From Blautia sp. (lineage in GTDB: Bacteria > Bacillota > Clostridia > Lachnospirales > Lachnospiraceae), in the NCBI GenBank assembly GCA_017459635.1, contig JAFUCO010000063.1:1-43622 (forward strand): a DNA stretch of 43,622 bases, given 5' to 3'. Each line of letters opens with the position of its first letter. Within the stretch, counting starts at the first letter, position 1. Position numbers and translations under genes: made by a program. Positions 1 through 43,622 of the stretch are shown here, one piece after another. The notes under the pieces were generated by a model. That model was not told where the DNA came from, ran no database searches, and worked only from the letters and a program-made list of their open reading frames with translations.

Positions 1-43
1 ATGATTGTCTGCTTCTGAACCAACTTAACCACTCCTCTCAACC

Positions 44-67
44 TCCTCTCAGTTTATACTGAGAGGA
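44..67. repeat. 10-bp inverted repeat downstream of cas9
   Basis: Arms 44-53 and 58-67 (TCCTCTCAGT / ACTGAGAGGA) are perfectly complementary around a TTAT loop. There is no T-run on either side, so a Rho-independent terminator is doubtful. It lies 55 bases past the premature cas9 stop codon and could mark the edge of a rearrangement or of a mobile element whose remainder is outside the window. The rest of 1-121 holds no supported gene. Confidence 0.4.
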
Positions 68-121
68 TACACTATTTTGATCAAGAGTGACTGATTTTTC
101 AATGAACATCTTGACTTAATT

Positions 122-3100
122 TTAGATTAGCATAAACAATTTCGATGTGGGCAGATCTTTTTTCAAAGGAACAAGGTAATCTGAAGCTTTCACCGGCATC
201 TGGTCAAACAGGCCTCCAGTCTTAAAAAAGGCATATTTTGTAAAGTGAGCAGTATTCTTATGTGCGGTATTCTTTACCATACTCAACATTTCTTTACCGT
301 TCCAGACGGTATTCCCACCACAGATCACCGGATAGCTAAAAAGTGTTGTTGTCTTAATGCTGTATCTGGAGTGAATGTCAAACCAGCGCTTTGAAAACTT
401 CATGTTATATACATTGCCAGTCACGATATTGAGATATGCATCTACTGCATGATGAAGATCATTAAATATACGAGATTTAAGAATATCAAATTCCCTCCTG
501 AAATCACTGGTAAGACGTGCTTTCACATACACGATCTCAGAAGTTGGATATTTCTCCTTCAGAATTTCCGTTACTGCTTTTGTTGATTGTGTTGTTTCTG
601 TTAACTGCCGATTAATAAAGCCATACTTTTCTTCATCAGTAAATGGTGTGTTTCTTGTAAGCCTCTTATATTTCTCATCTCCGATCAGACCAATATGCCG
701 AAGGAAATCCCAATATCCACGCATTTTTATTCGGATATCCTCCTTTATTGGATATTGATCACCTTTCTCACCGTTTTTTGTAGAAAGAACCAACACTTTA
801 TTGTTAATAATACTATCGTCTTTTACATAGGCCTGAGGGTAGATGTGATCAATATCATAAAGCTTGCTCCCCAGATTTTCAAGGGTGATCGGTTCTCCAC
901 TGTACATACACTTTCCAAGCTGCATATAATATAGAAACAGTTTATCTCCTTGAAGTTTGCTGTCTGCTGCCTCGCCCATCTGTTCAAGCTGTTCACGGAG
1001 AATATGGATATCTTCATCCTTGCATCGAGCATATAAGTCTAAAATCTGCTGCTTTCTTGTTTTCGTTCTCTTGCCTCTTTGTTCATCTGTTGCTCCGCGA
1101 GCCATCTCGACAAAAATCTTTTCAGGAGTCCCAAAGGCCTTTACTATATCCTTTACAACAGCAAGCGTTCTATAAACAGGACGACGGACAGCATTGGAAA
1201 GGTACATATTATCAAGCCGTTTTTCGAGAGTAAGCTTGTTTTCTTCATAATAATCACTTCTGTATGCTTCAATTTCTTCCCGGAAAGTAAATCGGTCGGA
1301 AAGCAGTTCCATAAGATTATTCTGCGTTGTCCAGAGAGCATTGAGAATAGTCATTATTTCTCCAGTTTCTTTATTGACCCCTTCTATTCCTACAAGAAAT
1401 CTGCGTGATAACCGTCCAAAATCTTTAAATTTGAGATTTGTTATGTATTTTTTTTCAGATTCAGGAAGATCCGGATATTCATGGTCGAGCCACCGGGATA
1501 ATCTTGACTTATCTTCAGCGTAAGTTGATCTTTCAATTATTCTTTCAGCATCATCCTCTGTCAGCAAACCTTTTTCAATTAGCTTCTTAAAAGCAATCTG
1601 CGGCATGAGATTAGATTTGATTTCTATATCGATACCTGATATGTTGTCTTCTTCTCCTTTTTCAATGATCCCATTTGATATAAGATAGCTTGTCAGGCGT
1701 TTCCTGGTGACTTTCTTAGTATTCATAAATAGATCATTATATATCTGCTGCTTGATTTCTACTGAAATACGAACACCATTTATTCTCAAATTGTTCAACT
1801 CATTTAAAACAGAGTACATATGATAGCATAAGCTGTCTTTTGGAAGAACATATTCACCTGGAAGGTATGTACACGTGTTAGTTAGCTTCTGAATAAAGGC
1901 CTGCTCGCTGGCATCAAAATCTACAATCGATTCAATATTCCATGGGTAAATTTTCTCCGGCTTACGGACAATCCACGAATATGACGAGTGAGGATTCAGA
2001 GGCCCTACAAAGTACGGTACACGGAAAAGAAAAATAGATTCTATCTTCTCAGCAACGCTAAGCCCTTCTTTATCTGTGCTAATCAAAAAGCCCAGATAAG
2101 CAGACGCCTTTTCCAGTATTTTCTTAAGTTCATACCAGTATAACTGGTGAGGGATCACACGATTATCTGTATTCTTTTGTTTCGGAAGAAACGAACGCTG
2201 AGACAGACGCTCTTTCATCTCTTCAAAGTCTTTCATGTCTTTTTCTTCCGGAACAATGTTTTTTATAATACTTGAAACATATGTAGAAAATGCTTCTATA
2301 TCACATTTTTTATTTGACTCCGAGCTATCTATAATACCATGACCTGTATATGCAACATAATTCGCCTTCCCTGTAGTCCGAAACACTTCATTGTATTTTT
2401 CCGGAATGTATTTTCGGATTATATATTTAAGCAATGTAAGATCAGATTTATGAACGTCGTAAACCTTAACTTTAGCCTCTGAAATAGTTTTATAATCACC
2501 AAGAACATCAATAAGAAGTGCCCAGTCATACAAAGTCCGCATCATGGAAATAAGTTCAAACTCATCACCCAAAGTTGCCTCCAGCTCAGCATACTTTTCC
2601 TCTTCCATTCCCAAAGAGAATGAACCTGCTTCTTCAAACTCATCATTGCAGAAAAGAGCAGCTGCAGTAACCTTTCCACCTGAAAGGAGCTTAACAATCG
2701 CTTCTCGACTGTATCCAAAGTCTTCTGTAGCCTTCTTCTCAGGTTTTCTTCCATTAAAGAGTATTTCAATAAGCTTTTTGTTTTTGTTTGTTACATTTGT
2801 TTTTATACATAAAGCTTTACCAAATTCTGCAATATCTATATCTTCCCAGGGAGATGCATATCCGTTTTGAGTGAAAAATCCCATGAAATTACTATAAATC
2901 CCATCAAAATCTTTTATTTTTTCCAGATGCTCTTTATCAATATTGCTGAGAAAATGCCCACGATGAGAGACAAGCCAGGCAATTGCAAGATAGACAAGTC
3001 TTACATCATGGGGCTCATTACTATTCATCAATTCTACAATCAGGTGATGTATAGTCGGATATTTAGAATAATACTGTTTATCAGTGTATACATCATCATT

Positions 3101-3418
3101 GAACAATGTAAAATCATCCTGTACATCTTCACGAAAAAGCATACTTTCCTTGAGCCTTATAAAGAACCTGTCATCAATCTTAGCAATTTCTTCAGCAAAT
3201 AGCTCCTGTACAAATTGTACTCTCTGTTGGCGCCTGTCCAAACGGCGTCGTGCGGATCTGAAAGATCGTCTTTCGCCGCTTAAAGCAGCCTGATCAAAAA
3301 TTGTAACTCCCCATGCATCATCTCCATGAAAACGAAGTAGTCTGTAATTCTCATCCGTTACAGCATAGCCGACTGAATCAGTACCTATATCAAGACCGAG
3401 ATAGTATTTTTTATTCAT
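122..3418 (-). CDS. cas9: Cas9 RNA-guided endonuclease, C-terminally truncated
   Basis: Type II CRISPR effector that cuts crRNA-matched DNA with RuvC and HNH nuclease domains. Seen in the 1098 residues: RuvC-I LGLDIGTDSVG with Asp10; an arginine-rich bridge helix near residues 50-67; a recognition lobe; RuvC-II IFVEMARG with Glu771; HNH YDIDHI with Asp857/His858 and a following NNKVLV; RuvC-III HHAVDAY with His989 and Asp993. All catalytic positions are kept. The protein stops at residue 1098, just after DYLVPLKK, where family members usually continue for roughly 200-270 residues through the WED/PAM-interacting region. The final residues SKLFMLI do not resemble that region, and no other frame of bases 1-121 restores it. 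The start has GGAGG 9 bases upstream. Downstream cas1, cas2 and csn2 would lie left of base 1 and cannot be seen. Probably a decaying or rearranged gene. Confidence 0.95.
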   Translation of the reverse strand: MNKKYYLGLDIGTDSVGYAVTDENYRLLRFHGDDAWGVTIFDQAALSGERRSFRSARRRLDRRQQRVQFVQELFAEEIAKIDDRFFIRLKESMLFREDVQDDFTLFNDDVYTDKQYYSKYPTIHHLIVELMNSNEPHDVRLVYLAIAWLVSHRGHFLSNIDKEHLEKIKDFDGIYSNFMGFFTQNGYASPWEDIDIAEFGKALCIKTNVTNKNKKLIEILFNGRKPEKKATEDFGYSREAIVKLLSGGKVTAAALFCNDEFEEAGSFSLGMEEEKYAELEATLGDEFELISMMRTLYDWALLIDVLGDYKTISEAKVKVYDVHKSDLTLLKYIIRKYIPEKYNEVFRTTGKANYVAYTGHGIIDSSESNKKCDIEAFSTYVSSIIKNIVPEEKDMKDFEEMKERLSQRSFLPKQKNTDNRVIPHQLYWYELKKILEKASAYLGFLISTDKEGLSVAEKIESIFLFRVPYFVGPLNPHSSYSWIVRKPEKIYPWNIESIVDFDASEQAFIQKLTNTCTYLPGEYVLPKDSLCYHMYSVLNELNNLRINGVRISVEIKQQIYNDLFMNTKKVTRKRLTSYLISNGIIEKGEEDNISGIDIEIKSNLMPQIAFKKLIEKGLLTEDDAERIIERSTYAEDKSRLSRWLDHEYPDLPESEKKYITNLKFKDFGRLSRRFLVGIEGVNKETGEIMTILNALWTTQNNLMELLSDRFTFREEIEAYRSDYYEENKLTLEKRLDNMYLSNAVRRPVYRTLAVVKDIVKAFGTPEKIFVEMARGATDEQRGKRTKTRKQQILDLYARCKDEDIHILREQLEQMGEAADSKLQGDKLFLYYMQLGKCMYSGEPITLENLGSKLYDIDHIYPQAYVKDDSIINNKVLVLSTKNGEKGDQYPIKEDIRIKMRGYWDFLRHIGLIGDEKYKRLTRNTPFTDEEKYGFINRQLTETTQSTKAVTEILKEKYPTSEIVYVKARLTSDFRREFDILKSRIFNDLHHAVDAYLNIVTGNVYNMKFSKRWFDIHSRYSIKTTTLFSYPVICGGNTVWNGKEMLSMVKNTAHKNTAHFTKYAFFKTGGLFDQMPVKASDYLVPLKKDLPTSKLFMLI

Positions 3419-3419
3419 G

Positions 3420-3448
3420 TTGACTTTCCTCCGATAAAATGATATTAT
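3420..3448 (+). promoter_or_regulatory. tracrRNA promoter overlapping the cas9 ribosome site
   Basis: TTGACT (3420-3425), a 17-base spacer and TATTAT (3443-3448) form a near-consensus sigma-70 promoter reading right, with a start expected near 3455. The -35 box begins two bases upstream of the cas9 ATG on the opposite strand, and the cas9 Shine-Dalgarno complement (3428-3432) lies in the spacer. The same A/T block read on the minus strand gives TATAAT (3444-3449), a possible cas9 -10 box, although no good -35 is placed for it. Confidence 0.8.
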
Positions 3449-3454
3449 AAGAGA

Positions 3455-3574
3455 GCAGTTGATAGACCCCTATGAAACTGCACTGCGAGTTCAAATAAAA
3501 GTTTACTCAACCCGTTGGCTTGTCCAACCGCACAGTGTGTGCTTAAAAAGATCCTTAAACAGGATCTTTTTCTT
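3455..3574 (+). ncRNA. tracrRNA of the type II CRISPR system
   Basis: The trans-activating RNA pairs with CRISPR repeats and scaffolds Cas9. The recognisable order is: an anti-repeat segment (about 3458-3502); a lower stem closing GAGT (3487-3490) with ACTC near 3505-3508; a nexus hairpin GTTGG-CTTGT-CCAAC (3514-3528); a second hairpin GCACA-GTG-TGTGC (3530-3542); and a terminator with 11-bp arms (3545-3571). The layout matches family tracrRNAs, including the TTCAAATAAAAG segment after the anti-repeat. The expected crRNA repeat would contain approximately GAACTCGCAGTGCAGTTTC. No copy of that repeat occurs elsewhere in the window, so the array must be outside or lost. Boundaries are inferred from promoter and terminator. 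Confidence 0.85.
3545..3574 (+). terminator. Rho-independent terminator of the tracrRNA
   Basis: AAAAAGATCCT, loop TAAAC, AGGATCTTTTT: a perfect 11-bp stem whose 3' arm ends in a T-run. Confidence 0.9.
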
Positions 3575-3810
3575 TATCTTATCTCACAATACACTTTAAT
3601 AGCTCCCCAATTCTTTTTTTATCAATATAGCAAATAAGTATCTACATATCAATAAGGAAATAGGCTCTCCTTCCATGATGTCTCATGCAACCGACAACTC
3701 AGGAGACATTTAAAGGAAACCGTTTCATTTATGTATGGCTTCCCTTTTAAGTTTGTCCCGCCAATCATAGCTGATCAGATAAGATAGTATTTTCAGTTGC
3801 CAATAAACAG
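3575..3810. other. Intergenic, AT-rich, no gene seen
   Basis: I see no start-plus-ribosome-site combination, no CRISPR repeat and no strong hairpin here. It separates the tracrRNA terminator from the large palindrome. Confidence 0.6.
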
Positions 3811-3987
3811 ACGAGATGGGGCTGCTGTAATGCTGTACGGGAGCGTTGTGCCTGCTCCGGCGAGACAGAGCCCTACTGAGACTTAGGCGGGAAGGCTCTT
3901 CCTGAGCGTCTTAGTCTCAGTTGGGCTCTGGCTCGACGGGCAAGCAGGCACCGTCTCCCGTACAGCATTACAGCAGCCCCATCTCGT
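3811..3987. repeat. 177-bp long palindrome (cruciform or hairpin element)
   Basis: Outer arms 3811-3843 and 3955-3987 are perfectly complementary over 33 bases (starting ACGAGATGGGGCTGCTGTAA). Pairing continues inward with few mismatches (GTGCCTGCT, CAGAGCCC, ACTGAGACT) to a tip GGAAG-GCT-CTTCC near 3890-3903. As RNA it would be one long stem. It could be a MITE-type element, a very strong bidirectional terminator, or a structured RNA. No transposase or clear target duplication is seen. Confidence 0.8.
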
Positions 3988-4084
3988 CGTCCGGATTTCC
4001 CCCCAAAAATTCCGGTACCATATTACCGGTTTCCAGAATTTACAGTTTTGCGAAACCTATAGCACACATCCCCACAAATCCTGA

Positions 4085-4113
4085 TTGTATATTCCCATCA
4101 CAAATGTTATAGT
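4085..4113 (+). promoter_or_regulatory. Sigma-70-like promoter for the 4188 gene
   Basis: TTGTAT (4085-4090), a 17-base spacer and TATAGT (4108-4113), about 75 bases before the start codon of the secreted protein. Confidence 0.6.
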
Positions 4114-4187
4114 AAGTATCTATCAGTAATTTTCTATGGCACAGAATCCAGGTACATTACAAAGCATTTGAAAAACGGAGGAAATAA

Positions 4188-5687
4188 ATGAGATACAGAT
4201 ATCTTCTGCCCGTCGCGGCAGCACTTATAGCAGTAAATACAATGTCTGCAGGCGCATATTCGGCAGATGAAAAAGAGAATACTTTACAGATAGCTGCGAC
4301 CACAGTCGGTACCCTTTATGAGGATTCTGAAGAAAGCATGCTCGCGCAGGAGGATGTTGATAATAAGGGCAGTTCCAATGACGAGGTTGCTGATATTGAG
4401 GGCAGTTCTGATGACGAGGATGCTGATATTGAGGGCAGTTCTGATGAGAACATTGATTCCGCAGACGAAGCTCCAGAAGAAAAAATAAACAGCACTTCTA
4501 TTGGAGATACTCCCGGGGCGGCCCCTGACAGCACAGTAACCCCGGCTGAGAGGCTTTCCCGCCGTTCGCTTGACGACAGGGCTTTTGACAGCAGGTTCCG
4601 CGCAGGGAAATATGTGGCCGGAGATGATCTGCCGGCTTCCGAGTATATGCTTTTTGCATATGGTGATAATTCGTCCCTGCGCATCGGCATTACTTCACCA
4701 GGTTCTTATGCCGTGTCCGTCTACCCTTTCACCTATAACCACATCACTGTTCTTGAGGATGGATGGAATGTAACGCTTGAGAACTGCTATGCCATCCCGA
4801 TAAACCTTGTAAGCCCGGAGACCATTATTCTAAGCGGTCCCGGAATGTACAAGGCCGGTATGCATTTTGCCGCGGGGAGCTATGAGCTCGTTCCTGATAA
4901 CGAAGACGGGGGCTCATATACAATATACAACACTTTATCGCCCGAAAAGATCTATACGGAAGGTGAGGTTACCGCAAACACCCCGGTACGTATCTCATCC
5001 GGACAGTACATTGAGCTCACAGGCTGTCATTTCAGCAAAACCCCGGATCCGGTTATGATAACCCACACAGATAAAGAGACCGTCCGCCGCGTTCAGGCCC
5101 AGCTTAATATGATCGACTACAGCTGCGGAAATCCCGACGGTGTCCTTGGCTCAAAAACCGCGTCTGCAATCAAAAAATATCAGGAGGACCACAGTCTTAC
5201 TGCTACCGGAAAGATAACTGATGAATTTCTGCTCTCTCTCGACACGGAAAGCCCTTATTCAGAGGTCGAAGCCGAGATGGGACCGTTTATCACGAAAACT
5301 GCTGATTTTGTTTCCCGCTATGAAGAAGCGGTAAAAAGCATTTCTGAAACAGAAACAGACAAATATGCCGCGATAAGCTCAGATGATATCCAAAAAGGAG
5401 ACTGCCGTCCAAACGATAATGGCGGTTATGCATTTGAGACCAACCATAATTCAGAGAGTATCAGGTCAGTCTTCTATGTGAAGAGCGGCAGCTTTGACCG
5501 CAGCTCCGTTATAGAGCTTTCGCTGATGCTTTATGCTGCAGATACGTCCTTCAAGGATTTAAGCTCCGCAAGGACTGCAGCACTGAATCTGCTGTTCGAC
5601 GGCACTATGGATACACAGACATTGACCTGCAGTATCCTTGATATGGATGGCAGCAGCGTGTGCTGGCTGCAGCCTGTGCAGAATTAA
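4188..5687 (+). CDS. Secreted protein with acidic repeats and a peptidoglycan-binding domain
   Basis: 499 residues. Residues 1-26 form a signal peptide (positive MRYRY, hydrophobic core, small residues before about Ala26), so the product is exported. Residues about 57-100 are very acidic and hold three related units with the core DIEGSSDDE. The middle (about 130-290) is beta-rich and unassigned. Residues about 293-355 match a PG_binding_1 domain (VRRVQAQLN, NPDGVLGSKTASAIKKYQ, LTATGKI), which in family members binds cell-wall peptidoglycan. The C-terminal 130 residues are unassigned. GGAGGA lies 5 bases before the ATG, and a promoter is placed upstream. No catalytic domain is recognised; a wall-associated structural or sensing role is inference. 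Confidence 0.85.
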   Translation: MRYRYLLPVAAALIAVNTMSAGAYSADEKENTLQIAATTVGTLYEDSEESMLAQEDVDNKGSSNDEVADIEGSSDDEDADIEGSSDENIDSADEAPEEKINSTSIGDTPGAAPDSTVTPAERLSRRSLDDRAFDSRFRAGKYVAGDDLPASEYMLFAYGDNSSLRIGITSPGSYAVSVYPFTYNHITVLEDGWNVTLENCYAIPINLVSPETIILSGPGMYKAGMHFAAGSYELVPDNEDGGSYTIYNTLSPEKIYTEGEVTANTPVRISSGQYIELTGCHFSKTPDPVMITHTDKETVRRVQAQLNMIDYSCGNPDGVLGSKTASAIKKYQEDHSLTATGKITDEFLLSLDTESPYSEVEAEMGPFITKTADFVSRYEEAVKSISETETDKYAAISSDDIQKGDCRPNDNGGYAFETNHNSESIRSVFYVKSGSFDRSSVIELSLMLYAADTSFKDLSSARTAALNLLFDGTMDTQTLTCSILDMDGSSVCWLQPVQN

Positions 5688-5830
5688 TTCCCGGCTGATG
5701 ATGGCATTGCCTCACGCGGCTTTAGCCGCAGTCAGTTCACCCATGGCTTAACGATCACACGCCTGGTAATGGATGATGATAATGGACGGCATTACTTCTC
5801 ACAGCTTCCGGCTGAATTCCGTCATACATT

Positions 5831-5883
5831 GGGCTGTGAAAAATAAGACAGGGGACGGTTCTCTGTCTTATTTTTCACAGCCC
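5831..5883. terminator. 21-bp-stem hairpin of the GGGGACGGTTC repeat family
   Basis: The arms read GGGCTGTGAAAAATAAGACA and its complement around the loop GGGACGGTTCT. It sits between converging genes (secreted protein ending 5687, pyruvyl-transferase ending 5886), with T-rich 3' arms in both directions, so it can serve as a bidirectional terminator. Relatives are at 13440, 19081 and 29371. Confidence 0.75.
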
Positions 5884-5885
5884 CC

Positions 5886-7661
5886 CTATCCCAGCAATAC
5901 CTCACGTGCTGCTTCCTGCAGCCCTTTATATTTCTCTCGCATAAGTTCCTGGGGGTACCTGCATTCTTTTACAGATAGCACTGCCTTCAGGGCTTTCTCA
6001 AATTCAGCTGCGTTTCCAATCACCCGCACATATGGGACACCGTCCAGCCATTCAGCCGCTGCCGTAGTTTTGTGGTAGCAGTTCCCGAATGCAATACACG
6101 GTGTTCCCGTCACAGCGCTCAGGATCAGTCCGTGGAGCCTGTCGGTCACCACAACGCGGCTCCCTGCTATCTGTCTTAATTTCCAGTCAAGATGAAGCTG
6201 TCTCGACCCATAAGAAACGCCAAACGGAAGACACATATCCGATTCTGTTACCGGGAAGCCTTTTCCATTGAGTATCTCCTTTACTGCAAGAATATCATCG
6301 TCATCCGTCCGTTTCTCCTTGTCATTACGCATCATCAAAAGCGCGCCGCTGCGTTCAGTCCTGTATTTATCGCTCAGGTCACTGTACAGCGCTATGTCCG
6401 GAGCCAGGATGATCTTCCCGGAAAACCAGTTCTTCGCAAGCCGGAATGAAACTCTGTCACGAAATGACAGGATCGAATTGTTACCGGTGTATACCGCCTG
6501 ATCCTCCGCAAGGAACTGCCTTCCCTCCTCATCATCCGTGTACCAGATGCTCTGCGGGAACATAAGCTTCCTGTTGTCCGGCCATGTAAGGAACGCATCC
6601 CGCCTTAAAAGCTCGCCCCGCGGCCAGAGATTTCCAAAGAAACCTCCTCCCATAAATATAAGCGCATCCTCAGGCTTTATTTCATGCAGCAGTGTTTCCT
6701 TTACACTTTCGTATTTGGAAGGCGGTATCTCAATGAACTGGATATCCGGGTCTATTTCTCTCAGAAAATCCATAGTAGAAACTGTGATCTGATGATCCCC
6801 CAGATTCCCATGATCCGGTGTCCCAAAAAGGAAACACCTGTGTGATACAACATCACCGCCATTTACCGCTTTAAAGGTTATGCCCGTCCTGTTTGAAAAG
6901 TCCGAAATTGAGCCCCTTATTTCTGAAGCCGAAACATTATTTCCTACGGAACTGACTTCCATGTTTCCAAACCTGAGGCCGTCAAGACTCTTTTCACCCT
7001 CTTTACCGGGGATGAAAATATGGCCTTTCTTTCTTACCCAGGAAAGAGGAGCCGTGAGCGAGGCCATGAGCAGTGCCCTCTCGCTGGAATCAGGCACTCC
7101 GGACCAGCGTACACGAAAGTTCCCTGACCCGACCCGCACCGAGGTAGTCTTTGCCTGTCCATTCATGTACTCTCCCCACTCTTTGTTCTCCTTCAGCACA
7201 TCCTGCTCTATCACCTGTACCAGATCAGGTTTTTTATCCGCATGCATTATCAGAGTATAATAGTCCTCCGGAATATCCGTAAAAGGAATGACAGCCGGAG
7301 CTTTTACATCAGTTTCACGGCAGTTTTCCTGAACAAGCGCCGTTCTTATCCTGCTCTTCTCTTCAGGGACGCTCACATCCCATATGGCATCACGCACGGC
7401 AGGCATGCTTTTAAAAAAGCCCTTGTCGCAGACCGGCACCCTGATATCAGCCCTGTACTGCACGGCAAAAGGCAAAAGACATCCTATCACCGATGCGTAA
7501 AGTATCCCGTCCGGAACTTCTTTGATGTCATTCGAGTAATCGATGCATATTTTCCCGCTCTGCTTTTTTTCGCCTGTCTTCTCATCGACCATTTCCCAGC
7601 TGCTTTCAAGCCGTTTTCCCTTCACCTGTTGAGTACAGACAATGATATTTTTATCACCCAT
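5886..7661 (-). CDS. Polysaccharide pyruvyl transferase family protein with an unassigned N-terminal half
   Basis: 591 residues from the chosen ATG. The C-terminal half, from about residue 285, is a polysaccharide pyruvyl-transferase domain: FGTPDHGNLGDHQI at its start, then FMGGGFFGNLW, FPQSIWY, LSFRDRVSF, and VVTDRLHGLILS near the end. In the family these enzymes move pyruvate from phosphoenolpyruvate onto surface-glycan sugars. The first 280 or so residues match no family I can name; they include IGCLLPFAVQYRADIRV. An upstream in-frame ATG at 7724 would add 21 residues, but these fall in a tandem repeat without a ribosome site, whereas the ATG at 7661 has GGAG 6 bases upstream. Likely cytoplasmic, acting in cell-surface polysaccharide synthesis (inference). 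Confidence 0.8.
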   Translation of the reverse strand: MGDKNIIVCTQQVKGKRLESSWEMVDEKTGEKKQSGKICIDYSNDIKEVPDGILYASVIGCLLPFAVQYRADIRVPVCDKGFFKSMPAVRDAIWDVSVPEEKSRIRTALVQENCRETDVKAPAVIPFTDIPEDYYTLIMHADKKPDLVQVIEQDVLKENKEWGEYMNGQAKTTSVRVGSGNFRVRWSGVPDSSERALLMASLTAPLSWVRKKGHIFIPGKEGEKSLDGLRFGNMEVSSVGNNVSASEIRGSISDFSNRTGITFKAVNGGDVVSHRCFLFGTPDHGNLGDHQITVSTMDFLREIDPDIQFIEIPPSKYESVKETLLHEIKPEDALIFMGGGFFGNLWPRGELLRRDAFLTWPDNRKLMFPQSIWYTDDEEGRQFLAEDQAVYTGNNSILSFRDRVSFRLAKNWFSGKIILAPDIALYSDLSDKYRTERSGALLMMRNDKEKRTDDDDILAVKEILNGKGFPVTESDMCLPFGVSYGSRQLHLDWKLRQIAGSRVVVTDRLHGLILSAVTGTPCIAFGNCYHKTTAAAEWLDGVPYVRVIGNAAEFEKALKAVLSVKECRYPQELMREKYKGLQEAAREVLLG

Positions 7662-7690
7662 TCCTATCTCCGTCCCGCCGCTGTTCATAA

Positions 7691-7749
7691 ACAGCACATA
7701 TCGTAGTTTATTGACAGCACACATATCGTAGTTTATTTACAGCACATAT
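7691..7749. repeat. 23-25-bp direct repeats, 2.5 copies
   Basis: Units at 7691-7713, 7714-7738 and partial 7739-7749 share ACAGCACATATCGTAGTTTA. They lie in the leader of the pyruvyl-transferase gene. Confidence 0.8.
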
Positions 7750-7775
7750 TGCCTCTGTTTTTCTCTTATATGGCA

Positions 7776-7810
7776 CACGGGGAACGATCTCTGAAATGTC
7801 GTTCCCCGTG
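7776..7810 (-). terminator. Hairpin between the Ig-like protein and pyruvyl-transferase genes
   Basis: 12-bp perfect arms CACGGGGAACGA (7776-7787) and TCGTTCCCCGTG (7799-7810) with an 11-base loop. It lies downstream of the 7975 gene and upstream of the 7661 start. No clear T-run follows on the minus strand, so it may be a processing or attenuation structure instead. Confidence 0.5.
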
Positions 7811-7974
7811 CACTCTTTTCATTATACCATGCAGGCATGGCAGATTATCAGTAGTGTGATGGCATGTATCCTGGCAGCGGTGGATTATTCAATCCACATG
7901 CCAGTACTGCAGATTTTGCAGCAGTGTATTGATCCCGGTTATCAGAAAAACGGTTCAGGATCTTATTGCCAGGA

Positions 7975-8943
7975 TCATTTTACCGTTTTTTCCTTTATTG
8001 TGCTCCACTCACTGTAGCTGTTTTTGGAGCCTGTTTTTTTGTAGGAGCGCATCCTCACGTAATACTTTTTGCCGGACACAAGGCCGGTTATCGTTGTCCC
8101 GGTGGTCCTCCCGCTCCTCTCGTACTTCGTTTTTTCGCCCGAGCTGAAATTCTTTCGCGTACAGTACTGTATCTGGTACCCGTCTGCCTGTGAATCACTC
8201 TTCCAGCTTACAGAAATCTCGCCTTCAGTGGTACTTTTTACCGAGCTTATCACCGGTTTTTTCAGGGTGATCGTAAATTTGGCCGTGCCTTTGCAGCCGC
8301 TGTAATCTCCCTTTCCGGTTACCGTTACGGTTGCGGTTCCGACGCTTCGGTTGTCGGAATATTTGACCGTGTAATACCGGGCGGTAATGGTCTTGCTCCC
8401 AAGCGTGACCTTTACTGAAGGTTTACGATACTGCCCGTTGTAAACATACGAATTCGTGCTCAGGCTTACCTTGAAGGTTTTGCCTTTAACGCTTGTGGAA
8501 GAAGTCCCTGAGGACGAGCTCCCGGAAGCAGTATTTTTGCGGACTATCTTAAAATAGACAGTTTTTGTACCTGTGTATCTGCCTTTGCCGGTAATTTTTG
8601 CCTTTGCCGTACCGACGCTGCGGTTGTTCGAAAACGTGACTGTGTAGTCCGTTCCTTTTCTGAGCCGTACACCAAGATAGGTTATCTTAATTACCGGTGT
8701 AATTGATCTTCCGGTATAGGTCTGATCATCTATCTGCTCTATACGGCAGTTGCGGATCTGACGGTTCTCGCCAAGAGCGGATGAAACACCCTCCAGCAGA
8801 TCATCCATAAGCCCCCTGGTCCCCGGCTCCTCTGCAGAGACGGGTATAAAACAGCCTGCAGTCAGCGCAGTGATAAGCAGCAGCAGGATCAGCTTTCGCA
8901 TCTTTCCCGGCATGCATTGAATACGGTCTCTCTTCTCTTTCAT
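7975..8943 (-). CDS. Secreted protein with Ig-like repeats and a fibronectin type III domain
   Basis: 322 residues. An N-terminal export signal is present (basic start, then LILLLLITALTAG; a Cys in GCFIP could be a lipobox, though LTAGC makes lipoprotein status only possible). Two homologous repeats of about 70 residues follow, each ending in NRSVGTA and KGxYxG (near 95-125 and 195-225), separated by a Ser/Thr linker; they resemble bacterial Ig-like modules of surface proteins. Residues about 230-320 form a fibronectin type III fold (ISSVKSTTEGEISVSW, GYQIQY, YYVRMRSYK). No enzymatic domain is seen; adhesion or wall association is inferred. GGAGGAG lies 7 bases upstream of the start. Confidence 0.85.
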   Translation of the reverse strand: MKEKRDRIQCMPGKMRKLILLLLITALTAGCFIPVSAEEPGTRGLMDDLLEGVSSALGENRQIRNCRIEQIDDQTYTGRSITPVIKITYLGVRLRKGTDYTVTFSNNRSVGTAKAKITGKGRYTGTKTVYFKIVRKNTASGSSSSGTSSTSVKGKTFKVSLSTNSYVYNGQYRKPSVKVTLGSKTITARYYTVKYSDNRSVGTATVTVTGKGDYSGCKGTAKFTITLKKPVISSVKSTTEGEISVSWKSDSQADGYQIQYCTRKNFSSGEKTKYERSGRTTGTTITGLVSGKKYYVRMRSYKKTGSKNSYSEWSTIKEKTVK

Positions 8944-9027
8944 AATCCTGCTCCTCCTTCTCTATATGTAATATCCATCATCTACTATATCTGGTATGGT
9001 CTGGCCTGCCGGACATGCATATTTATA

Positions 9028-10311
9028 TCAGAGCACTTTCATTCCGCCATATTTTCTCACTTTAAGCACATAGCATGACCCTTCACCAAAGCAGTCTTCC
9101 ATAGCTTTCTTATATTCCGCTACGATTCCGTCCGGGACAAAAGCCTGAATGGTTCCGGCAAAGCCTCCGCCGTGAACGCGGCATACGCCCCTGCCCTTGA
9201 GGGTAAGCTCACTCAGCACAAGCGCGACAGGGATATTCTGCGCATTCACATCCTTGTTCGAATAAACATTCTGAAGGAATTTGAAGCTGGAATCTCCTGA
9301 TTCCTTAATCAGTTTTTTGAAGCCATCGAAGTCTCCCTTTTCCAGTGCAGATACTTCATATGTAACTCTCTCATTATCCTCAAAGAAATGGACGGCACGG
9401 AGGACTGCCCTGTCTCCGCATTTCTCGCGTACTGCCGGAAGATTTTGGATCAGTGTCTCCTCATCGATCTCTGTAAGGAAGGATTTCCCAAAGAAAGCTG
9501 CAACGTTCTTCATCTCGGCCGGGATAGCCGCATAATCGTCTGTCAGGTCGGCATGCGAGCCCTTAGTGTCAACGATGCAGAGGCTGTGCCCAAAGGAAGA
9601 AAAGTCTGCATTGACCTTTTTAATGGACGGATCTTCGGGGTTTTTAAAGTCAATGTTGACAAGGCTTCCCACCGATGAAGCCATCTGGTCCATCAGGCCG
9701 CAGGGCTTTCCGAAATACCTGTTCTCGGCATACTGGGAGACAACAGCGATAGTAACCGCGTCAATCTTACTTTCATTGTAAAGTCCTGAAAAGATATTGC
9801 CGACAGCAACCTCAAACGCAGCCGAAGAGGAAAGGCCGGATCCCCCAAGCACCTCACTTGTCATAAAGGCATGAAAGCCTCCAATGTTATATCCCTTTTC
9901 AGAGAGTCCTGCAGCTACTCCCCGTATCAGAGCTTTCGATGTGCCAAGTTCGCTTTCTTCAACGTTCAGAGCCTGTGTACTGACCACGACCTGCTCGTAG
10001 CCTTCCGATTTTACCTGGATAAGGTTGTCGTCTGTTCTGGCAGCAACGGCTATAACGTCAAGGTTTATCGATGCTGCAAGCACCTGGCCGTGCTGATGGT
10101 CTGTATGATTACCGCCTATCTCGCTGCGGCCCGGAGCGCTGTAAATCTCAACTTCTTCATCATCAAAAATCTCGCTGAAGCTTTCAAGTGCATGTATATA
10201 CCGTTCCCTCTGGTGGGCAATTACACTCTCATCGGCATATATGTCCAGCAACAACCCGTCATATTTACCGGTTTTAAACCCCTGAATAAGATCCGCTGCA
10301 TTCTGTCCCAT
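9028..10311 (-). CDS. galK: Galactokinase
   Basis: 427 residues; phosphorylates galactose to galactose-1-phosphate with ATP in the Leloir pathway. GHMP-kinase motifs are in order: a substrate signature APGRSEIGGNHTDHQHG, an ATP loop LGGSGLSSSAAFEVAVG, and a C-terminal GRGVCRVHGGGFAGTIQAF. The start is set at the ATG at 10311, with GGGAGGAAA just upstream. The longer open frame to 10458 adds 49 residues with no ribosome site or homology. The sequence is divergent (SEIGGNHTDH for the usual HIGEHTDY), as in the longer clostridial galactokinases. galT and galE are not in the window. Confidence 0.92.
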   Translation of the reverse strand: MGQNAADLIQGFKTGKYDGLLLDIYADESVIAHQRERYIHALESFSEIFDDEEVEIYSAPGRSEIGGNHTDHQHGQVLAASINLDVIAVAARTDDNLIQVKSEGYEQVVVSTQALNVEESELGTSKALIRGVAAGLSEKGYNIGGFHAFMTSEVLGGSGLSSSAAFEVAVGNIFSGLYNESKIDAVTIAVVSQYAENRYFGKPCGLMDQMASSVGSLVNIDFKNPEDPSIKKVNADFSSFGHSLCIVDTKGSHADLTDDYAAIPAEMKNVAAFFGKSFLTEIDEETLIQNLPAVREKCGDRAVLRAVHFFEDNERVTYEVSALEKGDFDGFKKLIKESGDSSFKFLQNVYSNKDVNAQNIPVALVLSELTLKGRGVCRVHGGGFAGTIQAFVPDGIVAEYKKAMEDCFGEGSCYVLKVRKYGGMKVL

Positions 10312-10381
10312 AGGTATTTCCTCCCATATAATGTACCTGTAAAATCTACTTGGAAAATTATACCATAGATTGCAAAAGGCT

Positions 10382-10933
10382 TCAAGACTGAAGCATGAGG
10401 CGCATATACATTGCAATGGCTGTTCCCATATAGGCATGGGTAAGTTCCTCGTCTCCAAAACGCCTGATCACTTCGTCGATCGGGAGTTCCTCATATTTCA
10501 GCAGTTCATCCTCATCAAGATGCTGTTCCCCCGTCTGAACCAGATCCTCCGCCAGAAATACGGAAAAATGGTTCTTGAACAATGCAGGATTGGAGCTGAC
10601 CCTCCCCAGGCAGGTAATCTTCCCGGCGCGATATCCCGTCTCCTCCTGAAGCTCACGGAGCGCTGTCTGTGCAGGTTCCTCCCCCTCATCGGCCACACCC
10701 CCCGGAAATTCCAGTGTTACTCTGTCCTCTCCGTGGCGCCACTGCCTGACAAGGACAAAATTTCCCTCATGGATCGCCATGACAACTACCCAGTCCGGGG
10801 CTTTTATCCCAACATAATCTCCTTCCGTCCCGTTATAAGCCGTCTCATGCTGTGAATACACGTCAAAGACAGGCGTATGCAGAAGCAGCTTAGTTTCAGT
10901 TGTTTTAAAGATCAATGACTGATATTTATCCAT
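10382..10933 (-). CDS. Nudix hydrolase, ADP-ribose pyrophosphatase type
   Basis: 183 residues. A complete Nudix box GX5EX7REUXEEXGU is visible (GVADEGEEPAQTALRELQEETGY), which binds Mg and positions a nucleoside diphosphate-X substrate for hydrolysis. The length and the preceding VLVRQWRHGEDRVTLEFPGG segment fit ADP-ribose or NDP-sugar pyrophosphatases, but the substrate is inferred. It lies upstream of galK on the same strand with a 70-base gap, so co-transcription is plausible and an NDP-sugar substrate would fit. GGGAGGGA precedes the ATG. Confidence 0.88.
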   Translation of the reverse strand: MDKYQSLIFKTTETKLLLHTPVFDVYSQHETAYNGTEGDYVGIKAPDWVVVMAIHEGNFVLVRQWRHGEDRVTLEFPGGVADEGEEPAQTALRELQEETGYRAGKITCLGRVSSNPALFKNHFSVFLAEDLVQTGEQHLDEDELLKYEELPIDEVIRRFGDEELTHAYMGTAIAMYMRLMLQS

Positions 10934-10964
10934 TTTTCCCTCCCCATAAGATTACTATTCAAAG

Positions 10965-11020
10965 CCCAGCCGCAAGCGGCTGGGGTCTGAGCCCTTCATT
11001 CGGAATCTCACCCTTACGGC
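10965..11020. repeat. Palindrome plus TCTGAGCCC dispersed repeat
   Basis: The palindrome CCCAGCCGCAAGCGGCTGGG (10965-10984) is followed by a 38-base segment (10983-11020, with GTCTGAGCCCTTCATTCGGA) that recurs with changes at 26085-26122. A 17-base piece recurs inverted at 28395-28411. It lies between divergent genes. Confidence 0.6.
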
Positions 11021-11129
11021 CGTGAATAACCATTTAACCTTTGACACTGTCAGGATCTTACTGTATCATAACATCATTGCCACAAATATTAAACATCATT
11101 TTCTGTGCCTTTTGAGAGGTGGATTATTC

Positions 11130-11588
11130 TTGGAGAAAAAACAGATTGACTGGAAATTTGTTATCGGCACTGTCATCCTGGCAGCTGCTCTCATCCTCAT
11201 GGGAAGCTTTTTCTGGAAGACTGTCGCCGAACAGGCCGAAATTGTCAGGGAAGAAGAAGCACGTTATGAAGAGGAAGCCCGAAGCGCTATCTATATGTAT
11301 TACGGGAATTATTTCAAAAAAGAAATCTTCGTGGATCTTGACACAAAAGAAATGTTTTCCTGCAGCATTCCCGATGCCGGTATATATAACAGGAACGGCA
11401 CGCTGATAAAAGGCGATGTTCTTGAAGAAGGTGACAAGGTAAAGATCTATGGAGACAATGTTCTGTCGGATGCCGTACCCCCCGAATATCAGAATGTGAC
11501 CCGGATGCAGCGGATCAGCAGGGCTACTCTCGAAGAAGCCGAAGAATACCGCCGCCTTGTGAATGAATCGGCAGAGGCATGGCAATAA
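11130..11588 (+). CDS. Small single-pass membrane protein, function unknown
   Basis: 152 residues from a TTG start with GAGAGGTGG about 7 bases upstream; an upstream ATG at 11022 has no ribosome site. Residues about 9-29 (FVIGTVILAAALILMGSFFW) are a membrane helix, followed by a charged coiled segment (about 33-50, rich in Glu) and a soluble domain of about 90 residues containing LIKGDVLEEGDKVKIYGD, which looks like a small beta-barrel. I recognise no family. Orientation is probably N-in. The last codons run into the tandem repeat before tadA. Confidence 0.65.
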   Translation: MEKKQIDWKFVIGTVILAAALILMGSFFWKTVAEQAEIVREEEARYEEEARSAIYMYYGNYFKKEIFVDLDTKEMFSCSIPDAGIYNRNGTLIKGDVLEEGDKVKIYGDNVLSDAVPPEYQNVTRMQRISRATLEEAEEYRRLVNESAEAWQ

Positions 11589-11734
11589 ACAATGGCAGGA
11601 AAAAACGAAAACCGCGGAAGCTTGGCAACGAATATGATAGATGATGAAGGCTGCGGAAGCATGGCATGGATAACGACAGATAAAGAACGAAGCCGCAGAA
11701 GCATGGTAAATAATGACAGATGAAGATGGAGGCC
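11571..11734. repeat. Four imperfect 39-43-bp tandem repeats before tadA
   Basis: Units start at 11571, 11614, 11653 and 11695, each opening with GCRGAAGCATGGYA-like sequence and ending in GAAGCC or GGAGGCC. The first unit contains the stop codon of the membrane protein; the last contains the GGAGG used by tadA. Confidence 0.75.
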
Positions 11735-11740
11735 GGATAC

Positions 11741-12250
11741 TTGACAGAACAGGAGAGGTTCATGAAGGAAGCCATTCGGCAGGCAAAAAAGGCCGAGGCG
11801 CTTTATGAGGTACCTATTGGATGTGTGATAGTAAAAGAAGGAAAGATAATCGCGCGTGGATATAACCGCCGCAACACCGACAAAAATACACTTTCCCACG
11901 CAGAACTTAATGCTATCAGGAAAGCAAGCCGTGTGACCGGCGACTGGCGTCTTGAAGGCTGTACCATGTATGTAACCCTGGAGCCCTGCCAGATGTGTGC
12001 CGGCGCCCTGGTCCAGTCCCGGCTGGACGAAGTAGTTATAGGCTGCATGAATCCCAAAGCCGGATGCGCAGGCTCCATCATCAATCTGCTTGACATGGAC
12101 GGCTTCAATCACAAAGTTAAAATCACACGAGGTGTCCTGGAAAACGAATGCTCAGAAATGCTAAGCTCGTTTTTCAAAAAACTGAGGGAAAGAAAAAAAG
12201 CAGAAAAAAACGCAGGTGCAGCAGAAACAGTGGACGGTTCTCCGTGCTGA
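11741..12250 (+). CDS. tadA: tRNA-specific adenosine-34 deaminase
   Basis: 169 residues. It converts adenosine to inosine at the wobble position of tRNA-Arg(ACG). Zinc-deaminase motifs are present: HAE (SHAELNAI) with the proton-shuttle Glu, and PCQMC with the two zinc cysteines. EVPIGCVIV and RGYNRRNTDKNTLSH are typical of TadA. The TTG start at 11741 is chosen because GGAGG lies 8 bases upstream and it gives the family's usual N-terminus (TEQERFMKEAI); an ATG at 11720 is in frame but precedes the ribosome site. The C-terminal 25 residues are lysine-rich and variable. Confidence 0.93.
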   Translation: MTEQERFMKEAIRQAKKAEALYEVPIGCVIVKEGKIIARGYNRRNTDKNTLSHAELNAIRKASRVTGDWRLEGCTMYVTLEPCQMCAGALVQSRLDEVVIGCMNPKAGCAGSIINLLDMDGFNHKVKITRGVLENECSEMLSSFFKKLRERKKAEKNAGAAETVDGSPC

Positions 12251-12302
12251 TAAATCAGCGCAGAGAATCTTCCCGTTCCCCTGTATCCGCCCTTTCGTTC
12301 TT

Positions 12303-12995
12303 TCACATTCCCCGTATTTCCACTTTCTGCATCGTCTGTGACAGTATGTTCCTGTACTCTGTCATCTCTTCTTCCGTGCAGGGTGTAAATCCCGGGCTGA
12401 TCACATTTTCAGAGTCTCTGTAAGCCTGCAGGTAATATTCCTTAGCGCCTGCCAGCCAGACAGCTATCTCCGCAAAGTCCTTCCCCGAGTGCAGCTCCCT
12501 GACTACAGTTGTGCGGAATTCATAGTCAATGCCACAGTCCATAAGATACGCAGCAGTTTCTTTAACCGCATCAATATCCGGATGTGAGACACCGGTCAGT
12601 TTTCCGTAATTCTCAGGGGCCGCTTTTATGTCCATTGCAACCTTATCGATAAGTGATTTATCTATCAGTTTCTTTACAGTTTCCGGGCGGGAACCGTTAG
12701 TATCTATTTTGATATCGTAACCCAGCTCCTTGATACTCTCAAGAAGCTCCGGCAGCTCGGGTGACAAAGTCGGTTCTCCTCCCGTGATACATACACCCTC
12801 AAGGATTCCCTGTCTTTTTTTTAAAAATCCAAGCACTCCGTTCAGGTCATAGGCACGATTCTCCTCCGGTGACAGCACAAGGCTTCCGTTCTGGCAGAAC
12901 GGACAGCGGTAATTACAGCCCCCAAGAAAAACCGTACAGGCTACCCTCCCGGGATAATCAAGCAAAGTGGTTTTGTTAATACCGCAGATGATCAT
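12303..12995 (-). CDS. nrdG: Anaerobic ribonucleotide reductase activating protein (radical SAM)
   Basis: 230 residues. It makes the glycyl radical on the anaerobic class III reductase NrdD using S-adenosylmethionine and a [4Fe-4S] cluster. Seen: the radical-SAM cysteine motif CNYRCPFC near residues 27-34, the GGEPTLSPEL segment, and DTNGS. The opening INKTTLLDYPGRVACTVFLGGCN fits the NrdG2 subgroup; a pyruvate formate-lyase activase is the main alternative. nrdD is not in the window. The start lies 2 bases after the stop codon of the upstream 71-aa gene, without its own strong ribosome site, so translation is probably coupled. Confidence 0.9.
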   Translation of the reverse strand: MIICGINKTTLLDYPGRVACTVFLGGCNYRCPFCQNGSLVLSPEENRAYDLNGVLGFLKKRQGILEGVCITGGEPTLSPELPELLESIKELGYDIKIDTNGSRPETVKKLIDKSLIDKVAMDIKAAPENYGKLTGVSHPDIDAVKETAAYLMDCGIDYEFRTTVVRELHSGKDFAEIAVWLAGAKEYYLQAYRDSENVISPGFTPCTEEEMTEYRNILSQTMQKVEIRGM

Positions 12996-12997
12996 GC

Positions 12998-13213
12998 TCA
13001 GCCCAACAAATCTCTGAGGATCTTAATATCATCAGATGTAAGCTTGATATTTGAGGTTGCACCCTTGCCATCAGGATTTGTGACTTTAACCTCGATCACA
13101 GAACCTTCGCTTACATTCTTCGCAACATTCTTAAGAAACGGTAAAAACTTCGGATGTCTCTCCCTGAATTTTCCAAGTTGGTCTTTTGCTTTTAATAAAT
13201 GCATCGGGTTCAT
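12998..13213 (-). CDS. Small conserved-looking protein co-transcribed with nrdG
   Basis: 71 residues, MNPMHLLKAKDQLGKF at the start, then a segment VIEVKVTNPDGK and a C-terminal DDIKILRDLL. AAGGAGG sits 7 bases before the ATG, the strongest ribosome site in the area, so I consider it a real gene. No signal or membrane segment. No family recognised. Coupling to nrdG suggests a shared role or simply shared expression. Confidence 0.75.
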   Translation of the reverse strand: MNPMHLLKAKDQLGKFRERHPKFLPFLKNVAKNVSEGSVIEVKVTNPDGKGATSNIKLTSDDIKILRDLLG

Positions 13214-13339
13214 ATACTTTCCTCCTTAAGTCTTTGCCCGGCTGATCTGTCTCCGAAGACTGGCCAGCGCAGTAGATAATAACGATTTTTTGATCAATTA
13301 ACTATTACACTATAACATCATTACCCCAGATTCGCAAGC

Positions 13340-13509
13340 CAAACACAAGGACCGGTTCTCCGTCTTAAGACAGGGGACGGAGTCGACAGGGGAGTCGACA
13401 GGGACGGTTCTTATTGACTCTCGGCTTGGACAGTCGAAAGGGACGGTTCTTATTGACTCATGAAAAAGGAGTCAATAAGAACCGTCCCAGTTGACTCTCA
13501 GTTGACTCT
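13340..13509. repeat. Cluster of GGGACGGTTC palindromic repeats
   Basis: Several copies of the core occur in 170 bases. The clearest is a hairpin with 20-bp perfect arms (13440-13459, GGGACGGTTCTTATTGACTC; 13469-13488). Direct copies at 13386-13420 and 13431-13459 carry GTCGACAGGG or GTCGAAAGGG heads. It is downstream of the GH3 gene and upstream of the 71-aa gene and may terminate transcription. The remaining bases 13214-13339 hold no recognisable feature. Confidence 0.75.
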
Positions 13510-15183
13510 TTATTTTTGGAGAAGTCCAAAGAAGAATCGCTTTAGTCTGCCTTCAGGTATCAGGTGGAGCGGTTTGATCTGATTTGGAGACGCGCCTCCC
13601 ATTACTTTAAGATCCCTGTACAGTGCATAGGTCTGTGGCTGAAGGAATCTTACCTCCAGGGGCAGCATGATCTTCTGTTCAATTTTTAAGCGGTAGGAAT
13701 CATGGGCCTCGCAGAGCTTTCGATTCAGGATCTCCGAATAATACGGCCATGCTTCCGGCGTGATCTCCCGGTCACTTTCAAGCAGAACAGTATAATGCCC
13801 GGGATCAGTCTCCGCATCCGCATATACGCCATACTCCAGCAAAGATGTATGGGACTCCTCCGCTGTTGCCTCCACGGCATTATGAATTACCGTCTCCGTC
13901 ACTTTTTCTCCGTACATGCTGATCAGCTGATTTTTCCTGTAAGAAAACACGATCATCGGACATTCGTTATGATACCCGGTAACCCTGATCACATCGCCCA
14001 GACGATAGCGGTAAAAGCCTGACAGGTTAGTGACGACCAGCTCATATTCCTTGCCTGTCTCCAGCTGATCCATAAGCAGCGGTGTTTTTGATCCGTTTTC
14101 ATCTACGGGAATAAATTCAAAAAAACCGCTCCACGGGATCAGCATATATTCCGCCTGATTCTCACGAAAGACTGTCCCGATGACAGCTTCTGAACTGACA
14201 TAGCCCAGATGGTCCACTGCCACATCGGGACCGATAAACCTGCGCATCTTTTCAAGATAGGGAGCAAAGGATGCAGAACCGATCGTTGCGATCATCTTCA
14301 TATCCGGCCACAACAGCGAAACGAAAGCATCGTCTTCATGCCCGGCCATGATCGCCCGTACCTGGTCAGCCCGCTCCCGGTCCGGTTTCATACGTGCCTC
14401 AAGCTTCCTGCGCATCGAAGGATCGATCACTATGTTCTGGTTTATGCGTCCTTTCTCTATATCCTCACACAACAGTTCCCAGTTATTTTTCAGATAGATG
14501 AACATATCATACAGGAAAGGAGCAAAGCTGCATTGAATAAAGCTCAGGCGGCGTTCAAGCAGCGTAAAAAGCAGTTTCAGGTGCCGCCGGTCAAAATCAG
14601 CAGCCGGATAAACGAGTTCCTCAGGCAAGGCATTGTACACAGACACTTCATCCCGGACGAGCACAGTTTCTGAAATGGCACCATGCGCCACACCGTAGGT
14701 TGTGTATCCCGGTTTCGATTCCATAATCGTAATTCCCTTACACTCAGGCATACCTGTTCCGTATTTTTCCCTGCAGTGCTGATCATACAGGGCAAAAACC
14801 CGTTCGTATCCTGCACCGAAGAAAACAACCAGTGCTTCCCTGGTGCATGGAATTATTTTGAAGGCCCCTGTGGTCCCGGAGGTGTGAGCATAATAAACCA
14901 CTTCTTTTGATGTAAGCAGGTTCTTCTTATTAAAACACACCATCTGCTCAATATAGGGCTCAAAATCCTCATAACTCGATAATGGCACCCTGGCAGCATA
15001 ATCATCATATGAATGTATTTTCTCAAACCCATACTTCTTTCCGTATTCAGTATTCTCATTCTCACGGATCAGCCGCATCAGCAGCTCCTGGCTGACAGCA
15101 TTTCCGTGAAGGCTGTCTTTTTCCAGCCGTTCCAATACCTTCGAGCCTTCAGAAATATATCGTTTCATGATTTCATTATTCAT
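13510..15183 (-). CDS. GH3-family acyl-acid amido synthetase
   Basis: 557 residues. GH3 enzymes of the adenylating superfamily activate a carboxylic acid with ATP and join it to an amino acid as an amide. Family marks: ENTEYGKKYGFEKI and VPLSSYEDFEPYIEQM in the N-terminal third; a phosphate loop AHTSGTTGA near residues 99-107; DHLGYVSSEAVIG; and LVVTNLSGFYRYRLGDVIRV. The length is usual for the family. The ATG at 15183 overlaps the TGA of the upstream NRPS gene (ATGA) and has GGGAG 7-8 bases upstream; an in-frame ATG at 15207 would add 8 residues. No signal peptide. Plant members conjugate hormones; the bacterial substrate here is unknown. The tight coupling to an NRPS implies one pathway. 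Confidence 0.9.
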   Translation of the reverse strand: MNNEIMKRYISEGSKVLERLEKDSLHGNAVSQELLMRLIRENENTEYGKKYGFEKIHSYDDYAARVPLSSYEDFEPYIEQMVCFNKKNLLTSKEVVYYAHTSGTTGAFKIIPCTREALVVFFGAGYERVFALYDQHCREKYGTGMPECKGITIMESKPGYTTYGVAHGAISETVLVRDEVSVYNALPEELVYPAADFDRRHLKLLFTLLERRLSFIQCSFAPFLYDMFIYLKNNWELLCEDIEKGRINQNIVIDPSMRRKLEARMKPDRERADQVRAIMAGHEDDAFVSLLWPDMKMIATIGSASFAPYLEKMRRFIGPDVAVDHLGYVSSEAVIGTVFRENQAEYMLIPWSGFFEFIPVDENGSKTPLLMDQLETGKEYELVVTNLSGFYRYRLGDVIRVTGYHNECPMIVFSYRKNQLISMYGEKVTETVIHNAVEATAEESHTSLLEYGVYADAETDPGHYTVLLESDREITPEAWPYYSEILNRKLCEAHDSYRLKIEQKIMLPLEVRFLQPQTYALYRDLKVMGGASPNQIKPLHLIPEGRLKRFFFGLLQK

Positions 15184-18098
15184 TGCTCTTCTCCCGAAAT
15201 CATCCATATAAGTGCTTCATTGTAAAAGCCGCAGAACTTTTCAATCAATGCTGCCGAATACAATCTGGAATCGTAATTAATATAGAACGGTACCGGCGCA
15301 TCCTGATCAGGACTGCTATTAATGATTATCTGGATCCTTGTAAATGCACCATTCAGTTTGTGGTAGGCAAAGGTGACTTCCGTGCCTTCGGGCAGAAAGG
15401 TACTCATATCAAACCCGGTTTCGTACACCACGATCATCCGGTCTCTGTCTCCCGGCGTAACCCCATAATTTCCCAATGACAGATCGGCATAGCGCATACC
15501 AAGTTCATTTTGTTCGTCTATTTGCTGCAGGATATCCCGGGGGCTGCTGATCTGCGTCATATCAACGGCAACGGGCACGGAAGCTATCGTGATTCCTATC
15601 AGATCCTGCTTCCAGTTTTCATCTCTGCCGTTGAAAGTCCATTCCACTGATATTCTGCTTTCATCGCTGAGCTTCGACAGGGCAGTCAGCCCTGCGGCGA
15701 CAAACAGCTTATTCATACTGGTGCCCAGCTCTTCACAGCCCTTCTGAAGCCGGCACTGAGGGACCGTCGTAGCGCTCAGATACTGTCCGTTTGCAGTATG
15801 CCGTGATTCAAGATCCGGCCTGGGGTTGCACAGGTACTCTTCGCGGCTGAACCTCTCCATCAGAAGCCTGGCGTCAGCATCCTGCTCCAGTTCCATCCGT
15901 CTGCGATACTGATGCTCCAGATAATAATAATAGTGATCCTCCCGAAGCGTCTCACCCCGATATGCAGCAAAAAGTTCAGACATGAAATTGGCCATGGTGG
16001 TTCCGTCACTGATCAGATGGCAGGTATCAAAGTCCAGGATAACACGCGTCTTAGTTACATATATCCTGCACCGGTACATCAGTTCCCCTTCCAGGCGGTA
16101 GGGCTGTATCAGATCCACCAGCATATCCTCCGTATGCTCCGGAACCTCGCGTATTTCCGGATGAACGATTTTGCCCGGCATACAGCGCATAACGGGAACG
16201 CCTTCTTCATCATGTGAAAAGACGGAGCTGAACAGTGCATAATTGGAGAAAACATCTTCAAGCGCGGATTTAAGCCTTTCGGGTTCTATGGCTTCTTTTG
16301 GGAAAGAAAGACTCATAGGGTTGCTTAATTCCGTCTGCATTGGAGAATACAGCATCGCATCGTAAAAGTAGGTCTGATACGGTGTAAGATACTGATCGTG
16401 CATGATCGCTGCCCGGTTCAGTTCACCCAGATCCATCTTTTCCTTTTTATGCAGACGCGATGCAATTTCTCTCGGCGTTTTCCATGTATAAATATCCTTG
16501 TAATCAACCCGGATCTCTTCAAGTTCTGCTGCTGCCAGTGCAGTGGAAAGGGAATCACCTCCCAGTTCAAAGAAGTCGTCATCCACACCCACCCGGTCAA
16601 CATGCAGCACATTTTCAAATGCTTTGCAGATCGCTTTCTCATACGGCGTCTCCGGCATAATATAGGCAGCGGTCTTTTTGTTGAAATCAGGCTTCGGCAG
16701 AGCAAAACGATCCACTTTTCCGTTATTGTTCAATGGGATCTTATAAAGCCGCATAAAAAAAGCAGGTATCATATAGTGCGGCAGGGACTGCTGCAAATGC
16801 TTTCGGATCATATCTTCATGCAGGTCGTTTCCGGCCACATAGTAGGCACAGAGGAAAACCTGTCCGCGTTCTCCCTGAAAATCTCTGACAGCCGCGTTCT
16901 CAATGCCCTTGATCTTTCGCATCGACGCTTCTATTTCGCCCGGTTCCACACGATTACCGTTGATCTTCACCATGGTGCTGAGCCGCCCGGTCACCAGGAT
17001 ATTCCCATCCGGCAGGCGCTTTCCCATGTCTCCGGAATGGAATACGCCATCTCGCATCACCCTTGCTGTTTCCTCCGGCAAGCCGATATATCCCCGGAAA
17101 AAAGGATCGTCAAAGCATATCTCACCGGCCTGCCCTTCCTGTACCTCCTGACCGTTTTCATCCAGCAGCCAGATGCAGATATCCTCAAATACCGGCTTAC
17201 CTATAGGTGTTATATCATACCGGCGGTCAATTTCAAACTGCGCCACATGAAAACCGGCCTCGCTCATACCATAGTTGTTGATAAGACGGATCCCCTCAAA
17301 CCATACTCCGTTAGCTGCTTCACTTCCGGTCACCAGGGTTTTCAGAGATGGTGCCGGGCCATTCTTCATCACCCGAAGGATGGATGGGGAAAGAAAAGCC
17401 ATGTTAACCTGGAAACGATTGAACTGTTCGTTCAACAGCACAGGGTTGCGCGCAGTTTCTGTTGACAGGATGATCAGCCGCATACCTGAATACAGAGCGT
17501 TAAGAAAGATCTTTAACGCTGCGATGAAATTCAGCGGTGCAGCCAGTGCCGTACAGGTGTTCTCGTTTACCAGATCTCCGGGGGTTCTCTCAAGTGAGGC
17601 CTGATTCAGCTTGATCTTTCCATACTCCTGTAAAACGCCTTTGGGTTTCCCGGTACTGCCGGATGTGTAGATGGCAAAGCAGGCGTCATGATCATCTGCA
17701 TGATGATACCCTGTCACAGGTTTACTCTTAAGTATCTCCTGCCATGTATCTTCGTCAATCACCAGGCGGCATCTGCAGTCCTTTTCTATTGCATCAATAC
17801 GTTCCGGCGCATAGTCATCTTCCACCACGGTAAATGCCGCTCCGGCTTTCCATACTCCCAGCATTGTAATAAAAGGACGCGCATCCCTCGGAAGTCGGAT
17901 CAGCACAAAATCTTCCGTCCCGATCCCCATGGAGCAAAGATACCCATATACGAGGGAAGATAATTCATCAACCTGCCTGCGGGTGAAGCACTTTCCCGAT
18001 ACTTCTTCTGTCAAAAAGACCGCTTCCGGATCCTGACTCACCACATTCATCCAGCTTCTGCACACATACGGAATGGTGTTCAAAAAATCGAGCTTCAT
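15180..18098 (-). CDS. Nonribosomal peptide synthetase: adenylation-carrier-condensation
   Basis: 972 residues. Adenylation domain (about 10-470): YTSGSTGKPKG at 144-154, NNYGMSE at 274-280, HSGDMG at 354-359, GRLSTMVKINGNRVEPGEIE near 371-390 and NGKVDR with the catalytic Lys461. Carrier domain (about 480-552): LGGDS with phosphopantetheine site Ser516. Condensation domain (about 570-965): the HHxxxDG motif appears as CHLISDG (693-699), keeping the catalytic second His and the Asp-Gly. No thioesterase, reductase or epimerase domain. The substrate loop APLNFIAALKIF lacks the Asp that holds the amino group in amino-acid-activating domains, so an acid without an alpha-amino group is possible. 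Start chosen at 18098 (AAGGAG 8 bases upstream); 18140 is an alternative. A phosphopantetheinyl transferase must come from elsewhere. Confidence 0.92.
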   Translation of the reverse strand: MKLDFLNTIPYVCRSWMNVVSQDPEAVFLTEEVSGKCFTRRQVDELSSLVYGYLCSMGIGTEDFVLIRLPRDARPFITMLGVWKAGAAFTVVEDDYAPERIDAIEKDCRCRLVIDEDTWQEILKSKPVTGYHHADDHDACFAIYTSGSTGKPKGVLQEYGKIKLNQASLERTPGDLVNENTCTALAAPLNFIAALKIFLNALYSGMRLIILSTETARNPVLLNEQFNRFQVNMAFLSPSILRVMKNGPAPSLKTLVTGSEAANGVWFEGIRLINNYGMSEAGFHVAQFEIDRRYDITPIGKPVFEDICIWLLDENGQEVQEGQAGEICFDDPFFRGYIGLPEETARVMRDGVFHSGDMGKRLPDGNILVTGRLSTMVKINGNRVEPGEIEASMRKIKGIENAAVRDFQGERGQVFLCAYYVAGNDLHEDMIRKHLQQSLPHYMIPAFFMRLYKIPLNNNGKVDRFALPKPDFNKKTAAYIMPETPYEKAICKAFENVLHVDRVGVDDDFFELGGDSLSTALAAAELEEIRVDYKDIYTWKTPREIASRLHKKEKMDLGELNRAAIMHDQYLTPYQTYFYDAMLYSPMQTELSNPMSLSFPKEAIEPERLKSALEDVFSNYALFSSVFSHDEEGVPVMRCMPGKIVHPEIREVPEHTEDMLVDLIQPYRLEGELMYRCRIYVTKTRVILDFDTCHLISDGTTMANFMSELFAAYRGETLREDHYYYYLEHQYRRRMELEQDADARLLMERFSREEYLCNPRPDLESRHTANGQYLSATTVPQCRLQKGCEELGTSMNKLFVAAGLTALSKLSDESRISVEWTFNGRDENWKQDLIGITIASVPVAVDMTQISSPRDILQQIDEQNELGMRYADLSLGNYGVTPGDRDRMIVVYETGFDMSTFLPEGTEVTFAYHKLNGAFTRIQIIINSSPDQDAPVPFYINYDSRLYSAALIEKFCGFYNEALIWMISGEEQ

Positions 18099-18339
18099 AG
18101 TCACTCTCCTTCTACACATGGGCAGCTTTGCCATGCTCATTTCTCTTTACTCCCTGAAACAAAGATTGTCTCTGTTGGAATTTTCATAATTCCTTACAGA
18201 TCAAATCAGACAAATTAATGTTGGACAAGGATTTTTTTCACTTTTTTTGCCGGTTCGTTAAGCAGTGACAGGGTGAGTCGAACCGGCACATTATTTACGC
18301 TGCTTCGTAAAACGACCATTCCGGCTTTCCGTGTTCAGG
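18099..18339. other. Intergenic between divergent NRPS and nth genes
   Basis: Contains a 9-bp inverted repeat GCCGGTTCG (18249-18257) / CGAACCGGC (18279-18287) with a 21-base loop. A T-run precedes it on the plus strand, so it is not a terminator in either direction; an operator for the divergent genes is possible. On the minus strand TTGTCC followed after 17 bases by TTTGAT (about 18204-18232) is a weak promoter candidate for the NRPS operon. Confidence 0.35.
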
Positions 18340-18368
18340 TTGCATTTTCAGAACGCTCATTCTATAAT
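18340..18368 (+). promoter_or_regulatory. Sigma-70 promoter of nth
   Basis: TTGCAT (18340-18345), a 17-base spacer and TATAAT (18363-18368), about 80 bases before the nth start. Confidence 0.7.
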
Positions 18369-18448
18369 AATACAGACGTTGTGAAAATATTTCAGCAGTT
18401 TCAAATCACGCATTGTTACCATTCACGTCCCGGAAACGGAGGTTTTGC

Positions 18449-19093
18449 ATGGACGATCAAGAACTTGCCCTTGAGGTCATCTCAAGATTAAAGAAGGAAT
18501 ATCCGGATACAGTCTGTACACTTGACTATGATGAGGCCTGGAAGCTTCTTGTCAGTGTCCGCCTGGCCGCACAGTGCACGGACGCACGGGTAAATGTTGT
18601 TGTTCAGGAGCTTTTCTCAAAATATCCGAATATTGAAGCTCTCGCGGCGGCCTCGCCGGAAGAGATCGAATCTATCGTGCATCCCTGTGGGCTTGGAAAG
18701 AGCAAGGCCAGAGATATCAGCGCATGTATGAGGATGCTGCGTGACAGATTCGGGGGACGTGTACCGGATGATTTCGATGATCTTCTTTCGCTTCCCGGCG
18801 TCGGACGGAAAAGTGCAAATCTTATAGTCGGGGATGTTTTCGGAAAACCTGCCATTGTCACCGATACCCACTGCATACGCCTTTCCAACCGTATCGGCCT
18901 GGTGCACAACATAAAGGAACCCAGAAAAGTCGAGATGGCACTGCGCAAAATAGTACCTCCCGAAGAAGGCAATGATCTGTGCCACCGGCTTGTAGATCAT
19001 GGCAGAAAGATCTGCACGGCGCGAACAAAAAAACCATTCTGCAGCGAATGCTGCCTGAATGATATATGCGAGAAAAACGCGTGGGGGCTGTAA
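18449..19093 (+). CDS. nth: Endonuclease III (DNA glycosylase/AP lyase)
   Basis: 214 residues. It removes oxidised pyrimidines from DNA and nicks abasic sites in base-excision repair. The helix-hairpin-helix LPGVGRKSANLI with the catalytic Lys, the following VTDTH with the catalytic Asp, and a C-terminal iron-sulfur cysteine set (CTARTKKPFCSECCLNDIC) are visible. The first cysteine spacing is 8 rather than the classic 6 residues. The start at 18449 is chosen because GGAGG lies 6-7 bases upstream; the longer frame from 18413 lacks a ribosome site. Confidence 0.95.
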   Translation: MDDQELALEVISRLKKEYPDTVCTLDYDEAWKLLVSVRLAAQCTDARVNVVVQELFSKYPNIEALAAASPEEIESIVHPCGLGKSKARDISACMRMLRDRFGGRVPDDFDDLLSLPGVGRKSANLIVGDVFGKPAIVTDTHCIRLSNRIGLVHNIKEPRKVEMALRKIVPPEEGNDLCHRLVDHGRKICTARTKKPFCSECCLNDICEKNAWGL

Positions 19094-19175
19094 AAAAATA
19101 AGACAGGGGACGGTTCTCTGTCTTATGAAAATAAGACAGAGAACCGTCCCCTGTCTTATTTTTTCACAGCCCCAC
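19081..19175. terminator. Long perfect hairpin of the GGGGACGGTTC family
   Basis: Arms of about 45 bases (GTGGGGGCTGT..., inner AGACAGGGGACGGTTCTCTG) meet at a GAAA loop near 19127-19130. It begins inside the last codons of nth and ends 4 bases before the stop of the converging 92-aa gene, so both transcripts run into it. Confidence 0.8.
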
Positions 19176-19178
19176 TCT

Positions 19179-19457
19179 TTATTCGTCCCATCCTTCGTAA
19201 AAGCGGACTGTGACGCATATGTTTCTCACTGCTCCCCCTTCACCCGGGGACAGGTCATCGATATCTGTGACCGGCGGCATTTCCGGTTCTTCTTCAGCCA
19301 GCTCGGCTTCTATCCAGTTCCGGGCCGCTTCATTAGCCAGTTCTACCGCTTCTTCCAGTGAATCTGCTTTTACATTTATTCCATACAGATCAGGAAAAAA
19401 GCCTTCGAACCCTGATTCTCCACATTTTTTGAACACTGCCGGATAAATGAATTTCAT
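19179..19457 (-). CDS. HicB-like protein
   Basis: 92 residues. The N-terminal FIYPAVFKKCGESGFEGFFPDLYGINVKA and ADSLEEAVELANEAA match the HicB/UPF0150-type fold (partial RNase H-like), found in antitoxins of HicAB modules and in stand-alone proteins. AGGTG precedes the ATG. No C-terminal DNA-binding helix-turn-helix is evident; the end is acidic, then VRNICVTVRFYE. No hicA-like gene is adjacent: the upstream side is a minisatellite. A solitary family member or an orphan antitoxin. Confidence 0.75.
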   Translation of the reverse strand: MKFIYPAVFKKCGESGFEGFFPDLYGINVKADSLEEAVELANEAARNWIEAELAEEEPEMPPVTDIDDLSPGEGGAVRNICVTVRFYEGWDE

Positions 19458-19515
19458 ATAAAAGCACCTGCCTTATTCAATATTCAAGTTCAGCCTCCAA
19501 GATTGGAACCTTTCT

Positions 19516-19705
19516 GCCTGGCATAAACCTTATTGCCAGCATGACCCTCTTTGCCAGGCATGAACCGGGTTGCCAGCAAGAACCTCTTTGCCGACATGAC
19601 CCTCTTTGCCAGCATGAACCTCTTTGCCAGGCATGAACCAGGTTGCCTGCATGATCTTCTTTGCCAACATGAACCTCTTAACCAGCATGAACCTCTTTGC
19701 CGCAT
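19516..19705. repeat. 18-19-bp minisatellite, about 10 units
   Basis: Head-to-tail units of GCCAGCATGAACCTCTTT with point changes, some with an extra G (GCCAGGCATGAACC). Units are contiguous without spacers. Open frames across it (for example 19490-19705, minus) have only repeat-derived protein and no ribosome site. It fills most of the gap between the HicB-like gene and tex; the rest of 19458-19764 shows nothing else. Confidence 0.85.
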
Positions 19706-19764
19706 CTTGCATTGATATGCTTATTAAAATAATACCGCCGCGATAACGCCCCCGGTCCGGACAT

Positions 19765-21918
19765 TTATTTTATGCCTTTCATCGACAGGCTTATCCTGTT
19801 CTTTTTCAGGTCCACGCCCAGAACGCGGACGTCTACCACATCGCCTACGCTCACTGCTTCAAGAGGATGCTTGATATATTTGTCGCTCATCTGGGAAATG
19901 TGTACCAGTCCGTCCTGATGGACTCCTATATCTACAAAGGCACCGAAATCGATCACATTTCGGACAGTACCTTTAAGTATCATCCCTTCCTTTAGATCCT
20001 TCATATCCATAACGTCAGTACGAAGGATAGGCTTCGGCATTTCATCCCGGGGGTCTCTTCCGGGCTTCTCAAGCTCTTTTACAATATCCTGCAGGGTTAT
20101 CTCACCTACAGCCAGCTCCTCCGAGAGTTTTTTATAATCCCCAACCTTCCGGGCGATCCCGGTAAGTCCGCCGGATGCGATGTCCTCAGGCTTATAGCCC
20201 AGCTTTTTGAGAAGTCCCGCAGCGGCATCATAGCTCTCCGGGTGCACGGCTGTAGCATCCAGCGGGTTCTCTCCGTTCGCAATGCGCAGGAAACCGGCGC
20301 ACTGCTCAAAGGCTTTCGGCCCGAGTTTTGCTACTTTCAGAAGATCCTTCCTTGTGACAAAACGCCCGTTTTCCTCGCGGTACGCTACAATGTTCTTTGC
20401 AGTGGTCTTTGTGATACCGGAAACGTAGCATAAAAGAGAGACCGAGGCCGTATTCAGGTCAACTCCGACTTTGTTTACGCAGTCCTCCACAACACCGTTA
20501 AGTGCTTCACCCAGCTTTTTCTGGTTCATATCGTGCTGGTACTGTCCGACTCCGATCGATTTTGGGTCGATTTTCACAAGCTCGGCCAGCGGGTCCTGAA
20601 GCCTTCTGGCGATCGAAGCAGCACTCCGCTGCCCTACGTCAAAATTCGGGAACTCTTCGGTAGCCAGCTTGCTGGCCGAATAGACCGAAGCCCCCGCCTC
20701 ATTGGTGATCACATACTCTACCTTCTCGGGTATCTCCTTCAGCAGTTCCACGATAATCTGCTCTGATTCACGGGAAGCAGTTCCATTTCCAACTGAGATC
20801 AGCGAAATATTGTACTTCTTGATAAGCTTTTTGAGAGTCTCCTTCGCCTGACGGATCTTTGTCTCATTTGTCGGTGCGGTCGGGTAGATCACCGTGGTAT
20901 CCAGCACCTTCCCTGTCGAATTGACCACTGCCAGCTTGCATCCGGTCCTGAAAGCGGGATCCCATCCGAGGACATTGCGTCCCGCAATCGGGGGCTGCAT
21001 CAGAAGCTGCTCCAGGTTTTTCCCGAAGACAGTTATCGCGCCGTCCTCAGCCTTCTCAGTCAGGTCATTTCTTATCTCACGCTCGATGGATGGCTCTATC
21101 AGTCTGTGATAGCTGTCCTCGATCGTTTCCTTCAGAACCTGCTCAGTGTTCGGATTATTTTTCCTGATAACGCGTCTCTGCAGATATCTGAGTACATCCT
21201 CCTCAGGAGCCTCTACCTTCACCGTCAGGATTTTTTCCTTCTCACCACGGTTAATGGCAAGCACACGATGACCGGCAAGACGTTTGACCGGCTCCTCAAA
21301 ATCGTAATACATCTCATATACCGATGAAGTCTCACTGTCCTTTGCTTCGGACTTTAAATATCCCTTGTCAAATGTCAGCTGTCTGATCTTCATACGGTAA
21401 TCAGCTTCGTCAGAGATGCGTTCAGCGATAATATCCTTAGCTCCGGCAAGCGCATCCTCTGCTGTTTTTACATCCTTTTCCTCTGAAACATATGCGGCAG
21501 CCTCTTCAAGAAGCGGTTTCCGCGTAGTCTGGAGCATTATAATGTCAGCAAGAGGCTCCAGCCCTTTCTCCTTTGCGATCGTAGCCCTTGTCCGGCGTTT
21601 TGGACGGTAAGGACGGTAAAGATCCTCAACCACTACCATGGTAAGGGCTTCTTCAATCTGTTTTCTGAGTTCCGGAGTGAGTTTTCCCTGCTCCTCAATA
21701 CTCCCGAGCACCTGTGCCTTCTTTTCTTCAAGATTCCGAAGATAGGTAAGACGTTCAGAAAGCGTCCTCAGCTGTTCATCGTTAAGAGAGCCCGTCACTT
21801 CCTTACGATACCGTGCGATAAACGGGATAGTATTGCCTTCATCAATAAGCTGCACTGCCGCATCAACCTGATTGCGGCGGACATTTAGTTCATCTGTTAT
21901 TATCTGTAAAATATCCAT
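19765..21918 (-). CDS. tex: Tex-family S1 RNA-binding transcription accessory protein
   Basis: 717 residues, the family's normal length. Order: an N-terminal Tex helical region (IPFIARYRKEVTGSLNDEQLR near 30-50), DLYRPYRPKRRTRA, a YqgF/RuvC-like nuclease-fold domain in the middle (GWDPAFRTGCKLAVV), helix-hairpin-helix segments (TASVSLLCYVSGITKTTAKNI), and a C-terminal S1 domain (LKGTVRNVIDFGAFVDIGV). Tex binds nucleic acid and the transcription machinery. GGAG lies 5 bases before the ATG. It is last in a same-strand run after DUF975, lysC and hom, with a 16-base gap to the preceding gene. Confidence 0.95.
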   Translation of the reverse strand: MDILQIITDELNVRRNQVDAAVQLIDEGNTIPFIARYRKEVTGSLNDEQLRTLSERLTYLRNLEEKKAQVLGSIEEQGKLTPELRKQIEEALTMVVVEDLYRPYRPKRRTRATIAKEKGLEPLADIIMLQTTRKPLLEEAAAYVSEEKDVKTAEDALAGAKDIIAERISDEADYRMKIRQLTFDKGYLKSEAKDSETSSVYEMYYDFEEPVKRLAGHRVLAINRGEKEKILTVKVEAPEEDVLRYLQRRVIRKNNPNTEQVLKETIEDSYHRLIEPSIEREIRNDLTEKAEDGAITVFGKNLEQLLMQPPIAGRNVLGWDPAFRTGCKLAVVNSTGKVLDTTVIYPTAPTNETKIRQAKETLKKLIKKYNISLISVGNGTASRESEQIIVELLKEIPEKVEYVITNEAGASVYSASKLATEEFPNFDVGQRSAASIARRLQDPLAELVKIDPKSIGVGQYQHDMNQKKLGEALNGVVEDCVNKVGVDLNTASVSLLCYVSGITKTTAKNIVAYREENGRFVTRKDLLKVAKLGPKAFEQCAGFLRIANGENPLDATAVHPESYDAAAGLLKKLGYKPEDIASGGLTGIARKVGDYKKLSEELAVGEITLQDIVKELEKPGRDPRDEMPKPILRTDVMDMKDLKEGMILKGTVRNVIDFGAFVDIGVHQDGLVHISQMSDKYIKHPLEAVSVGDVVDVRVLGVDLKKNRISLSMKGIK

Positions 21919-21934
21919 ATGATCTCCACTATAC

Positions 21935-22714
21935 TTACTGTCGTGTTACTATATCCTGCATTTGTTCCTGCGTCTCTTCCGGAGGATGATAGAGTATGTA
22001 TTCTCCCCGGATATCACGGTAAAACGCAACATTCGAAAGTTCCATATACGGCAGCACATAGAGGAACGGAATGTACATCGCGAAAGCTGAAATCAGCGCC
22101 CATGGAAGAAAGCTGAGCTGCAGCAGCAGGAATCTTATGCAGTTTCCTTTCATAAGTAAAACACTCTTTTTGAGCGCTTCAATGCTTGTAAGCTCCGGCT
22201 CATCTGCAAGCAGGTAGTAGGTGAGACGGAGTGGTATGGTTATCAGAATCCCGACACACAGGCAGGCAAAACTGACCGCTGTCATCATCAGATAGTAGTT
22301 TATAAGCTCTTCCTGTGTAGTCGGCAGCGGCGCCGTATAACTGTAAACAGTCGACGGCAGACTGGTCAGCCAGGTAATAAGCGCCATGATAGCCGATGCC
22401 AGGATTATCCTGTCAGGGTCATTAGTAAAAAACCAGAGCAGCTGTCCATAATATGACTCTTTCCCTCTTGAAAGATTCAGGAGCATATAGTACATTCCTG
22501 CCTCAAACAGGCATATAAGAACTGTAAGCGCAAAGGAAAAAATCTCCCCCAGGATTATACTGAGCGTTCCCGTAGCGGGGATCAGCATGCCTGTAATGAC
22601 AGGCGATGCAAACTGTATGGCCACGACGGTCAGAGACGCGCCAATGGCCATTCCAGGTTTCAGCTGAAACGCTTCCCTTGCATATCGTTTCAGCTGTCTG
22701 TTAGTCTTTTTCAT
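21935..22714 (-). CDS. DUF975 family integral membrane protein
   Basis: 259 residues from the ATG at 22714 (AAGGA about 9-10 bases upstream). Residues about 1-18 hold the family opening NRQLKRYAREAFQLK. Five or six hydrophobic segments follow (near 23-45, 50-75, 100-120, 145-170 and 205-230). DUF975 proteins are multi-pass membrane proteins of unknown function, common in Bacillota. The segment IEALKKSVLLMKGN before the last helices is family-typical. It sits between lysC and tex in an apparent operon, but no link to lysine synthesis is shown. Confidence 0.85.
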   Translation of the reverse strand: MKKTNRQLKRYAREAFQLKPGMAIGASLTVVAIQFASPVITGMLIPATGTLSIILGEIFSFALTVLICLFEAGMYYMLLNLSRGKESYYGQLLWFFTNDPDRIILASAIMALITWLTSLPSTVYSYTAPLPTTQEELINYYLMMTAVSFACLCVGILITIPLRLTYYLLADEPELTSIEALKKSVLLMKGNCIRFLLLQLSFLPWALISAFAMYIPFLYVLPYMELSNVAFYRDIRGEYILYHPPEETQEQMQDIVTRQ

Positions 22715-22787
22715 ATTGACATCTTCCTTCAAGTTCAAGTCCGGCCTGCCGGAGCCTGATGAACTGTCACAAAAAATCTTCTGTTCT

Positions 22788-23996
22788 TCAGTCCGAAAGG
22801 TCAAACGCGTCATGCACCGCGTTCATTGCGCGCACGCCATCCTTCTCCTGAATGATGACAGTCACCCGGATTTCTGATGTCGCTATCATATTGATGTTCA
22901 CATTTTCATTGTAAAGGCTCTCGAACATCTTTGCCGCGACTCCCGGATTGCTCATCATTCCCGCTCCGACTATGGAAAGCTTGGCAATATTACGCTCAGA
23001 ATGAAGCTCCTTATATCCCAGCCTTGCCCGGCTGTCCTCAAGGGCTGCCACTGCCTCGTCAAGATCAGACTGGTTGACCGTGAATGATATATCCTTCGTT
23101 CCTGACCGGCCTATCGACTGCAGGATCATATCAACATTTATGTTGCGCCGCGCCAGTATGTCAAAAAGGCGGAATGCCATACCGGGCACATCCTTAAGTC
23201 CTATAACGGCGATCCTCACCGCATCCGTATCAAGCGCGACTCCGCTTATCAGCATTCTTTCCACGCTTACTTCCTCCTTCACCACCGTACCTTCGCTGTT
23301 GTTGAGACTTGATCGGACTACCAGCGGCACTCCGTATTTTTTTGCCATCTCAACAGAGCGGTTGTGAAGCACTCCTGCTCCCAGTGTTGCCAGATCCAGC
23401 ATTTCGTCATACGTGATCTCCTTGAGTTTCCGGGCATGCTTCACCTTGCGGGGATCTGCCGTATAAATTCCGTCCACATCTGTGTATATTTCACAGGCAT
23501 CCGCGTGCAGCGCCGCCGCCAGGGCAACCGCCGTGGTATCCGAGCCGCCTCTTCCCAGCGTAGTGTAGTCGTCATACTTGTTGACGCCCTGGAAGCCAGT
23601 GACGATCACTATCCTTCTGTTTTCCAGCTCCCGGCGGATCCTCTCAGTGTCGATCCTCTTAAGCCTTGCGTTGCCGTGGGTAGAAGTAGTGTGCATGCTG
23701 ACCTGAAAAGCATTCAGGGAGACAGCCGGTATTTTAAGTTTATTCATTGCCATTCCCATCAGAGCAACCGACATCTGTTCTCCTATCGAAAGCAGCATGT
23801 CCATCTCTCTTTTGGGAGGTTTTTCGTTGATATCCTGAGCCATGGCGATCAGTTCATCTGTATACTTTCCCATTGCGGAAAGAACAACCACAACGTCATT
23901 TCCTTTATTATAATCTTCTATGCATCTCCTCGCCACGTTATAGATCCTCTCCTTATCCGCGACAGAGGTTCCGCCGAATTTTTTAACGATCAGCAT
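22788..23996 (-). CDS. lysC: Aspartate kinase
   Basis: 402 residues. It phosphorylates aspartate as the first step to lysine, threonine and methionine. Motifs: VKKFGGTSVADKERI at the N-terminus, GFQGVN, TTLGRGGSDTTAVALAAAL, and YTDVDGIYTADPR. Two ACT domains follow (about 255-400: VRIAVIGLKDVPGMAFRLF and LSIVGAGMMSNPGVAAKMF), where feedback inhibitors bind in the family. Start at ATG 23996 with GAGG upstream; a TTG two codons earlier is too close to that site. Downstream of hom in one operon. Confidence 0.96.
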   Translation of the reverse strand: MLIVKKFGGTSVADKERIYNVARRCIEDYNKGNDVVVVLSAMGKYTDELIAMAQDINEKPPKREMDMLLSIGEQMSVALMGMAMNKLKIPAVSLNAFQVSMHTTSTHGNARLKRIDTERIRRELENRRIVIVTGFQGVNKYDDYTTLGRGGSDTTAVALAAALHADACEIYTDVDGIYTADPRKVKHARKLKEITYDEMLDLATLGAGVLHNRSVEMAKKYGVPLVVRSSLNNSEGTVVKEEVSVERMLISGVALDTDAVRIAVIGLKDVPGMAFRLFDILARRNINVDMILQSIGRSGTKDISFTVNQSDLDEAVAALEDSRARLGYKELHSERNIAKLSIVGAGMMSNPGVAAKMFESLYNENVNINMIATSEIRVTVIIQEKDGVRAMNAVHDAFDLSD

Positions 23997-24071
23997 ATTC
24001 AAAGTCCTCAGTCAGTGTCCGACATATGCACGGGCAGCCCCGAAACGCCTCCGTATCAGCAGCTGTCCGCA

Positions 24072-25289
24072 TTACTCTTTTGCGAAAACACGGATCACGC
24101 TTATCACCTTATCTCCGAGCCGGGCCTGCTTCTTATCGAAGTCCGCCTGTTTCATGAACGGAGTGATGTAGCCTGTCTCCTCCGGGATTTTAGCTATCCT
24201 GAAAACCCTCGAGCCGGGCAAGATAGAAAACACATCTTCTTCCGGAATATCCCTTGTACGTACAAAGAATTTCCATCTGGCATCTCCCGGGTCTACCATC
24301 TGAGCTTCTTCATCGGTCCAGTTAGTACGAACCGTCTTATTGAGATGCATTGCGGCATCCACGATATCAGCAGATACTGCGCTGGCTGTCGGGAGCATTC
24401 CGGCACCGCTGCCGTAAAACATCGCATCACCCAGCATGTTTCCGTGAACAAAGATCCCGTTAAAGACATCGTTAACATTATAGAGCGCCTGGTCCTTATC
24501 CACAAGGAAAGGCGCCACGATTGCTGTCACACCTTTTTCTGTATTTGTGGAAAATCCGAGCAGCTTTATCCTGCAGCCCATAGCCGCGGCATATTTCATA
24601 TCCTCGGAAGTGATCTTTGTGATCCCCTCGGTAGGTATGCTGCGGTAGTCGACATACTTGCCATATGCAAGGGTCGAGAGGATGGCTGTCTTCCGGCAGG
24701 CGTCGTGGCCTTCGACATCATCCGTCGGGTCGGCCTCTGCGTAGCCCATAGCCTGGGCTTCCTTGAGCGTCTCCTCAAAATCGCTGCCTTCCTCGCCCAT
24801 TTTGTACATCATATAATTGGTGGTCCCGTTCAGGATTCCTGCGACAGTGTCGATCTCATCAGCAGTAAGTCCGTCATTGATGGCACGGATGATAGGAATG
24901 CCGCCCCCGCAGCTGGCTTCAAAAAGGTAGCTCACGCCTTTTTCACGGGCGATCCTCATAAGCTCGCGGCCATGCTCGGCAACAAGCGCCTTGTTTGAAG
25001 TACACACGCTTTTTCCTGCCTCCAGGGCCTTTTTTGTGAAAGTATATGCGGCACCGGTTCCGCCCATCACCTCAGCAACGATGGCAACCTCCGGATCGTC
25101 AAGGATCACCTGAAAATCATGGACAAGTACATCCTCCGCCGGATCACCCGGGAAATCCCTCAGGTCAAGTACATATTTAATGCGGATCGCCTCACCCAGG
25201 CGGTTCTCTATGATTTTGTGGTTTGTAGTGAAAACCCTGTATACTCCGCTGCCGACAGTTCCATAGCCAAGAATCGCTATATTGATCAT
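24072..25289 (-). CDS. hom: Homoserine dehydrogenase
   Basis: 405 residues. It reduces aspartate semialdehyde to homoserine with NAD(P)H. The N-terminal Rossmann motif is INIAILGYGTVGSGVY, followed by TSNKALVAEHG, the substrate-site segment GGGIPIIRAINDGL, GILNGTTNYMM and AEADPTDDVEGHDACRK. The last 70 residues (WKFFVRTRDIPEEDVFSI...) look like a reduced, diverged ACT domain: most homologues are about 20-30 residues longer. GAGG sits 8 bases before the ATG at 25289; the frame extends to 25349 but lacks a ribosome site there. It lies between the ACT protein gene and lysC. Confidence 0.95.
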   Translation of the reverse strand: MINIAILGYGTVGSGVYRVFTTNHKIIENRLGEAIRIKYVLDLRDFPGDPAEDVLVHDFQVILDDPEVAIVAEVMGGTGAAYTFTKKALEAGKSVCTSNKALVAEHGRELMRIAREKGVSYLFEASCGGGIPIIRAINDGLTADEIDTVAGILNGTTNYMMYKMGEEGSDFEETLKEAQAMGYAEADPTDDVEGHDACRKTAILSTLAYGKYVDYRSIPTEGITKITSEDMKYAAAMGCRIKLLGFSTNTEKGVTAIVAPFLVDKDQALYNVNDVFNGIFVHGNMLGDAMFYGSGAGMLPTASAVSADIVDAAMHLNKTVRTNWTDEEAQMVDPGDARWKFFVRTRDIPEEDVFSILPGSRVFRIAKIPEETGYITPFMKQADFDKKQARLGDKVISVIRVFAKE

Positions 25290-25495
25290 CTTAATTTCCT
25301 CACCCTTCGTTTTAAACTCTGCAATATTAAAAACAGCGCAGCTGCTCATAACCCGTTATGAATATGCCTGGCAGCAGCAATGCAGCTCCCGACAGCCTGA
25401 AGCATATACGCATGTCTGAACTGACGCTTATCCCCTTCCTGACATGTTCAGGGGCGCAGCTTGTCCGCTTTCTGGCATGTTCAGGGGGCGGCCGC

Positions 25496-25948
25496 TTATC
25501 CGCTTCCGAGCATATTCAGGAAATGAACTCCTCTCTGCTTTTCTATCTCCTCTATCATGGACTGCGCATCGCCGCAGGACGGAAGGATCTCAACACTGAT
25601 GGTAAGAGTTGCAACTCCGTTTATGGGAATGCTCTGATGTATGGTCAGTATATTTCCATGACAGCCTGCGATAGACTTGAGTACTCCGGACAGAAGTCCC
25701 GGCTCATCGTCCATCTGAATTACAAAGGTGATGGTTTTGCCCCGGCTCTCCTCGTGAAAAGGAAAAATATCTTCCTTATACTTATAAAAAGAGCTGCGGC
25801 TGATCCCGGTCTGGTCAGCTGCTTCCTGTACAGTTGCAGCTTTGCCGGAATCAAGGAGTTTCTTCGCCTCAACAACTTTGAGAAGAACCTCCGGAACCGC
25901 ACGCTCCCTTAATACGTAATAATTTTTCTTTTCTTTACGGTCCTGCAC
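25496..25948 (-). CDS. ACT domain protein (PheB/UPF0735 type)
   Basis: 150 residues. An N-terminal helix-turn-helix-like part (AVPEVLLKVVEAKKLLDSG, then ATVQEAADQTGISRSSFYKYKE) is followed by an ACT domain (TFVIQMDDEPGLLSGVLKSIAG, ILTIHQSIPINGVATLTISVE). ACT domains bind amino acids; this family is often encoded beside hom or pheA and is thought to be regulatory. The GTG start at 25948 is chosen because GAGGTGATC, a near-perfect anti-16S match, precedes it by 3 bases; the GTG at 25957 lies within that site. First gene of the hom-lysC run, with a good promoter upstream. Confidence 0.88.
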   Translation of the reverse strand: MQDRKEKKNYYVLRERAVPEVLLKVVEAKKLLDSGKAATVQEAADQTGISRSSFYKYKEDIFPFHEESRGKTITFVIQMDDEPGLLSGVLKSIAGCHGNILTIHQSIPINGVATLTISVEILPSCGDAQSMIEEIEKQRGVHFLNMLGSG

Positions 25949-26001
25949 AATGATCACCTCTGCGTCCGCATATTACAGACATATGTTTTCCTACGAGGGA
26001 T

Positions 26002-26030
26002 ATATTATCACAAAACCTTACCATGCGCAA
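26002..26030 (-). promoter_or_regulatory. Promoter of the ACT protein-hom-lysC operon
   Basis: On the minus strand TTGCGC (26030-26025), a 17-base spacer and TAATAT (26007-26002); the expected transcript start near 25995 leaves a leader of about 47 bases. No riboswitch or T-box is visible. Confidence 0.6.
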
Positions 26031-26084
26031 GACTTGATTCAATGTAACTTTTCAGAACATTTTTTTCTAATAAGACAGCTGGGC

Positions 26085-26122
26085 CGGGCCTGAGCCCTCC
26101 ATCCGGAATCCCGCCCTTACGG
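26085..26122. repeat. Dispersed repeat copy related to 10983-11020
   Basis: Contains GGGCCTGAGCCCTCCATCC and GCCCTTACGG, matching the copy at 10983 with about six changes. It sits just after the prfB stop codon. Confidence 0.6.
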
Positions 26123-26168
26123 GTTTCATCGCGGCTTCGCGAAAAAGATTCCTCATGTTGTGACCCGA

Positions 26169-27291
26169 TCAATTATCCGCTCTTTTTGCAAGGGCGGTCC
26201 ACTTAAGATACGCATTGATGAAGATGTCAATGCCTCCATCCATTACCGCATCCACATTGCCCGTTTCCTCGTTTGTACGAAGATCCTTGACCATTGTATA
26301 CGGCTGCATTACATAGGACCTTATCTGATGTCCCCAGCCGATGTCGGTCACTTCGCCGCGGATACCGGAGAGCTTTGCGGCCTCTTCCTCCTGCTTCAGC
26401 ATGTACAGCTTTGCCTTCAGCATCTGCATGGCCTTGTCCTTGTTCTGATGCTGTGATCTTTCGTTCTGACACTGTACAACAATACCGGTCGGGAAATGCG
26501 TGATACGGATAGCCGACGATGTCTTGTTGATGTGCTGGCCGCCGGCACCGCTGGAACGGTAGGTATCGATACGGATATCGTCGTCCTTTATCTCCACATC
26601 AAGGTCTTTTTCAATATCAGGCATTACGTCACAGGAAACAAACGAAGTCTGGCGCTTTCCGGCGGCGTTGAACGGTGAGATCCTAACAAGGCGGTGTACA
26701 CCTTTTTCGGATTTCAGATAGCCGAAGGCATTTTCTCCGTTTACCTGGAAGGTTACGGACTTGATACCGGCCTCATCACCGTCAAGATAATCGAGGACTT
26801 CCATGGTAAAGCCTTTGCGCTCCACCCAGCGGCTGTACATGCGGTAAAGCATGCTGCACCAGTCACAGGCTTCTGTCCCCCCGGCTCCGGCGTTCAGCTT
26901 GACTATCGCGTTTTCTGTATCATATTCTCCTGACAGAAGTGTCTTTACACGGATAGTGTCAAAATCCACCCTGAACTTATCCAGCATCTCCTGTATCTCA
27001 GGTATCATGTCAGGGTCGTTCTCCTCATATCCCATTTCTATCATCAGCTCGATGTCTTCCTTCTGGGATACCAGGTTCTGATATGTTTCAATATCATCCT
27101 TAAGATTCTTCAGTTCCTTCATTTTTTTCTGAGACTGTTCAGCATTGTCCCAGAAATCAGGCGCTTCCATTTCGCGCTCCAGCTCTTCGATCCTCTGCTG
27201 TTTGTTAGCGAGGTCAAAGTGAATCCCTCACTTCCACTAATGGTTCGGTATAAGCTGCAAGAACTGTTTTGAACTGATCTAATTCAACCAT
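26169..27291 (-). CDS. prfB: Peptide chain release factor 2, with programmed +1 frameshift
   Basis: 373 residues after frameshifting; RF2 releases the peptide at UGA and UAA. Translation starts at ATG 27291 (AAGGTG upstream), reads 25 codons to MVEL...VRDSL, meets an in-frame TGA at 27216-27214, and shifts +1 on CTT-TGA-C so that GAC (27215-27213) begins the main frame. The upstream AGGG on the mRNA acts as the internal Shine-Dalgarno. The main frame then gives DLANKQQRIEELE and the body. The SPF stop-codon recognition motif (RISPFNAAG) and the catalytic GGQ (SSGAGGQHIN) are present. The frameshift lets RF2 sense its own level. If the shift is ignored, a 333-residue protein from 27170 is wrongly inferred. 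Confidence 0.96.
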
Positions 27292-27428
27292 AGCTTCACC
27301 TTCTTTCATTTATTTTGTCAGCCTTTTGGGGGCTGCCGGATAAGATAATAGCATAAAGAGGCGTTTCTGTAAAGGGGACGGGGGATGGAAAAAGCTTTGC
27401 TTTTTTCCTGCTCCCCCTGGCCCCCGTA

Positions 27429-27516
27429 CTTGTCTCGGCGTAACTTTGTTGGCGCCGATAAGTAACGTGGGGAGGAAACGCTCTCAGAGTTGCGAAGCCC
27501 GACGTTTCCTCCCCAC
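27429..27516. repeat. Structured intergenic element with two nested hairpins
   Basis: GTGGGGAGGAAACG (27467-27480) pairs perfectly with 27503-27516, and ACTTGTCTCGGCG (27429-27441) pairs loosely with CGCCGATAAGT (27453-27463). A further GGAAAAAGC/GCTTTTTTCC hairpin lies just left (about 27385-27410). No ribosome site or credible gene. A truncated GGGGAC repeat (CCCCTGTCTTATT) is at 27563-27575. Confidence 0.55.
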
Positions 27517-27634
27517 ACCCCTCCTTCCCCGGGCACGCTCCCTGAAAGTGATAAACCGTAAGTCCCCTGTCTTATTTTGGCGTGGACAAAGAAGGGGAGA
27601 TGATGTACACTTCATTATATTGAATTTTGATCAT

Positions 27635-27766
27635 AACTGTTCAGAACAGCCCGAAGCACTTGCTGCTGAGGGCGTACGAAAACGTAGATTTTGCATGCAA
27701 CGGGCGATTTTGCATGCGGAGCATCGCCCGTTGCGTATCTGTTCAGGACGGGTTCTGAACAGATAC
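27635..27766 (+). repeat. CTGTTCAG structured repeat element, copy A
   Basis: Begins with a 46-base head (27635-27680, AACTGTTCAGAACAGCCCGA onward) that recurs inverted at 31164-31209 with one mismatch. It continues with a hairpin CAACGGGCGAT/ATCGCCCGTTG (near 27700-27735) and ends with GTATCTGTTCAG...CTGAACAGATAC. No transposase. It lies directly before the phosphatase gene. Confidence 0.75.
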
Positions 27767-27793
27767 TTTTGATTATGTTTTCAGGAGGATATT

Positions 27794-28384
27794 ATGAAAA
27801 TCTGGCTTACGCGGCATGGGCAGACGAGGCTTAATAAGATGCGTCTTATGCAGGGGCTCACTGATGAACCTCTTAATGAAACCGGTATCAGCCAGGCGAA
27901 GGCTATGCGCAGGCAGCTTCTTACTGTTCATCCGGATATTTCCTTTGATGCTGTATATGCAAGTCCGTTGAACCGGGCGGTGATTACAGGAGCGATCATC
28001 GGAGGGGTTTCTCCTCGGGAGGTCATCCGGGACAGACGTATCATTGAAGCCGATTTCGGGAAATATGAACAGAAAAAATACTACCTGCTTGGGCCTTCAA
28101 TGTCATTATACTGGGCACTTCCCGAAGTATTTCCGGCACCCAAGAGTGTTGAGAGCATACAGTCCATGGTTTCCAGAAGCCGTGCTTTTCTTGAGGAACT
28201 GGAAAAAAAGGATTACGAAAATGTTCTGGTAGCCTGCCACGGTGGAATTCTCCGGGCTCTTTATGGCTGTCTTGAAGACCGCCCCTCCGGAATAAGATGG
28301 CGTCCGAAGCCGCATAACTGCTGCATGCGTATATATGAATCAGACAAGGGAATTCATCGTTTTATTGAAGAACTGAAGATATAA
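27794..28384 (+). CDS. Histidine phosphatase family protein
   Basis: 196 residues. The N-terminal LTRHGQTRLN carries the phospho-accepting His of the histidine phosphatase (phosphoglycerate mutase-like) superfamily; YASPLNRAVITG supplies the second arginine region, EADFGKYEQ a conserved Glu, and VACHGGILRALYG the second catalytic His. The small single-domain length fits broad-specificity or metabolite phosphatases; the substrate is not predictable. AGGAGG lies 5-6 bases before the ATG. The leader abuts repeat element copy A. Confidence 0.9.
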   Translation: MKIWLTRHGQTRLNKMRLMQGLTDEPLNETGISQAKAMRRQLLTVHPDISFDAVYASPLNRAVITGAIIGGVSPREVIRDRRIIEADFGKYEQKKYYLLGPSMSLYWALPEVFPAPKSVESIQSMVSRSRAFLEELEKKDYENVLVACHGGILRALYGCLEDRPSGIRWRPKPHNCCMRIYESDKGIHRFIEELKI

Positions 28385-28468
28385 TGATTTCTCATGAAGG
28401 GCTCAGACCCTGTAAGGAAATATACTCTGTGTTACAATCGTGACATCAAACAAAATGGAGGTACCAAT

Positions 28469-29374
28469 ATGTGGATTGCCGATGGCTGGGAGGAATATGA
28501 AGTTCTGGACACTTCGGATGGGGAAAAGCTGGAGCGATGGGGGGATTATATTCTGGTCCGTCCGGATCCGCAGGTAATATGGAACACACCAAAAAATGCA
28601 AAAGGATGGAAGAAAAAGAATGGTCATTACCACAGAAGTTCAAGAGGCGGCGGGGAATGGGAATTCTTTAATCTGCCGGCGCAGTGGGATATCCATTACA
28701 GGCTTCAAAGCCTGGCTGAGTATCAGGATCAGGCGGCGCTGACATTTCAGACCCTGACATTCCATCTTAAGCCTTTCAGCTTCAAGCATACCGGGCTTTT
28801 CCCTGAGCAGGCTGCCAACTGGGAATGGTTTTCGGAATTGATAAAAAAAGCAGACCCCCCTGTGAAGGTTCTCAATCTGTTCGCCTATACAGGTGGTGCA
28901 ACGCTTGCCGCTGCGGCGGCTGGAGCATCGGTGACCCATGTCGATGCATCAAAAGGAATGGTCACATGGGCAAAGGAGAACGCTGCAGCTTCGGGCCTTG
29001 CCGATGCACCTGTCCGCTGGCTTGTCGATGACTGTGTGAAATTTGTGGAGAGAGAAATACGACGCGGAAATCGTTATGATGGCATAATCATGGATCCGCC
29101 CTCTTACGGCCGTGGCCCAAAAGGAGAAGTATGGAAGATCGAAGAATCTATCTTCCCGCTCATCAGCCGGACAGCCCTGCTGCTGAGCGATAAACCGCTC
29201 TTTTTCCTGATAAATTCCTACACCACAGGTCTCCAGCCCGCAGTGCTTTCATATATGCTCAATATTGCCCTGAAAGAAAAAGGAGGCCATGTCTCATCTG
29301 AAGAAATAGGCCTTCCCGTAAAAGAAAACGGCCTGATACTCCCCTGCGGCGCATCAGGAAGATGGTGGAAATAA
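28469..29374 (+). CDS. Class I SAM-dependent methyltransferase, RlmI/RlmK-like
   Basis: 302 residues from the ATG at 28469 (GGAGG upstream; the in-frame ATG at 28394 lies in a repeat). The first 120 or so residues form the N-terminal region (WIADGWEEYEVLDTSDGEKLERWG, LVRPDPQVIW). The Rossmann core has the SAM motif VLNLFAYTGGATLAAAAAGA near residues 135-155, VDASKGMVTWAKENA and the catalytic-type MDPPSYGRG, as in 23S rRNA cytosine methyltransferases. rRNA as substrate is inferred. The stop codon lies in the palindrome shared with murF. Confidence 0.85.
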   Translation: MWIADGWEEYEVLDTSDGEKLERWGDYILVRPDPQVIWNTPKNAKGWKKKNGHYHRSSRGGGEWEFFNLPAQWDIHYRLQSLAEYQDQAALTFQTLTFHLKPFSFKHTGLFPEQAANWEWFSELIKKADPPVKVLNLFAYTGGATLAAAAAGASVTHVDASKGMVTWAKENAAASGLADAPVRWLVDDCVKFVEREIRRGNRYDGIIMDPPSYGRGPKGEVWKIEESIFPLISRTALLLSDKPLFFLINSYTTGLQPAVLSYMLNIALKEKGGHVSSEEIGLPVKENGLILPCGASGRWWK

Positions 29375-29399
29375 GACAGGGGACGGTCCCCTGTCTTAT
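29371..29399. terminator. Palindrome between converging methyltransferase and murF stop codons
   Basis: ATAAGACAGGGGAC and its complement form a perfect palindrome. Its left end contains the methyltransferase TAA and it ends one base before the murF TAG, so it makes up essentially the whole 25-base gap. Confidence 0.7.
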
Positions 29400-30776
29400 C
29401 TATGACAGCATCTCTACAACCTTCTCAAAATGCATGAACCTTGATGCTTTTATCAGCACTGTATCGCCTTTCTGAAGGTATGCCGGAAGGTGGGTGAGAA
29501 GGCTTTCTCTGTCCGGTTCCCAGATTACTTTTAAATCTGTTCCGGAGGATGCTGCGGCTTCTTTTGCTGCTTCTGCCATCTCCTTGCAGAGCGTTCCTGT
29601 GCAGATCAGAAGATCAATGCCGCAGGTGGCAGCGAATGTTCCTACACTTCGGTGCATTTCAGCTTCGTCTTTTCCAAGTTCACCCATATCTCCAAGGACT
29701 GCCACTTTCCGGCCGTCAGCATCTTTCAGGATCCCAAGCGAGCCTTTCATAGATGCGGGACTTGCGTTATAGCAGTCGTCAACCACCAGATATTCCGGGG
29801 TGTCTATCATACGGAACCGGCCTTGTATGGTTTCTATATTTTCAATGCCCTGCCTGATCTCTTCAGATGTAAGTCCGTATATATGGCCGACTGCTGCCGC
29901 AGCCAGTGCATTATATACATTATGGATTCCCGGTACCGGAATGTGTACGCTGAAGCTTTCACCATGCAGATGAATATCACAGTCGGTTCCGCGAAGTCCA
30001 CGGCTGATTATGTTGTCCGCGTAAACATTGTTTTCCGTGGAAAGGCCGTAAAACACTGGCTGTATTCCATGGCTCTCCTTTACTTTTATGAGCTTGTCAT
30101 CATCGCCGTTAAGCACAATATTTCCGCCCGGACGGATGAAATCGAGCATTTCGGTTTTTGCCCGGAACACTCCGTCTCTGTCTCCAAGGAACTCAAGATG
30201 ACAGGTACCGATATTAGTTATCACGCCGGTGTGCGGCTTTGCCACCTTTGCAAGCCTTGTCATCTCGCCAAAGCTGCTTATACCCATTTCAAGGACTGCC
30301 ATCTCATGTTCTTCGCGAAGTCCGAAGATTGTTAGCGGAAGTCCCAGTTCATTATTGAAATTCCCGGGAGTCTTGAGTGTATTGTATTTCACACTCAGCA
30401 CGGAAGCCACAGCCTCCTTCGTACTTGTTTTCCCGACAGAGCCGGAAATCCCGACAACCGGAATACCCAGCCCGGAAAGATAGAATTCAGCTATATCCTT
30501 GACAGCCTGCAGGGAAGACTCCACATGAATACATGGCTCACCCGTTTCCTCCACACTTTTTTCGGTAAGTGTGATAAGCGCACCGGCTTCCCTTACCTGG
30601 GGAATAAACTTATGTCCATCCACGCGTTCACCCACTATCGGGACAAACAGGCAGCCCGGGGACGCCTCCCGGCTGTCGGTAGTGATGGATAAAACTTCGT
30701 TATTAAGGATACTGCTGTCACCGTAAAATGTTCCGCCGGTGACACGCGTTATGTTTTCAACCGTAAGATTTTTCAT
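29400..30776 (-). CDS. murF: UDP-MurNAc-tripeptide--D-Ala-D-Ala ligase
   Basis: 458 residues. It adds the D-Ala-D-Ala dipeptide made by Ddl to the peptidoglycan precursor, using ATP. Mur-ligase features: N-terminal uridine-binding domain with ITTDSREASPGCLFVPIVGERVDGH; ATP loop GISGSVGKTSTKEAV near 110-124; NFNNELGLPLTIF; EMGISSFGEM; NIGTCHLEFLG; and C-terminal VVDDCYNASPASM with LGDMGELG. It is downstream of ddl, with a repeat and a gene remnant between. Only a weak ribosome site (GAGAGA) precedes the ATG. Confidence 0.95.
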   Translation of the reverse strand: MKNLTVENITRVTGGTFYGDSSILNNEVLSITTDSREASPGCLFVPIVGERVDGHKFIPQVREAGALITLTEKSVEETGEPCIHVESSLQAVKDIAEFYLSGLGIPVVGISGSVGKTSTKEAVASVLSVKYNTLKTPGNFNNELGLPLTIFGLREEHEMAVLEMGISSFGEMTRLAKVAKPHTGVITNIGTCHLEFLGDRDGVFRAKTEMLDFIRPGGNIVLNGDDDKLIKVKESHGIQPVFYGLSTENNVYADNIISRGLRGTDCDIHLHGESFSVHIPVPGIHNVYNALAAAAVGHIYGLTSEEIRQGIENIETIQGRFRMIDTPEYLVVDDCYNASPASMKGSLGILKDADGRKVAVLGDMGELGKDEAEMHRSVGTFAATCGIDLLICTGTLCKEMAEAAKEAAASSGTDLKVIWEPDRESLLTHLPAYLQKGDTVLIKASRFMHFEKVVEMLS

Positions 30777-30793
30777 AATATATCATATCTCTC

Positions 30794-31012
30794 TCATTCT
30801 AATAAATTGATGAAGTGCTTCCCCGCAGCAAGCAGCAGGGGATCAGCCATGTCTGTTTCCTTCATTTGCAAAGTCATCCTGAAGGGCTTCGTATCCCACT
30901 CAATGACAGAACTCTTCACAAATGAAGCACCTTCTGTAAGAAGATGGGCACTGACCTGCCAATGATAGTCATGGCCTGACAGCACCCATCTTCCTGCTGC
31001 TGTGATCAGCAA
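30794..31012 (-). pseudogene. Remnant of an unknown small protein gene
   Basis: 72 codons from a TTG without a ribosome site. The protein-like sequence (GHDYHWQVSAHLLTEG, SSVIEWDTKPFRMTLQM, LLLAAGKHFINLL) has the pattern of the last part of LURP-one/Tubby-like domains, but this is a weak resemblance. An in-frame TGA lies immediately upstream, and the structured repeat copy B begins about 10 bases further on, so the 5' part appears lost or replaced. Confidence 0.4.
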
Positions 31013-31021
31013 TCATATTTC

Positions 31022-31209
31022 GTATCTGTTCAGAACCTGAACAGATACGGGCAAAAATCCGGGAAAGCGGACATTCGCAATTCGCTTTGCTGCTTGCTCA
31101 TGAACAACGCTTTGCGTTGTTCAAATCGCCTTCGGCGATGGGATTTTTGCCTGTTGAATCATGTTCGTACACCCTCAGCAGCAAGTGCTTCGGGCTGTTC
31201 TGAACAGTT
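31022..31209 (-). repeat. CTGTTCAG structured repeat element, copy B
   Basis: On the minus strand it opens with the 46-base head (31209-31164) shared with copy A, then holds hairpins with arms GGCAAAAATCC/GGATTTTTGCC, ATCGCCGAAGGCGAT and GAACAACG/CGTTGTTC, and ends GTATCTGTTCAGGTTCTGAA (31041-31022). Its head encodes the last residues and, just after it, the stop codon of ddl. A shorter relative with only the ends is at 35087-35122. Confidence 0.75.
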
Positions 31210-32241
31210 ACCATATTTCTTCATCGACACCCTGATAAGCTCTTCGCACAGGTCCGGGAAGGTCATTCCCAGAACTGCGGCTTCCTGCGGTATCAGGCTG
31301 GTAGGCGTCATCCCGGGCAGTGTGTTTGCCTCCAGGCAGAAGACATCCCCGTTGTCCCGCATGATAAAATCAAGCCTGCAGTAAGCCTCCATATGCAGGG
31401 CTCTAGCTCCGGCTTCAGCAATTTCCTGCATTTTCTTGGTCAGCTCGGCCGGTATGTTTGCCGGGCAGGTTTCAATGGTGGAACCGGGTTTGTACTTGTT
31501 AGTATAGTCGTAAAAACCTGATAAAGGCTGTATTTCAATGACAGGATAGGCCTTTCCGTCAACGACCGCCACGGAGAATTCACGGCCGTCAATGTACTGC
31601 TCGACCACGACTTCACCCTCATATGAGAAAGCGGCATCCAGCGCTTTTTCATATTCCTCCTGATCGTGTACCATATATACGCCTACGCTGGACCCTCCGC
31701 AGCAGGTTTTGACAACTACCGGGAACCAGAGTCCAAGCTTTCTCAGATCATTCTCCCTTTTTTCAAGGAGCATGGAGCAGCCTTTCGGAACAGGAACACC
31801 GTTCATCAGGAACATCTGCTTTGTAATTCCCTTGTCCATTGCCATGGCACTGCTGAGATATCCCGTACCTGTATACCGGATGCCCATAAGGTCAAAAGCC
31901 GCCTGAACCCTGCCGTCCTCACCGTTTGACCCGTGCAGCCCAAGAAACACGATATCCGCCATACGGCATATTTCCAGTACATTCGGGCCGAAAAAACTGC
32001 GGCGTTCTTTTTTCATGCTTTCGATCTTGTCATCAAAGCTCTTCATATATGCTGCCGCATCCGCGACATCATATTTTTCAGGAAAAGCATTTTCCTGATC
32101 GACAGACGGGATTCCGCAGAAAATATCCACCAGAACCGCTCTCTCACCTTTACTGCGGAGCGCTTTACAGATCTCTGTACCTGATACAATTGAAATAGCA
32201 CGTTCAGTGCTTGTGCCTCCAGCCAGAACAACAATGTTCAT
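31159..32241 (-). CDS. ddl: D-alanine--D-alanine ligase
   Basis: 360 residues. It joins two D-alanines for peptidoglycan precursors. N-terminal VVLAGGTSTERAISI, then GLHGSNGEDGRVQAAFDLMGIRYTG, AMDKGITKQMF, the ATP-grasp core (VVKTCCGGSSVGV, VEQYIDGREFSVAV) and the catalytic LEANTLPGMTPTSLIP. HGSNGEDG replaces the more usual HGxxGEDG, within family range. The last 16 or so residues (NCSEQPEALAAEGVRT) are encoded by a dispersed repeat rather than by native gene sequence. It lies 4 bases after the L,D-transpeptidase-like gene, and murF follows. Confidence 0.94.
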   Translation of the reverse strand: MNIVVLAGGTSTERAISIVSGTEICKALRSKGERAVLVDIFCGIPSVDQENAFPEKYDVADAAAYMKSFDDKIESMKKERRSFFGPNVLEICRMADIVFLGLHGSNGEDGRVQAAFDLMGIRYTGTGYLSSAMAMDKGITKQMFLMNGVPVPKGCSMLLEKRENDLRKLGLWFPVVVKTCCGGSSVGVYMVHDQEEYEKALDAAFSYEGEVVVEQYIDGREFSVAVVDGKAYPVIEIQPLSGFYDYTNKYKPGSTIETCPANIPAELTKKMQEIAEAGARALHMEAYCRLDFIMRDNGDVFCLEANTLPGMTPTSLIPQEAAVLGMTFPDLCEELIRVSMKKYGNCSEQPEALAAEGVRT

Positions 32242-32245
32242 GCCG

Positions 32246-33646
32246 TTACCTTATCCTTCCTTCGTCATATATCACTACCGGAGTTCCCTCATCTGCATAT
32301 GAAAACAACGAAGCCATCGCATCTGTCGGAACCAGGACGCTGCCTTCGGTTCCCTCCCAGAAATAGACGTCATCCCCAAATTCCGTGCGCCATGGCGCAT
32401 CACATATGTAAAGCGCGTTGTTTAACTCCAGTGCGTAATTAACGTTTCTGTTCATTCCGTCAACACTTATTTCAGATGCGGTATTTTTGCCTGCAACCTT
32501 GAAAATGCCGGTCGGAGTTGTCATATAGTCGTATTGCGGAGAGCCGCTGATGACAGATGTATCCACAAGCGGCTTTCCTTCCTCATAGTATACCAGCCTC
32601 TGATACATCAGGTCGATCTCAATGTAGGTCATTCCCAGGTCGTCCGTGCTCACCCGGCTTCCACCGCTCTGTGAATAGACCGGCTCCCGTACGTCCACGG
32701 TTCCTTCTGATATAACCTGCATTAGCTCCTGAGTCTCTTTATCCTCATCAATGATCCAGCCGAACTCTGCGTCGTTGATGTTGATAGTGCGGTTGTCATA
32801 TGTGAGAAAGCTCCTGTCAGTTCCATATGTATTATACTTTTCTGCAAGTCCCTTTACATATCCTCTGACCTTCTCTTCATCCAGAGTGGAATAGCCTTCG
32901 GCATCAGTAGTGACCCAGTCCCTTATTGTGTTCCAGTCAAGAGTTTCCGTACTGTCGGCAAAGTCATAAGTGATCCACGCATCTTTATAGTTCTGAAGCC
33001 TTGTGAGGCTTTCCTCTATCACCTGACTGTCCGATGTAATGGACGGTTTCAGATAGCAGCCTTCCTCCTCAAGATTTACCTCGGATTTTCTTTCAAACAC
33101 TGCATTGCGGATCACCTCGCGGGCTTTATCCCAGTCGAGAGCGTTTCCTTCGACCTCCGGTACAACCGTAAAGGTATCGTCGTCCTCGATTACGATATGC
33201 GCATCCGAAGGATATGTCACATTCTTATCCTGCATGCAGTCAAGACTGTCAACCGCCCATGAAAGCATACCATCTGATATGCCAATAATACTTTCCGCCG
33301 TATGGTCGAATCTTCCTGTGAGATGGGTAAACCAGGCAGTGATATTCTGGTTTTTCAGAAGGTTTTCAACCGTACCGTCCGGCTCATAACCCATCCCGAT
33401 CTCTTTTGCCGTTATAGCTTCGCGGCCATGGTACATCGTATCAACGGCCAGAGCATAGGTTTTTATCTCTCTGTCGATCAGGCTTTCTGCTTCTTCCACT
33501 GTCATCAGCGAACAGTCCATACCGTTTATCGTCGTCCCGGGAAAAAAATGGTATTGAAAGACGATTCTTCCCGCAATATAAACTCCGGCAGCAACAAATA
33601 TGAGAAGCATAAGAAGGCCGATCACTAACTTTCTTCCCGTCCTCAT
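32246..33646 (-). CDS. L,D-transpeptidase homologue with replaced active site
   Basis: 466 residues. A membrane anchor at about 7-28, then two peptidoglycan-binding (PG_binding_4-type) repeats (near 45-160 and 200-330), then a YkuD-fold domain (about 345-460: MTYIEIDLMYQRLVYYEEGK, TPTGIFKV, DAPWRTEFGDDVYFWEG, TPVVIYDEG). Family enzymes use a Cys in SHGC and a His in GIHDAPW to cross-link peptidoglycan. Here the first reads TEGS (Glu434-Gly-Ser436) and the second YICDAPW (Cys415), so both catalytic residues are gone; I checked this against the codons (GAA GGC AGC; TGT). The frame is intact and the rest is conserved, so it is probably a non-catalytic wall-binding or regulatory protein. In operon with ddl. 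Confidence 0.88.
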   Translation of the reverse strand: MRTGRKLVIGLLMLLIFVAAGVYIAGRIVFQYHFFPGTTINGMDCSLMTVEEAESLIDREIKTYALAVDTMYHGREAITAKEIGMGYEPDGTVENLLKNQNITAWFTHLTGRFDHTAESIIGISDGMLSWAVDSLDCMQDKNVTYPSDAHIVIEDDDTFTVVPEVEGNALDWDKAREVIRNAVFERKSEVNLEEEGCYLKPSITSDSQVIEESLTRLQNYKDAWITYDFADSTETLDWNTIRDWVTTDAEGYSTLDEEKVRGYVKGLAEKYNTYGTDRSFLTYDNRTININDAEFGWIIDEDKETQELMQVISEGTVDVREPVYSQSGGSRVSTDDLGMTYIEIDLMYQRLVYYEEGKPLVDTSVISGSPQYDYMTTPTGIFKVAGKNTASEISVDGMNRNVNYALELNNALYICDAPWRTEFGDDVYFWEGTEGSVLVPTDAMASLFSYADEGTPVVIYDEGRIR

Positions 33647-33675
33647 TATATCTATCCTTTTCTGGGACTTTCAGC

Positions 33676-33786
33676 ATTCACTCAACCGCTATCATGAAAG
33701 CAGCTTTTCCACATTGAACCGGTCAGCGAATACATCCGTGACCGGCAGGATTCACTCAGCCGCTCTCATGAAAGCAGCTTTTCCAC
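33676..33786. repeat. Duplicated 3' end of the aminotransferase gene
   Basis: Two 37-base copies (33676-33712 and 33750-33786; shared GAAAGCAGCTTTTCCAC) differ at two positions. The second encodes the last codons and stop of the aminotransferase; the first is a non-coding copy 74 bases downstream. A CCGGTCA/TGACCGG hairpin (33718-33747) lies between. Confidence 0.8.
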
Positions 33787-35046
33787 GCTTGCTTTCTGAA
33801 CGCACACAACAAAAACTTTCGCGGCTTCTTCCAGTTCAGCGAGTGTCGGGAAGGTCGGTGCTATACGGATATTGCGGTCTCTCGGGTCCTTTCCATATGG
33901 GAAGGTCGCACCGGCTTCCGTCATTATAACGCCTGCTTCCTTTGCGAGCTCCACGATACGCTTTGCGCATCCATCCATGGAATCAAAGGAAATGAAATAT
34001 CCGCCGTAGGGTTTTGTCCATTCGCCTATCCCCAGGCCGCCCAGCTCTTTTGAAAGAAGCTCTTCGACCATCTCGAACTTCGGACGTATCAGGTCGGCAT
34101 GCTTAAGCATATGCTCATGAATACCGTCAAGATTCTTGAAGAAGCGTACATGGCGGAGCTGGTTAAGCTTGTCGTGGCCGATGGTCTGGATGCGCATATA
34201 TTTGCGGAAATCATCCAGATTTGCCTTTGATGCGGCAACAGCTGCTATACCTGAGCCCGGAAAGCTGATCTTGGAGGTTGAAGTAAACTTGTACACAATG
34301 TCGGGGTTTCCGGCCTTGCGGCATTCCGCAAGTATCTCAAGCAGGAAATCCTGATGATACCCATACAGATGATGCACACTGTATGCGTTGTCCCAGTAGA
34401 TCCTGAAATCAGGAGCCGCGGGTTTAAGCCTTGCGAAGCGTTCGCAGGTCTCCTTTGAATAGGTGATGCCCTGCGGGTTTGAATACTTCGGTACGCACCA
34501 GATACCTTTTATGGCATCGTCGGAAGAAACAAGCTCTTCTACCATGTCCATGTCCGGCCCGGTCGGTGTCATAGGCACATTTATCATTTCAATGCCGAAA
34601 AACTCCGTGATTTTGAAATGCCTGTCATATCCGGGAACCGGGCAGAGGAATTTGACCTTGTCCAGCTTGCACCATGGAGTATTTCCCATAACTCCATGCG
34701 TCATCGACCTTGCGATAGAGTCAAACATGACATTGAGGCTTGAGTTGCCGAATATGATGATGTCTTCCGGCTCAACTTCTGATATTTCGCCCAGCAGTCT
34801 TTTTGCCTCCGGAATACCGTCGATCACACCGTAATTCCTGCAGTCAACCCCTGTTTCGCATGACAGATCGGCATTTCCATGGAGGACATCCATCATATCC
34901 ATCGATATATCAAGCTGGTCCGTTGCCGGTTTGCCTCTTGACATGTCAAGGCTAAGGCCCTTTGCCTTTATGTCATCATATTTCCTGTCAAGCTCAGCCT
35001 TGAGATTCAGCAGTTCTTCACGGGTTAATTCAGCATATGGTTTCAT
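33766..35046 (-). CDS. Aspartate aminotransferase, class Ic type
   Basis: 426 residues. A pyridoxal-phosphate enzyme moving amino groups between aspartate and 2-oxoglutarate or similar pairs. N-terminal LDMSRGKPATDQLDIS, then IIFGNSSLNVMFDSIAR, CPVPGYDRHF, WCVPKYSNPQGITYS, YWDNAYSVHHL, and the PLP-lysine segment STSKISFPGSG. The C-terminal NIRIAPTFPTLAELEEA carries the carboxylate-binding Arg. It fits the Asp_aminotransf (PF12897-type) group rather than classic AspC. The substrate range is inferred. First gene of the transpeptidase-like/ddl group on this strand, though a duplicated segment and hairpin separate them. Confidence 0.9.
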   Translation of the reverse strand: MKPYAELTREELLNLKAELDRKYDDIKAKGLSLDMSRGKPATDQLDISMDMMDVLHGNADLSCETGVDCRNYGVIDGIPEAKRLLGEISEVEPEDIIIFGNSSLNVMFDSIARSMTHGVMGNTPWCKLDKVKFLCPVPGYDRHFKITEFFGIEMINVPMTPTGPDMDMVEELVSSDDAIKGIWCVPKYSNPQGITYSKETCERFARLKPAAPDFRIYWDNAYSVHHLYGYHQDFLLEILAECRKAGNPDIVYKFTSTSKISFPGSGIAAVAASKANLDDFRKYMRIQTIGHDKLNQLRHVRFFKNLDGIHEHMLKHADLIRPKFEMVEELLSKELGGLGIGEWTKPYGGYFISFDSMDGCAKRIVELAKEAGVIMTEAGATFPYGKDPRDRNIRIAPTFPTLAELEEAAKVFVVCVQKASVEKLLS

Positions 35047-35086
35047 CCTGCGTCACACTCCTGTCTATATTCGTTTACAACTGTGT

Positions 35087-35122
35087 CTGTTCAGAACCGT
35101 ACCGCTCAGGCATCCTGAACAG
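35087..35122. repeat. Short relative of the CTGTTCAG element
   Basis: CTGTTCAGAACCGTACC at the left and CCTGAACAG at the right, as at the tail of copies A and B, lying upstream of the aminotransferase gene. The bases from 35123 to 35322 hold no other feature I can support. Confidence 0.5.
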
Positions 35123-35322
35123 TTATCAACAATTATCATCTCCGCAGCTGCCGTTCAAAACATACAGCCGGAATAAATTGTTTTGACTGCACCGGGATGC
35201 TCGTCTCAGCCGATACAGATCATCCTAACAGTATACATAATACAGATTTGAAAAACAAGGGGGTGAAAGAAATAAGAGGATGCGAAAAAAGGCTTTTTCT
35301 CCACCCGGGCACGCTTCCGGCA

Positions 35323-35445
35323 TCAATATAACCGTATATTTATAAGACAGCTGATTGAATTTGACCAGCCATCGCGTCCAGCGATAAGCTTCATCTGATA
35401 TTTCTGCTGTGACACCACAAGCATATCCTCTATAGTATAGCCCAT
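35323..35445 (-). pseudogene. Truncated PucR-type regulator N-terminus
   Basis: 40 codons from an ATG with GGAGG 8-9 bases upstream. MGYTIEDMLVVSQQKYQMKLIAGRDGW has the pattern of the N-terminal domain of PucR-family transcription regulators (TVEDLL...LVAGKEGL). The frame then ends after NIRLY. No continuation of the roughly 500-residue protein is visible in any frame downstream, so this is a deletion remnant. Confidence 0.5.
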
Positions 35446-35591
35446 TCTTGTTTCCTCCATGATTGATTTGTGCGCAGCGCACAATAATGATGATGAAAAA
35501 AGTGGTTCAAAATCCATAGAAAAGTTTCTGATAAGTGATATTATGGTCTTAGAACACAAGAACAAGTTTAATATATAGGGGGCGTAAGGAA

Positions 35592-35765
35592 ATGTCAATA
35601 AGAGAGAATATTCATTATGAAATGTATCTTGCCGGTGATGTTACTCCGGAATGGATCAAGGGCGAAAGATATGAGTACTGCGAGGATTTTTATGGTTCAA
35701 TAGCACGAAAAGGACGCGAGCATTTCAGACGGTTCGTAAATCAGCTGAGGATGTTCCTGTTTTAA
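35592..35765 (+). CDS. Small protein of 57 residues, unknown
   Basis: MSIRENIHYEMYLAGDVTPE at the start, a basic aromatic centre (GERYEYCEDFYGSIARKGR) and a basic C-terminus ending NQLRMFLF. GGGGG lies 8-9 bases before the ATG. A strong terminator follows 60 bases after the stop codon, which supports a transcribed gene. No signal or membrane segment. No family recognised. Confidence 0.5.
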   Translation: MSIRENIHYEMYLAGDVTPEWIKGERYEYCEDFYGSIARKGREHFRRFVNQLRMFLF

Positions 35766-35826
35766 GCATCGCAAAGCAATCAATACTGTATTCCCCTGCA
35801 TAACAAAATAGATTTCCATGAAAAAG

Positions 35827-35882
35827 GGGCTGTGAAAAAACGGGATTGAAAAATCCCAGGCTTCACAGCCCTTTCTTTTTTA
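35827..35882. terminator. Rho-independent terminator
   Basis: GGGCTGTGAA (35827-35836) pairs with TTCACAGCCC (35862-35871), with an inner GGGATT/AATCCC stem and a T-run TTTCTTTTTT after it; on the other strand CCCC is followed by TTTTT. It can end both the small gene and the glycine cleavage operon. Confidence 0.85.
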
Positions 35883-35959
35883 CACTGTTTTTACACCTGA
35901 TGTCAGAAAAAGGGCATAATCCCCTTTTCCCATAATAAAGATGCCATCAACACAATAAT

Positions 35960-37336
35960 CTAATTGCAGGCTTCCGTTATCGCTTCGCTGAAGGTCGGGT
36001 GCGGTCGGATGACACTGTACATCTGATCAAGTGTGAGGCCCGTTGTTATCGCCTGGGCGAATTCGCTTATCATATCTGAAGCACGGGCACACATCATCTG
36101 GGCTCCGAGCAGCTTTTTCGTTTCCTTCTCGAACACTACCTTTATGAAGCCGCGTTCCTGCCCTGAAAGAACCGTCTTTCCGTTTGCTGTCATCAGGGCT
36201 TTTCTGCTGCCTGCGGCGATCCCGAGTTCCTTTGCCTGATCGGCGGTGAGGCCGACTGACGCAATCTCCGGGTCCGTGTAAATGCAGGCAGGAATGACAG
36301 ACAGGTTGACCGGCGGCTGTGCTCCGTTCATGTGAGCCACTGCATTCCTGCCCATGGCTGTGGCTGCATGGGCAAGCATGATACCGCCTGTAACATCACC
36401 TATGGCATAGATACCGGGGACTGAAGTTTCGCCGTTCTCTGCAGTGACGATACATCCTCTTTCCATGGAAAGAGTGAAACCTTCACCGAAAAGACCTGTC
36501 GTATACGGACGCCTGCCCGTGCATACAAGTATTCCGTCGGCTTTTGCAGACTGTACGGTCTCTTTCTCTTTGTATGTACACTCGAGGATCCCTTCACCAG
36601 ATTCACTGCTGCATATTTTTTCGACCATAGCTCCGGTGATTATAGCGACTCCGCGCTTTTTCATAAGCATTTTCAGGCTCTGCGAAAGTTCCTTGTCCAT
36701 GTTTGAAATTATGCGCGGCATGGCTTCGAGCACTGTAACTTTAGAGCCCAGGCTATTATAGATGGAAGCAAATTCCATTCCGATAACGCCGCCTCCGATG
36801 ATCAGCAGGTGATCGAACGGTTCTTCCTTTCTTTCAAGCAGGGTATCGCTTGTGTAAACCCCCGGAAGGTCCGCGCCGGGTATTGGCGGCATTGAGGTGC
36901 AGGATCCTGTAGCTATCAGTATATGCTCTGTCTCAAGTTTTTTTACATTTCCTTCGAAATCTTTGGCTTCCACCTCATTCGGCCCGATTATACATCCGGT
37001 TCCTTTTATCACATCAACTTTTTTCTGCTTCATCAGAAGCTCGATTCCGGAGCGCAGGTTATTTACCACTTCCGATTTTCTGGCCTGGATCTTTTCCATG
37101 TCATATGAAACCTGACCGGCAGAAAGTCCGAAGCGCTCGCAGTCCATGAACTGTCTGTACAAATCTGCCGAATGAAGCAGGGTCTTTGTAGGAATGCAGC
37201 CGTGGTTAAGGCAGGTTCCTCCAAGCGCTTCCTTCTCAATAAGCGCTGTCCGCATCCCGTATTTTTCTGCGGCATAAAGGATTGCCTCATATCCGCCGGG
37301 GCCGCCCCCAATGACTACCAGATCATAATCTCTCAT
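35960..37336 (-). CDS. lpdA: Dihydrolipoyl dehydrogenase (L-protein)
   Basis: 458 residues. It reoxidises the dihydrolipoyl arm of GcvH, passing electrons to NAD. FAD motif VVIGGGPGGYEAILYAAE at the start; redox disulfide GGTCLNHGCIPTK (Cys42, Cys47); NAD-binding LLIIGGGVIGMEFASIYNSLG near 175-195; second FAD motif GIYAIGDVTGG; C-terminal IRPHPTFSEA with the catalytic His. It is the last gene of the gcv run, 130 bases after lplA, so a dedicated role with glycine cleavage is likely. A terminator follows. Confidence 0.94.
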   Translation of the reverse strand: MRDYDLVVIGGGPGGYEAILYAAEKYGMRTALIEKEALGGTCLNHGCIPTKTLLHSADLYRQFMDCERFGLSAGQVSYDMEKIQARKSEVVNNLRSGIELLMKQKKVDVIKGTGCIIGPNEVEAKDFEGNVKKLETEHILIATGSCTSMPPIPGADLPGVYTSDTLLERKEEPFDHLLIIGGGVIGMEFASIYNSLGSKVTVLEAMPRIISNMDKELSQSLKMLMKKRGVAIITGAMVEKICSSESGEGILECTYKEKETVQSAKADGILVCTGRRPYTTGLFGEGFTLSMERGCIVTAENGETSVPGIYAIGDVTGGIMLAHAATAMGRNAVAHMNGAQPPVNLSVIPACIYTDPEIASVGLTADQAKELGIAAGSRKALMTANGKTVLSGQERGFIKVVFEKETKKLLGAQMMCARASDMISEFAQAITTGLTLDQMYSVIRPHPTFSEAITEACN

Positions 37337-37466
37337 TCTCCATTTACCTCTTGTATATTTTTCCTGTTTCTTCCCATCAGAACCTTTTCTCTCAAATCCG
37401 GCAAGCCTGCCTTGTGCCGGGCTGCGTTCTCGCTGTGCGATATCTTTACCGGGTCACCTGATCAAA

Positions 37467-38477
37467 TTAACCTTCAAGAAGCTCCCGGATATGTTCCACA
37501 ATTGAATTGTCTGATATCATCCCCGGAAGACGCGAAACCGCACGGGCAACTGCATCTTTGTTATATTCTGTCCCCTTGAGGAGTGATACGATTACCGCTG
37601 ATACACAAGGATCCATGGCATCGGTGAAGCATTGACAATCCACTATTTTTCCTCTGTTCACGTGCAGGAGAAGTTCTACCCCTCCAGAAGCAGTCCGTCC
37701 TTCCAGTCTGTGTGTAAACGGAATCGGACGTTCATAAAGCCATTCATTGCCGGAAAGCCATGCGGCATCGTTATTGATTTCGGATAATGCATCTTCAGAA
37801 AAGAAAGCGGAATCAAGTGTTTTTCCGGGAGTTATTCCGTACACATCAGCAAAAGCTTCTATAAGGCTTTGTTCAAGAAGAGGGACAGTGATATCTCTGT
37901 TGAACTCTGTAAGATTGACTACCCGTGAGCGTACCGAGGCAACCCCTTTGCCTTTAAGCTTCTCTTTGTCTACATTGAGGTAGCGGCTCATCTCATCCCT
38001 GTTAACATTCACCATTATGGTTCCGTGGTGACAGCAGAAATCCCCACTATTATAATAGGCGGTTCCAGAAAACTTTCTTCCTTCTGCCAGAATGTCATTC
38101 CGTCCGCTTATCTGTGCAGGTATCCCAAGTCGCCTCACTGCCCTTGTAATCACTTCGGTCTGTTTTCCGGTATCATAATCCGTCTTTCTTGTACAAAATG
38201 AGTAATTCAGATTTCCGGTGTCATGATAGACAGCCCCTCCGCCGGAAAGACGGCGGACAAGAAATCCGCCGTCTTCTGTGAGCTTTGAAATATTGCACTC
38301 CTTCCATGCATTCTGGTTTTTTCCGATAACCACACAGCGACGGTTCTGCCACAGAAACAGAGTGCACTCCTCTTCGTTTACATGATAAGTAAGATATTTT
38401 TCGATCGCAAGATTACGGTAGGGATCAAAGGAAGCAGAGGTCCTTTTTTCCCGGCAGATATTAAGCCTCAAAATCAT
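37467..38477 (-). CDS. lplA: Lipoate-protein ligase A
   Basis: 336 residues. It adenylates free lipoate and attaches it to lipoyl-domain proteins, here probably Gcv[46 protein letters not shown] and [18 protein letters not shown] (catalytic Lys) are the family motifs. A C-terminal accessory domain of about 90 residues is present, as in full-length LplA. The ATG lies inside the last codons of gcvPB (17-base overlap in another frame), implying translational coupling. Confidence 0.93.
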
Positions 38478-39858
38478 AGCGGATCACTGGATTACGGGCT
38501 GCAAGAACCTCATCCGGCCTGCGTACTGCAGTATGGAGCGGTTTTTCATGCATGCTCTGTGGGTTTGCAAGTGCTTCTTCGCAGATCTCGCGGAAGATGC
38601 TGACAGCTTCGTCGAGAGTCTCTTTTGTTTCTGTCTCTGTGGGCTCTACCATCAGTGCTTCATGTACGATAAGCGGGAAGTACATCGTCGGCGGATGGAT
38701 CCCATGATCGAGCATTGCTTTTGCCAGGTCCAGGGCTGATACACCTGTCTCTTCTTTCATCTTTTCCATGCTTATGACAAACTCGTGCATGCACACTTTA
38801 TCGAAAGCCATCGGGAAGATATCCTTAAGCTTTTCTTTCATATAGTTAGCATTCAGAACGGCGTTTTCCGCAGCTGCAGGAATGCCTTCACGTCCGATGG
38901 AAAGAATATAGGTGAGAGCTTTCACGGCTACAAGGAAATTGCTGCTGAATGAGCGGACATCTCCGATGCTTCCTTCCACACCTTTTCCTGGCAGGTATTT
39001 AGCAAGAAAAGCCTTGCAGCCTCCCGGGCCGCTTCCCGGACCGCCGCCGCCATGGGGCGTCGAGAAGGTTTTGTGCAGGTTCACATGTATTACATCGAAT
39101 CCCATATCTCCGGGACGCGCGATGCCCATGACTGCGTTAAGGTTTGCTCCGTCATAGTAGCAAAGCCCGCCGGCCTCATGTACGATACGTGTGATCTCAA
39201 GAATATTCGGGTCAAAAAGTCCGACTGTATTAGGGTTTGTGAGCATAAGCCCGGCAGTATCAGGACCGACAGCTGCCTTCAGAGCTTCAAGGTCGACACA
39301 GCCGTTCCCGTCGGAAGGAATGCTGACAACATCAAAACCTGCCATGGATGCGCTGGCGGGGTTTGTTCCATGTGCGGAATCCGGAACAATGATCTTTGTC
39401 CTGGCCATATCGCCCCGCTCTCTGTGATATGCCTTTATGAGCAGAAGTCCTGTGAATTCTCCATGAGCGCCGGCAGCCGGCTGCAGTGTAACTGCATCCA
39501 TTCCGGTGATCTCACAGAGGAATTTTTCAAGCGTTTCCATCACTTCGAGGCATCCTTTTACAGTCTCCGGATCCTGAAGGGGGTGTATCTGCGTAAAGCC
39601 CGGAAGCGCAGCCATCTCCTCATTTATCTGGGGATTGTATTTCATGGTACAGGAGCCCAGCGGGTAAAAACCGTTGTTGACTCCATACGTCTGGCCTGCC
39701 AGGGCTGTGTAATGGCGGTCTGTCTCCGTCTCCGGAAGCTCAGGAAGATTCAGGGCTGCCTGACGGGCAGCTGCATCCGGAAGATGGACCGGTACATCTA
39801 AATCCGGAAGGTAACGGGTGCCTCTTCCTGGCATGCTTCTTTCGAATACAAGTTTCAT
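38461..39858 (-). CDS. gcvPB: Glycine dehydrogenase (decarboxylating) subunit 2
   Basis: 465 residues. With GcvPA it forms the P-protein, which decarboxylates glycine and loads the aminomethyl group onto lipoyl-GcvH. [39 protein letters not shown], and the pyridoxal-phosphate lysine in [17 protein letters not shown] (Lys263) are visible. The start ATG overlaps the gcvPA TGA by 4 bases, fitting stoichiometric expression of the two subunits. Confidence 0.96.
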
Positions 39859-41174
39859 GCTCCGGTCACCTCCTTTACAATGCCGGAGACCTTATCGATC
39901 TCTTCACGGGTGTTCATCTCAGTCGCGCACCAGAGGATGCGTCCATTGCCAAGCGGAAGTCCGCCGAGAATACCATTCTTATCAAGAGCAGAAAGCACTT
40001 TTTCAGGTTCAGGGCAGACGGTTACAAACTCATGGAAGAATTCTTTATCAGGACAGCAGAGTGTCAGTCCTGCTTCTGCCAGCTTTTCCTGCAGATAGTG
40101 TGCTTTTGAGGTACTTTGTACTGCAACAGACCTAAAGCCTTCAGGGCCCATAGCTGCCAGATAAGCTGCAGCCCTGAGAGCGCATAGCGCCTCATTTGAA
40201 CAAATGTTGGAGGATGCCTTTTCACGCCTGATGTGCTGTTCCCTTGCCTGCAGTGTAAGAACATATGTCCTGTTTCCGTCACAGTCAACAGTCTGTCCAA
40301 CAATACGGCCCGGGAGCTTTCTCATCATCTTTTTCCCCGCAGCCATGAAGCCTAGGTAAGGGCCTCCGAAGGAAAGCGGGATACCAAGCGGCTGGCCTTC
40401 GCCTACCGCTATATCAACTCCAAGCTCCCCAGGTGTTTTAAGTATTGCCAGAGAAACCGGATTGCAGCTTTCGATAATTCTTGCTCCTGCCGCATGCACT
40501 GCCTCGGTCAGCTCTTCCATTGGTTCCAGAATTCCATAATAATTGGGATGCTGGACCAGAAGGCACGAGACTTCAGATGTAAGCAGTTTTTTAAGCTCCT
40601 CTGTGTCTGTTATTCCATCCTTTTCAGGTACTGAAATAACCTTTACGTCACGACCAAAGCTGTAGGTTCTTACAACGGACAGTGTTTTCGGGTCAACGGT
40701 GCCTGATACAAGTATAACGGAACGCTTACGCTCCCGGCACATCTCGCAGGCTTCTGCGGCTGCCACGGCTCCGTCATATACACTGGCGTTGCTTGCTTCC
40801 ATGCCGGTGAGGGTACAGATATCGGTCTGATATTCAAAGATAGTCTGCAGTACGCCCTGGCTTATCTCAGCCTGGTAGGGTGTGTATGCCGTGCGGAATT
40901 CCTCCTTGCCGGCTATAGTATTGACGATTGCAGGTATATAGTGATTATACGCCCCTGCTCCGCGGAAAATATGCCTGTATATGGTATTCTTCTCCGCCAT
41001 TTCCTCCATGAGCCTTCTGACGCCAAGTTCTGACCTTCCTTCCGGAAGATCCAGCGGTGTCTTCAGCCTGACACTTTCAGGAATATCTCTGTAAAGGTCA
41101 TCAAAACCTGAAAAACCGCATTCTTTAAGCATCTCCTGCTGTTCGGAGGGGGTGTTAGGTACATAGCTGCCCAT
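39855..41174 (-). CDS. gcvPA: Glycine dehydrogenase (decarboxylating) subunit 1
   Basis: 439 residues, the N-terminal half of the P-protein in its split form. [13 protein letters not shown] at the start, [62 protein letters not shown] and [18 protein letters not shown] are characteristic. It lacks the PLP lysine, which is on GcvPB. Gene order gcvH-gcvPA-gcvPB is usual for Bacillota. Confidence 0.96.
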
Positions 41175-41229
41175 AAATACCTCCTTTTTCCTGTAAAACG
41201 GGCTGTGAACAGAGTAACGATATCTTAGA

Positions 41230-41604
41230 TCATTCAGCGATAAAAGCCTGATATTCCTCTGCAGTCATCAGCTCTTCCGACTCGGTAATTCCTGTTACTT
41301 TGATAAACCATGCATCATAAGGAGCCTGGTTCATAAGCTGAGGCTCGTCAGCGAGAGTTTCATTGATCTCGGCTACTGTACCGCTTACCGGACTCATAAC
41401 ATCAGATACAGCCTTAACGGATTCGACATCAGCGAAAGCTTCACCAAGAGTTACTTCATCACCTTCTTCAGGAAGGTTTGCGAATACAAGGTCGCCAAGC
41501 TGATCCTGTGCGTAGTCGGTAATTCCGATATAAGCTGTGGTCTCATCCTCAAAGCGGATCCATTCATGTGTTTTGGTGTACTTGAGATTTTCCGGAAATG
41601 TCAT
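41230..41604 (-). CDS. gcvH: Glycine cleavage system H protein
   Basis: 124 residues. The lipoyl carrier that shuttles the aminomethyl group between P, T and L proteins. YTKTHEWIRFED, ITDYAQDQLGDLVFANLPE and the lipoylation site ESVKAVSD with Lys64 are seen. GGAGG precedes the ATG. Leaving 185 bases from gcvT, it is in the same run; that gap shows no hairpin I would call a terminator. Confidence 0.96.
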   Translation of the reverse strand: MTFPENLKYTKTHEWIRFEDETTAYIGITDYAQDQLGDLVFANLPEEGDEVTLGEAFADVESVKAVSDVMSPVSGTVAEINETLADEPQLMNQAPYDAWFIKVTGITESEELMTAEEYQAFIAE

Positions 41605-41789
41605 GATTTTTTCCTCCTTAAAAAACTGTTGTTAAATTGATGTTCTTTGGTCGTTCATAGCCATCAAAAGAATTAAACCGGTCTGCTTCAGAGTATTTTG
41701 ACTTTTAGAGAGTTTTTCCTGTGAAAGAGTCATTCGTCCTGTGACGGAACTATTGGCCTTTGCCTGGATTTTTCAACCATGGCGGACTT

Positions 41790-42887
41790 TTATTTTGCTG
41801 CAGGTTTATGATAGAAGGGCAGGCTTACTGTCTCGGCTGCCACACGGCGGCCGCGGACTACTGCTTCTACCTGTGCGCCTACAACAGGAACATCGGTATC
41901 CAGCATAGCCATGGCTACCGGAAATCCAAGATACGGACAGTGTGTTCCGGACGTAGTCATTCCAACCAGACGGTCGCCGATCATTACTTCCTGATGTTCC
42001 CTTATTATTCCTTTTCCTGTGACCTTAAGCCCCACTCTCCTGCGGGAAGGTTCCCCGGCTGCAATAAGAGCTTCTTTACCAATAAACTCCTTTTTCTGGA
42101 ATTTAACGAAATTTCCGAGACCGGAAGCTACGGGGGTGATCTCTTCGCTTAGTTCATGGCCATAAAGCGGCATGGATGCTTCCAGACGGAGCGTGTCCCT
42201 TGCTCCAAGGCCGCAGGGGATAAGTCCATCATCTTTACCGGCTTCCAGGAGCATATTCCACATGGCAGGAGCATCTTCAGCAGCCATATAGAATTCAAAA
42301 CCGTTCTCTCCGGTATACCCGGTACGTGAGATGATACAGGATATTCCTCCGACTTTTCCATCAAAGACCGCAGAGTAATAGCCTGTGGGGATATCCTTCT
42401 CATCTGCCAGCCTGTGAAGTATAGCGTCAGCTTTCGGACCCTGCAGCGCTATCTGCCCATATTCCGCAGATACATCAGTGACAGTCACATCCCCAAAACA
42501 GTGCTCTTTCATCCAGGCAAAGTCTTTATCCTTGTTTGACGCATTCACCACAACAAAGTAATCATTATCGTGAACCTTGTAGACGATAAGATCATCAACG
42601 GTGCCGCCGTTCTCGTAGCACATCGGGCTGTAGCGGGCCTTGCCGTCCTTCATTACAGTGTAGTCGTTTGTCAGAAGATGATTAAGATTCCTGAGTGCGT
42701 CCGGCCCCTGTATTAATACCTCTCCCATGTGTGAAACATCGAAAAGTCCGCAGGCTGTACGCACTGCCATGTGTTCCTTGATCACACCTGTCTGGTATTG
42801 AACCGGCAGGATATAACCTCCGAATTCCACCATTTTTCCTCCGCATTTAACATGCTCTTCATACAGAGGAGTCTTTTTTCCTTCCAT
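41790..42887 (-). CDS. gcvT: Glycine cleavage system aminomethyltransferase (T-protein)
   Basis: 365 residues. It releases ammonia from aminomethyl-GcvH and makes methylene-tetrahydrofolate. TPLYEEHVKCGGKMVEFGGY at the N-terminus, FDVSHMGEV, GTVDDLIVYKV with the catalytic Asp, SRTGYTGENGFEFY, and GLGARDTLRLEASMPLYGHEL are family motifs. The ATG at 42887 is chosen: GGGGG lies 9 bases upstream and this is the family's normal start. The frame extends to a TTG at 42926 without support. First gene of the operon, behind the glycine riboswitch. Confidence 0.95.
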   Translation of the reverse strand: MEGKKTPLYEEHVKCGGKMVEFGGYILPVQYQTGVIKEHMAVRTACGLFDVSHMGEVLIQGPDALRNLNHLLTNDYTVMKDGKARYSPMCYENGGTVDDLIVYKVHDNDYFVVVNASNKDKDFAWMKEHCFGDVTVTDVSAEYGQIALQGPKADAILHRLADEKDIPTGYYSAVFDGKVGGISCIISRTGYTGENGFEFYMAAEDAPAMWNMLLEAGKDDGLIPCGLGARDTLRLEASMPLYGHELSEEITPVASGLGNFVKFQKKEFIGKEALIAAGEPSRRRVGLKVTGKGIIREHQEVMIGDRLVGMTTSGTHCPYLGFPVAMAMLDTDVPVVGAQVEAVVRGRRVAAETVSLPFYHKPAAK

Positions 42888-42930
42888 CCTGGTGTACCCC
42901 CTTTCATTAAACTGCAGTGACAACAATATA

Positions 42931-42984
42931 AAAAAGACAGGACGCGCTGCAGGACTTAATCAGTCCTGCAGCGTGACCTGTCTT
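42931..42984 (-). terminator. Riboswitch-controlled terminator hairpin before gcvT
   Basis: On the minus strand AAGACAGG-TCA-CGCTGCAGGACT pairs with AGTCCTGCAGCG-CG-TCCTGTCTT, followed by TTTTT. The first eight bases of the 5' arm (42984-42977) also belong to the 3' end of the second glycine aptamer, so the full terminator and the folded aptamer compete. Confidence 0.85.
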
Positions 42985-43210
42985 GGTACCTGAAAGATTC
43001 GGCTGCCTGAATGCAGGCCTTTTGAGGACCCGCTGCCATGGCATCCCTTACTTCTTCGGTGCTGTAAAAGAATGTACTTCATCATGAAATACATCCCCGC
43101 TTTCCAGGGTCGCGTCCGATACCGGTTCTTTTGCCTGAGAGTTTTTCACTTGTGCCCCTTCGGCGTCCGGGCTGTGGTTACGTACACATGCCGGATCTCT
43201 CCCGGAATCA
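42977..43210 (-). promoter_or_regulatory. Tandem glycine riboswitch
   Basis: Two glycine aptamers lead gcvT. Aptamer 1 (about 43210-43110) has GGGAGAGATCCGG, GCCGAAGGGGCA and CTCTCAGGCAAAAGAACCGG, the classic conserved blocks. Aptamer 2 (43108-42977) is more diverged: GGAAAGCGG, CACCGAAGAAGTAAGG, and AATCTTTCAGGTACCAAG. Known family logic is that glycine binding turns the cleavage operon on; the overlap with the terminator fits this. Confidence 0.92.
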
Positions 43211-43238
43211 TCAACCGCAGTTATTCTTTTATACTCCG

Positions 43239-43267
43239 AGTGTAATATATTGAGCCCGAAATGTCAA
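43239..43267 (-). promoter_or_regulatory. Promoter of the gcv operon
   Basis: On the minus strand TTGACA (43267-43262), a 17-base spacer, and TACACT (43244-43239). The transcript would start just before aptamer 1. Confidence 0.7.
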
Positions 43268-43361
43268 TGTATTATCTGCTATTCCTACAGTGTCTGAGCC
43301 TTTCATAAGTAATCCTTTTTGCGAAGCAGAGATGAAGCCCGCAAGAACGTATTTCCGAATA

Positions 43362-43400
43362 GAGGCCCGGCCGCTTACGGCTGGGGCCGTGAATAGCCGC
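43362..43400. repeat. Partial copy of the GCGGCTGGGG repeat
   Basis: GGCCGCTTACGGCTGGGG and GGCCGTGAATAGCC resemble the palindrome and tail at 10965-11031. The remainder of 43268-43517 shows no gene or ribosome site. Confidence 0.4.
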
Positions 43401-43517
43401 TCAGATATGAAAGTGTCTGTATGTCAGATATAGCGGCATCAAAACCCAACGTCATATATGAAAGCAACGAGGCATAAACAGGTTACAGGTCACACCCTGA
43501 CCAGGACTTGATATCCG

Positions 43518-43553
43518 AAAAGGCGGAGGTACTTTTCATACCTCCGCCTTTAC
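43518..43553 (-). terminator. Terminator of the gene entering from the right
   Basis: AAAGGCGGAGGTA and TACCTCCGCCTTT are perfectly paired around a 7-base loop, with T-rich ends on both strands. It ends a minus-strand transcript coming from beyond 43622. Two minus-strand frames are open at the edge: one ends QAQVKAEV with TGA inside this hairpin (43536), the other ends EESFGS at 43585. I cannot tell which is coding. Confidence 0.75.
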
Positions 43554-43622
43554 TTGCGCTTGTGAGATCACCTTTTCTGCTTTATCAAGAGCCAAAGCTT
43601 TCTTCCAACCTAAGCTCACCTG

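Follow-up and report, generated by a model that had tools for sequence, protein, structure and literature searches.

The use of a soluble amine as acceptor for a carrier-bound acid is known from vibriobactin biosynthesis, in which VibE, VibB, and VibH are separate proteins that act on an aryl acid without a GH3 enzyme. The fatty-acid-amide (FAA) synthases of the gut, for example, OaaA/OaaACP/OaaC of Coprococcus eutactus, were reportedly described by Chang et al. in 2021. The roles of bacterial GH3 enzymes are mostly unknown, and for the GH3 enzymes of plants, we know of no nonribosomal peptide synthetase (NRPS) partner. In the excerpts of PMC13142362 that deal with FAA synthases, the adenylation (A) protein OaaA, the carrier OaaACP, and the condensation (C) protein OaaC are separate, and the C motif is given as (D/H)HxxxDS; GH3 occurs nowhere in the text of that paper. 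According to excerpts of PMC12493201, the GH3-like lyso-ornithine-lipid synthetase OlsH of Singulisphaera requires neither ACP nor CoA to form N-acyl ornithine, for which it uses ATP, ornithine, and a free fatty acid. NRPS clusters of the rumen were counted in thousands by antiSMASH (PMC8241843), and the excerpts of that survey contain no mention of GH3. Among the openly licensed PubMed Central papers listed by full-text searches, none on an NRPS paired with a GH3 enzyme was recognized, in agreement with the original prediction, which knew of no described pathway with such a pair.

The window (the whole 43,622-nt stretch of DNA that was analyzed) contains such a pair on its minus strand, namely an NRPS gene with the order adenylation, carrier, and condensation (A-T-C), followed by a GH3 gene. 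The features of the two genes are as follows:

15180 to 18098, minus strand: A-T-C NRPS gene, 972 aa, with ATG at 18098 and TGA at 15182 to 15180 (ORF, Pfam domains, and orthologue starts)
17088 to 18038, minus strand: adenylation core (AMP-binding), with the code IAKAVGNFHK and without Asp235 (PF00501; alignment to EntF)
16716 to 16937, minus strand: C-terminal subdomain of the AMP-binding region, including K461 (of 972) as the A10 catalytic Lys (PF13193, alignments)
16455 to 16634, minus strand: carrier (T/PCP) domain, with the phosphopantetheine Ser S516 in GGDS (PF00550; invariant in 5/5 sequences)
15480 to 16397, minus strand: Condensation domain, Pfam-matched stretch (PF00668)
16002 to 16022, minus strand: C-domain catalytic motif CHLISDG, with H694, D698, and G699 (motif alignment)
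15180 to 15183, minus strand: ATGA stop-start overlap of the NRPS and GH3 genes (same overlap in L123 and L124; gaps in L126 to L128)
13510 to 15183, minus strand: GH3-family acyl acid amido synthetase gene, 557 aa (ORF, Pfam, motifs, and fold)
14857 to 14883, minus strand: GH3 nucleotide motif I, TSGTTGAFK, residues 101 to 109 (definition of PMC12493201)
14188 to 14202, minus strand: GH3 nucleotide motif II, YVSSE, residues 328 to 332 (definition of PMC12493201)
13993 to 14019, minus strand: GH3 nucleotide motif III, GFYRYRLGD, residues 389 to 397 (definition of PMC12493201)

The longest possible NRPS ORF runs from 15180 to 18140 (minus strand), and the start was set further in, at ATG 18098, because the orthologues open with MKxxFL. 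The GH3 ORF opens at 15207, and its conserved start is ATG 15183, giving 557 aa. The ORFs, the Pfam matches, and the sequence at 15180–15183 confirmed that an A-T-C NRPS gene overlaps a GH3 gene by ATGA. Upstream of the pair lies a divergent endonuclease III gene (18413, plus strand), and the downstream same-strand neighbor is a 71-aa ORF (12998–13213) approximately 300 nt from the GH3 gene, past a repeat hairpin; among the ORFs of the window, no third operon gene was evident beside the NRPS and GH3 genes. The divergent endonuclease III gene and the distant ORF behind the hairpin make a two-gene operon with nothing else the likeliest reading. The prediction that the operon holds nothing else agrees with this layout, from which a joint transcript of the two genes is likely. 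A promoter scan gave 16 promoter-like sites compared with 7.7 expected and one terminator-like site compared with 4.8 expected, and these counts were given no weight. Immediately 3′ of the GH3 gene, at 13401–13488, the 20-base repeat GGGACGGTTCTTATTGACTC occurs in two direct copies and one inverted copy; it was found at 16 places in the genome with at most two mismatches, and a reversed control was found at none. The left end of the window (1–3418) has a GC content of 37–38%, compared with 46–54% over most of the remaining window, and this low-GC stretch spans a 1098-aa ORF (122–3418, minus strand).

In a Pfam search of both proteins (E up to 0.001), the NRPS matched AMP-binding (9.7e-45), AMP-binding_C (3.8e-5), PP-binding (5.6e-8), and Condensation (2.3e-22), in this order, and its core motifs were present (A10 Lys, GGDS Ser, and C-domain His). 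Pfam listed neither a thioesterase nor a reductase nor a second carrier in either protein, and the predicted A-T-C order without a release domain was therefore borne out. The predicted fold of the NRPS had a mean pLDDT of 84.1 and a pTM of 0.50, and the nearest structures were amino-acid-type A domains in a search that was dominated by the A domain and is hardly informative on the C domain.

In NRPS A domains, Asp235 anchors the α-amine of an amino acid substrate; NRPS domains that accept acids of other kinds do without this residue. The A-domain pocket of the window NRPS was read by alignment to E. coli EntF, EntE, and FadD, in which the EntF code was DVWHFSLVDK, which we take to be its published code. 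The ten pocket positions were IAKAVGNFHK in the window NRPS and in three of its relatives, and L127 had IAKVVGNFHK instead; to our knowledge, the window code fits no described one. No equivalent of Asp235 was found in the window A domain, the position being Ile in the EntF register and Asn190 in an alternative register. At the first three positions, the register is open to doubt, as the Asn of EntE, presumably its first code residue, fell off the EntF column; the alternative register puts Asn190-Phe191 at the pocket start, and Asp is found in neither register. The Asn-Phe pair presumably recalls aryl-acid domains, and Asn190 could fill the part of the EntE Asn, as in an A domain of the aryl-acid type. 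The Lys at position 239 recalls what we take to be a glutamate-type pocket. The lack of Asp235 and the unusual, nearly invariant code suggest that the probable substrate of the A domain is a carboxylic acid lacking a free α-amine, such as a dicarboxylic, aryl, fatty, or N-acyl amino acid, supporting the earlier assignment of an acyl rather than an α-amino acid substrate.

The NRPS alignment comprised five sequences (the window and its orthologues L123, L126, L127, and L128). The second, catalytic His of the C domain was kept in all five, and the first His of the usual HHxxxDG motif was replaced by Cys in four (the window, L123, L126, and L128) and retained in L127 (HHLISDG). Compared by sequence with the PDB, the C domain had 2jgp as its sole match (E 7e-5), which is uninformative. 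Three PF01648 matches above the cut-off were found in the genome. Pfam placed no carrier or release domain (TE, R) after the C domain in either protein; because no carrier follows, a free soluble amine is the likely acceptor, and the C domain is likely to pass its acyl group to this amine in the manner of VibH or an FAA synthase. By description, VibE/VibB/VibH shares the A, carrier, and C activities of the window NRPS. The FAA synthases resemble the window pair in acid activation by an A domain, a carrier thioester, the use of a free small amine, the absence of a thioesterase and of an acceptor carrier for the C domain, and occurrence in gut Clostridia. However, they consist of three proteins, whereas the window encodes one fused A-T-C chain, and their C motif is (D/H)HxxxDS, compared with CHLISDG in the window and HHLISDG in L127. 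An identification as a plain FAA synthase was rejected on the fused chain and the other C motif, and the FAA synthases were kept as a system that works in a similar way.

The second protein matched GH3, GH3_M, and GH3_C (5.7e-68, 4.5e-26, and 2.1e-16; 229.8, 91.2, and 61.1 bits, with a cut-off of 23.6 each). The nucleotide-binding motifs of GH3 enzymes are given as SSGTS-type, YGSSE-type, and G-YRYRLGD in excerpts of PMC12493201. Solved GH3 enzymes were closer to its fold than CoA ligases were, and the three Pfam domains, the three motifs, and the fold all agree with the GH3 family proposed for this gene. The identity to plant GH3s (JAR1, GH3.12, and others), whose substrates are plant hormones, was 23–27% in structural alignments, and the window GH3 keeps the plant-type motifs better than OlsH does. 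OlsH is likewise a bacterial member of the GH3 family, and its ATP-dependent amide formation has been biochemically demonstrated; however, its partner is OlsI, an alpha/beta-hydrolase O-acyltransferase, whereas the partner of the window GH3 is an NRPS (excerpts of PMC12493201). Orthology to OlsH was rejected, as the score was 118.1 bits compared with a curated cut-off of 620 (NCBIfam NF052613). A plasmid search returned only GH3s at 22–30% identity, in 10 records.

The GH3 alignment was scanned against named bacterial and archaeal genomes, giving at least 437 relatives, of which the best 80 were kept. Six of these 80 loci had 55–75% identity, and the remainder had at most 40%; beyond this sharp drop, the GH3 of L161 reached 41% in a separate alignment. 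The six close relatives are labeled as Lachnospiraceae, Clostridia, and Clostridiales MAGs, and in this best-80 set, an NRPS or its remains lay directly upstream on the same strand in all six. The NRPS was complete in L123, L126, L127, and L128, and in L124, the contig begins inside the gene and holds only the C-terminal 222 aa of the C domain. The two genes meet at ATGA in the window, L123, and L124, whereas 72–87 nt separate them in L126–L128. Around the five paired relatives other than L124, none of the 13 other window genes recurred. At L125 (1318–4052), a truncated A domain abuts a truncated GH3 and the remaining NRPS is gone, reflecting either a natural deletion or an assembly fault.

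Among the 74 more distant loci of the best 80, an A or C gene was present in the retrieved DNA at four and adjacent at none, a lower bound because only 58 of the 80 loci had at least 3 kb upstream. Over the best 80 of at least 437 relatives as a whole, no A or C gene was seen in the retrieved DNA at 70, many of the contigs being short. The adjacency on which the original prediction was to be judged therefore held within the clade (6/6) but not beyond it (4/74 with an A or C gene, none adjacent). This adjacency inside the clade and rarity outside it suggest that the NRPS-GH3 pair is an innovation of this clade rather than a common trait of clostridial GH3 genes. A general GH3-NRPS association across Clostridia was not borne out by the order and family samples.

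In a simple Nei-Gojobori count over nine comparisons, dN/dS was 0.07–0.12 in the four with measurable dS (2.1–2.6, near saturation), and the other five were saturated. Both the NRPS and GH3 genes are under purifying selection and are being kept. Together with the pairing in 6/6 relatives, this result supports the predicted functional coupling of the two genes, and pseudogenes or chance neighbors were rejected on the same two grounds. A GH3 tree was built from 105 GH3s and that of the window after 17 of 130 ORFs had been dropped (matched span <420 aa or ORF >650 aa) and exact duplicates removed; in this 106-sequence tree, the seven paired GH3s formed one exclusive clade (SH-aLRT 100; quick method). 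In a tree of 18 chosen A-T-C proteins and that of the window, the five paired proteins formed one clade (100/100), and these together with two A-T-C proteins of other GH3 clusters fell on one side of a branch (98/96; unrooted, with one long branch). The NRPS tree grouped the window with L127 (96/94), and the GH3 tree grouped it with L123–L125 (99). This disagreement inside the clade indicates that the genes have not always travelled together, and exchange within the pair, rather than strict co-inheritance, is likely.

Of 392 genomes sampled from the order, 46 (own included) had a GH3 match; outside the own locus, the long matches listed stayed at or below 40%, and pieces of 75–120 aa reached 41–44%. 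In the family sample, an A-T-C-like match at E 1e-100 or better was found in 19 of 397 genomes (own included), and among these 397, no genome besides that of the window clearly carries the paired clade. The locus L090 (G536) was 46–47% identical over the A-T part, is broken at a contig start, and has the code VAMIIGTFPK, which is unlike that of the clade. No second copy of the pair was seen in 36 genomes of the same genus, many of them incomplete, in which the best long GH3 match was 38%. Pieces from G027 with 62% identity over 68 aa grouped with unpaired GH3s (69–83% identity to those, among the 12 matches listed). The locus L238 of G751 holds the radical-SAM, tadA, and endonuclease III genes side by side with a 583-aa gene and lacks the pair; tadA and its neighbor are rearranged, so there is no clean empty-site junction. 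As judged from these samples, the pair is rare and patchy and confined to one rare clade. GH3s of 34–35% identity also occur in contigs labeled Methanomethylophilaceae and Methanomassiliicoccaceae (L167, L181, and L187), where they branch among bacterial GH3s; transfer or mis-binned contigs are the probable explanation.

The A-T-C layout itself is not unique, as further genomes of the family encode stand-alone A-T-C proteins without GH3 in the retrieved DNA. These proteins (L083–L097) are similar to the window NRPS in length and domain order, are 28–34% identical to it (10 aligned), and lack Asp235 in 8/8 compared. At those examined, the neighbors were carboxylesterase, MATE, SSF, SpoIIE-type, and other genes, with no GH3 in the retrieved DNA. 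In L084 (8109–12772) and L085 (6040–10797), the stand-alone A-T-C gene is directly followed by a carboxylesterase gene (PF00135). Stop and start overlap by one base (TAATG) in L084, and the genes are 24 nt apart in L085; this is a parallel two-gene arrangement with a different second enzyme.

The NRPS-GH3 pair probably makes a small amide molecule. From the domain order, the intact motifs, the conserved pairing, the purifying selection, and the lack of both Asp235 and an acceptor carrier, we infer the two reactions, their order, the chemical classes involved, and the product. The reading that we favor, with some reserve, is a two-enzyme, two-amide pathway. The A domain would adenylate an acid without a free α-amino group and load it onto the carrier, and the C domain would hand the acyl moiety to an amine free in solution, which probably bears a carboxylate, as an amino acid does; this transfer to the amine would release the first product without a thioesterase. 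The GH3 enzyme would adenylate a carboxylate, most simply that of the first product, and join it to a second amine or amino acid without a carrier, yielding a small acyl-X-Y diamide. Evidence against this pathway comes from the uncertain Asp235 register, the conflict between the NRPS and GH3 trees, and the unpaired state, in the retrieved DNA, of most GH3 loci seen and of the other stand-alone A-T-C genes examined.

The two enzymes could instead act in the reverse order, with GH3 making an N-acyl amino acid, the A domain activating its carboxylate, and the C domain passing it to an amine. A capped α-amine would account for the lost Asp235 directly, and equally as well as the substrate in the order that we favor, and OlsH provides a precedent by making N-acyl ornithine without ACP or CoA (excerpts of PMC12493201), although it is distant from the window GH3 (118 bits, cut-off 620). 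The sequences fix no order, and the position of the NRPS gene first in the operon is weak counter-evidence; we consider the reverse order less likely, yet the leading alternative. Less probable again is a single amide, in which A-T-C alone would make a fatty or aryl amide and GH3 would compete for or modify the same acid, for supply, for detoxification, or toward a parallel product. Such a scheme would match the three activities of OaaA, OaaACP, and OaaC (excerpts of PMC13142362) and the lack of an acceptor carrier; however, all close relatives seen keep the pair, and their two genes overlap or lie a short distance apart, which suggests a joint product, and the C motif is CHxxxDG or HHxxxDG, not the FAA-type (D/H)HxxxDS. 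If the favored two-amide pathway is true, it would be the first link of bacterial GH3 enzymes to thiotemplate biosynthesis within the openly licensed papers. Having two genes, no exporter or tailoring gene alongside, and a substrate code that is nearly invariant across species, the pair would be a small, directly testable system and a candidate source of a metabolite in the gut or rumen. Related gut amides act on host receptors (FAA work, excerpts of PMC13142362).

In the same genome, contig C43 (L023 and L024) carries a cluster with a GH3 gene, a family-2 glycosyltransferase, another A-T-C protein, and two ABC exporters, together with a second NRPS-like protein (BLAST match only), a glycosyltransferase-GH3 fusion, ATP-grasp genes, and a phosphatase-family gene. 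The fusion has the N-terminal and central domains of GH3 and no GH3_C match. A similar cluster was found in a genome of the same genus (L028), and the product of C43-type clusters is probably a glycosylated peptide-like compound or lipid. The A-T-C protein of C43 is approximately 28% identical to that of the window. In this 67%-complete genome, PF00668 has two matches only, that of the window and that of C43, and a profile of our own for the C domain gave a weak partial match (28 bits) in the second NRPS-like protein. Because both PF00668 matches lie at GH3 loci, they support a functional connection of GH3 with A-T-C enzymes that would extend beyond one operon. We regard it as very unlikely that the window A-T-C is one station of a larger in-trans NRPS line, for example, with the C43 cluster, from which GH3 would off-load the chain, since the orthologous pairs sit on stretches without NRPS neighbors in the DNA around them and the C43 A-T-C is only distantly similar, even though the genome's only other PF00668 match sits in that cluster with a GH3, an A-T-C protein, ABC exporters, and a second NRPS-like protein. 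A more general proposal, which we put forward tentatively, is that carrier-bound NRPS condensation and carrier-free GH3 condensation would act in turn on one molecule, an arrangement that may have arisen in gut and rumen Clostridia and is possibly present a second time in the C43 glycosyltransferase/ABC-exporter cluster. If true, GH3 would extend or release the chain of a minimal NRPS, which would be a mode of metabolite assembly without earlier description in the openly licensed papers.

Free-standing condensation-domain proteins were also observed near GH3 genes. In L027 (350–8914) and L106 (205–10546), two such proteins lie a few kb from GH3, with the motifs QHAIFDG/THAIFDG and NHIYYDG, and in L106, the one of the two that was scanned, three family-2 glycosyltransferases and an HlyD-type protein are found near the free-standing C protein.
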